From Chloroflexota bacterium (GTDB lineage: Bacteria; Chloroflexota; UBA5177): DNA of 41,134 nucleotides. A program made the translations under genes and the position numbers. Location: positions 1 through 41,134 of the forward strand of contig JANWJD010000002.1 in NCBI GenBank assembly GCA_025449555.1, written 5' to 3'. The notes under the pieces are model-generated. The model was not told the origin of the DNA, did no database searches, and saw nothing but the letters and a program-made list of their open reading frames with translations. Shown here in pieces: positions 1 through 41,134 of this stretch (positions are counted from its first letter, which is position 1; every line of letters starts with the position of its first letter).

Positions 1-1046
1 ACCGCGACGGACGCATGCTCAGCGGCGAGGGTTGGATCGGAGAAGAGTTGGTGCACGAGATTCGGAATGACGGTCGAATTCGTAGGCCGCAGAATCGATT
101 GCCCGTCAGCGCTCCAATCCGGCGTTACCATTCCGTTCTGAATGTTGATGTACGAGTGATTGACGTTGCTCTGGCGCGCCAGGAGAAACTGCACTCCCAT
201 TTCCGGGAAGTCGTTCAGCGGCACGTTCGTGATCATGCTTCCCTCCAGCGCACGGAGAACGGCAGCGTATCGCGGCCAGGTAGACGGCGCAATCAGGGTG
301 CGCTTCACCGCATCCGAGAACGCCTGCTGATCCTTGACGCGGGCCAGGTCCTGCTGCGCAAAGGCATGACGCTCACGCACAAACTCGAGAGCCGTGGCCC
401 CGTTCATGTGCTGCAATCCGGGTTTGATATCGATCGGACAGTAATCGAATCCAACCAGACAAGGGTAGGTGGGATCTTTCAGTTCCTGCGGCACATTCAC
501 ATCTACCCCTCCCATGGCATCGATGAGATGCATAAATCCGTGGAAGGTCATCGCCACGGTGTAATCCACCGGAATACCGAGATCCCGCTCCAGGGTGTAT
601 GCGGCTAACTTTGGGCCGCCAAGGGCGTACGCGTCGGCGAGCTTCTCATTGGTCTGGTTCGAGCCCGGTACGTTGACCCACAGATCGCGCGGGACGGAGA
701 GCATGTTGATGTGGTGCGTGGCAGGATTGATGTCCATCGCCAGCAATGTGTCGGTGCGAGCCGGTTCCGTCGTCCGTTGCGTCAGCCCCATGGCGACTAC
801 CGTGATTCGGTCGCGCCCGTTCCAGGGAATTGTTCCCGGCTGTGGCTTGAGAATCATGGCACTCACCGCCTCCAGCACCGTCGGGCTGTACACCAGGCAG
901 ACAGCCGACAGCACAATCGAGGCGACAAAAAAGATCAGGAGGAGGAGGACGGTGCGCTTGCGTCCACGACGGGGAGTTGTGACGTGGAGGGTGGATGACG
1001 CACGAGGTTCGTGGTCAGGCGCGGGGAACGCCTTTTGAGCCGACAT
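1..1046 (-). CDS. LytR-CpsA-Psr (LCP) family protein, 3' end beyond window
   Basis: The minus strand is open from an ATG at 1046 to the left edge, giving 348 codons with no stop. A basic N-terminal tail is followed by one membrane segment at about residues 32-54, so the catalytic part lies outside the membrane. The LCP signature is visible: TDTLLAMDINP, then SVPRDLWVNVPG, NEKLADAYALGG, VDVNVP and FVRERHAF followed by DLARVKDQQAF. The arginines and aspartates in these blocks bind the polyprenyl pyrophosphate head group. LCP enzymes transfer polyprenyl-linked glycopolymers onto peptidoglycan or other wall acceptors. It sits 48 bp downstream of galE on the same strand, last in a glycan operon, but has its own TATAAT box 7 bp before the start codon. 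Only the C-terminal end is missing. Confidence 0.93.
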   Translation of the reverse strand, partial: MSAQKAFPAPDHEPRASSTLHVTTPRRGRKRTVLLLLIFFVASIVLSAVCLVYSPTVLEAVSAMILKPQPGTIPWNGRDRITVVAMGLTQRTTEPARTDTLLAMDINPATHHINMLSVPRDLWVNVPGSNQTNEKLADAYALGGPKLAAYTLERDLGIPVDYTVAMTFHGFMHLIDAMGGVDVNVPQELKDPTYPCLVGFDYCPIDIKPGLQHMNGATALEFVRERHAFAQQDLARVKDQQAFSDAVKRTLIAPSTWPRYAAVLRALEGSMITNVPLNDFPEMGVQFLLARQSNVNHSYINIQNGMVTPDWSADGQSILRPTNSTVIPNLVHQLFSDPTLAAEHASVA

Positions 1047-1053
1047 GAGAGGG

Positions 1054-1059
1054 ATTATA
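1054..1059 (-). promoter_or_regulatory. -10 box (TATAAT) of the LCP gene, leaderless-type spacing
   Basis: On the minus strand TATAAT ends 7 bp before the ATG at 1046, so transcription should begin at or next to the A of the start codon. No Shine-Dalgarno sequence fits between them. Confidence 0.6.
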
Positions 1060-1094
1060 CCTGGGTTAGCGTGGGCATCGCAGCAAATCGGTCC

Positions 1095-2078
1095 TCAGGA
1101 ACCATAGCCGTGCGGATGAGTGCGTTGCCACTGCCAGGCGGAGCGGACGACGGTGTCCAGATCACTGTGCTGCGCCTGCCAGGCGAGCACTCGCCCGATC
1201 TTTTCGACATCGGCGATGAGTCGCGATGGATCACCTGGGCGCCGCGGCTGAACGTCGACCGGAAAGTCGATTCCGCTGACATGCTTCACCGACTCAATGA
1301 CGGCTCGATTGCTATGACCCTGCCCCGCACCCACGTTCAAGGTCTCACTGCCGCCGCCGTCAATGAGATACCTGAGCGCCATGATATGTGCCGACGCGAG
1401 ATCGAGTACGTGGATGTAGTCACGGATGCAGGTCCCGTCGGGAGTGTTGTAATCATCGCCAAACAGCGGGAACGCAGCTCGTTGCCCCAGCGCCGTTTCG
1501 ATCGCAACGCTCAGGATGTGCGTGGCGGGTTGATGATCCTGGCCTTTCGAGCCATCCAACGCAGCCCCCGCCGCGTTGAAGTACCGGAGTGAGACGGAGC
1601 GCATGCCGTACACCCGCTCATACCAGGCGAGAATGCGCTCTGCCAACAGTTTCGTCTCGGCGTATGTGTTGATCGGGACAGTCGAATCCGTTTCCTTGAT
1701 CGGCATGCGCTCGGGGTTTCCGTACACCCCGGCGCTCGAGGAGAAGACGATATGCTGGATGCCGGCACGTTGCGCCACATTGAGCAGCGTGATTGTGTTG
1801 GAAACGTTGTTCGCAAAGAACCGTCCCGCCTCAATCATCGACAGGCCCGCTTCGATCGAACCGGCGAAGTGAATTACGGCCTCGAAGGATCGCTGCGTCA
1901 GCAATTTCAGGAGAAGAGCTTCATCTGCCAGGTCACCGACCAGAATTTCCGAGGAGACGGCTTCACGATGGCCGTAGCTGAGGTTGTCGAACACAACAAC
2001 GTCATGACCCTCTGCCTGGAGGGCGTCTACCGTGAAACTTCCGATGTAGCCCGCACCACCTGTAACGAGTACCCGCAC
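1095..2078 (-). CDS. galE: UDP-glucose 4-epimerase
   Basis: Interconverts UDP-glucose and UDP-galactose with bound NAD. The 327-residue length is normal for GalE. The start is the GTG at 2078, because the Rossmann strand begins at once (VRVLVTGGAGYIG, residues 1-13); longer upstream readings would overlap the preceding gene. A serine stretch at 113-115 and the catalytic pair Tyr139/Lys143 (TYAETK) are present, as are the substrate-region motifs YFNAAGA, CIRDYIHV and RRPGDPS typical of GalE. The start lies 2 bp after the stop of the upstream membrane-protein gene, so translation is probably coupled. The operon also holds a GT-C glycosyltransferase and an LCP ligase, which suggests a role in supplying galactosyl residues for surface glycan rather than galactose catabolism. 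Confidence 0.95.
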   Translation of the reverse strand: MRVLVTGGAGYIGSFTVDALQAEGHDVVVFDNLSYGHREAVSSEILVGDLADEALLLKLLTQRSFEAVIHFAGSIEAGLSMIEAGRFFANNVSNTITLLNVAQRAGIQHIVFSSSAGVYGNPERMPIKETDSTVPINTYAETKLLAERILAWYERVYGMRSVSLRYFNAAGAALDGSKGQDHQPATHILSVAIETALGQRAAFPLFGDDYNTPDGTCIRDYIHVLDLASAHIMALRYLIDGGGSETLNVGAGQGHSNRAVIESVKHVSGIDFPVDVQPRRPGDPSRLIADVEKIGRVLAWQAQHSDLDTVVRSAWQWQRTHPHGYGS

Positions 2079-2080
2079 GA

Positions 2081-2626
2081 TCAGCGGCGTCGCTTGCCGC
2101 GCTGCTTGGGACGCACTCGCTGAGGCTCGGGACGTGCCTTGGGCATCGGCCGGTACCGACGCGCCAGCGTATTGTGCTGCAGTTTCCACACTGCCACGGG
2201 ATACCGTTCGCTCCAGTCGTACACGAAGTAGGCAGCGGTGAGTATTGTCCCGATAAACAGGAGCAGTAGCCAGAACGGATCGGCAAGATACGGGAACGCG
2301 ATGTACCGCATCAAGGCAAGGAAGATGCCGATCCCACTGATCCACATGCAGGTCTTGGCCACTCGTCGGATAAAGCGGCGCTGAATCGGATTGTTCGGCG
2401 CTATTTTTCCACGCCTCCAGTGCACGAACGCCGCACCCAGGAATAGAACCACGAATGCCGCGGTTAACACGCCAAAAAATCCCGACGGCGCGTCGCTCGG
2501 CGTGTTGAAAAGGTAATCGCCACTCAAAATGTTCAAGGAATCCTCGTCGGGAGAGATGAGTTGGGACCCCGAAGTGGGGCCCCATTGAGCCGCAAGATTG
2601 TACGTGCGGTCATCGGGTGAACGCAA
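2081..2626 (-). CDS. small integral membrane protein of unknown function
   Basis: A 181-residue protein not assignable to a named family. Three hydrophobic segments are visible at about 49-67, 92-110 and 116-135, followed by a very basic C-terminal tail rich in Arg, Lys and Pro that should stay in the cytoplasm. A short soluble N-terminus precedes them. The TTG at 2626 is chosen as start because an in-frame TAG stands just upstream and no ATG or GTG is available before the first membrane segment; a GGACAGG stretch upstream may serve as ribosome site. It lies 24 bp after the SDR gene and 2 bp before galE, so it belongs to the same operon. The basic tail suggests contact with membrane lipid or RNA, but this is only a guess. 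Confidence 0.75.
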   Translation of the reverse strand: MRSPDDRTYNLAAQWGPTSGSQLISPDEDSLNILSGDYLFNTPSDAPSGFFGVLTAAFVVLFLGAAFVHWRRGKIAPNNPIQRRFIRRVAKTCMWISGIGIFLALMRYIAFPYLADPFWLLLLFIGTILTAAYFVYDWSERYPVAVWKLQHNTLARRYRPMPKARPEPQRVRPKQRGKRRR

Positions 2627-2650
2627 TCCGTTGCCGAACTACCTGTCCGA

Positions 2651-3535
2651 TCACGGCAGGCCCATGGCGCGGCGTAATACCCAATCCGTGACTGTGTCGG
2701 GCACCAGCCGGCGAGCGATCGCCCCCAATCTGGCGCTGACAGTAATTGTATATCGAGGGCGTGGGCGAGGTGCCTCGATGGCCCGACGGACGGTGCGGGC
2801 CACGGTTTCAGGTGAGCGACTCATGAGATTGCTCTTCCGCCTGGTGGACTGCCACCGCTGCATGTAGGCCCGGTACGGAGAGTCGGGGTGTTCCTCCGTA
2901 ACAGTCGCCGCGACCGCGCCAAAGTGCGTGCGGATTGGTCCCGGTGCGATGAGGACTACGTGAATATTGAAGGGGTGGAGTTCCAGTCGAAGGGCATCGC
3001 TCATGCCCTCCAGCCCGAATTTCGAGGCGTTGTACGCGCCCATAAATGGGGTCGCGGTCCGTCCGGCGGCCGAACTCACATTAACGACCCATCCACGTCG
3101 CCGGGCACGCATGAGCGGGAGAAAAGGTTGAGTGAAGGCCAGCACACCCACCAGATTGACCTCGAGCTGATAGCGGAACCTCGCTATTGGAATATCTTCC
3201 AGCGGGCCAAACTGCCCATACCCTGCATTGTTAACCAGAACATCGATCCCGTACCCGTCGGATGCGGCCAGGATGGCTGCTACCGCCTCGCTCCGCGAGG
3301 CATCGTCTGTGACATCGAGCGGCAGGGCACGGACGTCCAGCCGCTCCGCTCGTGCAATGTCCTCCAGCTGATTCAGATCGGCCTGCGTTCGTGCCAACGC
3401 AAACACCTGGAATCCATGGCGGGCGAGTTCCAGCACGACCGCCCGACCGATCCCCCGAGAGGCCCCGGTTACGGCTGCGATGGGGTTTTTTTGTTCCGTG
3501 ACCGTCATCGGGTCACGGATGCCCGGCATCGCCAT
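2651..3535 (-). CDS. short-chain dehydrogenase/reductase (SDR)
   Basis: A classical SDR: cofactor motif TGASRGIG at residues 23-30, NNAG at 102-105, and catalytic Ser155, Tyr168 and Lys172 (YNASK). The residues around the first beta strand favour NADP(H) because of the arginine in the glycine motif. The C-terminal part is longer than in minimal SDRs (294 residues) and basic near its end, as in SDRs acting on lipid-like or bulky substrates. The start at 3535 lies 3 bp after the stop of the upstream glycosyltransferase; ATG codons at 3529 and 3508 are possible alternatives. The substrate cannot be read from the sequence. Position in a glycan operon hints at a sugar or lipid-carrier substrate. 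Confidence 0.9.
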   Translation of the reverse strand: MAMPGIRDPMTVTEQKNPIAAVTGASRGIGRAVVLELARHGFQVFALARTQADLNQLEDIARAERLDVRALPLDVTDDASRSEAVAAILAASDGYGIDVLVNNAGYGQFGPLEDIPIARFRYQLEVNLVGVLAFTQPFLPLMRARRRGWVVNVSSAAGRTATPFMGAYNASKFGLEGMSDALRLELHPFNIHVVLIAPGPIRTHFGAVAATVTEEHPDSPYRAYMQRWQSTRRKSNLMSRSPETVARTVRRAIEAPRPRPRYTITVSARLGAIARRLVPDTVTDWVLRRAMGLP

Positions 3536-3538
3536 TGA

Positions 3539-4984
3539 TTACGGACAACGTCCGGCGGAAAGCAGGATCGGCGAGATTGGTCGACCCGTGTGTGAGGTGC
3601 AGAGCATGGTATTTGACACGTCATTGTCCGCCGCCAGCTGGTTGGGGACGAGCAGCCATATTTGAGTATTGCCGCTCTGAATGTGGACGTATCTCTTTCC
3701 AGCGAGAAACTGGGTAAAACCCGAGGGATAGGTTGGTGCCACGCGCTGGGTGACAACCACGGCACCTCCCGACGGCAGACGGTTCTCGAGAATACGTGCG
3801 GGCACCACGCCGCTCATGTTCCAGAAGTAGTCGCTGACCGGTTTTCGGCGCGCCAAAAACGCGTACTCGAATTGATCGGTGAGAATCGGCGTATGCGGAG
3901 TGGTCCACCGGTCGAGAGCCCGAGCAGTCGTTTGAACTGATGACAGATGAGAAGCGGTAATGAAGAGGGACATGGGACCAGTTCCCGAGTTGATATCGAT
4001 GGCCCAACCGATGACCATGGCGATGGCAACCGCCGCGGTGGTGCGCGGTCCCTTCCGAATAAAGCGAGCGACTATGGGCGCGGCCAACAGAGCAGCAAAC
4101 GGGAGCATGGGCACGAAGTAGTGGTAGTACGCTTGCGAGGCAAACAGGAATACGCCACCGAGTGCAAAGCCGCTCAGCAACCATAGCGGTTTGCGTCCCT
4201 TGACGACAGCCAGCACGGCGAGCGGGTTCAAGAGGAGCCAGAACACCGCAACCGGGCCGAGCCGGTGTATCACGTCGAGCGGCGCCCGACGCACAACCTG
4301 CCACGTGACGGTTTGTTGAAAGAACGAGGGGAGTTCCGGCACAAACGGAATGAGTGCCAGCAGCGCCACCGCCGCTGCAGTCAAGCCGGCAAGCACCGAC
4401 CGGCGCGGTGCAGCAAGTACATAGACCGGCAGAAAGAGCGCAGCCGGGTATTTGACGCACACTGCCAGCCCGAGACAGACACCTGCGAGCACGCTCCCGG
4501 CGTGAGATCGCGTGGTCAATAGCAGGAGCAGCCCGCCGACGCCGAGCGCGGTGATGATCGGGTCCTGTTCGATTCGCACCGCACAGATGAGTGCGAGAGG
4601 GCTCGCGCCGTACAGGAGCCCAGCCGCCACCGCCGTCCGCCGTCCGTAGAGCAGCGTCCCGAGTTTCCAGACCATAACCGCTGTCACTGTGTCGACGAGC
4701 AGAACAAAGACGCGCGCCGACGGCCACCACCAGTCAGTTAACGGACCGAGGGCCCGGAAGAGCAGAAGCATCCCAGGCGGATGAAAGAACATGAAGTCCC
4801 GGTACGGAACGACTTTGGAGGTCCAATCCCGACTGAGCACCAGAATGACAAACTCATCAGGGTCGTATGTGTTCGACGTAAGCAGGGCAAAGAGGATTCG
4901 GAGACTCAGGGCCCAGAGGGCGACCAGCAGGCAATCCCGCAGAGCGCGACTGATCGGTAGTCTCCATACCACGGGGGAAGGCAA
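3539..4984 (-). CDS. GT-C fold membrane glycosyltransferase (GT39/ArnT-like)
   Basis: A 481-residue polytopic membrane protein with roughly ten hydrophobic helices. The first extracytoplasmic loop carries the acidic motif DPDEF at residues 41-45, the place where GT-C enzymes of the GT39/GT83 group hold their catalytic Asp-Glu. The next loop has FFHPPGMLLLFR, matching the common HxPG pattern that follows. Such enzymes use polyprenyl-phosphate sugars as donors and glycosylate lipid or protein acceptors outside the membrane. First gene of the minus-strand operon with an SDR, a membrane protein, galE and an LCP gene. The start is uncertain: TTG at 4984 lies 3 bp behind a TCTTAT box, and GTG at 4972 is an in-frame alternative. 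The acceptor is unknown. Confidence 0.88.
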   Translation of the reverse strand: MPSPVVWRLPISRALRDCLLVALWALSLRILFALLTSNTYDPDEFVILVLSRDWTSKVVPYRDFMFFHPPGMLLLFRALGPLTDWWWPSARVFVLLVDTVTAVMVWKLGTLLYGRRTAVAAGLLYGASPLALICAVRIEQDPIITALGVGGLLLLLTTRSHAGSVLAGVCLGLAVCVKYPAALFLPVYVLAAPRRSVLAGLTAAAVALLALIPFVPELPSFFQQTVTWQVVRRAPLDVIHRLGPVAVFWLLLNPLAVLAVVKGRKPLWLLSGFALGGVFLFASQAYYHYFVPMLPFAALLAAPIVARFIRKGPRTTAAVAIAMVIGWAIDINSGTGPMSLFITASHLSSVQTTARALDRWTTPHTPILTDQFEYAFLARRKPVSDYFWNMSGVVPARILENRLPSGGAVVVTQRVAPTYPSGFTQFLAGKRYVHIQSGNTQIWLLVPNQLAADNDVSNTMLCTSHTGRPISPILLSAGRCP

Positions 4985-5127
4985 GGGATAAGATCCGGTT
5001 GTTACGCTCGTGCCGGAGTTCCTTTCGGGCTCATATATGGATTTTCACGGTTGTGCCAACATCCGTAGTGCAAGCCGCGTTCCAACTTCGTGCCGGCATC
5101 GGACACCGGCGAACGCTGCTCGAGGCA

Positions 5128-5661
5128 TTACTGGGACGCGACTGCGTATTTCAGTGCCAGTAACGTCTTCGCGTCGGCCGCCTCATCCGACTCGACACGT
5201 TGCAGTGCCTCCTCGGGCGTCATCAGCACAACCTCAATTTGATCCGTTTCCTCAGTCGCGTCGCCGGGTTGAAGGTCTCGTGCCTCGTACAGATGCATCA
5301 GTTCAGTAGTAAATCCGGGTGAGGTGTAGAAACTGCTCAACTGCTTCACCGATCCGACCCGGTACCCTGTTTCCTCAATCATTTCTCGACGCACTGCATC
5401 CTCGGGAGTTTCGCCGTCGTCGACACCACCGGCAGGTACTTCGAGCAGCACTCGTTCCGTTGCCTTGCGAAATTGTCGTACCAGGACGATCCGTCCATCG
5501 TCGAGCAGCGGCAGCACCGCGATGACTTCCGGATGCACGACAATTTCTCGTTCTGTGGTCGCGCCGTTCGGCAGTCGCACGGTTACCTTGCGAACCTCGA
5601 TCAGCCGCCCGGAGAATACCGTCTCACTGCGCACGGTCGGCTCCGACTCGATGTTCGTCAT
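5128..5661 (-). CDS. Nudix hydrolase, ADP-ribose pyrophosphatase type
   Basis: Hydrolyses nucleoside diphosphate sugars, most likely ADP-ribose, to AMP and sugar phosphate. The full Nudix box lies at about residues 79-101, including GGVDDGE and REMIEETGY with the metal-binding glutamates. The upstream strand RIVLVRQFRKATE and the downstream SFYTSPGFT are typical of the ADP-ribose branch (NudF-like). The 177-residue length is normal. The ATG at 5661 is chosen because AGAGGAGAG precedes it by 5 bp and the family's N-terminus begins here; the reading frame stays open about 450 bp further upstream but that part does not look coding. A TAGTGT box at 5706-5711 could be its -10 element. It stands alone on the minus strand. 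Confidence 0.93.
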   Translation of the reverse strand: MTNIESEPTVRSETVFSGRLIEVRKVTVRLPNGATTEREIVVHPEVIAVLPLLDDGRIVLVRQFRKATERVLLEVPAGGVDDGETPEDAVRREMIEETGYRVGSVKQLSSFYTSPGFTTELMHLYEARDLQPGDATEETDQIEVVLMTPEEALQRVESDEAADAKTLLALKYAVASQ

Positions 5662-5810
5662 CCGTCTCTCCTCTGATCCACGGCGCGGCGTGGTGGTCCG
5701 ACTTGACACTACCAGTCCTGGGCCGATGGGGCCCAACCTCGAACCATGGTCGAGAACCGATGGACACAACCCAAACAGAGATCGATACGGGCTGGGTCCG
5801 CATGCCGATT

Positions 5811-5840
5811 TTGACAGCGAATATGCGAAGCATCTATAAC
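5811..5840 (+). promoter_or_regulatory. promoter TTGACA-18-TATAAC upstream of the SBP gene
   Basis: TTGACA at 5811-5816 and TATAAC at 5835-5840 are separated by 18 bp, the best match to a housekeeping sigma-70 promoter in the window. Transcription would start near 5847, giving a leader of about 280 nt. Confidence 0.65.
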
Positions 5841-5951
5841 TACCCGTGTGCGCCCTCAAGGGCGGACGCGCGGCGCGGGGAGGGTTTCGCCGATATGAGG
5901 GCGGTTGCATTCGTTCGCGTTTGTTCGTTTTAAGTAGCAGCCCGAGTGACA

Positions 5952-5970
5952 ATTCCCAGATCTCGGGAAT
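5952..5970. repeat. inverted repeat ATTCCC-N7-GGGAAT in the SBP leader
   Basis: Perfect 6-bp arms around a 7-bp centre that itself contains AGATCT. It could be an operator or a small hairpin in the leader RNA. It lies about 20 bp after the weaker TTGCAT/TTTTAA promoter. Confidence 0.5.
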
Positions 5971-6125
5971 GTAATTCGGAACGATACACGGCCGGAAGCG
6001 TGGGCTTTGCGCGGTCGTGAGCCAAAAGGGGAGGTGTACCGGAGGGAGGAGAGTAGTGCGTTTGATCCCTGGTACAGCGAGACAATCAATCTGAACGGAC
6101 AAAAAGATCACTACTGGAGGAGTTA

Positions 6126-7952
6126 ATGTCCAAACGATTCAAGTGGCTCGGGTTTTTGAGCAGCCTCGCCGTCATCGTGTCGTTGACGCTGGTGGGCCTC
6201 ACAACCGGAGTGAAGGCCGCGGCTCCGAGCCGGGCTCACACCGCGGCCGCGAAGGCAAGCGCCAAGACCGGCGCCGTCGCATCGCGGTGCAAGACCCGCA
6301 ACAAGTCAACCGGCACGATTAAGTTTTCCGACTGGCAGTTTCCCGACACATTCAGCGGGTACACCGGTGGAAACCTCGCCGTTTCTGCCCTGAACACCAA
6401 CCTGATCTTCGACAGCCTCACCTCGTACAACAATAAGGTGAAGTTGATTCCCGATGTGTTGACTACGATTCCATCCGTCAAGAACGGCGGAATTCAGAAC
6501 GGTGGCAAAACCATCGTGCTGCATGTCAAGAAGGGTATCCAGTGGTCGAATGGCGCTGCGATCACCTCGAAGGACATCAATTTCGCCTTCAAGATCAACA
6601 GCGATCCGCTGACGGGTCCGGCCTGCGCCGGTAGCTGCGATGCGATCGCTCGCATCGACACTCCGGATAACTATACGGCCATCCTTCACATGAAGCGGGT
6701 GTATGCGCCAGCCGTTCCCTACGCGCTGCCTGGACTGTGGCCGGTGAAGTGGGCCGGAGCGTGGAATAACAACCCGCACGTGGCAGCTCAGAAGCTGATG
6801 GACGCCTCCTTCAACTTCGAGAGCAAGTCTTTCCCGACGAACGGACCGTATCAGGTTTCCGAATTCGTCAAGGACGACCGCGTCGTGTTCTCGCCCATGA
6901 AGTACTACAGCATCCTGTCCTGCGGCCCCAAAGTGAAGACGATCATCTTCGCTTTCTACAGCGACAAGAACGCTATGATCGCCGCGGCCGCGTCCAAGCA
7001 GACCGACCTGACGCAGGACTACACCGTTGCCGATCTGACACAGCTCAATGGACACAAGAGTGCGTACAAGGTGTATTCGGATCCTGGATTCTTCTTCGAG
7101 CATCTTGAGATGAACGAGGATCCGACCTTCCAGGGCAAGCCGAATCCGCTGTCGGACGCCAAAGTCCGCCTGGCGATCGCTCTCGCGTTCGATAAAGTCG
7201 GTATGATCCGGAGTGCCCTCGGCGTGAGCGCGGCAGTCGCCAAGTCGATCATCGCCTGGACCCCACTGGTCAATACGCCGAAGCTGCACCAGCCCTTCGC
7301 CGACACCAAGTTGCTCGGTCAGTGGGACCCGATCACCAAGAAGTACCGCAACGATACCGGTAGCGCCAGCGCGGTGGCGGATGCCAAGAAGCTGCTCGCG
7401 CAAACTTCGTACGCTGGTGGATTCACGTTGCAGCTCTTCACCACGAGTGGCAACCCGGTACGCGCTGCTCAGCTCGGCGTCCTGGCCGAGAACCTGAAGA
7501 AGATCGGCATCACGGCCAGCCCGAACTTCGTGCCGGCTTCCAAGTTCTTCGGCGGTTGGGACCAGGGTGGCACGCTCGATCACGGCGACTTCCAGCTTGC
7601 TGACTTCGCCTACATCGGACTCCCGGATCCCGATCAGTTGCGGGCCAACCTGCTGGCGAAGTACTGCGACCGACGCCAGACGGTGCACGCGCTCGTCAAC
7701 CAGAACGATTCGTGCATCCAGAGCGCGACGATGGACACCGCCATGAAGAAGGCGTCGGCTTCGTTCGACAATGCAGTGCGTCAGAAGTACTACAACCAGA
7801 TGCAGGTTGAGATCAACCAGAAGGCATACTGGATTCCGCTGTACTCGCGACCCAGCATCTCGACGGTGGATAGCCACCTCATCAACTTCAAGAACAATCC
7901 GACTCAGCTCGGTCAGACCTGGAACACGTGGGAGTGGGCCTTCAAGTCCTAA
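6126..7952 (+). CDS. ABC transporter substrate-binding protein, family 5 (peptide type)
   Basis: Extracytoplasmic solute receptor of the DppA/OppA family, 608 residues. A Sec signal peptide covers about residues 1-32 (hydrophobic core followed by VKAAA). There is no lipobox cysteine at the cleavage site, so attachment to the membrane is not evident. A low-complexity Ala/Lys linker follows, then the family core: NLIFDSLTSYNN, LHVKKGIQWSNGAAITSKD and the mid-protein block ending in DAKVRLAIALAFDK are the usual SBP_bac_5 landmarks. The start is fixed by GGAGGAG 5 bp before the ATG. The gene is flanked by its own promoter and a strong terminator, with no permease or ATPase genes in the window, so it is an orphan receptor here. 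Ligand could be peptides, but family 5 also binds nickel, sugars and other solutes. Confidence 0.93.
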   Translation: MSKRFKWLGFLSSLAVIVSLTLVGLTTGVKAAAPSRAHTAAAKASAKTGAVASRCKTRNKSTGTIKFSDWQFPDTFSGYTGGNLAVSALNTNLIFDSLTSYNNKVKLIPDVLTTIPSVKNGGIQNGGKTIVLHVKKGIQWSNGAAITSKDINFAFKINSDPLTGPACAGSCDAIARIDTPDNYTAILHMKRVYAPAVPYALPGLWPVKWAGAWNNNPHVAAQKLMDASFNFESKSFPTNGPYQVSEFVKDDRVVFSPMKYYSILSCGPKVKTIIFAFYSDKNAMIAAAASKQTDLTQDYTVADLTQLNGHKSAYKVYSDPGFFFEHLEMNEDPTFQGKPNPLSDAKVRLAIALAFDKVGMIRSALGVSAAVAKSIIAWTPLVNTPKLHQPFADTKLLGQWDPITKKYRNDTGSASAVADAKKLLAQTSYAGGFTLQLFTTSGNPVRAAQLGVLAENLKKIGITASPNFVPASKFFGGWDQGGTLDHGDFQLADFAYIGLPDPDQLRANLLAKYCDRRQTVHALVNQNDSCIQSATMDTAMKKASASFDNAVRQKYYNQMQVEINQKAYWIPLYSRPSISTVDSHLINFKNNPTQLGQTWNTWEWAFKS

Positions 7953-7978
7953 TCCGTCCGTAGTTCAGTCAGGTACGA

Positions 7979-8011
7979 AGTGGGAGGGCGCACGCGCCCT
8001 CCCACTTTTTT
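7979..8011 (+). terminator. rho-independent terminator after the SBP gene
   Basis: A perfect 12-bp stem (7979-7990 with 7995-8006), a 4-base loop and six T residues. It lies 26 bp after the SBP stop codon and separates that gene from thrC. Confidence 0.95.
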
Positions 8012-8078
8012 GCTCGCCGCTACCGCGTTCCGGGTGCGCTAGGATTGCGTGTCACTTCCCATCCCGAGGTCAACATTC

Positions 8079-9134
8079 ATGATTCCCTTGCTCGAGCGTT
8101 ACTCTGACTATTTGCCTCTCACGGCGGAGACACCACTTCTGACATTGGGAGAGGGCAGCACCCCGCTCTTGCGTGCTCGACATCTCGAGCGGGAGCTGGG
8201 TTGCGGCGTGTTGTACCTCAAGTACGAAGGGATGAATCCGACCGGCTCTTTCAAGGATCGCGGCATGGTCCTCGCCGTGGCGAAAGCGGTGGAGCGCGGT
8301 GCGCGCTCGGTCATCTGCGCCTCCACCGGCAATACCGCCGCGTCGGCCGCGGCGTACGCAGCGTCGGCCGGCCTCGCGTGTTCGGTCATATTGCCGGCCG
8401 GATATGTGGCGCCCGGGAAACTCGCGCAGGCGCTGGTGTACGGCGCACGGGTGGTACCCATCGACGGCACGTTCGATCAGGCGCTCGCTCTGGTGCGAGG
8501 GGCCGCGGCCGTATCCGGTGCCGAACTGGTGAATTCTGTGAATCCATTTCGGCTCGAAGGACAAAAGACCGGGGCATTTGAAATTTGTGACACGCTGGGC
8601 TCGTCGCCCGATGTCGTCGCTCTCCCCGTTGGCAATGCCGGCAACATCACGGCGTATTGGAAAGGCTTTCGCGAGTACCGCGACCGAAATGTCGTTCAAG
8701 GTGTGCCGCGCATGTGGGGGTTCCAGGCAGAAGGAGCGGCTCCCCTGGTCCAGGGCAGACCGGTCGACCACCCGCAGACGCTAGCAACCGCCATCCGCAT
8801 CGGGAAGCCGGCGCGGGGGGACGAGGCACTGGCCGCGGTCGCGAACTCGGGAGGACTGCTCGATGCCGTGTCGGATACTGAGATCATGGACGCATATCGA
8901 CTGGTAGCTTCGACCGAAGGCGTGATGTGCGAACCTGCATCCGCCGCGTCGATCGCTGGAATACGGAAGAGAGTTGCAGCCGGCGAAGATCTCTCGGAGT
9001 CGACAGTGGTTGCCATCCTGACCGGCCACGGCCTGAAAGATCCGGCGACGGCCCTCGCACAGTTTGGTGAACTCGTACCGGTCCCTGCCACGCTTGAATC
9101 CGTGCTCCACCCCATCGGGACGGCACCGGTGTGA
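8079..9134 (+). CDS. thrC: threonine synthase
   Basis: PLP-dependent conversion of O-phosphohomoserine to L-threonine. The 351-residue protein is the short ThrC type. LGEGSTPLLRA (about 23-33) opens the family; Lys59 in GSFKDRGM is the Schiff-base lysine; the loop PVGNAGNITAYW binds the PLP phosphate. The ATG at 8079 is preferred because CGAGGT stands 8 bp upstream and the protein then begins at the usual place. A GTG at 8049 is in frame and only 3 bp after a TAGGAT box (8040-8045), so a leaderless longer form is possible. Its stop overlaps the thrB start (GTGA), so the two genes are translationally coupled. Confidence 0.95.
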   Translation: MIPLLERYSDYLPLTAETPLLTLGEGSTPLLRARHLERELGCGVLYLKYEGMNPTGSFKDRGMVLAVAKAVERGARSVICASTGNTAASAAAYAASAGLACSVILPAGYVAPGKLAQALVYGARVVPIDGTFDQALALVRGAAAVSGAELVNSVNPFRLEGQKTGAFEICDTLGSSPDVVALPVGNAGNITAYWKGFREYRDRNVVQGVPRMWGFQAEGAAPLVQGRPVDHPQTLATAIRIGKPARGDEALAAVANSGGLLDAVSDTEIMDAYRLVASTEGVMCEPASAASIAGIRKRVAAGEDLSESTVVAILTGHGLKDPATALAQFGELVPVPATLESVLHPIGTAPV

Positions 9135-10048
9135 AACGTATACGCATCGACGTACCGGCAACCAGTGCAAATCTCGGCCCAGGCTTCGATTCGTTGGGTA
9201 TGGCGCTCGACATCGCCGATACCTACACCGTCGAATTCGATGCCAGCGGACGAGAGATCCTGGTCGATGAGGCTACGTGTGCCGAGGCCGAGATAGACCG
9301 GAGCGATCACTACGCCTGTCAGGGGTACCGGGCATATGCCGCGGATGCCGGGGTCACGTTGCCCGGCGCGAGCTTCACGCGGGAGGGCCAGATCCCGGTG
9401 GGAAAGGGCTTCGGGAGTAGTGCGGCGGCGATTGTCGCCGGCCTAGCGGCCGCCGCGCATGCCGCCGGCGAGCAGGATGGTCAAGACCGTATGGTGCGCC
9501 TTGCTGCCCACCTGGAGGGCCATCCGGATAATTCCTCCGCCGCCATCCTGGGGGGTGTTACGGTCGCATTTTGCGACGGTGAGGCGGTGCACGCGCTCAA
9601 CGTCGTCAACCACGTATCCCTTGGGGTTGCTCTCTTCGTGCCGGACATGCCGCTACGCACGGTGGAGGCACGTCGGATTCTCCCGGAGCACGTGTCGGTG
9701 CGCGACGCTGTGTATAACCTGTCGCGGTCCGCTTATCTGGTAACCGCCTTTGCCTGGGGACGGTGGGAGCAGGCTGCACCCGCCATGCAAGATCGCCTGC
9801 ACCAACCGTACCGCACGCACCTCATCCCGGGCCTGGACTGCGTGATCGCAGCCGCCGTGGAAGCGGGCGCCTTTGGTGCTTCGCTGTCGGGGGGAGGGCC
9901 GGCTGTGCTCGCATTCGGGCCGCAAGAGCTGAGTCACGAGATCGCGGCACGCATGGAGGAAGTGGCTCACCATCAGGATTGGGCCGGCCATAGCCTGCAA
10001 ACACAGGTGCGGTCGTATGGAGTGCGGGTAACCGAACTGGACGGTTAG
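9131..10048 (+). CDS. thrB: homoserine kinase
   Basis: Phosphorylates homoserine, giving the substrate of the preceding thrC product. A GHMP kinase of 305 residues: the N-terminal VPATSANLGPGFDSLG block (8-23), the ATP-binding PVGKGFGSSAAA at 89-100, EGHPDNSSAAILGG, and the C-terminal GAFGASLSGGGPA motif are all present. The GTG start overlaps the thrC stop by two bases. The gene ends with TAG, followed 20 bp later by proB. Homoserine dehydrogenase is not in this window. Confidence 0.95.
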   Translation: MKRIRIDVPATSANLGPGFDSLGMALDIADTYTVEFDASGREILVDEATCAEAEIDRSDHYACQGYRAYAADAGVTLPGASFTREGQIPVGKGFGSSAAAIVAGLAAAAHAAGEQDGQDRMVRLAAHLEGHPDNSSAAILGGVTVAFCDGEAVHALNVVNHVSLGVALFVPDMPLRTVEARRILPEHVSVRDAVYNLSRSAYLVTAFAWGRWEQAAPAMQDRLHQPYRTHLIPGLDCVIAAAVEAGAFGASLSGGGPAVLAFGPQELSHEIAARMEEVAHHQDWAGHSLQTQVRSYGVRVTELDG

Positions 10049-10053
10049 TTGAC

Positions 10054-10059
10054 TATAAT
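10054..10059 (+). promoter_or_regulatory. -10 box (TATAAT) between thrB and proB
   Basis: A consensus TATAAT preceded by TTGAC lies 9 bp before the proB ATG. It could give proBA a separate, nearly leaderless transcript. I see no good -35 hexamer at 17 bp, and the TG two bases from the box is only an approximate extended -10. Confidence 0.5.
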
Positions 10060-10068
10060 TCGGCCATC

Positions 10069-11211
10069 ATGACCGACTCATTTCGCTGGCGCCGTCCTGT
10101 TCTCAAGTTCGGTACCAGCACGCTGACGGGCGGTACCGCCCAGCTCAGCCTGGGCCGGCTGGCGGATCTGGTCGAACAGGTCGCAGCACTGCAGATGGCC
10201 GGCGTTCAGCCGATCGTCGTCTCGTCCGGTGCGATCACGGTCGGGCGCCAGCGACTGGGTTCACCGCGCGACCGGAAAGATGTGAGCTTTCGACAAATCT
10301 TGGCGGCCGTCGGCCAGAGCCGGCTCATGCACCTGTACGATGAGTTTTTCGAGTTCCACGGCATCACCTCTGCCCAGGTGCTGGTAACGCGGGCGGATCT
10401 GGCCGAACGGCAACGATACCTCAATGCCAGGAATACATTGTTGGGCCTCTGTGCGCGCGGGGTCATTCCGATTGTCAACGAAAATGATGTCGTCGCCTCG
10501 GAGGAAATCAAAGTGGGAGACAACGACACGCTCTCCGCATTGGTCGCCAATCTCGTCGATGCCGATCTACTCGTGTTGGTGAGCGACACGCCGGGTCTTT
10601 ATACAGCTGACCCGTTGGTGGACGCTCGAGCCGAACTCGTGCATGACGTCGCAAGCATCACTCCCCAGGTGGAAGCGTATGCGAGCGGATCCAGTTCCGG
10701 CCTCGGGACCGGGGGCATGTCGACCAAAGTCTCCGCCGCCAAATAGGCCACGTCGTCTGGAACCGAGGTTCGGATCGTCGACGGAAGCGAACCAAACGTC
10801 ATCATGCGCGTCATGCGTGGAGAAGCGATCGGCACACGTTTTCGTGCCGGTTCGGACCGAATCGAGAGTCGAAAGCGATGGATCCTGTCCGGTCTCAGCC
10901 ATTCAGGGAAACTGGTGGTGGACGCCGGAGCGTCGCATGCCCTGCTCGAAGCCGGCGCCAGCCTGTTGCCGGCGGGCATCGTCGACGTTCAGGGGTCGTT
11001 CGAGCGCGGCGACTCCGTCGATATCGTCGGCCCAGACGGCAAAACGGTGGCGCGAGGTATTACGAATTACGACTGGAACGACGTACGCAGACTGCTGGGT
11101 CGACAGTCGCTGGAAATTGAAGACACACTGGGCTACACCTACGGGAGTTATGTCGTGCATCGCGACGACCTCGTGCGGTACCAGCGTCAGGAGCAAGTGA
11201 CCCATGCTTGA
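10069..11211 (+). pseudogene. proB: glutamate 5-kinase with an in-frame TAG at codon 226
   Basis: ATP-dependent phosphorylation of glutamate, the first step of proline synthesis. One frame of 380 sense-position codons carries the complete ProB layout, but TAG occurs at 10744-10746. Before it lies the amino-acid kinase domain: KFGTSTLTGG, VVSSGAI, GQSRLMHLYDEFF, IVNENDVV, GDNDTLSALVA and GTGGMSTK. After it, in the same frame, the last strand and helix of the kinase domain and an intact PUA domain continue without loss (GEAIGTRF, VVDAGASHALLEAGASLLPAGI). Thus no frameshift is involved. ATG codons at 10804 and 10813 could restart the second part, but the first part would lack its final core elements. 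The 3' end overlaps proA by 8 bp. A real nonsense mutation, a sequence error, or readthrough are all possible; proA downstream is intact. Confidence 0.85.
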
Positions 11212-12478
11212 GATTGAAACTCTCCGCGACACAGCGCAACGTGCCAGAGCTGCAGCGACCGTGCTGGCGACGCTCGGTACCGATGTGCGCGACGCGATAC
11301 TCTTCGACCTGTCCGAGCGGCTCCGAGCACGAGCCGGCGCAGTGCTAGAGGCAAATGCGTCCGACGTGGCCGACGCTGAATCCTCCGGGATGGAGGAAGC
11401 GATGATCGATCGACTCCGGCTCACTCCCGAACGATTGTCCGGCATCGCATCCGATGTGCGGCGCATCGTCGACCTGCCCGATCCGGTGGGAGAAGAGTTT
11501 GATGCGCGGATCCTTCCGAACGGCCTGCGCCTTTCCCGACGTCGGGTGCCGCTTGGTGTGATCGGAGTTATTTACGAGTCGAGACCAAACGTGACGATTG
11601 ACGTTTCGGCACTCTGCTTGAAGTCGGGAAATGCCGTGATCCTGCGGGGCGGCAAAGAGGCCCGGCGCTCGAACGAATCCCTTGCCCGGTTGGTGCAGGA
11701 TGCCCTCTCGGCGCACGGAGTGACGCCGGATGCGGTACAGATGGTGCACGATCCGGATCGACGGCGCATTGGCGAAATGGTCCGCATGCGGGGCGAGATC
11801 GATTTGATCGTGCCGCGCGGTGGCGCAACCCTCATCGAGTACGTGCGTGAAAACGCTCAGGTCCCGGTGGTGGCTGGTGGTCTGGGAGTGTGCCATACGT
11901 ACGTGCATGGCGATGCCGACCTGGCCATGGCACTGGACATCGTAGACAACGCCAAAACCCGCCGACCATCGGTCTGCAATACGCTGGACACAGTTCTGGT
12001 GCATGTGTCCGTTGCAGGGTCCTTTCTTCCGCAATTGGCGCGCCGGTGGGCGGGGCCACCGGTCGAGATCCGGGGATGTGATCGAACCATCGACATACTG
12101 CGCGAGAACAACGCGCCGGGTCCGTGGCGTCCCGCCGAGCCGGACGACTTTGGACGAGAGTTTCTAGCCCTGCGCGCGGCAGTCAAAGTGGTTGATTCAC
12201 TGCCGGAAGCCATCGAGCATATCCGGAAATACGGAAGCGGACATTCTGAAGCAATCGTGACCGACGGGTATCAGGCCGCCACGGACTTCGTGAATGCCAT
12301 TGACGCGGCTGCGGTCTATGTCAACGCCAGTACGGGATTCACGGACGGTGCGGAGTTCGGGTTGGGGGCGGAAATCGGCATTTCCACTCAGAAATTTCAT
12401 GCGCGGGGGCCGCTGGGACTGCGCGAGCTGACCTCGTATAAATGGGTCGGACTGGGCACCGGTCAGATCAGGCCCTGA
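11204..12478 (+). CDS. proA: gamma-glutamyl phosphate reductase
   Basis: NADPH-dependent reduction of glutamyl phosphate to glutamate semialdehyde, the second step of proline synthesis. A full-length 424-residue member of the aldehyde dehydrogenase superfamily. The catalytic cysteine is Cys258 in RRPSVCNTLDT; PLGVIGVIYESRPNV (116-130), LRGGKEA and the LIVPRGGA block are the usual ProA motifs, and the C-terminal GAEIGISTQKFHARGP is conserved. The ATG overlaps the proB stop, so the pair is coupled; an SD-like GGAGCAAG precedes it. It ends 1 bp before the convergent L,D-transpeptidase gene. Confidence 0.96.
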   Translation: MLEIETLRDTAQRARAAATVLATLGTDVRDAILFDLSERLRARAGAVLEANASDVADAESSGMEEAMIDRLRLTPERLSGIASDVRRIVDLPDPVGEEFDARILPNGLRLSRRRVPLGVIGVIYESRPNVTIDVSALCLKSGNAVILRGGKEARRSNESLARLVQDALSAHGVTPDAVQMVHDPDRRRIGEMVRMRGEIDLIVPRGGATLIEYVRENAQVPVVAGGLGVCHTYVHGDADLAMALDIVDNAKTRRPSVCNTLDTVLVHVSVAGSFLPQLARRWAGPPVEIRGCDRTIDILRENNAPGPWRPAEPDDFGREFLALRAAVKVVDSLPEAIEHIRKYGSGHSEAIVTDGYQAATDFVNAIDAAAVYVNASTGFTDGAEFGLGAEIGISTQKFHARGPLGLRELTSYKWVGLGTGQIRP

Positions 12479-12479
12479 C

Positions 12480-13952
12480 CTACGGCACGACCTGCACCAC
12501 GGTTCCGAGATTTGTCCATGAAAACAGCTCCTGGGCCACGTTGGGCGGCACGTTGATGCAGCCGTGAGTGCCGGTGTAGTTACTGCCCGGCGTGCCGATC
12601 TGGCTGTTCGTGCCGGGACCAAAGGCGGATCGCCACGGCGCATCGTGAATAAAGTAGCCGCCTTCGCGGAACAGCATGGCATACGCCACTTTCGACGGCG
12701 CATAGTAGAACGGCGAGCTCTTCGGCCACGGGCTGTGGAAGGTAAAGGGATGCAACTTCGCCATGATGTGGTACACGCCGGCCGGCGTCGGCAGTGCTCG
12801 GTTCCCGGTAGTCACCAATGAGGTCAGAATCAGTTTGTTGCCGTCATACGCCCACAGTTTTTGCTGGCCGAGGGAGACCAAAACGCGTCGATAATCCAAC
12901 ACGAAATCCCGCCAGCCGGTCAGTTGCGAGTGGCCGTACCGGTCGATCGCACGAATAAATATCTCGTATGAGCCGGGTGGGGCCGCATTGCCACGAGCGT
13001 CCTTTCCATCCCACGACACACTTGACTGCTGGTCCTTCCGCAGCGCCGAGAGCGTATACATCCGCACCAGGCTGCCATCACTTTGACGATACACACCCAC
13101 TCGTACAGATGGAGCCGGGCGCGTGACGGCGAATGACACCGTCAGGTGGTCAAATTGTGGATCGAGCTGGAAGCGATTGAAGCGCACGTGTGCGAGACCG
13201 GGCGGAGTCACGTCGACGTGCACCGGGAAGGTCGACGTACTGCCCCAATTGCCAACCCGATCGATGGCACGAACGTGAAAGTAGTAGGCACCGGTATTCA
13301 GGCCATTGAGCGTCACGGTGGTACTATCGCTGCGAACTTCCGCGCGGGGAATCCCGTGTGGATTGGAATCGAGTCGGTAGGAGTAGCCGGCAACGCCTGA
13401 TCCGGAATCGGTTGCCTGCCACCCGAATTGCAGCGTCGAGCTGTGATACGTCCTGGTCGGGACCGGGTTCGAACTCGAGTCGACCTGTGTCACGACCGGC
13501 GGGCTGGAATCAACGTAGATCGGGCCAATCCACCGTACCCAGGGGCTCACGCCCTGCTTGCTGTGGAGGCGGGCCTGCAGATGGTATGCCCCATCCGTGA
13601 GTCGCAGCCGGACCGTGCCTGACCCGGTGGCAACGCACGCTGTGCAATTCGCCGCGACCTGGCCCGGTGGCGGCAGAACCTGCGTGGGCGCATTCCTGAA
13701 CTTGACTCCCTGTTTGCGGACTTCGACGTCGACACCGGCTGCAACACCGGCTTTGACTGCTTTCAGGTCGAGTAAGGGCGAGTTGGTCCAGCCTCCTGCC
13801 TGCAGTGGGGTTCCTGCTGCCGTGACGTGTAAGTGAGGCGCCGGAAGCACCACCGGCACCTCGGCCGTCATGTGTCGATAAACAAATAGACCGGCGGCAG
13901 AACCGCCTACCAATATGACAAAGGCCACTAAATACCGCATCGAACCCCACAT
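12480..13952 (-). CDS. L,D-transpeptidase with N-terminal beta-sandwich repeats
   Basis: Predicted peptidoglycan 3-3 cross-linking enzyme. A membrane anchor or signal segment lies at about residues 5-25. Two or three fibronectin/Ig-like beta domains fill about 40-350, recognisable from repeated phrases such as DSGSGVAGYSYRLDS, YYFHVRAIDRVGNWG and a FlgD-like block ending in APPGSYEIFIRAIDR. The YkuD catalytic domain occupies the last 130 residues, with FIHDAPWR and the cysteine motif GTHGCINVPP. Its catalytic domain is closely similar to that of the gene at 24225. The start is the ATG at 13952, 5 bp behind TATAGA; a second ATG at 13940 is an alternative. It is convergent with proA and divergent from the response-regulator gene. 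Confidence 0.92.
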   Translation of the reverse strand: MWGSMRYLVAFVILVGGSAAGLFVYRHMTAEVPVVLPAPHLHVTAAGTPLQAGGWTNSPLLDLKAVKAGVAAGVDVEVRKQGVKFRNAPTQVLPPPGQVAANCTACVATGSGTVRLRLTDGAYHLQARLHSKQGVSPWVRWIGPIYVDSSPPVVTQVDSSSNPVPTRTYHSSTLQFGWQATDSGSGVAGYSYRLDSNPHGIPRAEVRSDSTTVTLNGLNTGAYYFHVRAIDRVGNWGSTSTFPVHVDVTPPGLAHVRFNRFQLDPQFDHLTVSFAVTRPAPSVRVGVYRQSDGSLVRMYTLSALRKDQQSSVSWDGKDARGNAAPPGSYEIFIRAIDRYGHSQLTGWRDFVLDYRRVLVSLGQQKLWAYDGNKLILTSLVTTGNRALPTPAGVYHIMAKLHPFTFHSPWPKSSPFYYAPSKVAYAMLFREGGYFIHDAPWRSAFGPGTNSQIGTPGSNYTGTHGCINVPPNVAQELFSWTNLGTVVQVVP

Positions 13953-13957
13953 GTTGA

Positions 13958-13963
13958 TCTATA
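13958..13963 (-). promoter_or_regulatory. -10 box (TATAGA) of the L,D-transpeptidase gene
   Basis: TATAGA on the minus strand ends 5 bp before the ATG at 13952. The spacing predicts a leaderless mRNA, and no ribosome site is visible. Confidence 0.5.
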
Positions 13964-14061
13964 TCTAGACGCCACTCAGGTATTGTGCACGTTCCAGACC
14001 ACCGATGTACACCGCTGCAATGTCATTTCAAGGGCGCTGGTCCTGCCACCGGTGGGTCGCT

Positions 14062-14090
14062 TTGCCTCTTGAAGCAGTATCGTGCATAGT
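14062..14090 (+). promoter_or_regulatory. candidate promoter TTGCCT-17-CATAGT of the response-regulator gene
   Basis: TTGCCT at 14062-14067 and CATAGT at 14085-14090 are 17 bp apart and read toward the gene at 14166. The match is moderate. Confidence 0.4.
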
Positions 14091-14165
14091 CGAAGGGGGA
14101 ACGGACCATGATTGCCACTTGATGCTTGGTGGCATCACTGTCGAGTAGGAAGGAACTGTTGCCGG

Positions 14166-15374
14166 GTGCAGGGCTCCACGGTCCTGATTGTCGACGACGA
14201 TGCGCAGATTCGAGAGGTGCTGCGCGAGCTGCTGCAGGAGGAAGGATACCATCCTGTAACCGCGTCGGACGGTCGAGAGGCGATCGAGTACTTACAGGAC
14301 GCAGGCCAGCTTCCGGACGCGATGTTACTCGATCTGGCGATGCCGGACATTGACGGGTACGGCGTCCTGGAGCACTTGCGCCGCAACCTCCTTCATGAGT
14401 TTCCGGTGCTTATCGTCAGCGCACAGCGTCCGGATAGGGCCGTTCTGAGGGCGCTCGACTCGGAATTGCGTGACTTTATCGCCAAGCCGTTCGAACTCGA
14501 AGAGCTAATGATCCGGTTGGAACGGCTCGTGCGGCGATCACCGCGCCTCACACCATCTCCCAGCGGCTCACTCCGCGTGTATGCCCTCGGATCACTGCGC
14601 GTGTACCGTGACGACACTCTTCTCTTCGACGAGAGTTGGCGCAACAAGCCTGCGAAGACGATTTTCAAGCTGTTGTTCGCGTCGCGCGGTCAGCGCTATC
14701 CCAAGGACGTCTTGCTCGAAGAATTGTGGCCCGAGGTCGATCCGGAAATCGCATCTAACCGACTGCGGGTGGCGGTACATGAACTGCGAAAGACGCTGGG
14801 CGAAGGAAGTCGCAAGAAAAGCGTGCCAACGCACATCGCCCAGCAGGAAGGCTCGTACTATTTCGATACCTCCGTACCATACTGGAGCGACGTACGGGAA
14901 TTCGAGGAACAGATCGAGCAAGGACGCACGTTGGCTTCCGCCGGCCAGACCGACCAGGCGTTACAAGCGTATCGGCGTGCAGAGGTGCTGTATAGCGGCG
15001 ACTTCCTGCGAGATGACCCATTTTTCGAATGGACAGTCTCGACGCGGGAACGCTTGCGCGAAGCACACCTGCGAGGACTGAGTGATGCTGCCCGCATCCA
15101 CGCGCAGATTGGCGAGCCCGATGAGGCAGCAGGGTTCTGCCGAAAGATCTTGCGGGTTGAGCCCTGGCGGGAAGAAGTCTACCGGCGACTCATGTCCTAT
15201 CTCGCGGCGTCCGGTAGATCGCACGAAGCGCTGCGCGCTTTCGAGGAATGCCGTCGCGCGCTCTATGCCGAGATCGAAGCGGAGCCTGCTCCCGAAACAG
15301 TCCGCCTGCGTGACGCCATCGCACGGGGCGATTCCGCAGCGTCAATCGAGGAGCTGCGGCGACATACTTTGTAG
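14166..15374 (+). CDS. response regulator with SARP-type DNA-binding and BTAD domains
   Basis: A 402-residue fusion. Residues 5-122 form a receiver domain with acidic pair Asp11/Asp12, phospho-acceptor Asp56 (LLDLAMPD), Ser85 and Lys107 (AKPFE). Residues about 138-235 are an OmpR-like winged helix of the SARP kind (RGQRYPKDVLLEELWP and SNRLRVAVHELRK). Residues about 243-395 are a helical bacterial transcriptional activation domain with TPR-like repeats. Such proteins activate target operons after phosphorylation. The GTG at 14166 is chosen because the receiver strand starts at once and AGGAAGG lies upstream; the frame is open a further 18 codons. No histidine kinase is adjacent; the only kinase in the window is at 32804. 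Confidence 0.93.
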   Translation: MQGSTVLIVDDDAQIREVLRELLQEEGYHPVTASDGREAIEYLQDAGQLPDAMLLDLAMPDIDGYGVLEHLRRNLLHEFPVLIVSAQRPDRAVLRALDSELRDFIAKPFELEELMIRLERLVRRSPRLTPSPSGSLRVYALGSLRVYRDDTLLFDESWRNKPAKTIFKLLFASRGQRYPKDVLLEELWPEVDPEIASNRLRVAVHELRKTLGEGSRKKSVPTHIAQQEGSYYFDTSVPYWSDVREFEEQIEQGRTLASAGQTDQALQAYRRAEVLYSGDFLRDDPFFEWTVSTRERLREAHLRGLSDAARIHAQIGEPDEAAGFCRKILRVEPWREEVYRRLMSYLAASGRSHEALRAFEECRRALYAEIEAEPAPETVRLRDAIARGDSAASIEELRRHTL

Positions 15375-15562
15375 CCGCAAGGTGTGCTGCCCGCCGCTTG
15401 CAGCGGACGTGACGGCGCCTGTCAGTAGCAGTACGTGCGTTTGGGCGGGCGAGCGTACTCCTTTTCCCTCAGAATTGTGCACGTTCGGCCCATTGTTAGA
15501 GCCGGGTTGGCCGGGTACCGTAATCCTAAGAGAGAAGAAGGCGCACTCAAAGGAAGCGCGAC

Positions 15563-16327
15563 ATGTCGATTTCGACGAGACCGTGCGAGGGTACTGCGCG
15601 CTCACCTGGAGCTATGATCGATCCCCAATTGTACGCCGATGTCAACCCGCGCCGTGACTCGACCCGGCGGGATGTGTCTGAGAGAGTCCGCGGATTGGCC
15701 GACCACCACATCAGGCAGCTCTTACTGGGCGCTAACTGTCGAGCCTACGGGCGAAACCAGCTAATCTGCAGGCCGGACGACGAACTCACCGCGCTGTACA
15801 TCATTGGCAGCGGTGCGGCGCGCTCTTACAGGCTGTCGCCCAGGGGCCAGGAAATTACAATCGATACCCTGGTTGCCGGCAGCGTCTTCGGCATGCGGCT
15901 AACCGATTCGGAGTTCCGGTCGAATAATTTCGTGGAATCTACCAGCGACGATACCGTGGTGTATCGAATCCCTTTCGATCGGGTCGTCGAGGTCATGAAG
16001 TCCGATCCGAGCATTGCCGTGTCGGTGCTCCGACTGGCCTACGACTGCCTGGATGACGCGCATGACCGCCTGGCGGATCTGGCTCTCTATGACGTCAAGA
16101 CTCGCCTCGCGCACACACTGGCACGGCTTGCCACGCGTGGGTCAACCGGGACGGTCCATGCGACGCACCGCGAGCTTGCCTGGATGGTGGGAACCCGGCC
16201 GGAAGAGGTGACCAAAGCGCTCAGGCACCTTCGTGACGCCGGGCTGGTGGAGTATGAACCCAGACGCTCCGGCATCACCATTCCGAATGCGCCGGTGCTG
16301 GCCGCTTACGGCGACGACTCCGCTTGA
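15563..16327 (+). CDS. Crp/Fnr family transcriptional regulator
   Basis: Residues about 50-165 form a cyclic-nucleotide-binding beta barrel (LICRPDDELTALYIIGSGAARSY as the typical opening, then ITIDTLVAGSVFG), followed by a dimer helix and a C-terminal winged helix with the recognition region HRELAWMVGTRPEEVTKALRHLRD. No cysteine cluster for an iron-sulphur centre is seen, so it is not a classical oxygen-sensing FNR. The ATG at 15563 has AAGGAAG 7 bp upstream; the ATG at 15614 is an alternative giving 237 residues. It ends inside the last 22 bp of the convergent cytochrome b gene, and may control that redox pair, but this is inferred only from position. Confidence 0.9.
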   Translation: MSISTRPCEGTARSPGAMIDPQLYADVNPRRDSTRRDVSERVRGLADHHIRQLLLGANCRAYGRNQLICRPDDELTALYIIGSGAARSYRLSPRGQEITIDTLVAGSVFGMRLTDSEFRSNNFVESTSDDTVVYRIPFDRVVEVMKSDPSIAVSVLRLAYDCLDDAHDRLADLALYDVKTRLAHTLARLATRGSTGTVHATHRELAWMVGTRPEEVTKALRHLRDAGLVEYEPRRSGITIPNAPVLAAYGDDSA

Positions 16328-17337
16328 GCTCCGGGACGACTGGTGGAGGACTGAGTCGGCGTCGGCTGTTGTCTGAGTTTCCGCATCTGGTCAACCGCCA
16401 ACCACGCTAACCCGCAAAGGATCAGATAGCCGACCGCCGGCCAGTCGCCGACCCGTACGGCGGTTTCGGGGTGGACACTTGCCACACCCGGCCATGCCGT
16501 GAGAGTGTACAGACGATTGGTCACTTGATCGGTCGTATTTGCCCCGATCATGAAGAACAAAATGCGACTTAAGAACAGTGCAATGGCCGAGCCCAGCACG
16601 ATCTGGAGCGACGTGCGGAGGGCGTCGAAACGAGGAGCGGGTGGAGCGGGACGTAGCGCCTGCACCCACTTTGGATGGTGTGCCCGTGCCCAATCGGAGC
16701 GAACCCAACCCTGTGTGATCGCGCGGAAGGAGTGTCGGGTCTTCCGGTCGCCCGTGGCGAGATAGAGGTGCCCCAGAAAGGCGCCGAGAGCCAGATAGGC
16801 CAGCAACGTATGGATGGTGTTGGAGCGGCTTACCAGATCGGACGGAAAACGTCGATTCTGCCAGATGATGAAGCCGGTGACAGTGAATACCAGCACCGAC
16901 CAGGCAATGAAGATGGCGTTCATTTTCTGACCGGCATTGAAACGACCTTGAGGCGGCGTGGAGATGCCAAAGAGGCGCAGCACGGGGAAAGGCACCAGCC
17001 ACCGCAAGTCATCGGTGTCCCAAGTGTCGACAGCGGCAACATCCTGAGCCAGGCTACGCCGATCTCCCGCCAGAGCGACGACCGCCGGACCAAAAAAGAA
17101 AAAGAAAGCAGACGACAGATGGATCTCGCGGAGCAACGCTCGATGGCCAAACCAGGACTCAATAGTCGGGATGGACAACGCAAATCCCGTGATCAGAAGC
17201 GTGAGGAAACTGATGGCCTGTACCCAGTGGACGCCGCGCTCCGTGCGCGTGAAACGAGACACACGGTCCGGAGTGTCCGCATGAAACGCCGCCGAGACAC
17301 GACCTTGCGGGCTGGCAATGCCGGCTTCACTGGTCAT
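16306..17337 (-). CDS. cytochrome b subunit, formate dehydrogenase gamma (FdnI)-like
   Basis: A 343-residue membrane cytochrome. After a short soluble N-terminus, TERGVHW (His37) opens the first helix, as in the b-haem subunits of formate dehydrogenase and related oxidoreductases. FNAGQKMN before the third helix is the hallmark of the FdnI branch, and HTLLAYLALGAFLGHLYLA supplies further haem histidines. An extra helix pair and a soluble Pro-rich tail follow. Such subunits pass electrons between quinones and a partner enzyme. The partner is the molybdopterin oxidoreductase directly upstream, 10 bp away. The ATG at 17337 is chosen because it follows the upstream stop; an ATG at 17412 would overlap that gene by 65 bp. 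Confidence 0.85.
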   Translation of the reverse strand: MTSEAGIASPQGRVSAAFHADTPDRVSRFTRTERGVHWVQAISFLTLLITGFALSIPTIESWFGHRALLREIHLSSAFFFFFGPAVVALAGDRRSLAQDVAAVDTWDTDDLRWLVPFPVLRLFGISTPPQGRFNAGQKMNAIFIAWSVLVFTVTGFIIWQNRRFPSDLVSRSNTIHTLLAYLALGAFLGHLYLATGDRKTRHSFRAITQGWVRSDWARAHHPKWVQALRPAPPAPRFDALRTSLQIVLGSAIALFLSRILFFMIGANTTDQVTNRLYTLTAWPGVASVHPETAVRVGDWPAVGYLILCGLAWLAVDQMRKLRQQPTPTQSSTSRPGAQAESSP

Positions 17338-17347
17338 CGTGCCATAC

Positions 17348-18064
17348 CTAGGCGCCGTTACTGTGGCCGATGTACGCGTCGCGGTCGTAGCCGTTTTGCT
17401 CCCAGTAGCCATCGATCGGCGCGGGAATCAACTCGATGCGATTCACCCACTTGATGAATTTGTACCCGTACATTCCTGGGACTACGAGTCGCAGCGGAGC
17501 ACCCTGAGCACGCGACAGCGGCTGATCCATGATCTTGTACGCGAGCAGCACGTCAGGTTGGCGCGCTTGTTGCATCGTCAAACTTTCGGTATAGGTACCA
17601 TCAAAAGAGTAAAACTTGACCGCATGTGCAGTCGCGCTCGGCTGCACGCGATCAAGGAGCGTCGACAGGCGGATCCCCTGCCATCGCACGTTGTTCACGC
17701 TCCACCCGGTCACACACTGGTAGTAACGCGTTTCTTTCACCGCGGGTTCGCGCAGAATTTCTTCAAGTGACAGGCTGATCGGCTTGCTGACCAGACCACC
17801 CACGTCCAATCGGTATGCTTTTGGGTCGACGGTCGGGTAGCCGGCAGTGACGGTGTAGATCGTGAATCCGTTCACCGAGGCGGCGCCTGGTGCAAAATTG
17901 AAATTACTCAGGCTGGACGAGACGTTCTTACCCAGAAAGAGTGCGCCGCTGCCAACACCTACCATACCCAAAAAAGCGGCGCGCCCTAACTTGAAGGTCC
18001 GGGTCGCGGGTTGAGGCGTCCGCCGGGTAGGACCTGTTCCGGCATTGCGATTGACTGTATCCAT
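17348..18064 (-). CDS. YedY/MsrP-like molybdopterin-dependent oxidoreductase
   Basis: A 238-residue sulfite-oxidase-fold protein. Cys117 in YYQCVTGWSVNNVRW is the molybdenum ligand, and LRLVVPGMYGYKFIKWVNRIEL and the C-terminal DGYWEQNGYD are standard for the family. The N-terminal 21-46 segment is hydrophobic with Lys-Leu-Gly-Arg in front, resembling a Tat signal but lacking the twin arginine, so it may remain a membrane anchor. MsrP reduces oxidised methionine in periplasmic proteins using MsrQ; here the neighbour is an FdnI-type cytochrome b instead, so electron supply differs and the substrate is open. The stop is TAG. GAGG sits only 2 bp from the ATG at 18064, so the ribosome site is poor. 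Confidence 0.87.
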   Translation of the reverse strand: MDTVNRNAGTGPTRRTPQPATRTFKLGRAAFLGMVGVGSGALFLGKNVSSSLSNFNFAPGAASVNGFTIYTVTAGYPTVDPKAYRLDVGGLVSKPISLSLEEILREPAVKETRYYQCVTGWSVNNVRWQGIRLSTLLDRVQPSATAHAVKFYSFDGTYTESLTMQQARQPDVLLAYKIMDQPLSRAQGAPLRLVVPGMYGYKFIKWVNRIELIPAPIDGYWEQNGYDRDAYIGHSNGA

Positions 18065-18172
18065 GACCTCACCAAGGAAGCAACTTACGTAGAAACCAAG
18101 ATTGGCTCCGACCTCTTACTACGCAGTGTACGCCCGTTCGGTTGCATCAGGGTTACAGTTATTACGGAAGTG

Positions 18173-18295
18173 TTACGAACGGCGTCGCTCGACCGAAATC
18201 ACTCTTCCGGTGCCCAATTCGGAATCGGTCACACCGGTCGCTCTGCAGCCGCCTTCGACGCACGCACTGCCTCCCAAAAGTTCAACCTTCTCCAT
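18173..18295 (-). CDS. small ORF, 40 residues, two cysteines, unknown function
   Basis: An ATG at 18295 preceded by AAAGGAGAG with 3 bp spacing opens a 40-codon frame ending in TAA at 18173-18175. The product starts MEKVELLGGSACVEGGC and ends in Arg-Arg-Arg-Ser. The order Cys-Val-Glu, Val-Thr-Asp-Ser, Gly-x-Val-Ile-x-Val resembles the pattern of DUF397 proteins, but it is shorter and I cannot confirm homology. The ribosome site is better than that of many neighbours, and about 60% of third positions are G or C. It lies between the LysR gene and the molybdoenzyme gene on the same strand, in an otherwise empty 307-bp gap (18065-18371). Confidence 0.4.
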   Translation of the reverse strand: MEKVELLGGSACVEGGCRATGVTDSELGTGRVISVERRRS

Positions 18296-18371
18296 CGTCT
18301 CTCCTTTGGCGTCAAGCTCTATTAATGGTGGAAACGTTTTACTCGCTTGCGATGCGCTCCGGGACGGGCCG

Positions 18372-19295
18372 TTAGTCTCGCACGCCGGCGCGGGTCTCCT
18401 GCCGAACCGAAAATTCCTGTAAGAGGAGCCGAAACGCCAGCGCCGTCTTGGTCAGTCGCTTGTCTTTGTGATGCAGGAGCAAGAGCCGTCGTTGCATCTT
18501 GAGAGTCGGCACTTCCGCCGCGCAGAGCCTTCCGCTCTCCATTTCCGCTTCGACACTGTATCGCGATGCAATCGAGATACCCAGGTTCGCGGCGACCGCC
18601 TGCTTGATGGCCTCTGTACTGCCCAATTGCATGGCGTCTGCCGGCTCGATGCCGAGCTGACCCAAACGTTCCTCCATCAATTCCTGCGTACCCGAACCCG
18701 GCTCCCGCACCAGAAAGGTCTCGCGGCGCAACTCTCCGGGGTAGACGACTCCTTCTCGAGCGAAACGATGAGCGGGCGAGACGATGACCACCAGTTCATC
18801 GTCGAGATATGGCTCGGCCACCAGGAGAGGTTCCGCCACGGGCCCGGCAACCAGTCCGAAGTCAAGTTCATTGTGCACGAGCCGTTCGATCGTGTGCCGC
18901 TTATTGCCGACTCGCAGGGAAACCTTGATACCGGGATGCCGATTGCGAAACTCACCCAGTACCTCGGGCAAAAGGTAGATCCCAATGGTGGCGCTCGCTC
19001 CCACTACCAGTAACCCGCTTTGCAATCCTTTCAGTTCTTCCACGGCCACGCGGGCCTCCTCCTCCATCAGCGCAGCCCGATGAACGTATCCCAACAGGGT
19101 GCGACCTGCATCTGTGAGGTAGAGCCGGCGGCCCACACGTTCTAACAACGGCGTGCCGTACTCACGTTCCAGTGCCTTTACGTGAAAGGTCACGCCCGGC
19201 TGGCTGATGGAGAGCTCTTCCGCGGCGCGGGAAAAGCTCATGTGATTCGCGACGGCCTGAAAAACGCGGACCCGTTGCTCTAACATCAGTTCCAT
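18372..19295 (-). CDS. LysR family transcriptional regulator
   Basis: A 307-residue LysR regulator. The N-terminal winged helix (about 5-62) shows FQAVANHMSFSRAAEELSISQPGVTFHVKALE. A linker helix and the effector domain follow (LVVGASATIGIYLLPEVLGEFRNRHP, then GLVAGPVAEPLL), a form close to CysB/CbbR-type regulators. The C-terminal end is somewhat long and basic. The ATG at 19295 lies 4 bp after TATCCT; the ATG at 19286 lies 9 bp after TATAAA. It is divergent from the small gene at 19525, the classical LysR/target arrangement, with a dyad in between. The inducer is unknown. Confidence 0.93.
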   Translation of the reverse strand: MELMLEQRVRVFQAVANHMSFSRAAEELSISQPGVTFHVKALEREYGTPLLERVGRRLYLTDAGRTLLGYVHRAALMEEEARVAVEELKGLQSGLLVVGASATIGIYLLPEVLGEFRNRHPGIKVSLRVGNKRHTIERLVHNELDFGLVAGPVAEPLLVAEPYLDDELVVIVSPAHRFAREGVVYPGELRRETFLVREPGSGTQELMEERLGQLGIEPADAMQLGSTEAIKQAVAANLGISIASRYSVEAEMESGRLCAAEVPTLKMQRRLLLLHHKDKRLTKTALAFRLLLQEFSVRQETRAGVRD

Positions 19296-19360
19296 TTATA
19301 GGATAGGCAAGCAAGTTTGTGTTTGATTATAGAAGAACGCGAAGTCGTTGGGCTGCTTTT

Positions 19361-19374
19361 GCGCTACGAAGCGC
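19361..19374. promoter_or_regulatory. dyad GCGCT-ACGA-AGCGC, candidate operator
   Basis: A 14-bp inverted repeat in the 229-bp gap between the LysR gene and the divergent small gene. LysR proteins bind dyads in such gaps, but this one lacks the T-N11-A shape, so the assignment is tentative. Confidence 0.35.
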
Positions 19375-19463
19375 TTGCCACTTCCATGAAATCGGGCAAC
19401 AGGCACGCTGGGGACTTGCAGCAATTCATCAGTAGGATTTTCCCTGTGGATAAAAAGCCCATA

Positions 19464-19493
19464 TTGGACTTATAGGTGAGATGCCTCTAGTGT
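19464..19493 (+). promoter_or_regulatory. candidate promoter TTGGAC-18-TAGTGT of the small gene
   Basis: TTGGAC at 19464-19469 and TAGTGT at 19488-19493 are 18 bp apart. Transcription would begin near 19500, placing AGGAGG 20 bases into the leader. Confidence 0.5.
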
Positions 19494-19524
19494 AGAAGTG
19501 TGAGGCGTTGCTTCAAATCAGGAG

Positions 19525-19758
19525 GTGGTTGCCATCGCAGTCGCACAGGTAGAGACCGTCATCGACCGTTTGATGAAAGACCAGTCTTTCCGCCAGAAGT
19601 ACTGTCATGATCCTGACGGCACGCTGGCCGGTTATTTGACACCTGATGAGATTCACGCGATCAAGTCTGGTGATGGATGGTTCCTCGGCCAATTTGGCCG
19701 TTCGCCGCGCTGGCACGAGTGGGCTGCCGGCTTATGTGGGCTCGATCCCGGACCCTAG
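19525..19758 (+). CDS. small protein resembling RiPP-precursor leader families
   Basis: A 77-codon frame, GTG at 19525 to TAG at 19756-19758. Residues about 9-48 follow the pattern VExVIxRLxxDxxFRxxYxxDPxxxLxxYLTxxE, seen in small proteins annotated as Franean1_4349-type or Nif11/NHLP-like peptide precursors. The C-terminal part is rich in Gly, Trp and aromatic residues and contains one Cys. AGGAGG at 19520-19525 overlaps the GTG, so it cannot serve that codon; the codon with ideal 8-bp spacing is ATC at 19534, a rare start. An in-frame TGA at 19501 limits other choices. It has its own promoter and is divergent from the LysR gene. No modifying enzyme is nearby, so a peptide-product role is unproven. 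Confidence 0.65.
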   Translation: MVAIAVAQVETVIDRLMKDQSFRQKYCHDPDGTLAGYLTPDEIHAIKSGDGWFLGQFGRSPRWHEWAAGLCGLDPGP

Positions 19759-19841
19759 GGTCGTCCTGATCGGCGCGATGCTGTCAGCCCGGAAGCGGAG
19801 CCGGTTTCTCTGAAGAGACGCTGATGTAAGTCGACTCGTAC

Positions 19842-20612
19842 TTAGCCGTGGTCTGCGTATACACCCCAGAGCGGTGCCGGCAACAAATCCTTGATGGCAT
19901 TCATAACGCGGTTCCGCGCCCACCCGTCACGTGCTTCTTTCGGCATTCCCGTGGGGACGCGCAGGGGGAAGGGATCACCAAAACTCGCCACCAACCGTCC
20001 ACCTTCTTCATACAAACCTACCGGAAGCATGCGAATGCCAGTAGCCGCTAGCAGCAGCAGAAAGAGCCCGGCTCCTTCGCGCGCGTGCAGAAGTTCGGGG
20101 GTCGAGCCCACGGTACCTTCGGGCATCAAACCCAGAATGGAGCCTCGTTTTGCCTCGCCGGCCGAGGCGCGCATGGCGCCCGCTCGGGCCGCAGCGGGAG
20201 CATCGGACGGAGGCATCGCGATGATGCCGTATGTGGCGAAAGCGCGCTCGAACACGATCCGGATCAGCGATCGAGGAATATCGATTCCCCACAGAGAAAA
20301 ATCGTCCCACTCCTGTATCGCGATCCAGTGTGTCTCCAGCCCAGTGCGTGTCTGAACAACATGGCTGATCAAGATCGCGGGCCAGGCCATCCAGAGCCCG
20401 GGGCGTTCGTAGTGGTTTGCGACTACGACGAACTGCCCATCTTCCGGGATGCGTTCGGCACCGCGCACGAATGGTGGCCGCGGCATCTGGCCCAGCACGG
20501 TGAGCGCGTCACGAGCCAGGGAGCGAGGACGTCCCCATACGATTGCCACACTGCCCCGCAGAATCAGTGGAAGGGTGATGCGGTAAGGCGGTCCATAGGG
20601 ATATCCGATCAT
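19842..20612 (-). CDS. PlsC-like acyltransferase with an altered HX4D motif
   Basis: A 256-residue protein of the glycerol-3-phosphate/1-acylglycerol-phosphate acyltransferase superfamily. The substrate-binding block MPEGTVG (about 170-176) corresponds to the FPEGTRS motif, and PPFVRGAERIPEDGQFVVVANH matches the approach to motif I. The catalytic site reads NHYERPG instead of N-H-x4-D, so the aspartate of the charge relay is replaced by glycine or shifted. Either this is a separate subfamily with another mechanism or it has lost acyl transfer. Length is normal. The ATG at 20612 has no evident ribosome site. It is divergent from the gene at 20770 and convergent with the small gene at 19525. 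Confidence 0.82.
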   Translation of the reverse strand: MIGYPYGPPYRITLPLILRGSVAIVWGRPRSLARDALTVLGQMPRPPFVRGAERIPEDGQFVVVANHYERPGLWMAWPAILISHVVQTRTGLETHWIAIQEWDDFSLWGIDIPRSLIRIVFERAFATYGIIAMPPSDAPAAARAGAMRASAGEAKRGSILGLMPEGTVGSTPELLHAREGAGLFLLLLAATGIRMLPVGLYEEGGRLVASFGDPFPLRVPTGMPKEARDGWARNRVMNAIKDLLPAPLWGVYADHG

Positions 20613-20702
20613 TCTGATGCGCGACCCATCGACTTCATCCGGCGGGGAGGTTGGGCGCGCATGTCGTCACCTCTACCTATTTACGGTGGTGGGCGCAGCT
20701 TG

Positions 20703-20716
20703 GTAGCCTAGGCTAC
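20703..20716. repeat. perfect palindrome GTAGCCTAGGCTAC
   Basis: A 14-bp perfect palindrome in the 157-bp gap between the divergent genes at 20612 and 20770. It contains TAGGCT on both strands, so it can be an operator or a symmetric -10 element serving both directions. Confidence 0.55.
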
Positions 20717-20769
20717 GAAATTCGTGACCACAACGCTAGATTCGGAGCGTACTCATCGTCTCGCGCTTT

Positions 20770-22257
20770 ATGCTGCCCCGCCTCTCGTTCGTCATCGTCG
20801 CACTCGTCATGGGCTTTGGAAGTAGTCCGATATTTACTTCGGCACACGCTTCCCCCGTGGCACGGCCGACTGCCCTGTCGGTAACAAATGTCCAGGTCAG
20901 CCACGATTCGGCGCTTGCCCACAGTGAGCCGGCGGTTGCCATCAATCCGTCCAATCGCAACAACCTCATCGCGGGATCGAAGTTCTTTTCCGATCCCGCG
21001 AGTTACCGCTTTCACATCGGGACGTTCTATTCCATGGATGGCGGTCGCACCTGGCGCGACTCTGGTATCATCCCCGGGTTCGACGAGTACGGCACCACAT
21101 CAGATATCAGTATCGCTTTTTCCCCCAATGGCACCATCGCATATGCCGCAGTATTGGCCTGTAACGGCGGTGTCTGTCGAGGCGCGGGAAACGGCAGTGG
21201 AATCTATGTCTCGCGCTCGCGTGACGGTGGCGCAACCTGGGAAACTCCCACGCTCGTCTTCGCCGATCCAACGGGTGCGTACTTCAACGACAAACCGTGG
21301 ATCGCAGTGGATGGTTCAAAAGGACGGACTCGCGGGTCGGTGTATGTTGCATGGAATCTGGATGGTAACGTCGCAGGACGTCCCGTTGACCCCGACAGCG
21401 GAGCAGCGATGTTCCACACGTCTCAAGCCATCGGGAGCGCGCCCGGCGGAGTCGTCGTGGCCCGATCTACTGATTACGGGAGTTCTTTCAGCGCACCGGT
21501 GACTTTGTCGGCCTTTGACACTCAGTTCAAGCACTTTGGGTTAGGTGCGACGCCTGCAGTCGGCCCCAATGGCCAAATCACAATCGTGTACTCGGGGCAA
21601 GATGAGGTGAACAAAAAGACCGCATATTCCCTCCAGTACGTGACTTCCAAGGATGGAGGCGTCACATACAGTGCTCCCCGTCCAGCGGTGGTGCACGTTG
21701 TGCCTTTGCCGGACAAGCTACCCAACGGCACCTTTCGAAACTTCAGTCTTCCAGCCTTCGCAATTTCGCCAAAGGATGGATCGATGGTCATCGCCTGGGC
21801 GGACATGCGAAACGGCGACGCCGACATTTACGTTAGCAGATCTATCGACGGAGGGAAATCGTGGTCAGCTCCATATCGTGTCAATCACGACCATCTCCAC
21901 AACGGTAAGGACCAGTTCCAGCCGGCTCTTGCGGTGGCGCCGAACGGCACATTTACCTGTTCGTGGTTCGACCGTCGTCGCGATCCCAAGAACCGCAACA
22001 TTGATGTTTATATTGCTCAGAGTCTGGACGACGGTGCGACGTTTGGACATAACTATCGAGTCACCCAACATTCATGGGATCCTGCTATAGACGCACCGCG
22101 CGCCGACGGCAAACCGTCCACCACGTTCATTGGCGATTACCAGGCTCTGGCTGTGAGCAATACCACGGTCCATCCCTTGTGGAACGACACCCAGAACGGC
22201 AAGAGTCAGGAGATTCGAACCGCCATCGTCTCCGTGCAACTCCTCGCCCGCCGGTAA
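20770..22257 (+). CDS. secreted Asp-box (BNR/sialidase-fold) beta-propeller protein
   Basis: A 495-residue exported protein. A Sec signal peptide covers about 1-27 (cleavage near AHA). Six Asp boxes of the form Ser-x-Asp-x-Gly-x-[Thr/Ser]-[Trp/Phe/Tyr] are seen: SMDGGRTW, SRDGGATW, STDYGSSF, SKDGGVTY, SIDGGKSW and SLDDGATF, marking the blades of a six-bladed propeller. The N-terminal SEPAVAINPSNRNNLIAGS is typical of this secreted group. I do not find the FRIP arginine motif or the Tyr/Glu pair of true sialidases, so glycosidase activity is unproven; it may be a binding scaffold. No ribosome site precedes the ATG; TAGATT at 20739-20744 could be its -10 box. Confidence 0.85.
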   Translation: MLPRLSFVIVALVMGFGSSPIFTSAHASPVARPTALSVTNVQVSHDSALAHSEPAVAINPSNRNNLIAGSKFFSDPASYRFHIGTFYSMDGGRTWRDSGIIPGFDEYGTTSDISIAFSPNGTIAYAAVLACNGGVCRGAGNGSGIYVSRSRDGGATWETPTLVFADPTGAYFNDKPWIAVDGSKGRTRGSVYVAWNLDGNVAGRPVDPDSGAAMFHTSQAIGSAPGGVVVARSTDYGSSFSAPVTLSAFDTQFKHFGLGATPAVGPNGQITIVYSGQDEVNKKTAYSLQYVTSKDGGVTYSAPRPAVVHVVPLPDKLPNGTFRNFSLPAFAISPKDGSMVIAWADMRNGDADIYVSRSIDGGKSWSAPYRVNHDHLHNGKDQFQPALAVAPNGTFTCSWFDRRRDPKNRNIDVYIAQSLDDGATFGHNYRVTQHSWDPAIDAPRADGKPSTTFIGDYQALAVSNTTVHPLWNDTQNGKSQEIRTAIVSVQLLARR

Positions 22258-22420
22258 CCGGATGCCTGCCTAGGACAGGATCAGACGGGATGGCGTGCAT
22301 CGAGCATGGAGGGAGTCTCCCGTGGCAGCACGCGCCGGAGTGTGGATGGTAGGGCGTGGTCGTGTGCCAGGGACTTGCGAGGGCATGGTGCGTGGACGTG
22401 CCGTCGTCAGTTCGCGTGAG

Positions 22421-23314
22421 TCAAATGGCACGGTCCTCGATCGCGCGGTCGTAGACGAGTTGGGCCGTCACGACGTCCTCCACCGCGATACCCACCGACT
22501 TGAAGAGCGTGATTTCTTCGGGCGATTGCCTGCCGCGCGTGCGATCGAGGGCGACTTCTCCGAGTTCCGCCACGATCGTGCCGGCCTGCACATCCCCGGA
22601 TTCCGCTTGACCGGCATCACGGGAATCGACGTACAGGCGGGCACGTTGCATGGTAGTGTCGTCGAGTTCTCGCCAGGTGGGTCTGGTCGCGCCAACCGCG
22701 TTGATGTGAGTACCTGGTGACAGCCATTCGCCTTTCAGCACGGGAGCCGTGGAAGACGTCACTGTCACCACGATGTCGGCTCCCCGCACTGCCTCCTCTG
22801 CCGTGTCGGTCGCTCGGACATTATGCTCTCGGGCGAACGCCTGTGCCCCGTGCGGACTCCATACCCGAACCTCATGGAGAGGACGGACCAGCCGAAGAGC
22901 CTGGAGATGGCTGCGCGCCTGGACGCCGGAGCCCAGGATCGCCAGGATGGACGAATCTTCGCGCGCCAGCAGATTGGTCGCCACGGCCGAGGCAGCGGCC
23001 GTACGCATCTCGGTAATGAGCGTCCCGTCCATCGTCACCAACGGCTCACCGGTTTCGGGACTGAATAGCATGATAGTGGCGAGGTGGGTGGGAATCTCGG
23101 TGTTGCCTGGGTAAAAGGTCACCAGCTTCACCCCCAGGGAACCGGCATAGGCGGGCATCACACCGAGAAAGCCGCCATGTTCGGCGACGGGAACGACGCT
23201 GCGCACGGGCTGCACCACTTTGCCACTGGAAAAGTCCGCCAGCGCGGGCCCCATGGCGTCGATCACATCCTCCATGCGAATCAAGCGTCGCACTGCGTCT
23301 TCGTCCAGCAACAT
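22421..23314 (-). CDS. ornithine cyclodeaminase/mu-crystallin family enzyme
   Basis: NAD(P)-dependent enzyme of 297 residues. The N-terminal dimer part has GFLGVMPAY and LGVKLVTFYPGN; MRTAAASAVAT marks the substrate-side block that binds the carboxylate; the Rossmann part has ILGSGVQARSHLQAL (about 125-139), then VTSSTAPVLKGEWLSPGTHINAVGA. Members deaminate ornithine to proline, or act as alanine dehydrogenase or ketimine reductase; the exact substrate cannot be read. The nearby proBA genes give a loose link to proline supply. AAGGAGAG stands 5 bp before the ATG, a strong start. A TAGCCTAC box lies in its upstream region. It is convergent with the gene at 20770. Confidence 0.92.
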   Translation of the reverse strand: MLLDEDAVRRLIRMEDVIDAMGPALADFSSGKVVQPVRSVVPVAEHGGFLGVMPAYAGSLGVKLVTFYPGNTEIPTHLATIMLFSPETGEPLVTMDGTLITEMRTAAASAVATNLLAREDSSILAILGSGVQARSHLQALRLVRPLHEVRVWSPHGAQAFAREHNVRATDTAEEAVRGADIVVTVTSSTAPVLKGEWLSPGTHINAVGATRPTWRELDDTTMQRARLYVDSRDAGQAESGDVQAGTIVAELGEVALDRTRGRQSPEEITLFKSVGIAVEDVVTAQLVYDRAIEDRAI

Positions 23315-23423
23315 GCTGTCTCTCCTTCAGCAGGGCAGAGTGGATGGTAGGAACGTGTAGGCTAATCGCGCACCATTTTGGAGCATTTCAGAAGTCACTC
23401 CGGAGCTGCGCAAAATCGGTTCG

Positions 23424-23429
23424 TATAAT
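23424..23429 (+). promoter_or_regulatory. -10 box (TATAAT) upstream of the secreted-protein gene
   Basis: A consensus TATAAT about 115 bp before the ATG at 23544. No good -35 hexamer at 17 bp is seen, so it is a partial match. Confidence 0.4.
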
Positions 23430-23543
23430 TGTCGGCGGAGTTCTGAACGCATGCAACGAGTCGGTGGCATGGACCATGAAACATGCTCGAGGTGGTTGGT
23501 CGCGCGGTGCTCAGGTCGAAAGTGGGAGAGGAAGTAGGGCTTT

Positions 23544-24098
23544 ATGAAGATGTTTAGGCGCCTCATCGTCAGTGCGATCGGGCTGTTCGCGCTTACCGGG
23601 GGCCAGGCGGTAGCTGCCGCGTCGCTGCAGACCATTGCGCTCCGAGTCAATAATTTACGACCGGGCTATACAACCGCGAACGCAGGGTACATGTCGGAAG
23701 CCGCGCTTGCACAGCAATATCACGTGAACTTCGGTCAGCTCAAATACTACGGATGGACGTCGAGTTTCGACGCTCTATACGTGCGTCGAGACGCCACCGG
23801 ACTGGGCGAGGTGGGCAACAAAGTCGATCAGTACAGCAGCGGAGTGGGCGCGCACTGGGGATACCGGGTGGCAGTGCAGAATACGCTGTGCTGCGGCAAG
23901 TATCACACGATTGCCCTGCCGCTGGTTGGGCAGGAAAGCACCAGCTTTCTCGCGAACACCGGTACGCGCGGTTTTGTGGGCGTGAAGTTTCGGGAAGGGA
24001 AGTATGTGGTCGGAGTAGCCGTCTTGCCAGGTACCAAGCGGGCGTCGCTTCTCCTGCTGGCCCGCCTCGTCGACCAGCGCATCCGCCTCTGGGGATAA
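23544..24098 (+). CDS. secreted protein of unknown function
   Basis: A 184-residue protein that I cannot assign. It has a clear Sec signal peptide (residues about 1-27, ending AVAAA), then a mature part with no further membrane helix. Two adjacent cysteines (NTLCCGKYH) lie near residue 115, and the alternating hydrophobic pattern suggests a beta-rich fold, possibly PsbP-like or a PepSY-like small domain. The ATG at 23544 has GGAGAGGAAG 10-17 bp upstream. It is followed at 126 bp by an L,D-transpeptidase gene on the same strand, so a wall-related role is possible but unproven. Confidence 0.75.
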   Translation: MKMFRRLIVSAIGLFALTGGQAVAAASLQTIALRVNNLRPGYTTANAGYMSEAALAQQYHVNFGQLKYYGWTSSFDALYVRRDATGLGEVGNKVDQYSSGVGAHWGYRVAVQNTLCCGKYHTIALPLVGQESTSFLANTGTRGFVGVKFREGKYVVGVAVLPGTKRASLLLLARLVDQRIRLWG

Positions 24099-24224
24099 CG
24101 AAGCTGGGGCCAAACGGCCGGCCGAACGAGGCGCCGTCTGTCTTCGAAATCCACACCGATGCGTCGTCGATGCGGGACGATCCCGGCACGAAGTTTGCAT
24201 TCTGACTGGTAGATCGACGTCTTC

Positions 24225-24776
24225 ATGGGTCGGTTCGAAAGGGTTTTCGTTGCGATGAAAGCTCGAATGCTCAGGTCACTCTGCGTCTTTGTGCTCCTTG
24301 TTTCCGGCGCTGCTGCGCTCCGTTTGCCCGGCGCTGTCCATGCAACAAGCGCTCATTCCTATGCCGGTAAGCGAATCACTATTTCACTCTCTCGCCAGCG
24401 GCTCCGCGCCTGGCTTGGAAACAAGGTGCTGCTGGTGACACCCGTGACCACCGGCAATGCAACCTTACCGACCCCCACCGGTCACTTCCAGATCTTTGCC
24501 AAAAGGAGTCCGTACACGTTCATCTCGCCGTGGCCCCGAAGTTCACCCGATTGGTACCCTCCCTCGCAGGTAAGCTTCGCCCTGGAATTTTTGGGAGGTG
24601 GTTACTTCATTCATGACGCTCCATGGCGAGGAGTCTACGGCAGAGGAAGTAACGCAGGTTCTCAGCCCGGCACGAATTACGGCGGCACACATGGTTGCAT
24701 CAACGTGCCGTACAACGCGGCGCGATGGCTGTACTACTGGGCGGATATGGGAACGCCGGTGCACGTCGTGCGGTAG
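24225..24776 (+). CDS. L,D-transpeptidase (YkuD domain), short form
   Basis: Peptidoglycan cross-linking enzyme, 183 residues. A signal peptide at about 15-38 is followed directly by the YkuD domain: KRITISLSRQRLRAWLGNK, TPTGHFQIFAKRSPY, FIHDAPWR and the catalytic GTHGCINVPYN. The C-terminal 110 residues match the enzyme at 12480 closely (shared phrases ISPWP/HSPWP, GGYFIHDAPWR, THGCINVP), so the two are paralogues; this one has no extra beta domains. The start may be the ATG at 24225, which lies 9 bp after TAGATC, or 24255, which gives a neater signal peptide. It ends with TAG, convergent with mutL. Confidence 0.93.
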   Translation: MGRFERVFVAMKARMLRSLCVFVLLVSGAAALRLPGAVHATSAHSYAGKRITISLSRQRLRAWLGNKVLLVTPVTTGNATLPTPTGHFQIFAKRSPYTFISPWPRSSPDWYPPSQVSFALEFLGGGYFIHDAPWRGVYGRGSNAGSQPGTNYGGTHGCINVPYNAARWLYYWADMGTPVHVVR

Positions 24777-24829
24777 AGGCCCGACTTTGATCGATCGGCG
24801 ATTGGCGCGTCGGGAACGGGCCTGAGCTC

Positions 24830-26539
24830 CTACCAGTGGAACTGACGTCGCAGGAACTGATCGCTGAACTGCAGGATCACAGGTGAACCGTGCGGACACA
24901 CGGCCGGCGAAGCGGTGCCGGCCAGCAGATTGATCAGTTCCGCACACTGTACGGGAGTCAGAGGCTTGCCGCGGCGCGTGGCACTGCGGCAGGCGATCGA
25001 CGTGAGGAGTCGATGCTGCCAATCAGAGCCATCGTCCGTTGCCATATCCAGCAGATCCTCCACGACGAGGCCGAGATCGTTCGTCTCGGGAATGACGGGC
25101 ACACTGCGGATGAGAAACGACCGCCCTCCAAACCACTCGCAGACGAAGCCGAGAGCGGCCAGCTCCGGCAGTCGTGGTTCGAGGCGCTCGATCTGCCGGT
25201 TCGTCAACTCAATTTGGAGCGGTTCCAGGAGCAGTTGTCCCGCACGCCCCTCGCTGTGACGCCGCACCAATAACTCGTAGATCGCCCGCTCGTGCGCTCG
25301 ATGTTGATCCACCAGATAAAGGCCATGCGTATTCTCCATCAGAATCAAGGAGTTGTGCACCTGGCCGGTGACGTGCATCGCTCGGAGCCACTCGCCACTG
25401 GCAACGTTCCACTCGGCGCTGCCTTCGGCCACCATCCGTGGGAGTGCCGCCTGTTCCATACCAAGCGCAAAGATGCGATCCCCAGCCGGCGATCCCACGG
25501 TCCGGCCCAGTACAGTGCGCACCAACTCGCGCAAGAGGCCGGCGATCGCCGCTTCATCCTCAACTCTCACCTCGGCTTTGCTGGGGTGGACGTTCACGTC
25601 GACCCGGTGTTGAGGAACCCGGAGGGAGAGTAGCGCCACCGGGTGGCGGCCACGCGGCAAGAGCGGTCGATACCCTGCTTCGTAGGCCGCGAGCAAGGCG
25701 CGACTTTGCACGCAGCGTTGGTTCACCAAAAACGTCACATGGTGCCTGCTGCTCCGGGTTGCCTGGACGCCTGTCACGAAGCCAGTCCATTCAGCGTCGC
25801 CGGCAACCGCGGGCCCCAACGGAATCATGGCTGCGGCCAGCGTAGCCCCGAGCACTTCGCCCAGCGCATGTTCGAGTCCGCGCCCAGAGGTGTGAAACGA
25901 CGGATGGCCATCCAGCACCAGATGAAATCGGATCGTTGGGTGTGCCAGTGCGTAGCGCCGCACGACCTGGCCGATCTGTGCCGACTCCGTCCGCGCATTT
26001 GTGACGAATTTCAAGCGTGGTGGCGTATTGGCGAAGAGGTTGCGCACCGTGATAGTCGTCCCGCGGGGACGAGAGTGGAAGTGTCTGGAGACCTGCTCGC
26101 CGTATCTCATTTCGATCTGAACGGCTGTGGAATCCTGAGCCGCTGTCAGGATCATCATTTCACTGACGGCGGCGATGGATGGGAGCGCTTCCCCCCGAAA
26201 GCCGAGACTGGAGATGTCCAGCAGATCATGCACCTCCCGGATCTTGCTCGTCGCGTGATGACGCAGTGCCAGGTCCACTTGATCGGCCGGTACGCCCGTA
26301 CCGTTATCCGACACACGAATGGAACGGAGCCCGCCGCCCCGGATGTCGACCCGGATCTCGCTTGCTCCCGCATCAATCGCATTGTCGACGAGTTCGCGTA
26401 CCACGGAAACCGGTCGTTCCACCACCTCGCCCGCCGCGATACGTTCCACCACGTCCGGCGAAAGCACCTGGATAGCGGCCTGAGACCGGTGCAATGAAGA
26501 CAAACCGTCCCGTGGCGCCGCGATGGAATCAGCGGTCAC
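24830..26539 (-). CDS. mutL: DNA mismatch repair protein MutL
   Basis: Links mismatch recognition by MutS to strand incision. 569 residues. The N-terminal GHKL ATPase is complete: ERIAAGEVVERPVSVVRELVDN, DNGTGV, GFRGEALPSI and the VNQRCVQ / VNVHPSKAEVR region. The C-terminal domain carries the metal-binding endonuclease motifs: DQHRAHERAIYE (normally DQHA at the fourth position), ACRSATRRG and CPHGSP. This indicates a nicking MutL as in species lacking MutH. The linker is short. The GTG at 26539 gives about 24 residues before the usual VLSP start and is 6 bp after the zinc-ribbon gene, with GGGAG upstream. No mutS is in the window. Confidence 0.95.
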   Translation of the reverse strand: MTADSIAAPRDGLSSLHRSQAAIQVLSPDVVERIAAGEVVERPVSVVRELVDNAIDAGASEIRVDIRGGGLRSIRVSDNGTGVPADQVDLALRHHATSKIREVHDLLDISSLGFRGEALPSIAAVSEMMILTAAQDSTAVQIEMRYGEQVSRHFHSRPRGTTITVRNLFANTPPRLKFVTNARTESAQIGQVVRRYALAHPTIRFHLVLDGHPSFHTSGRGLEHALGEVLGATLAAAMIPLGPAVAGDAEWTGFVTGVQATRSSRHHVTFLVNQRCVQSRALLAAYEAGYRPLLPRGRHPVALLSLRVPQHRVDVNVHPSKAEVRVEDEAAIAGLLRELVRTVLGRTVGSPAGDRIFALGMEQAALPRMVAEGSAEWNVASGEWLRAMHVTGQVHNSLILMENTHGLYLVDQHRAHERAIYELLVRRHSEGRAGQLLLEPLQIELTNRQIERLEPRLPELAALGFVCEWFGGRSFLIRSVPVIPETNDLGLVVEDLLDMATDDGSDWQHRLLTSIACRSATRRGKPLTPVQCAELINLLAGTASPAVCPHGSPVILQFSDQFLRRQFHW

Positions 26540-26545
26540 GGGCCG

Positions 26546-27244
26546 TTAGCTCCCGACGTAGAGAATTCGCTCGCAGTTTGAGCAGGAAACCAGCGCCCCG
26601 GCTCGGGCGTGTTGCACGTCCTTTTGCGGAATGTTTACGCGGCACCACTGGCACACCCCATTCCGTACCACGGACACAGCATGTCCGGAATTGGCTCGCA
26701 AGCGGGCATACATACTCGCCGTTTGAGGACTCACGCCGGCCAATGCTCCCTCCCGTTCGGCCTTGAGTAGTGTCAGGCGCTGAGCCAACTCTGATTCCTG
26801 CCGTTCGAGTGATGGCCGCTCGGCTTCCCACCGAGTCCGAGTCTCACGCGCGCCAGCATCGCTGGCGGCGACCTCCTCGGCAAAGGCTTCGGCCTGCTCC
26901 ATCGCTTCGAGTACCTGTTGCTCCAGTTCGTCCCGCTTCGACGCATAGTTGGCCAATTCGCGTTCGAGCGATCCCAATTCGCGCGGATCGACAATCTGTC
27001 CCGAGTACATGCGAGTATTGCCGTGCTTGATCTTGGCTTCCACATCCGTTAGCTCGGACTCGAGGCGGCGCAGTTGCAGTGCGGCGGCGCGTTCGTTTTC
27101 CCGAAGACGAGCGACACGAGCCTCGGCCGCATCGAGTTCGGGATTGCGCAGACGGCGGCGACGAGCCCCGCTCACGGCCGACTCGGTCTGTTCGATTTCG
27201 GTGTCCAGCTGGTCGAGACGGAGCACCTGGTCAGGAATAGACAT
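26546..27244 (-). CDS. CT398-like coiled-coil protein with C4 zinc ribbon
   Basis: 232 residues. Residues about 5-175 are one long coiled coil rich in Glu, Arg, Ala and Leu (LRLDQLDTEIEQTESA, ELAQRLTLLKAER). The C-terminal 55 residues form a zinc ribbon with CQWC and CSNC about 25 residues apart. This fits the widespread C4-type zinc ribbon family of the chlamydial CT398 kind, for which roles in sigma-54 binding or nucleic-acid handling have been proposed. The start is the ATG at 27244, with AAGGAAG 6 bp upstream. It is the first gene of an operon with mutL. The frame remains open further upstream, but that part has no coding look. Confidence 0.9.
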   Translation of the reverse strand: MSIPDQVLRLDQLDTEIEQTESAVSGARRRRLRNPELDAAEARVARLRENERAAALQLRRLESELTDVEAKIKHGNTRMYSGQIVDPRELGSLERELANYASKRDELEQQVLEAMEQAEAFAEEVAASDAGARETRTRWEAERPSLERQESELAQRLTLLKAEREGALAGVSPQTASMYARLRANSGHAVSVVRNGVCQWCRVNIPQKDVQHARAGALVSCSNCERILYVGS

Positions 27245-27405
27245 GCGGGCTTCCTTCTCGTGGGAGGTGTACCGCAAGTATGGCAGCGGGTGACATAAGG
27301 TGTCTATCCGGTCGCGGCTCATCCCAAGAACATGCCGCCAGACAACCGCCGGGCGGGAATCGTGGGCATTCTTGTCGGCTGCCCGGCCCCGACGGTGCAA
27401 ACCAA

Positions 27406-27444
27406 AAGGATGGAGGCGACATCCATCGAATGGATATCGCCTCC
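27406..27444 (-). terminator. hairpin with short T run, candidate terminator on the minus strand
   Basis: The 15-bp arms (27412-27426 and 27430-27444, 3-base loop) differ at one place. Read as minus-strand RNA this position is a U-G pair, whereas on the plus strand it is a C-A mismatch, so the minus strand is the likely transcript. Four T residues follow after a 4-base spacer. Confidence 0.5.
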
Positions 27445-27688
27445 GGACCACGACCCCGTTGTGGGCCCGCCCAATTGCCCTTCCCCAGATGTCGTCGGTC
27501 GTGGCTGGAATCAAGCGCTCCGTACTTCGGGAGCACCTGTCGGGAACAAATGTGCATGTGCCGAAATCAGGTCCCGGTGACCGGGCTCGGTACTTCTGTC
27601 CACTCTACGGTCCATACCTGAGTCGCGGCTGAGGACGGCGTAAACAAACTCTGAATACGTGGGGATGCGAGAGTATGGGCCGGTTCAT

Positions 27689-27727
27689 AGAAAGTTCACT
27701 GCCGCGCAATGCCGGGGCAAACTTTCT
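27689..27727. repeat. inverted repeat AGAAAGTT ... AACTTTCT
   Basis: Perfect 8-bp arms 23 bp apart, with a shorter TGCC/GGCA pairing inside. In RNA this would be a stable nested hairpin, within the gene-free region. Confidence 0.55.
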
Positions 27728-27831
27728 TCGGTACGGTAGAGGTGCAGGCTGAAGGTCATCAACTGCACTGGAACGACAACTAAATAGAGCGAGTGGGCTC
27801 AGCACGCACGCAACCCGCTTACTCACCAGCG

Positions 27832-27861
27832 CAAAGGGTGTTGTAACCGCAACACCCTTTG
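27832..27861 (-). terminator. 12-bp perfect hairpin directly after the MFS stop codon
   Basis: Arms CAAAGGGTGTTG and its complement with a 6-base loop. It lies 6 bp after the TGA of the MFS gene on the minus strand. There is no long T run, so termination may need another factor. Confidence 0.6.
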
Positions 27862-27867
27862 TCTATG

Positions 27868-29088
27868 TCAGGTCGATTCCGCCGGTCGAAGTAGGGCGAA
27901 CGGCAATGCCAGCAGGCATGTGACGGCGCCAAAGACCAGCACCGCGTTAAATCCTCCCGGACCGATGAGTAGCCCGGAGATCGCACTTCCAACGAAAATG
28001 GCCGCTCCGAAGCCGGCAGAAGACATCGACATCGCCGTGCCTCGGTTTTCGTCGCTGCTCCGGATCGCCAGATCGGTATAGATACCGGTTATAAAGAGCC
28101 CGGCCCCGATTCCGGTCATCGCGCCGGACAGCACGAGCGTGATGATCGAAGGGGGCAACGCCAGAATCCCAATCCCGGGGAGCGTAATGGTGAGGCCGAG
28201 AACCATAGGGAGCAGAGCGCCCCGGCGGTCCACCAACACTCCGGTCGGAATGCGCAAGAGCAACACTCCGATCGCGTCCGCGGTAAAGAAAATACCGGCA
28301 TTCGGGCCATGTAGTGCCCGCAAGTGAAGCGGTAGATAAGCCACGATGCCACCGAAGTAGATGGCGGCCAGTCCATTGGCCGCGATCAAGCCACTCCAGG
28401 CGGAATCAAAGCCAAACCCACGAGCGGAAGCTGAGCTCGACGGTCCTCGCGGGACAAACAGGACGGATACCAGTCCGAGGGCCGCGGCCAACAACGCCGG
28501 CACGAAGAGGCCGGTGCCGCCATAACGGGCATACAGGACCAAACCAATCGGCGGGCCTGCGGCGAGGGACAGCGCATTGAGGGTTCCGACGGCGCCCATC
28601 GCCATTCCCTGACGCTCCGGTACCAGACGGGCCGCCAGTGTCATGGAGGCCGGAAGTATCAACGCACTCCCGATGCCCTGCAGTCCACGAAACGCCGCAA
28701 CGGGCAGTTCCTCTCGGAAGATCAACATGCCGGCCGCTGCCAGAAAATAGAGCAGGGCAGCGCTACGAAGAAAGATCTTGGCGCCGTGCCGATTGAGTGC
28801 GGGACCAAGTGCCAGCATGACGAGCACACCTACGATGTTGCCCAGCCCAACTTCAAAGCCGATACGATTCTGAGCCGCACCAAGATCGCGCAGGTACAAC
28901 GGCAGTGCCGAAGCCGTCAGGTAGTAGCCGAGTTGGGTAACTCCCAGCATCCCGCCAATCAGTATCAGCGGCCGCCATTCGCCATTCAATTGGGCTACTC
29001 GCGTACTGTCTCCGCCGTCGTGCGCGCTCTTCACCACGGCAGTGTACACCGCGCCACGGCCGATGCCGGGCACCCGGGAGCCGCTCAT
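27868..29088 (-). CDS. MFS transporter (DHA1-like)
   Basis: A 406-residue major facilitator protein with about twelve hydrophobic helices and a roughly 40-residue soluble N-terminus. The loop between helices 2 and 3 (GPALNRHGAKIFLRS) matches the MFS motif A, and FRGLQGIGSALILPASMTLAARLVPERQGMAMG is the helix 4-5 block; LLRIPTGVLVDRRGALL is its second-half counterpart. This layout fits proton-linked drug or metabolite exporters. The ATG at 29088 lies 8 bp after a TATCAC box, giving a probably leaderless mRNA. It is divergent from the alpha-mannosidase gene and could import or export sugars related to it, but the substrate is unknown. Confidence 0.9.
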   Translation of the reverse strand: MSGSRVPGIGRGAVYTAVVKSAHDGGDSTRVAQLNGEWRPLILIGGMLGVTQLGYYLTASALPLYLRDLGAAQNRIGFEVGLGNIVGVLVMLALGPALNRHGAKIFLRSAALLYFLAAAGMLIFREELPVAAFRGLQGIGSALILPASMTLAARLVPERQGMAMGAVGTLNALSLAAGPPIGLVLYARYGGTGLFVPALLAAALGLVSVLFVPRGPSSSASARGFGFDSAWSGLIAANGLAAIYFGGIVAYLPLHLRALHGPNAGIFFTADAIGVLLLRIPTGVLVDRRGALLPMVLGLTITLPGIGILALPPSIITLVLSGAMTGIGAGLFITGIYTDLAIRSSDENRGTAMSMSSAGFGAAIFVGSAISGLLIGPGGFNAVLVFGAVTCLLALPFALLRPAEST

Positions 29089-29096
29089 TCGACCAT

Positions 29097-29106
29097 GTGA
29101 TAGGGT
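29097..29106. promoter_or_regulatory. overlapping divergent -10 boxes (TATCAC minus, TAGGGT plus)
   Basis: TATCAC on the minus strand (29102-29097) precedes the MFS ATG by 8 bp. TAGGGT on the plus strand (29101-29106) precedes an in-frame ATG at 29112 by 5 bp. The boxes share two base pairs, so RNA polymerase can open the site for only one direction at a time. Confidence 0.5.
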
Positions 29107-29165
29107 GCGGTATGCGCCACGAGACAGCCATCGTGGACGCTTATACGAGGCGGAGGGTGCCCTCT

Positions 29166-32100
29166 ATGTCCCTGACTCTTGAACAGCGTCGAAAGCGGGT
29201 CCGAATTCGCATTGAGGAGCTACGTTTCTGGATCGACCAGGTGGCGATCGATCTGGAGGATTGGAGCTGTGAAGGGCAGCCGTTGCCCCTCGGCGGAGCG
29301 TGGCCCCGACGTGACGGACTGGTGACGCTCGAGCATCCCGCGGTGCGTGTGCCCGACGACTGGCCGATTGACCCAACGCGGCTCGATCTGGATGTCGGGG
29401 GTGAAGGCCTGCTATGCATCCTCTACGCCGGGGGTGAAGTCGAGTCGCTGGGGCTCGATCCATATCACACACGATTTCGATTTCACGAACGCGAGTTCTC
29501 GCTCCAGGTGGAGGCCGTGGCACGGTTCCCGTTCGGCGTGCCCAATCACGACCCACGTTTGCAACGGGCGCGTCTGGTCGTGCTCGAATCCGGTGTGGAT
29601 CGGCTGGTACGCAAGCTCCAATTGATCGTCGAGACGGCACGGCGCCTGGCCCAGCACGAAGTCGCCGTTCCCCTTATCGCGGCCGCCGAGCGGGCTCTCG
29701 ACTCGTTGCAGTGGCCCAGCGGCACCCAGGAGTACCTGGCACGCGTGCGCTCAAGCGCCGAATTACAGGCGATCTGGCAGCTTCCGCCGGAGAACCGGTC
29801 TGCCGACCGACCGTTGAGCGATGAGGAACGGACCAGCGTTGAACTCGCACTCGAAACGCTCGAGGATGAGCTCATATCCCTGCGTGAACGACACCCGCGA
29901 ACGGGCTCCATCGCGCTCACCGGACACGCGCACATCGATCTGGCGTGGCTGTGGCCCCTGGAAGAGACGCGTCGCAAGGCCCAACGCACTTTTTCCACGG
30001 TGGTCGAACTCATGGACCTCTACCCTGAGCTCACGTTCAACCAGTCAACCGCGCAGTTATATGCTTTCATCCAGGAGGACGACCCAACGCTGTTTGAACG
30101 CATCCAGGAACGCGTGGCGCGTGGTCAATGGGAGCCGGTCGGAGGCATGTGGGTCGAGCCGGATACCAATATGGTGGCCGGCGAATCGTTAGTTCGCCAG
30201 TTGTTGTATGGACAGCGCTATTTCCAGCAACACTTCGGCGCCATCCACAACGTCTGCTGGCTTCCCGACGTCTTCGGATTCTCGCCGGCTTTGCCGCAGT
30301 TACTCAAGCGAGCTGGAATCGACAACTTTTTTACGGTCAAGCTCACCTGGTCGGAGACCAATGTATTTCCGCACGACCTGTTCTGGTGGGAAGGGCTGGA
30401 CGGCACCCGCGTTCTCGCCCACATGTTCAATAACCCAGGTGGAGAAGATGTGGACACCAGTGGGTACAACGCAGACCCAGGCCCAGATGCGTTGCAGGAT
30501 ACCTGGCAGAACTATCGAGGCAAGCACTTCTTTCCGGAGAGTCTGCTGAGCATCGGCTACGGAGACGGCGGCGGCGGCGTGACGACGGAGATGCTGGAGC
30601 GCGCCCGCGAACTGGAAAGTTTTCCCGCACTCCCGGCGTCACGTTTTTCAAGTGTTCGAGACTTCTACGAGCGTGCCCAGGACGCAGTGGCCGGTAAAGA
30701 TCTGCCGATCTGGCTGGGCGAACTGTACCTCGAGTTGCATCGTGGCACGCTTACCAGTCAGGGCTTGACCAAGTACTCGCACCGCCGTGCCGAACGCAAT
30801 CTCGTGGCCGCCGAGGCGGTGGAGAGTATGCGATACCTTCTCGGCGGTCCTGAGCCGGCTTCGCTCGAGGATCAGTGGCGGATCATGCTGCGCAACGAAT
30901 TTCATGATATTCTGCCGGGCTCCGGAATCCGAGAGGTGTACGAGCGCGCAGTCGCCGAAATGTTCGGCGTGGCGCGCGAATCCTCTGAGAATATCGAGCG
31001 TGACCTGGAGCACATCGCAGACGCGATCGTGCCTCCGGGCGACCACGATGCAGTCATGGCCGTCAACCCCGACCTTTCCGCCCGTCCGTTCCGCGTCGAG
31101 TTCGATCAACCTGTGCCCGGCGCACAACCAGTGGAAAACGGCAGTGTTCTCACTAGTGAAGAACTCGTTCCCGGTCTCGGAGCGCGTACGATGGTCGGGG
31201 CGACACCTGCCGGCACCCTGTCGGTTTCGCCGGAGCACCTCGAGAACCAGTACCTGCACGTCGATGTAGCACCAGATGGCACGCTCACGCGGATCTTTGA
31301 CAAGCGCGCAGCGCGTGACGTACTGAGTGGTCCGGGCAATACGGTGTGGGCGTACGTCGACAAACCACCGGCCTGGGATGCGTGGGATATCGATGCCGGC
31401 TACGCGCGCGCCGGCGAAGAGGTCACCGCGAGTCAGCCCGTGGTGGTAATTGAGCAGGGGCCGCACCGGGTGGCTCTGCGGGTGACTCGATCGTTTCGCT
31501 CCAGCACGATTACACAGGATATGCGTCTCTGGTCAAATTCCCCTCGCCTCGACTTCAAAACCACGATCGATTGGCACGACCGTCGGTGGCTGGTGAAGGC
31601 TCGCTTTCCGGTAGAGGTCCGGTCAGCCCGAGCATCCTTCGAGACGGCGTTCGGCATCATCGAGCGTGCAACGCACCGCAACACGTCCTGGGACATAGCT
31701 CGCTTCGAAGTCGCGGCTCATCGCTTCGTGGATCTGTCTGAACCCGGCTTTGGCGTGGCTCTGCTCAATGACGGGAAGTACGGTCACGATGTCGTGGGCA
31801 GTGAATTGGGTATCAGCTTGCTCCGTTCTCCGATGTATCCCGACCCACTGGCAGATGAGGGAATGCAGACTTTTACGTACTCGCTGCTGCCGCATGCGGA
31901 CGCACTGGAGAAAAGCACGGTCTTAATGGAGTCGGAAGATCTCAATCGGCCGTTACTCCCCCGGCGGGTGCAGAGTAACGGGAGTTCCGAGTGGCAGGCG
32001 ATTAGCACGCAGGGATTGAAACTCGGTCTTGGCTCCCTGAAGGTGTTGGAAGACGGCGGGGGGCTCGTGTTTCGGGCGTACGAGCCATTTGGTGCGCGGG

Positions 32101-32237
32101 GACCCGTGACCGTACATCGCCCCGAGGGCTGGTTGTGTGACGCCGAGCTGGACCTGCTGGAGAATCCGGAAGGGCCGGCCGAATATGAGTTCGGCCCCTT
32201 CCAGGTACACTCGTGGCGCCTAAGGCGAATCCATTAG
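29166..32237 (+). CDS. alpha-mannosidase, glycoside hydrolase family 38
   Basis: Removes alpha-linked mannose from glycans, with retention. 1023 residues, normal for GH38. The zinc-binding GHAHIDLAWLWPLEE lies at about 253-267, the catalytic nucleophile is Asp368 in CWLPDVFGFS, and GYGDGGGG and FHDILPGSGIREVYE follow; the C-terminal half is the usual beta-sandwich. No signal peptide is seen, so it is cytoplasmic and probably trims mannosides already taken up. The ATG at 29166 is chosen because of GGAGG upstream and the family's N-terminus; an in-frame ATG at 29112 lies 5 bp after TAGGGT and would give 18 extra residues. It is divergent from an MFS gene, and ends 3 bp before the next gene on the other strand. 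Confidence 0.95.
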   Translation: MSLTLEQRRKRVRIRIEELRFWIDQVAIDLEDWSCEGQPLPLGGAWPRRDGLVTLEHPAVRVPDDWPIDPTRLDLDVGGEGLLCILYAGGEVESLGLDPYHTRFRFHEREFSLQVEAVARFPFGVPNHDPRLQRARLVVLESGVDRLVRKLQLIVETARRLAQHEVAVPLIAAAERALDSLQWPSGTQEYLARVRSSAELQAIWQLPPENRSADRPLSDEERTSVELALETLEDELISLRERHPRTGSIALTGHAHIDLAWLWPLEETRRKAQRTFSTVVELMDLYPELTFNQSTAQLYAFIQEDDPTLFERIQERVARGQWEPVGGMWVEPDTNMVAGESLVRQLLYGQRYFQQHFGAIHNVCWLPDVFGFSPALPQLLKRAGIDNFFTVKLTWSETNVFPHDLFWWEGLDGTRVLAHMFNNPGGEDVDTSGYNADPGPDALQDTWQNYRGKHFFPESLLSIGYGDGGGGVTTEMLERARELESFPALPASRFSSVRDFYERAQDAVAGKDLPIWLGELYLELHRGTLTSQGLTKYSHRRAERNLVAAEAVESMRYLLGGPEPASLEDQWRIMLRNEFHDILPGSGIREVYERAVAEMFGVARESSENIERDLEHIADAIVPPGDHDAVMAVNPDLSARPFRVEFDQPVPGAQPVENGSVLTSEELVPGLGARTMVGATPAGTLSVSPEHLENQYLHVDVAPDGTLTRIFDKRAARDVLSGPGNTVWAYVDKPPAWDAWDIDAGYARAGEEVTASQPVVVIEQGPHRVALRVTRSFRSSTITQDMRLWSNSPRLDFKTTIDWHDRRWLVKARFPVEVRSARASFETAFGIIERATHRNTSWDIARFEVAAHRFVDLSEPGFGVALLNDGKYGHDVVGSELGISLLRSPMYPDPLADEGMQTFTYSLLPHADALEKSTVLMESEDLNRPLLPRRVQSNGSSEWQAISTQGLKLGLGSLKVLEDGGGLVFRAYEPFGARGPVTVHRPEGWLCDAELDLLENPEGPAEYEFGPFQVHSWRLRRIH

Positions 32238-32240
32238 CGC

Positions 32241-32726
32241 TCACGAATTAACGCGAAACGACTTCAGCATGCGGAGCATCAGAGGGCGCATTTTGCGGAA
32301 CTTGAGTTCATATGAGGCGGTAAGCTGCCACACGGTGCCTTTGTAGGCAAAGCGCACCTGCTCGACCGAAAACTTGCCGGCCAGGCTATTGAAGTCGGCA
32401 TGCATGAGCGCTTCGCGCTGGCCCATGATGTCAATCCAGGCGCTCCGACGGATGTTGCGCCCGTTCATCTGCTTCAGATATGCCGCCTGATTCTGGACCG
32501 TGGTCCCGGGCGTCGCCACGATGTTGACGTTGGTCGGGAAACTGCCGACCGACGGGAAGAAGTAATCGACCTGCTGGTTCGCGGTGTTGGGCAGGACTAC
32601 ATGTTTGAACGACGACGGCTGGCTTATGCTGTACGAATACACCGAGCTACGGAACGGAGTCCATGAAATGGAAACACCCGCCAGGACCAATGCACCCAAA
32701 AACGGCTGAGTAGCCAGCTTCCCCAT
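32241..32726 (-). CDS. small secreted or membrane-anchored protein, PsbP/DUF1795-like pattern
   Basis: A 161-residue protein. A hydrophobic N-terminus (about 6-24) acts as signal or anchor. The mature part opens with YSYSISQPSSFKHVVLP, then PTNVNIVATPG and a C-terminal block FAYKGTVWQLTASYELKF. This order, a Tyr-Ser-[Ile/Val] strand followed by NVNI and later an aromatic strand, is seen in PsbP-like and related single-domain beta proteins, but I cannot confirm the family. The ATG at 32726 lies 5 bp after TACCAT. It is convergent with the mannosidase gene and divergent from the sensor kinase gene, 77 bp away. Confidence 0.8.
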   Translation of the reverse strand: MGKLATQPFLGALVLAGVSISWTPFRSSVYSYSISQPSSFKHVVLPNTANQQVDYFFPSVGSFPTNVNIVATPGTTVQNQAAYLKQMNGRNIRRSAWIDIMGQREALMHADFNSLAGKFSVEQVRFAYKGTVWQLTASYELKFRKMRPLMLRMLKSFRVNS

Positions 32727-32731
32727 GTCAG

Positions 32732-32737
32732 ATGGTA
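32732..32737 (-). promoter_or_regulatory. -10 box (TACCAT) of the small secreted-protein gene
   Basis: TACCAT on the minus strand ends 5 bp before the ATG at 32726, with TTGCGA 18 bp further upstream as a possible -35 element. Confidence 0.45.
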
Positions 32738-32803
32738 AAGAGAACCAGGGAAAGGTCGCAACTGACTGCTAAGATGTGACTTAACCGAGAAGGGCAAGCT
32801 TTC

Positions 32804-34642
32804 GTGAAGTTCATGGCCATTCCTTCACTTCGGTGGCGGCTCGTGGCGGTTATGTGCCTTGCATATGCCGTGGTCGCAATCTCGAGCGGCATTGTCGAGT
32901 ACTACACGCAACTGGAGAATCTGCACGGGCAACTGAGGACGCGGGCACGAAACGATGCCGCTATCCTGGCCGCCGGGGCGGCGGAGCCGCTGAGCGCCAC
33001 TGCTTCCAGTGGGCTCACCGAACTGCAGTATTTCGTGTTCTCTCTCACCCGCGCCGAGGGTGTTACCTACGCGGCGATCATCGCCAATGGCCATATCGTC
33101 GCCTCTACGATCCCGCCCGAGCGCAATCACCTTACCCATGTTTCAAACATACAGGGGTCCACAGCTCGGTTTTTACCGAATGGGAACGTGCAAGGCTTCG
33201 CTCCGATAGCCGGTGCAGTAACCGACCTCGGTGTGGCGGAGGTGACAATTTCCGGCTCCTCAGTGCCACGCGACCTGGCGCGTTCGCTGGTCGGAATCCT
33301 TCTCATCCGTTTGGCCGGTTTGGTCCTCTTTGTTTTGCTTTCCTTTGCCATTGCCAGATACGTGCTCGGCCCCCTTCAGAAACTGGTGGAGGCGGCGCGC
33401 GCCATTCGACGTGGGGAAATGTCGACGCGCATGCCGGAAGAGGATCGGACGGAGATGACCACGGTGGCGCAAGCCTTCAATAACATGGCGTCTTCGCTGG
33501 AGCAACGAATCAAGTATCTGTCGTTCCTGGCGACGGCGGGTTCCACGCTTCTCACCGAATTCCGGACAGGAGACGACGTGGAAGCAACGCTCGCAGCGTT
33601 TTGTCGCGAACTCGATGCCTCGGGAGCGGGTCTGGTAGCTCGGGAGGATGCAGAGATTCAAACCTACTGGTACGGTGTGGACTTCGACGAGACTCGTTGG
33701 CGCAAACTCGCCATGGACGTCGCGGCGTACTCGCCTGCTGCCATCGCGCTGGACGACGCTTCTTTCGCGCTGATGATCGTACCGGTGTTGGCAGACGCGG
33801 TGTTTCTCACAGTCCGTAAAGCCACATTCACGCAAGAGGAACAACAAATCGTCACCAATTTTGCGTATCAGTTCGGCCTCGCGGCAGACAATGCGCGACT
33901 ATTCGCCGCCCAGCAAGAAGCCCTCCAGGTTAAAGATCAATTTCTCTCCATCGTGTCGCATGAACTTCGCACCCCGTTGACCACGATCAAAGGGTACGCG
34001 CAGATGCTCCAGCGCAAGTTGGATCACAACCCGGAGGACCAACGCTTTGCGAGCAATATCGACGCGCAGGTGGGCCGCCTCAGTCGCCTGGTGGACGATC
34101 TATTGGATGTGACGCGCTTTTCGCGCGGGCAATTCGAGCTCACGGTCGAGCGAACTGACATCCGTTCCACCCTGGAAGACGTGATAGCACGGTTTCGGGT
34201 CGTGGCGCCAAAACACACGTTTCGATTGGTGCTGGACCAGGGAAGTTTCGAAGGTGAGTGGGACCGTGACCGATTGGATCAGGTTATGAACAATCTGGTC
34301 GGAAATGCCGTCAAGTACTCGCCTGATGGCGGGGAAGTAACCATTTCGACTCGGCACGACGGTCCCCTTCTCACGGTCGCCGTGCGCGATCACGGCGTCG
34401 GCATCCCGGAACGCGACCAACGGCATCTCTTCGACCGGTTCTTTCGTGGGAGCGCCGAGAATACGGACATCAAGGGGCTGGGACTCGGGCTGTACGTGTC
34501 TCAGCGGATCGTGGAAGCGCACGGTGGCACCATCGGCGCCACCAGCGAGCCCGGTGAGGGAAGCGAATTCTGTTTTTCGCTACCGCTTCTGCCCGACCAG
34601 GCGCGCAAGCCAGTGAGCGCGCAGAAACCCCGTCTGGTCTGA
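32804..34642 (+). CDS. membrane sensor histidine kinase with HAMP domain
   Basis: A 612-residue kinase. Membrane helices at about 11-31 and 163-186 enclose an extracytoplasmic sensor of about 130 residues. A HAMP linker follows (187-240), then a GAF-like region (about 245-345). The catalytic core is complete: phospho-acceptor His386 in SHELRTPLTTIKGYAQML, the N box NNLVGNAVKYSPDG (about 496-509), DHGVGIP and GLGLGLYV. It autophosphorylates and passes phosphate to a response regulator, which is not adjacent; the only one in the window is at 14166. A GTG at 32804 with AAGG upstream is chosen; the ATG at 32813 is possible. TAAGAT at 32770-32775 may be the -10 box. Confidence 0.94.
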   Translation: MKFMAIPSLRWRLVAVMCLAYAVVAISSGIVEYYTQLENLHGQLRTRARNDAAILAAGAAEPLSATASSGLTELQYFVFSLTRAEGVTYAAIIANGHIVASTIPPERNHLTHVSNIQGSTARFLPNGNVQGFAPIAGAVTDLGVAEVTISGSSVPRDLARSLVGILLIRLAGLVLFVLLSFAIARYVLGPLQKLVEAARAIRRGEMSTRMPEEDRTEMTTVAQAFNNMASSLEQRIKYLSFLATAGSTLLTEFRTGDDVEATLAAFCRELDASGAGLVAREDAEIQTYWYGVDFDETRWRKLAMDVAAYSPAAIALDDASFALMIVPVLADAVFLTVRKATFTQEEQQIVTNFAYQFGLAADNARLFAAQQEALQVKDQFLSIVSHELRTPLTTIKGYAQMLQRKLDHNPEDQRFASNIDAQVGRLSRLVDDLLDVTRFSRGQFELTVERTDIRSTLEDVIARFRVVAPKHTFRLVLDQGSFEGEWDRDRLDQVMNNLVGNAVKYSPDGGEVTISTRHDGPLLTVAVRDHGVGIPERDQRHLFDRFFRGSAENTDIKGLGLGLYVSQRIVEAHGGTIGATSEPGEGSEFCFSLPLLPDQARKPVSAQKPRLV

Positions 34643-34700
34643 CTCTGTCGCTCCGACCGGGAGGCGCGGGTCGGTGCTCGCCCCCCCTGGCCGAAGCTGA

Positions 34701-34706
34701 TAGCCT
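34701..34706 (+). promoter_or_regulatory. -10 box (TAGCCT) of the HxpB-like gene
   Basis: TAGCCT ends 5 bp before the GTG start at 34712. The same TAGCCTA string occurs at 20703-20716 and upstream of the gene at 23314. Confidence 0.45.
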
Positions 34707-34711
34707 ACTGG

Positions 34712-35392
34712 GTGACTACTCTTGCGGCTGCGATTTTCGACATGGACGGCCTGTTAATCGACACTGAGCCAATCTGGCGACGATCGGAAATTGAAGTGTT
34801 TGGCGAGCTCGGCCTCCACCTCACCGAAGAGCAGTGCATGCAAACCATGGGTGTCCGCGTGGCCGAGGTCGTACAGCTGTGGTATAGCCGACATCCGTGG
34901 GAGGGCCCCTCATGCGAGGAAGTGACCCGCCGCATTTATGCAAGCGTGATCGAGCACGTACTCTCCGAGGGCGAGCCCATGCCCGGCGTGATAGCTGCGC
35001 TGCGCATCGTGCGAGATAGTGACCTGTTATGCGGAATTGCGTCGTCTTCCAGTGAGATTCTGATCCGTGCCGTAATTCAACGGCTCGGTATCGGGGAATA
35101 CATCCAAATGATCTGTTCAGCGGACGACGAAGCGGAAGGGAAGCCGCACCCGGCGGTCTATCTCACTGCAGCGCGACGTCTCGGAGTAGCACCGCAGCAG
35201 TGCGTTGCTTTTGAAGACTCGCCCAATGGCGTGGAATCGGCCAAGGCGGCGGGTATGCTTTGCATCGTCGTCCCGGACCGCCATCTGGCGGGAGATCCGC
35301 GCATGGAGTGGGCGGATCTGCGGTTGGAATCGCTCGAAGATTTTTCGAGCGAGACGCTTGATACTCTGGCCATGCAAGGAAGTAAGCGCTAG
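34712..35392 (+). CDS. hxpB: HAD-family sugar phosphatase, HxpB/YniC-like
   Basis: A 226-residue haloacid-dehalogenase phosphatase. Asp10 and Asp12 in FDMDGLLID are the nucleophile and acid/base; Thr/Ser motif II is IASSSSE; KPHPAVY holds the motif III lysine; VAFEDSPNG gives the metal-binding acids. The stretch AAIFDMDGLLIDTEPIWRRSE together with LWYSRHPWEGPS matches E. coli YniC (HxpB), which removes phosphate from 2-deoxyglucose 6-phosphate and hexitol phosphates. The GTG at 34712 lies directly behind a -10 box, so the mRNA is probably leaderless. The neighbouring genes give no clear clue to its substrate. Confidence 0.9.
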   Translation: MTTLAAAIFDMDGLLIDTEPIWRRSEIEVFGELGLHLTEEQCMQTMGVRVAEVVQLWYSRHPWEGPSCEEVTRRIYASVIEHVLSEGEPMPGVIAALRIVRDSDLLCGIASSSSEILIRAVIQRLGIGEYIQMICSADDEAEGKPHPAVYLTAARRLGVAPQQCVAFEDSPNGVESAKAAGMLCIVVPDRHLAGDPRMEWADLRLESLEDFSSETLDTLAMQGSKR

Positions 35393-35477
35393 TCTCGAGC
35401 AACATCATATCCCGCTTCGAGCCGTGCGAATCGGTCGCGAGTGCAGCATATTCGCACAGATGTGTTGCTTTTCGACA

Positions 35478-35492
35478 CATTTGCTGCAAATG
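35478..35492. promoter_or_regulatory. palindromic operator CATTTG-CTG-CAAATG over the -35 of the MFS exporter gene
   Basis: Perfect 6-bp arms around 3 bp, covering the -35 hexamer. This is the position of a repressor site, and drug exporters are often controlled in this way. No regulator gene is adjacent. Confidence 0.5.
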
Positions 35493-35510
35493 AGCAAGAA
35501 ATGGTATCCT
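35481..35510 (+). promoter_or_regulatory. candidate promoter TTGCTG-18-TATCCT
   Basis: TTGCTG at 35481-35486 and TATCCT at 35505-35510 read toward the gene at 35571, giving a leader of about 54 nt that carries the GGAGG ribosome site. Confidence 0.5.
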
Positions 35511-35570
35511 CGAGCGACATCACTTTGGCCCGGCGCGCGCTTCTGATCGATTGATACGGAGGCCCTCACG

Positions 35571-36866
35571 TTGCTGTGGCAGCGAGAAGGGGTTTTGGTC
35601 CAGGATTCAGCGCGTTCCGCTCCAGCTCAGCACTGGCGATCGACGCTCGTGGCAGTCTGCATCGCGCAGGCCACAGCGATCATCGGGTTTGACTTCACAC
35701 TGCCGTTCATCCCCCTCTATTTGCAACACGATCTGGGCGTGCACGGCGTCGGCCAGACCGCACTGTGGGCAGGGCTCATCAGCTTCGGGCCGGCGATTCC
35801 CGCCACGATTTTCGGCCCGCTCTGGGGTCGGCTGGCAGACCGGGTTGGGTACCGGGTCATGCTGCTGCGAGCGATCATTTGCGCTGCGATCATGCTGGCA
35901 TGCATGGGCTTGGTGCCATCAGCGGGTGTCCTGCTGGCCCTACGAATGATCCAGGGCGCACTCACGGGAACGGTCTATTCGGCGCAAGCATTGGTTGCCG
36001 CGTCTGTGCCCGAACGGGAGACCGGACGCTCGATGGGGCTCTTGCAAATGAGTGTGTACATCGGAGCGACCTTTGGCCCCATTGCCGGCGGAGTCGTCGC
36101 CGAGTTCTTCGGCTATCGTGCCGCCTTCGCGGGAGCGGGCTTATTGCTTGCGAGCGCGGCCGTCGTCGTGTACTTCTTCGTGCACGAGCCGGCCCGGAAG
36201 TCGGTGAAGGTGGCGGAGGAACCGTCCCGTCCGTCGTTCATGTCGGTTTTGCTCCTTCCCTCATTTGCCGCGGCACTTGTCTTGACGATTGTGGTCCAGT
36301 TGTCCAATACCGCTCTGCTTCCCATCGTGCCGCTGTTCGTGCAAGATTTGTTGCGCAGTGGTCGGGGAGCCGCCGGCGCAACCGGATGGGTCATGGCTTT
36401 CTCGGGGGTGACGGCGGCAGCCGGCTCGTATCTGGCCGGTCGCCTGCAGCGTTATGTAGGGTTGAAGCCGCTCATCATTTCGGCTTTGATCGCCAGCGTG
36501 CTCTTGCTGATCCCACAGGCCTTCGCCGGCAGCTATATTTCGTTCCTGCTGTTACGTGGAGCCGCGGCTTTCGCCTTTGGTGCTCTCTTTGGCCTGGTTG
36601 GCGTGTGGGCAGCGATTTCCAGTCCAAAAGACGCCAAGGGCACGGCATTCGGCCTGCTGGGAGCAGCGTCGTCCCTGGGATTTGGAGTCGGGCCGCTGGC
36701 CGGTGGGGCGCTCACGGCCTTCGTGGGGATCAGACCGCTATTCATTATCTCGGCCGCTTCACTTGCTCTGCTGCCAACCGTGCTATTCGGCTCGGCCGCG
36801 GTATTCTCCGTCATGAGGCGTTCACTGGTGGCGCGAGGACTGCGCAGCGTGGCTGAAGGAGAGTAG
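35571..36866 (+). CDS. MFS transporter, multidrug-exporter type
   Basis: A 431-residue major facilitator protein with twelve predicted helices. GPLWGRLADRVGYRVMLLRA after helix 2 is MFS motif A, FALGALFGL and ISSPKDAKGTAFG belong to the second half, and MGLLQMSVYIGATFGPIAGG is the motif C region typical of antiporters. The start is the TTG at 35571, fixed by GGAGG 8 bp upstream. A palindrome over its promoter suggests repression until a substrate appears. The threonine-dehydratase-like gene follows 53 bp downstream, perhaps on the same transcript. The substrate is unknown. Confidence 0.9.
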   Translation: MLWQREGVLVQDSARSAPAQHWRSTLVAVCIAQATAIIGFDFTLPFIPLYLQHDLGVHGVGQTALWAGLISFGPAIPATIFGPLWGRLADRVGYRVMLLRAIICAAIMLACMGLVPSAGVLLALRMIQGALTGTVYSAQALVAASVPERETGRSMGLLQMSVYIGATFGPIAGGVVAEFFGYRAAFAGAGLLLASAAVVVYFFVHEPARKSVKVAEEPSRPSFMSVLLLPSFAAALVLTIVVQLSNTALLPIVPLFVQDLLRSGRGAAGATGWVMAFSGVTAAAGSYLAGRLQRYVGLKPLIISALIASVLLLIPQAFAGSYISFLLLRGAAAFAFGALFGLVGVWAAISSPKDAKGTAFGLLGAASSLGFGVGPLAGGALTAFVGIRPLFIISAASLALLPTVLFGSAAVFSVMRRSLVARGLRSVAEGE

Positions 36867-36919
36867 CTCAGACCAGTATCGCCGGTGTATCGTGGCGTCC
36901 GACCACGAATGGAGGGCAG

Positions 36920-37882
36920 GTGCAACCACTCAGCGCGATCCCGCTCGAGGCCATCCGCCGGGCACAGGAGAGAATACGCCCCTCGGCCCTTCGTACTCCG
37001 CTCGTTCCATTGAACGTGACGGACGCGCCCGCCCAGATCTTTCTCAAACTGGAAAACCTGCAGCCGATAGGGTCCTTCAAGATTCGAGGAGCCAGCAACG
37101 CCATGGCGGCGGCCGCGCCCGCGTCGCTGGCGCGCGGGGTGTACACGGCCAGCGCCGGCAATATGGCGCAAGGCGTTGCCTGGAACGCACGGCGCATGAA
37201 CATTCCATGTACCGTGGTCGTGCCCGATCACGCTCCGCAAGCGAAGCTGGATGCCATCGCGAGGCTCAACGCCGATGTGATCAAAGTGCCGTTCGATCGC
37301 TGGTGGCAGGTGCTGGAGGAACGCATGTACCCGGAGATTGACGGGGTCTTCATTCACCCGGTGAGCGACCCGTTGGTCATTGCGGGCAATGGCACTATTG
37401 GTCTGGAGATTCTGGAGGATCTCCCTACGGTGGACGGCGTCATCGCGCCGTACGGCGGTGGTGGTCTCAGTTCCGGCATTGCGTCGGCGTTGCGGGCCCT
37501 CAAACCGGACGTGAAGGTTTTCGCGTGCGAAGCTGATACCGCAGCTCCATTGGCGGCTTCGCTGAAAGCAGGGCACCCGGTGGTATTCGACTACGTACCG
37601 AGCTTCGTGGACGGGATGGGCGGCAAGAGCGTTCTGCCGGAGATGTGGCCGCTGGTGCGAGAACTTCTGGAAGGCTCATTGGTTGTCTCGCTCTCCGAGA
37701 TCGCGACTGCACTGGCACTTCTGGTCGAGCGCAACCGCGTCGTGGCGGAAGGCGCCGGAGCAGCGCCGCTGGCCGCCGCCTTGAACGGCAGTGCCGGAAC
37801 GGGCACGATTGTGTGTGTGATCTCGGGCGGCAATATCGATCTCGCGCGGCTGGTGCAGATCTTGAGCGGTGGAATCGCGTGA
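36920..37882 (+). CDS. PLP-dependent threonine/serine dehydratase-like enzyme
   Basis: Fold type II PLP enzyme of 320 residues, the length of serine racemase and catabolic threonine dehydratase, without the C-terminal ACT regulatory domain of biosynthetic IlvA. Lys54 in GSFKIRGA is the cofactor lysine; SAGNMAQGVAW holds the substrate loop; PYGGGGLSSGIA is the glycine loop for the PLP phosphate; VISGGNID is near the C-terminus. It would deaminate threonine or serine to the keto acid, or racemise serine. The Thr-to-SAGNMA change (usual SAGNHAQG) is notable. The GTG at 36920 follows GGAGGG closely. The gene ends 3 bp before the convergent glycosyltransferase. Confidence 0.88.
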   Translation: MQPLSAIPLEAIRRAQERIRPSALRTPLVPLNVTDAPAQIFLKLENLQPIGSFKIRGASNAMAAAAPASLARGVYTASAGNMAQGVAWNARRMNIPCTVVVPDHAPQAKLDAIARLNADVIKVPFDRWWQVLEERMYPEIDGVFIHPVSDPLVIAGNGTIGLEILEDLPTVDGVIAPYGGGGLSSGIASALRALKPDVKVFACEADTAAPLAASLKAGHPVVFDYVPSFVDGMGGKSVLPEMWPLVRELLEGSLVVSLSEIATALALLVERNRVVAEGAGAAPLAAALNGSAGTGTIVCVISGGNIDLARLVQILSGGIA

Positions 37883-37885
37883 CCT

Positions 37886-38599
37886 CTACACATTCAGGCG
37901 GCATCGAAGCAAGGTCGCAACTGCACCGAAGCCGTCCTTCCAGGTGATCTTCTTGCCCTCCTCATAGGTGCGCCCGTAGTACGAGATTGGCATTTCATAG
38001 ACCCGGAGATTCGTGTTCTTGAGTACTTGCGCCGTCATTTCAGGCTCGATTCGGAAGTCATTTTCTCGGAGCCGGAAGTTGTCCACCACTTCTCGCTTGA
38101 ACACCTTGTACCCCGTCTCCATGTCTGTCAAGGTGGAATTGAACAGGACGTTGGTGAGGAGGGTAAGCATGCGGTTTCCAACCATGTGCCAGAATAGGTA
38201 CACGCGCTGAGGACGCCCGCCCGACAGCCGGGATCCATACACTACGTCAGCATGGCCACGCACGATTGGCTCCAGCAGCCTGGGAAACTCGGATGGGTCG
38301 TACTCCATATCCGCATCTTGGATGATGACGATGTCGCCCGTCACGGCGGCGAAACCGGTGCGAACCGCGGCTCCCTTGCCGCGGTTACACTCGTGAAAAA
38401 TCACATGTACATCCGGCCGATCACGGAGGGTGTCCAGCAGACGGCGCGTGCCGTCAGTGGAACCATCATCTACCACGATAATCTCGATCTCGACCTCTTT
38501 CCCCAGCGGAGACGCGAGATCGACCTGACTCACGGCGTCGATGACGTTCACGATAGTGCGTTCTTCGTTGTAGGACGGCACGACAACAGATAGTTTCAT
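37886..38599 (-). CDS. GT2 glycosyltransferase, polyprenyl-phosphate mannosyltransferase type
   Basis: A 237-residue soluble GT-A enzyme of the dolichyl-phosphate mannose synthase group. VVVPSYNEERTI opens the fold, DDGSTDGT lies at about 44-51, QDADMEYDP at about 94-102 binds the metal and donor, and GSRLSGG, then TDMETGYKVF and the C-terminal SYYGRTYEEGKKITWKDG are typical. It attaches a sugar from a nucleotide donor to a polyprenyl phosphate in the membrane, producing the donor used by GT-C enzymes. Such an enzyme is encoded 55 bp away in the opposite direction, and another at 3539. No membrane helix is evident. The ATG at 38599 lies 7 bp after TAAGCT, which suggests a leaderless mRNA. It ends with TAG. 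Confidence 0.93.
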   Translation of the reverse strand: MKLSVVVPSYNEERTIVNVIDAVSQVDLASPLGKEVEIEIIVVDDGSTDGTRRLLDTLRDRPDVHVIFHECNRGKGAAVRTGFAAVTGDIVIIQDADMEYDPSEFPRLLEPIVRGHADVVYGSRLSGGRPQRVYLFWHMVGNRMLTLLTNVLFNSTLTDMETGYKVFKREVVDNFRLRENDFRIEPEMTAQVLKNTNLRVYEMPISYYGRTYEEGKKITWKDGFGAVATLLRCRLNV

Positions 38600-38606
38600 A
38601 AGTGCC

Positions 38607-38612
38607 AGCTTA
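38607..38612 (-). promoter_or_regulatory. -10 box (TAAGCT) of the GT2 gene
   Basis: TAAGCT on the minus strand ends 7 bp before the ATG at 38599, leaderless-type spacing. The 54-bp gap to the divergent gene holds both promoters. Confidence 0.45.
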
Positions 38613-38644
38613 ACGGCTTCGCAATCGCCGTGAAAACGTCAGGT

Positions 38645-38650
38645 TAAGAG
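38645..38650 (+). promoter_or_regulatory. -10 box (TAAGAG) of the GT-C gene
   Basis: TAAGAG (or TTAAGA one base earlier) ends 3-4 bp before the ATG at 38654. The spacing is shorter than for the other candidates, so this is a weak call. Confidence 0.3.
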
Positions 38651-38653
38651 TTG

Positions 38654-41134
38654 ATGGAATCTCGACCGATTCATCCTGAAGACCTCCCCCAGACACTGTC
38701 CCGCGATCCAGGTCCTCCGTTTTGGTACGTGCGCTCCCGGGGCCAGGCTCTGTGGATAGGCAGCTTCCTGGTACTCGCGGCCGCTCTCGCTGCCTCCCTC
38801 TGGCGCGAACGCTTTGATTTCTGGATATTTGCGGTCGCGGTCGTGGCGACCGCATGCTGGCTGTACGCAACCGGCTGGTGGCGGACCCGGAGACTCGTGG
38901 CCGCCACCATCGTGCTCGACCTGGCGGTCGTCTTCCTCTTTCTCTGGTCACTTGGGGAGCGCGAGCACGTGGTGATCCGAGTAGTGAACGGCCAATACAT
39001 CGGCTCGGTGGGAACGGCAACGTTGCCGGTCGGTCAAGCCACGGCAGGGGGACAATTTGGCCTGTATTCCGGCTCGCTGTCCGAATATCGGGTTTCGCCG
39101 TTGGGAGAGGCGCAGATGTCCGACGCGTCTGCGCCGCTGGCGCGTTTTGGCGAGTGGATGCGGCTTACGCTGGCACCGGCATGGACGAACGTCCGCATCA
39201 TCTTCCACGGGAGCGAGCGGTCAACCTTCGCACATCCACTCGTTCTCACCGGGAGCTGGAACATCAACCGTCGAGGTGAATACAACGGCTCGCCCAATTC
39301 CAATGTCCTGCTTGGCACAGCTCCCGCGGGAGCCTACACGATCGAAGGCGACCTCCTGCGCGGAGACGGCACGCAAGGTATTCTGCTGGGCGTGGACGCT
39401 ACCCATCGCGGCTATCTGTTCGAAACGAGACCGGATGTGTCGGACGTACAGTGGGTGGAGTGGTCCAACGGGGTGCCAGGTACCGGGCTGGGCGGATCTT
39501 CGGCCGGGTTGTCCATCGGGACCATGTTGCAGCGCGACACCCGATTGGTGCTGGTGAACGCGCTGTGGGCAATCGCCTTGTTGGTGCTGGTACTCCCTCT
39601 CTACCTTCTCTTGCTTTGGCTGTTCCGCCTCATGGGAGGTACGGCCGATGACGAGCTTCTTCCCCTGGAGCGCGCACTGAGTCAACGCGCCACGCTGCCC
39701 GCGCTCGCAGGAATCATCGCGCTCGCGGCCACGATTGTGACGGCTCTGATCTCGTCCAGTTTGCTCGAACGGATTCCACACGTACAGGACTCGGTCGCAG
39801 ACCTTTTTCAGGCGAAGACTTTCGCACTGGGTCGACTCTGGGTTCCCGACCCGCGTTTACACAGCTTCTTCAGCGAGGAATTCATTCCCGTTCATGACGG
39901 TAAATGGTTCAGTAAATATCCGCCCGGTTGGCCGCTGCTGCTGACCGTTGGTGTACTGGCACACGTTCCGTGGCTGGTCGATCCGGTGTTGTCGGGAGTC
40001 ATCATCATGCTGACTTTCCTCATCGGGCGCGAAGTGTACAGTGCCGTGATTGGCATCGTGGCAGCTCTGCTCATGCTCAGTTCGCCCTTCTTTCTCTTCC
40101 TCGGCGGATCGTTCATGCCTCATACGGCGACGGACGTCTACCTCCTGAGCGCGACGTACCTCTTTATCCATTGGTACCGACGATCGGGCGGCACCCGGCA
40201 GGGTGGACGAGCGGAGGTTACATGCCTGGTGTCGGCCGGTTTTCTACTGGGCATGGCATTCATTACCCGCCAGACGGATGCGATCGCGTTTACGTTGCCA
40301 TTTATGGCTTTCCTGTGGCCCAGCATAAAGCGAAGACATTTTCGGCCCCCGATATGGCTACTGCTGGGCGGTATCCCTCCCATCGCCTGCTTGCTCGCAT
40401 ATAACTGGCTGCTGGCCGGCAGCCCTCTCACCAGCCCGTACAGTTTGTGGTGGCCGTTCGATCGTCTGGGGTTTGGTCCAACGGTGGGTATCGGTGGCTT
40501 CACACCGGCTCAGGGTCTCTGGAACACGAGTTTCAACCTCCAGATGCTGCTGGCACATCTGTTTGGGTGGCCGTTCTACCTGACGCTTATGCTGGGCGCG
40601 GTGCCATTTATTACCGCAAAGGCGACGCGCTGGGATTGGGCATTTCTCGCATCCGCCGCCGCGGTCGTGCTGGTGTACGTCGCATACTGGAACCCGGGTG
40701 TGATGTATGGCCCGAGGTATTACTTTGCGGCGGTTCCGTGGCTCGTTTTGCTGACGGCGCGCGGACTAGAGGAGCTTTACCGCTGGCCATTGAGACTGCC
40801 TCTGATCCGGGCGCACGACCGCATCGCCGCGCTTGCGATTCCGGCAGCACTCCTAGCCCTGCTCTTGTCGTACAACGTGGCCGTGTATCTTCCGGCACAG
40901 ATTCCGCTCTATCGGGGGTACAACTACACCAGCGCGGCTTCGATCGACGCAGTCCAGCGGGCAGGACTTCATCACGCCCTGATCTTCGTGGTCTCCACAC
41001 CGCCGGGACAGTGGTGGTCGTATGGGGCCGTATTATCGAGCAAGTCACCGTTGCTTGACGGTGACGTTGTCTACGCGCGCGACGCAGGCACCGCTGACCG
41101 AGAGCTTATGCGTCTCGACCCGGTCCGCTATTAC
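38654..41134 (+). CDS. GT-C membrane glycosyltransferase with inserted beta-rich domain, 3' end beyond window
   Basis: The frame runs 827 codons from ATG at 38654 to the window edge with no stop. Three N-terminal helices (about 31-50, 55-75, 82-100) are followed by a non-membrane region of about 200 residues (101-298), then many further helices. The transferase core follows: HVQDSVADLFQAKTFALG with the acidic pair expected of GT-C enzymes, then DGKWFSKYPPGWPLLL, the usual His/Pro-Gly-rich loop. The inserted region has Asn/Gly-rich strands (VIRVVNGQYIGSVG, TGSWNINRRGEYNG, YTIEGDLLRGDGTQGILLG) that look like a concanavalin-type lectin or glucanase beta-sandwich, so it may bind glycans. The partner GT2 gene makes the likely lipid-linked sugar donor. 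The C-terminal part is missing. Confidence 0.85.
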   Translation, partial: MESRPIHPEDLPQTLSRDPGPPFWYVRSRGQALWIGSFLVLAAALAASLWRERFDFWIFAVAVVATACWLYATGWWRTRRLVAATIVLDLAVVFLFLWSLGEREHVVIRVVNGQYIGSVGTATLPVGQATAGGQFGLYSGSLSEYRVSPLGEAQMSDASAPLARFGEWMRLTLAPAWTNVRIIFHGSERSTFAHPLVLTGSWNINRRGEYNGSPNSNVLLGTAPAGAYTIEGDLLRGDGTQGILLGVDATHRGYLFETRPDVSDVQWVEWSNGVPGTGLGGSSAGLSIGTMLQRDTRLVLVNALWAIALLVLVLPLYLLLLWLFRLMGGTADDELLPLERALSQRATLPALAGIIALAATIVTALISSSLLERIPHVQDSVADLFQAKTFALGRLWVPDPRLHSFFSEEFIPVHDGKWFSKYPPGWPLLLTVGVLAHVPWLVDPVLSGVIIMLTFLIGREVYSAVIGIVAALLMLSSPFFLFLGGSFMPHTATDVYLLSATYLFIHWYRRSGGTRQGGRAEVTCLVSAGFLLGMAFITRQTDAIAFTLPFMAFLWPSIKRRHFRPPIWLLLGGIPPIACLLAYNWLLAGSPLTSPYSLWWPFDRLGFGPTVGIGGFTPAQGLWNTSFNLQMLLAHLFGWPFYLTLMLGAVPFITAKATRWDWAFLASAAAVVLVYVAYWNPGVMYGPRYYFAAVPWLVLLTARGLEELYRWPLRLPLIRAHDRIAALAIPAALLALLLSYNVAVYLPAQIPLYRGYNYTSAASIDAVQRAGLHHALIFVVSTPPGQWWSYGAVLSSKSPLLDGDVVYARDAGTADRELMRLDPVRYY

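Follow-up and report, generated by a model that had tools for sequence, protein, structure and literature searches.

A premature TAG codon in an otherwise ordinary proB gene of a Chloroflexota draft genome

Introduction

The closest described counterpart of the gene considered here is the E. coli-type ProB, a glutamate 5-kinase (G5K) that carries a PUA domain (TIGR01027; PDB 2j5t). According to PMC6099280, E. coli G5K keeps its feedback inhibition by proline after deletion of the PUA domain, and proA mutants of B. subtilis are reported to be rescued through a rewired arginine metabolism (PMC9245794). A second point of comparison is provided by young bacterial pseudogenes as treated by Kuo and Ochman (2010; PMC2916853), which our gene resembles in being disabled and otherwise undecayed, and from which it differs in that the change in proB is known from one draft consensus alone.

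The gene lies in a stretch of 41,134 nucleotides (hereafter the window) that makes up the whole of contig C2 in the draft genome of a Chloroflexota bacterium (G000; 3.68 Mb in 293 contigs, 84.47% complete and 1.81% contaminated). When read through it matches the E. coli-type family over nearly its full length and shares the gene order proB-proA, whereas it departs from that family by one premature TAG at codon 226. This stop had been noticed in a sequence-only reading of the window, and here we set out what the frame, the relatives and the rest of the draft say about it.

Results

An isolated stop in proB

The proB frame opens at ATG 10069 and is halted by TAG 10744-10746 (Table 1), beyond which it runs on for 154 sense codons until TGA 11209-11211, its end overlapping the start of proA (ATG 11204). 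The frame, the TIGR01027 scores and the codon bias all bear out the sequence-only reading in that the stop is codon 226, that the remainder of the frame is intact and that no indel is involved. Its figure of 155 further codons was correct as to the continuation and wrong as to the count, since it included the terminal stop. The frame behind the TAG encodes what is left of the kinase, followed by the PUA domain. A further suggestion, that the true sequence might be AAAATAG, did not survive: with the extra A the frame would shift and the match behind the stop would be lost, so that the stop calls for a substitution and cannot be put down to a missing A.

Against TIGR01027 (proB; curated cut-off 186 bits) the front piece scored 277.6 bits, up to position 218 of the 363 in the profile, with 125.9 bits for the tail that starts at ATG 10804 (positions 240-362) and 437.8 bits for the read-through frame (positions 3-362). 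Both the front piece alone and the read-through frame thus lie above the cut-off and belong to the ProB family by score. Aligned to E. coli G5K, the front piece extends to about residue 222, and it falls short of the isolated kinase-domain chain 2w21 (259 residues, of which 257 were matched, aligned up to query residue 260). No single open frame of the gene here therefore spans the whole amino-acid-kinase domain, which by the alignment to 2w21 reaches about residue 260, whereas the stop falls at codon 226. In sum, the interrupted gene is an otherwise ordinary proB carrying one isolated stop. The adjoining proA is intact, as had been claimed for it. The order thrC-thrB-proB-proA (window positions 8049-12478) is also kept in relative G002, and in relative G004 the YkuD gene, the other neighbour in the window, adjoins proA.

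Table 1. Coordinates, in window positions, of the parts of proB and of the other genes discussed
Feature	Position	Strand	Basis
Front piece of proB: residues 1-225 of glutamate 5-kinase and the premature TAG	10069..10746	+	TIGR01027 277.6 bits; E. coli G5K alignment
Premature TAG, codon 226	10744..10746	+	Sense codon in 103/103 relatives
Continuation of proB behind the stop (kinase-domain end and PUA domain), open as far as TGA 11209-11211	10747..11211	+	Read-through 437.8 bits; coding bias 0.242 bits/codon
Same-frame restart ORF behind the stop, 135 aa from residue 246; probably no product	10804..11211	+	ORF list; first in-frame start, 19 codons past the stop
proA, glutamate-5-semialdehyde dehydrogenase, intact	11204..12478	+	NF001221 564.7 bits, cut-off 289
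thrB-like GHMP kinase upstream of proB, intact, TAG-terminated	9131..10048	+	Pfam PF00288/PF08544; stop codon
OCD/mu-crystallin family gene	22421-23314	-	Pfam 301 bits

The frame behind the stop is not yet decaying

Codon bias in frame amounts to 0.242 bits per codon behind the stop versus 0.249 before it, with values of -0.158 and -0.302 bits per codon in the two shifted frames behind the stop. Over residues 227-370 (144 columns) the source genome has 4 private substitutions, compared with 6 in G004, 7 in G003 and 9 in G002. The tail of proB is not yet decaying. Because its coding bias equals that of the front and private substitutions are not in excess, the stop is either of very recent origin, or missing from the actual genome, or passed by readthrough. 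Each of these three cases predicts an undecayed tail; an old pseudogene does not. This argument on age uses no dN/dS ratio, dS between members of the family being saturated or undefined. When codon bias was used to look for other interrupted genes in 299 kb (the window and 20 further stretches), 66 noisy candidates came up.

Codon 226 in relatives

Sixty relatives were searched with the read-through protein, which gave 23 homologous proB stretches for alignment once short or weak matches (partial contig ends, other kinases) had been left out. The genomes obtained included none of the same genus. In these 23 the column of codon 226 holds Leu in 17, Ser in 3, and Met, Asp and Ile in one each, with no stop, and Leu is found in all three same-family genomes that have proB. 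Together with 80 loci kept from a contig search they make up a set of 103 relatives, every one of which has a sense codon at this column, the state of the orthologues by which a pseudogene is judged. Within the matched spans of the 103, stops occur in the last residues at the gene end (10 loci) and nowhere else. Across the phylum, an internal stop is likewise absent from the 149 other proB matches among the 150 listed of 161, the source genome alone having one. By the comparison with sister genomes that the sequence-only reading had suggested, the sense codon found there makes the TAG an error or a lineage-specific mutation.

Use of TAG in the source draft

That TAG also ends other genes in the window was right wherever it was checked (thrB and the genes at 24225, 29097, 34712 and 35571); 11 of the 31 window ORFs picked as genes end in TAG, truncated proB included. 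Release factor RF1 is present in the draft (487.3 bits, cut-off 423.25), all 36 tRNA matches could be typed and none has a CUA anticodon in this 84%-complete draft, and no TAG or other stop was found inside 109 ABC_tran and 25 adh_short_C2 matches (134 in total). Global reassignment, already held to be unlikely, is accordingly disfavoured. Elsewhere in the draft (G000:C46:5224-5924, minus strand) a short-chain dehydrogenase (SDR) seemingly lies in two overlapping pieces in different frames (profile positions 1-138 and 135-234), a frameshift or indel that may be an error or a mutation.

ProB loss and other routes to proline

A match to ProB at E<=1e-50 was obtained in 160 of 400 phylum genomes and was missing from the other 240; among the 284 that are >=90% complete and <=5% contaminated it was missing from 150. 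Life without ProB is common in the phylum, to judge by these 240 genomes, and losing it is therefore not strange. Closer to the source genome, both ProB and ProA above cut-off are absent from G001 (same family, 95% complete) and G005 (same order, 92%), ProA being above cut-off in 4 of 7 class genomes. As to another proB copy, whose presence the sequence-only reading had left to be checked, none was found in the 84%-complete draft, where one of 5 AA-kinase matches exceeds the proB cut-off. The proC match in the draft (178 bits) is under its cut-off of 196.75, as it is in 2 of the 5 other class genomes having proC.

An ornithine cyclodeaminase (OCD) bypass tied to ProB loss was considered and set aside. 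The OCD-family protein of the window passes no NCBIfam (equivalog) cut-off; its closest chains by sequence are mu-crystallin and pyrroline-2-carboxylate reductase, and mu-crystallin/ketimine reductase chains are nearer to it than true OCD (270.6 and 257.7 versus 98.3 bits). It is at most 41% identical to other copies, and of the other 9 copies the 6 that were scanned are all below NCBIfam cut-offs. Good matches to the family number two each in G000, G001 and G005 and one each in G002, G003 and G004, with one good and one weak match in G006, a distribution that at first resembled a tie to ProB loss. We keep an OCD-family bypass of ProB only as a possibility. A route by ornithine aminotransferase was rejected as well, none of the 7 class genomes having a match above the TIGR01885 cut-off.

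Discussion

To our minds there is about an even chance that the TAG is a fresh nonsense mutation, real and very recent, that truncates the kinase. A single-base change in an ordinary proB would halt translation after residue 225, and the truncated enzyme, lacking ~35 residues at the end of the amino-acid-kinase fold as well as the entire PUA domain, would be expected to be inactive, which would leave the cell dependent on external proline or on another route to it. What is observed is the stop, the unbroken frame behind it, the sense codon of the relatives and the undecayed tail; a real base, an inactive enzyme and the effect on the cell are inferred. The TAG is unique to the source genome among the 150 listed proB matches and the 103 relatives, and G001 and G005 offer precedents for the absence of ProB. 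On the other hand, the perfectly kept tail and proA are just as expected under a sequence error, and the 134 stop-free domain matches suggest that nonsense pseudogenes are uncommon in this draft. A serious competitor, with somewhat less than an even chance of being right, is therefore an error of consensus or assembly, or a variant of a minority strain that entered the draft, the proB of the organism being intact. One substitution suffices for it, the draft is fragmented and incomplete, proB, proA and their neighbours are without decay, the stop occurs in only this one of the 150 listed matches, and one further conserved gene at least, the SDR on C46, is broken by a change of frame that may itself be an error or a mutation. 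Against it, the same 134 matches indicate a draft that is not full of nonsense errors, and the site itself shows no direct sign of one.

The remaining readings keep the gene at work. If the TAG were read through, by a suppressor tRNA or leaky termination, some full-length kinase would be made; the tail is conserved as though still translated, and the genome is incomplete, with some tRNAs (e.g. Ala, Ile, Tyr, Trp) not found, which leaves room for a suppressor. We regard this as improbable in view of the typed tRNAs, the presence of RF1, the 10 other window genes that TAG terminates, the lack of a stop at this column in any relative, and the lack of downstream structure, the 100 nt from the stop folding worse than shuffled sequences (z = +1.37). 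Recoding is unsupported, and it is more doubtful still that ribosomes translate the TAG, as a stop made leaky or suppressed, and that it thereby sets the level of glutamate kinase, and hence of proline synthesis, in a lineage that can often dispense with ProB. The idea that proB works as two proteins through a restart at ATG 10804 strikes us as very improbable too: the tail is intact, with an ORF of 135 aa for its PUA half, but residues 226-245 would belong to neither piece, by eye no purine-rich site at normal spacing precedes that ATG, and no relative is split like this. With those residues missing from both pieces, and the front piece shorter than the 2w21 kinase-domain chain, a working two-piece kinase is unlikely. 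The sequence-only reading had put a fresh nonsense mutation and a sequence error ahead of restart and rare readthrough, a ranking that the comparisons support.

Nothing indicates unusual biology. Taken alone the stop carries little weight, being a single disabling change in a single metabolic gene of one draft assembly. A real mutation would catch ProB loss at its first step, in a phylum of which more than half of the sampled genomes lack a ProB match.

Follow-up and report, generated by a model that had tools for sequence, protein, structure and literature searches.

A small protein gene in the window, the whole 41,134-nucleotide stretch of Chloroflexota DNA analysed here, appears to begin not with a canonical start but with ATC. 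The non-canonical start, at 19534–19536 on the plus strand, is well supported by comparison of the homologous start regions. Considering the locus as a whole, we think it probable that it comprises a LysR-type regulator and its divergent small target, the latter having an AUC start and a helical product that may bind a partner.

The small gene and its divergent regulator

A sequence-only reading of the window had described a 77-codon gene facing a LysR gene, and this arrangement is confirmed. The open reading frame spans 19525–19758 (+), 77 codons counted from a GTG, and the LysR-type gene lies divergently at 18372–19295 (−). We reinterpret the small gene as 19534–19758 (+), running for 74 codons from ATC to a TAG stop at 19756–19758; its predicted product is ~8.2 kDa, with six predicted helices. 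The earlier reading would have been undermined if no genome held a related protein. Orthologs that are 47–53% identical occur in five of the five other genomes of the family or order that were compared (four in the same family and a fifth in the order, with E values of 4e-21 to 4e-17 in a whole-genome search). When the seven genomes of the class were searched with a profile, the gene was confirmed in six and not found in the seventh. Judged from its conservation, the gene is real, beyond chance, because it has orthologs in five genomes, conserved synteny, and a reading-frame pN/pS of 0.42.

The small gene is divergent from the same LysR in all six genomes (G000, that of the window, and G001–G005). 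The order LysR, small gene, acyltransferase (on the opposite strand), and BNR-repeat (sialidase-like) gene is kept in G001, G002, and G004, and G005 retains the first three. In G003, the BNR-repeat gene remains with the small gene and LysR is on another contig, so that the pair is hidden there because of an assembly break. The LysR contig ends in ~118 bases that recur at the beginning of the contig with the small gene; this overlap between C70 and C160 (L029 1–118 and the end of L099) falls at the LysR start. The closest named relative is in QHBP01000436.1, from an Antarctic Chloroflexi metagenome bin. A search of genome contigs returned one ortholog, on the same contig as that of G002; a 20-residue match in Litoreibacter from that search is regarded as chance. 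Viral contigs contained no relatives, and Rfam gave no match.

The regulator (PF03466, E = 1.5e-54; PF00126, E = 5e-21) is nearest to the YeiE/CbbR group, and its matches in the PDB are CbbR (5y2v) and YeiE. Its orthologs, 63–83% identical, are found in the six genomes only; the seventh genome of the class is without one, its best match being 37% identical. Between the two genes, the only strongly conserved element is ATATT(G/T)GACTTAT, which in the window is the ATA-N7-TAT dyad ATATTGGACTTAT at 19461–19473 (+), also written ATATTKGACTTAT, and which is kept in six of six orthologous loci. It overlaps a −35 hexamer, TGGACT, at 19465–19470. Each of the six genomes contains a single exact match, invariably at the small-gene locus, and the seventh, which lacks the small gene, contains none. 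The LysR ortholog, the exact motif, and the small gene hence go together: six genomes have all three, and the seventh has none of them. A conserved divergent arrangement and a conserved dyad near the −35 element of the target, the features by which a LysR regulator and a divergent target are recognized, are both found here. The element at 19461–19473 is likely the LysR site, as is consistent with a regulator that has just one operator, although conservation as operator and conservation as promoter are inseparable by sequence because the element contains the −35 hexamer.

The small gene was also said to have its own promoter. In all six genomes, a TAnnnT element lies 17 bp after the TGGACT/TTGACT core (in the window, the −10-like TAGTGT at 19488–19493 (+)), so the claim stands as far as the −35-like element, spacer, and TAnnnT are concerned, but a sigma-70 consensus scan found no promoter reaching threshold. 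The site originally suggested for LysR fared worse. The 14-bp dyad GCGCT-ACGA-AGCGC is indeed present at 19361–19374, but 63% of shuffled versions of the intergenic region contain one or more such dyads (mean 1.21), and it is absent from five of five orthologous loci; we rejected it, the conserved element being a different one.

The nearest characterized regulators of this LysR, YeiE and CbbR, bear on an alternative that we consider unlikely. Here, the locus would be a sulfite- or redox-stress module, with the LysR as a YeiE-like sensor and the small protein, which has a conserved Cys, serving the cytochrome b561 and the sulfite-oxidase-like molybdoenzyme encoded nearby. YeiE mediates sulfite resistance (PMC12880088), and the genes after LysR in the window include members of PF00174 and PF01292; both are near it in G004, as is PF00174 in G001. 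In G004, moreover, the interval from LysR to the sulfite-oxidase-like gene includes a redoxin (AhpC-TSA) gene and a mycothiol-S-transferase/DinB-like gene (L026 4596–6048). Such a module is compatible with an AUC start. However, the LysR scores 216.3 bits against the YeiE model NF040889, for which the cut-off is 480; the 20-kb stretches of G005 and G002 have no PF00174 or PF01292 gene close to LysR; the motif of 19461–19473 was not found upstream of the enzyme genes; and one of the two conserved cysteines of the small protein is replaced by serine in G002. Apart from this question, the redoxin and mycothiol-S-transferase-like genes of G004 hint at a thiol or sulfur theme.

A helical domain of the LigA/Os1348/SonA type

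As judged by profile comparison, the small protein is a homolog of the Os1348 family, formally outside the NF038399 model of that family (NHLP clan), against which it scores 37.4 bits (E = 2e-9) with a curated cut-off of 40 bits. Against PF14407 (Franean1_4349/Frankia_peptide), it scores 27.6 bits (E = 4e-6), below the gathering score of 48 bits. Profile searches of the PDB matched SonA/LigA-domain and Os1348 chains (E = 2e-4 to 9e-4). AlphaFold, run on two rows, returned six helices at low confidence (pLDDT about 67 (67.5)), and a Foldseek search with this low-confidence model gave nothing significant, with Os1348, DesB, and SonA ranking highest. By these comparisons, the product is a small helical protein of the LigA/Os1348/SonA type. 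Its invariant residues in the alignment include R12, L13, D16, F19, R20, Y23, DPD 26–28, Y34, K44, and GD 46–47, together with L67, C68, and P72 in the C-terminal tail, LCGLDPGP (19732–19755 (+); LCGPxPGP in relatives). The C-terminal half had been called Gly/Trp-rich, which describes this one sequence but is not conserved; only the LCGPxPGP at its end is.

Homologous domains are scattered across the phylum, in 47 of 400 genomes, and many are stand-alone small proteins. A second conserved Os1348-type small gene (LSLRALIDVTTKLMTDGEFRNLLV...CGLEEWTARWVSALR) lies on contig C179 of G000 (L030), where an ABC1-kinase gene is upstream of it, and has relatives in G001–G004. Other proteins, of a leader-plus-large-tail layout, combine an Os1348-like N-terminal domain with long Gly/Ser/Asp-rich, partly repetitive tails, ~200–540 residues (L052, L053, and L055–L058, mostly of family f31), and several copies of these are present in some genomes.

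A RiPP precursor is expected to have a modifying enzyme, a cleavage site, and usually a variable core. The leader-like pattern noticed in the N-terminal half is present (VETVIDRL, FRQKY, DPDGTL), and the domain does resemble a leader at the sub-cut-off scores given above. A precursor in which this LigA/NHLP-like N terminus is the leader and the C-terminal LCGPxPGP the modified core nevertheless seems quite unlikely. In its favor are the sub-threshold matches to the Os1348, NHLP, and Frankia_peptide models, the presence among the best PDB profile matches of the borosin precursor SonA, whose leader is helical (PDB 7ltc; PMC8429565), and a short conserved Cys-containing tail that could serve as a fixed core. 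But no modifying enzyme, protease, or exporter was identified among the annotated neighbors of the orthologs, and the product contains no GG-type cleavage motif. The tail, rather than being variable, is conserved. A search for modifying enzymes elsewhere, which had been proposed as a check, found neither YcaO nor MNIO in the seven genomes of the class, some of which are incomplete; the genome-wide search covered these two enzyme classes. The other proposed check, an HMM search against precursor families, yielded matches below curated cut-offs only. With respect to precursors of the NHLP, TOMM, and MNIO kinds, the protein has no modifying enzyme identified within these searches and is without the cleavage motif or variable core, and it is probably not a peptide-antibiotic precursor.

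Proposed initiation at ATC 19534

As the sequence-only reading had observed, AGGAGG (19520–19525) overlaps the GTG at 19525–19527, its last G being the first base of that codon, and ATC 19534–19536 begins at a favorable distance, 8 nt, after it. The GTG lies within an extended Shine-Dalgarno sequence, AGGAGGTG (19520–19527 (+)), and GGAGG precedes the start position by 6–9 nt in six of six orthologs (8, 6, 7, 8, 9, and 8 nt in G000–G005, in order). Comparison of the start regions strongly backs the suggested ATC start. First, the codon homologous to 19534 is ATC in G000–G003, ATG in G004, and GTG in G005. Second, the twelve codons preceding this position have a pN/pS of 1.17, with no protein-level constraint, and codons 2–12 counted from ATC are under constraint, with a pN/pS of 0.36. 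Third, codon 2 is alanine in all six genomes and is encoded variously by GCA, GCT, GCC, and GCG. Finally, in G001 the open frame contains no ATG, GTG, or TTG upstream of ATC. In infC, the control for non-canonical initiation, all six genomes begin with ATC or ATA. For the neighboring LysR and acyltransferase genes, canonical start candidates are available close to the ends of their alignments, and the Os1348-type paralogs of these genomes likewise offer ATG, GTG, or TTG candidates. The small gene shows a hallmark of the infC/sigR class, a conserved codon other than AUG, GUG, or UUG at optimal distance from a strong Shine-Dalgarno sequence, and in the cell its translation would initiate at AUC.

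Several considerations temper this reading. ATC makes up 170 of the 231 isoleucine codons (74%) in ten genes of the window, so four ATC codons in a row would be unremarkable for an ordinary isoleucine, and Ile, Met, and Val are conservative replacements for one another, which counts against an ATC start. Because only six genomes were compared, the ATC may reflect one or two events; a tree of infC, made to count gains of ATC, was unresolved. In G003, there is an in-frame ATG 27 nt upstream of ATC. GGAGG-N6-9-ATC occurs 11 times in the window, common enough that comparison, and not the spacing by itself, has to carry the argument. An RNA structure hiding the start is not indicated, the predicted stability being no greater than that of shuffles.

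Translation of an ordinary 77-residue protein from GTG 19525, with ATC as an internal isoleucine codon, is very unlikely: although this GTG is the sole canonical in-frame start upstream in the window and is likewise in frame in G003 and G004, it sits inside the Shine-Dalgarno sequence, and three genomes (G001, G002, and G005) either lack it or have it out of frame. No protein selection is seen in the codons that separate it from ATC, and exactly where the window has ATC, G004 has ATG and G005 has GTG. The upstream frame is not kept, because the spacing after GGAGG shifts by single bases from genome to genome (6–9 nt). The GTG is probably not used as a start.

A proposed circuit and its relation to known systems

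In the circuit that we favor, LysR is predicted to bind a single dedicated site overlapping the −35 element of its target and, together with an inducer, would turn the small gene on. The mRNA would present a strong extended Shine-Dalgarno sequence, with initiation at AUC 19534 and not at the GTG within it, as the comparison supports. IF3 would discriminate against the AUC, as it does for infC and sigR, so that the level of the protein would be low and sensitive to IF3. The product would begin Met-Ala-Val, its methionine probably removed before the invariant Ala2, and would consist solely of a LigA/Os1348-type helical domain and the conserved LCGPxPGP tail. Binding of a protein partner is common to LigA, SonA, and NHLP leaders (PMC8429565, PMC12455567), and by this analogy the protein may most likely act as a protein-binding adaptor or subunit and not as an antibiotic precursor. 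Partner binding is our best guess at its function, and a dose-limited, LysR-controlled protein-binding domain is the favored description of the product; the adaptor function, the binding by LysR, and the control by IF3 are what we infer. A more specific version is tentative: that this is a second Chloroflexi gene, besides infC, in which selection has kept an AUC start, through which IF3 meters a LysR-controlled LigA-type adaptor in a dedicated single-target circuit, where one regulator acts at the sole operator of its genome on one small protein with weak initiation.

To our knowledge, very few bacterial genes other than infC are documented to have AUU, AUC, or GUC starts, and gene finders ignore such codons. 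A conserved AUC start before an overlooked small protein suggests that there are more such genes, which could be found by comparing start regions. With one operator site per genome, the LysR pair is also a tidy, testable circuit.

Among known systems, Os1348 of Pseudomonas sp. Os17 (PDB 6lk7; PMC7726476) is likewise a small single domain, matched by the profile at residues 4–56; its acetyltransferase/efflux cluster is absent downstream here, the regulator is different, and the LCGPxPGP tail is the small protein's own. SonA/LigA (PDB 7ltc, PMC8429565; profile E = 2e-4) offers a similar helical, partner-binding LigA-like domain of 70–80 residues, but an N-methyltransferase was not identified beside any ortholog, and the tail differs. 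The regulator resembles YeiE and CbbR along its full length, but it falls below both equivalog cut-offs, and its apparent target is a small protein rather than yeiH or the Rubisco genes.

For the start codon, the textbook precedent is infC, the classic IF3-controlled gene with a non-canonical start (ATT in Escherichia coli, ATC in Streptomyces), through which IF3 autoregulates. Starts of the AUC kind are rare, and in the known cases the protein is kept scarce. In the six genomes of the order, infC itself starts with ATC (G000, G001, and G004) or ATA (G002, G003, and G005), preceded by a GGAGG or GAGG Shine-Dalgarno sequence, and automatic annotation therefore probably mis-starts it. The small gene shares with infC an AUN start after a strong Shine-Dalgarno sequence, but infC encodes the autoregulating IF3, and the small gene encodes an unrelated small protein that IF3 would, by analogy, repress. 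Streptomyces sigR (PMC5472188), in which a GTG was annotated inside AGGAGGTG and the real start is an IF3-repressed GTC downstream, differs in its codon (GTC, not ATC), in its product (a sigma factor whose anti-sigma factor is encoded in the same operon), and in that its start is proven experimentally, whereas that of the small gene is supported by comparison only. The two nevertheless have the same architecture: AGGAGGTG containing a GTG that invites mis-annotation, and just downstream of it a non-canonical start that is conserved among relatives (PMC5472188).
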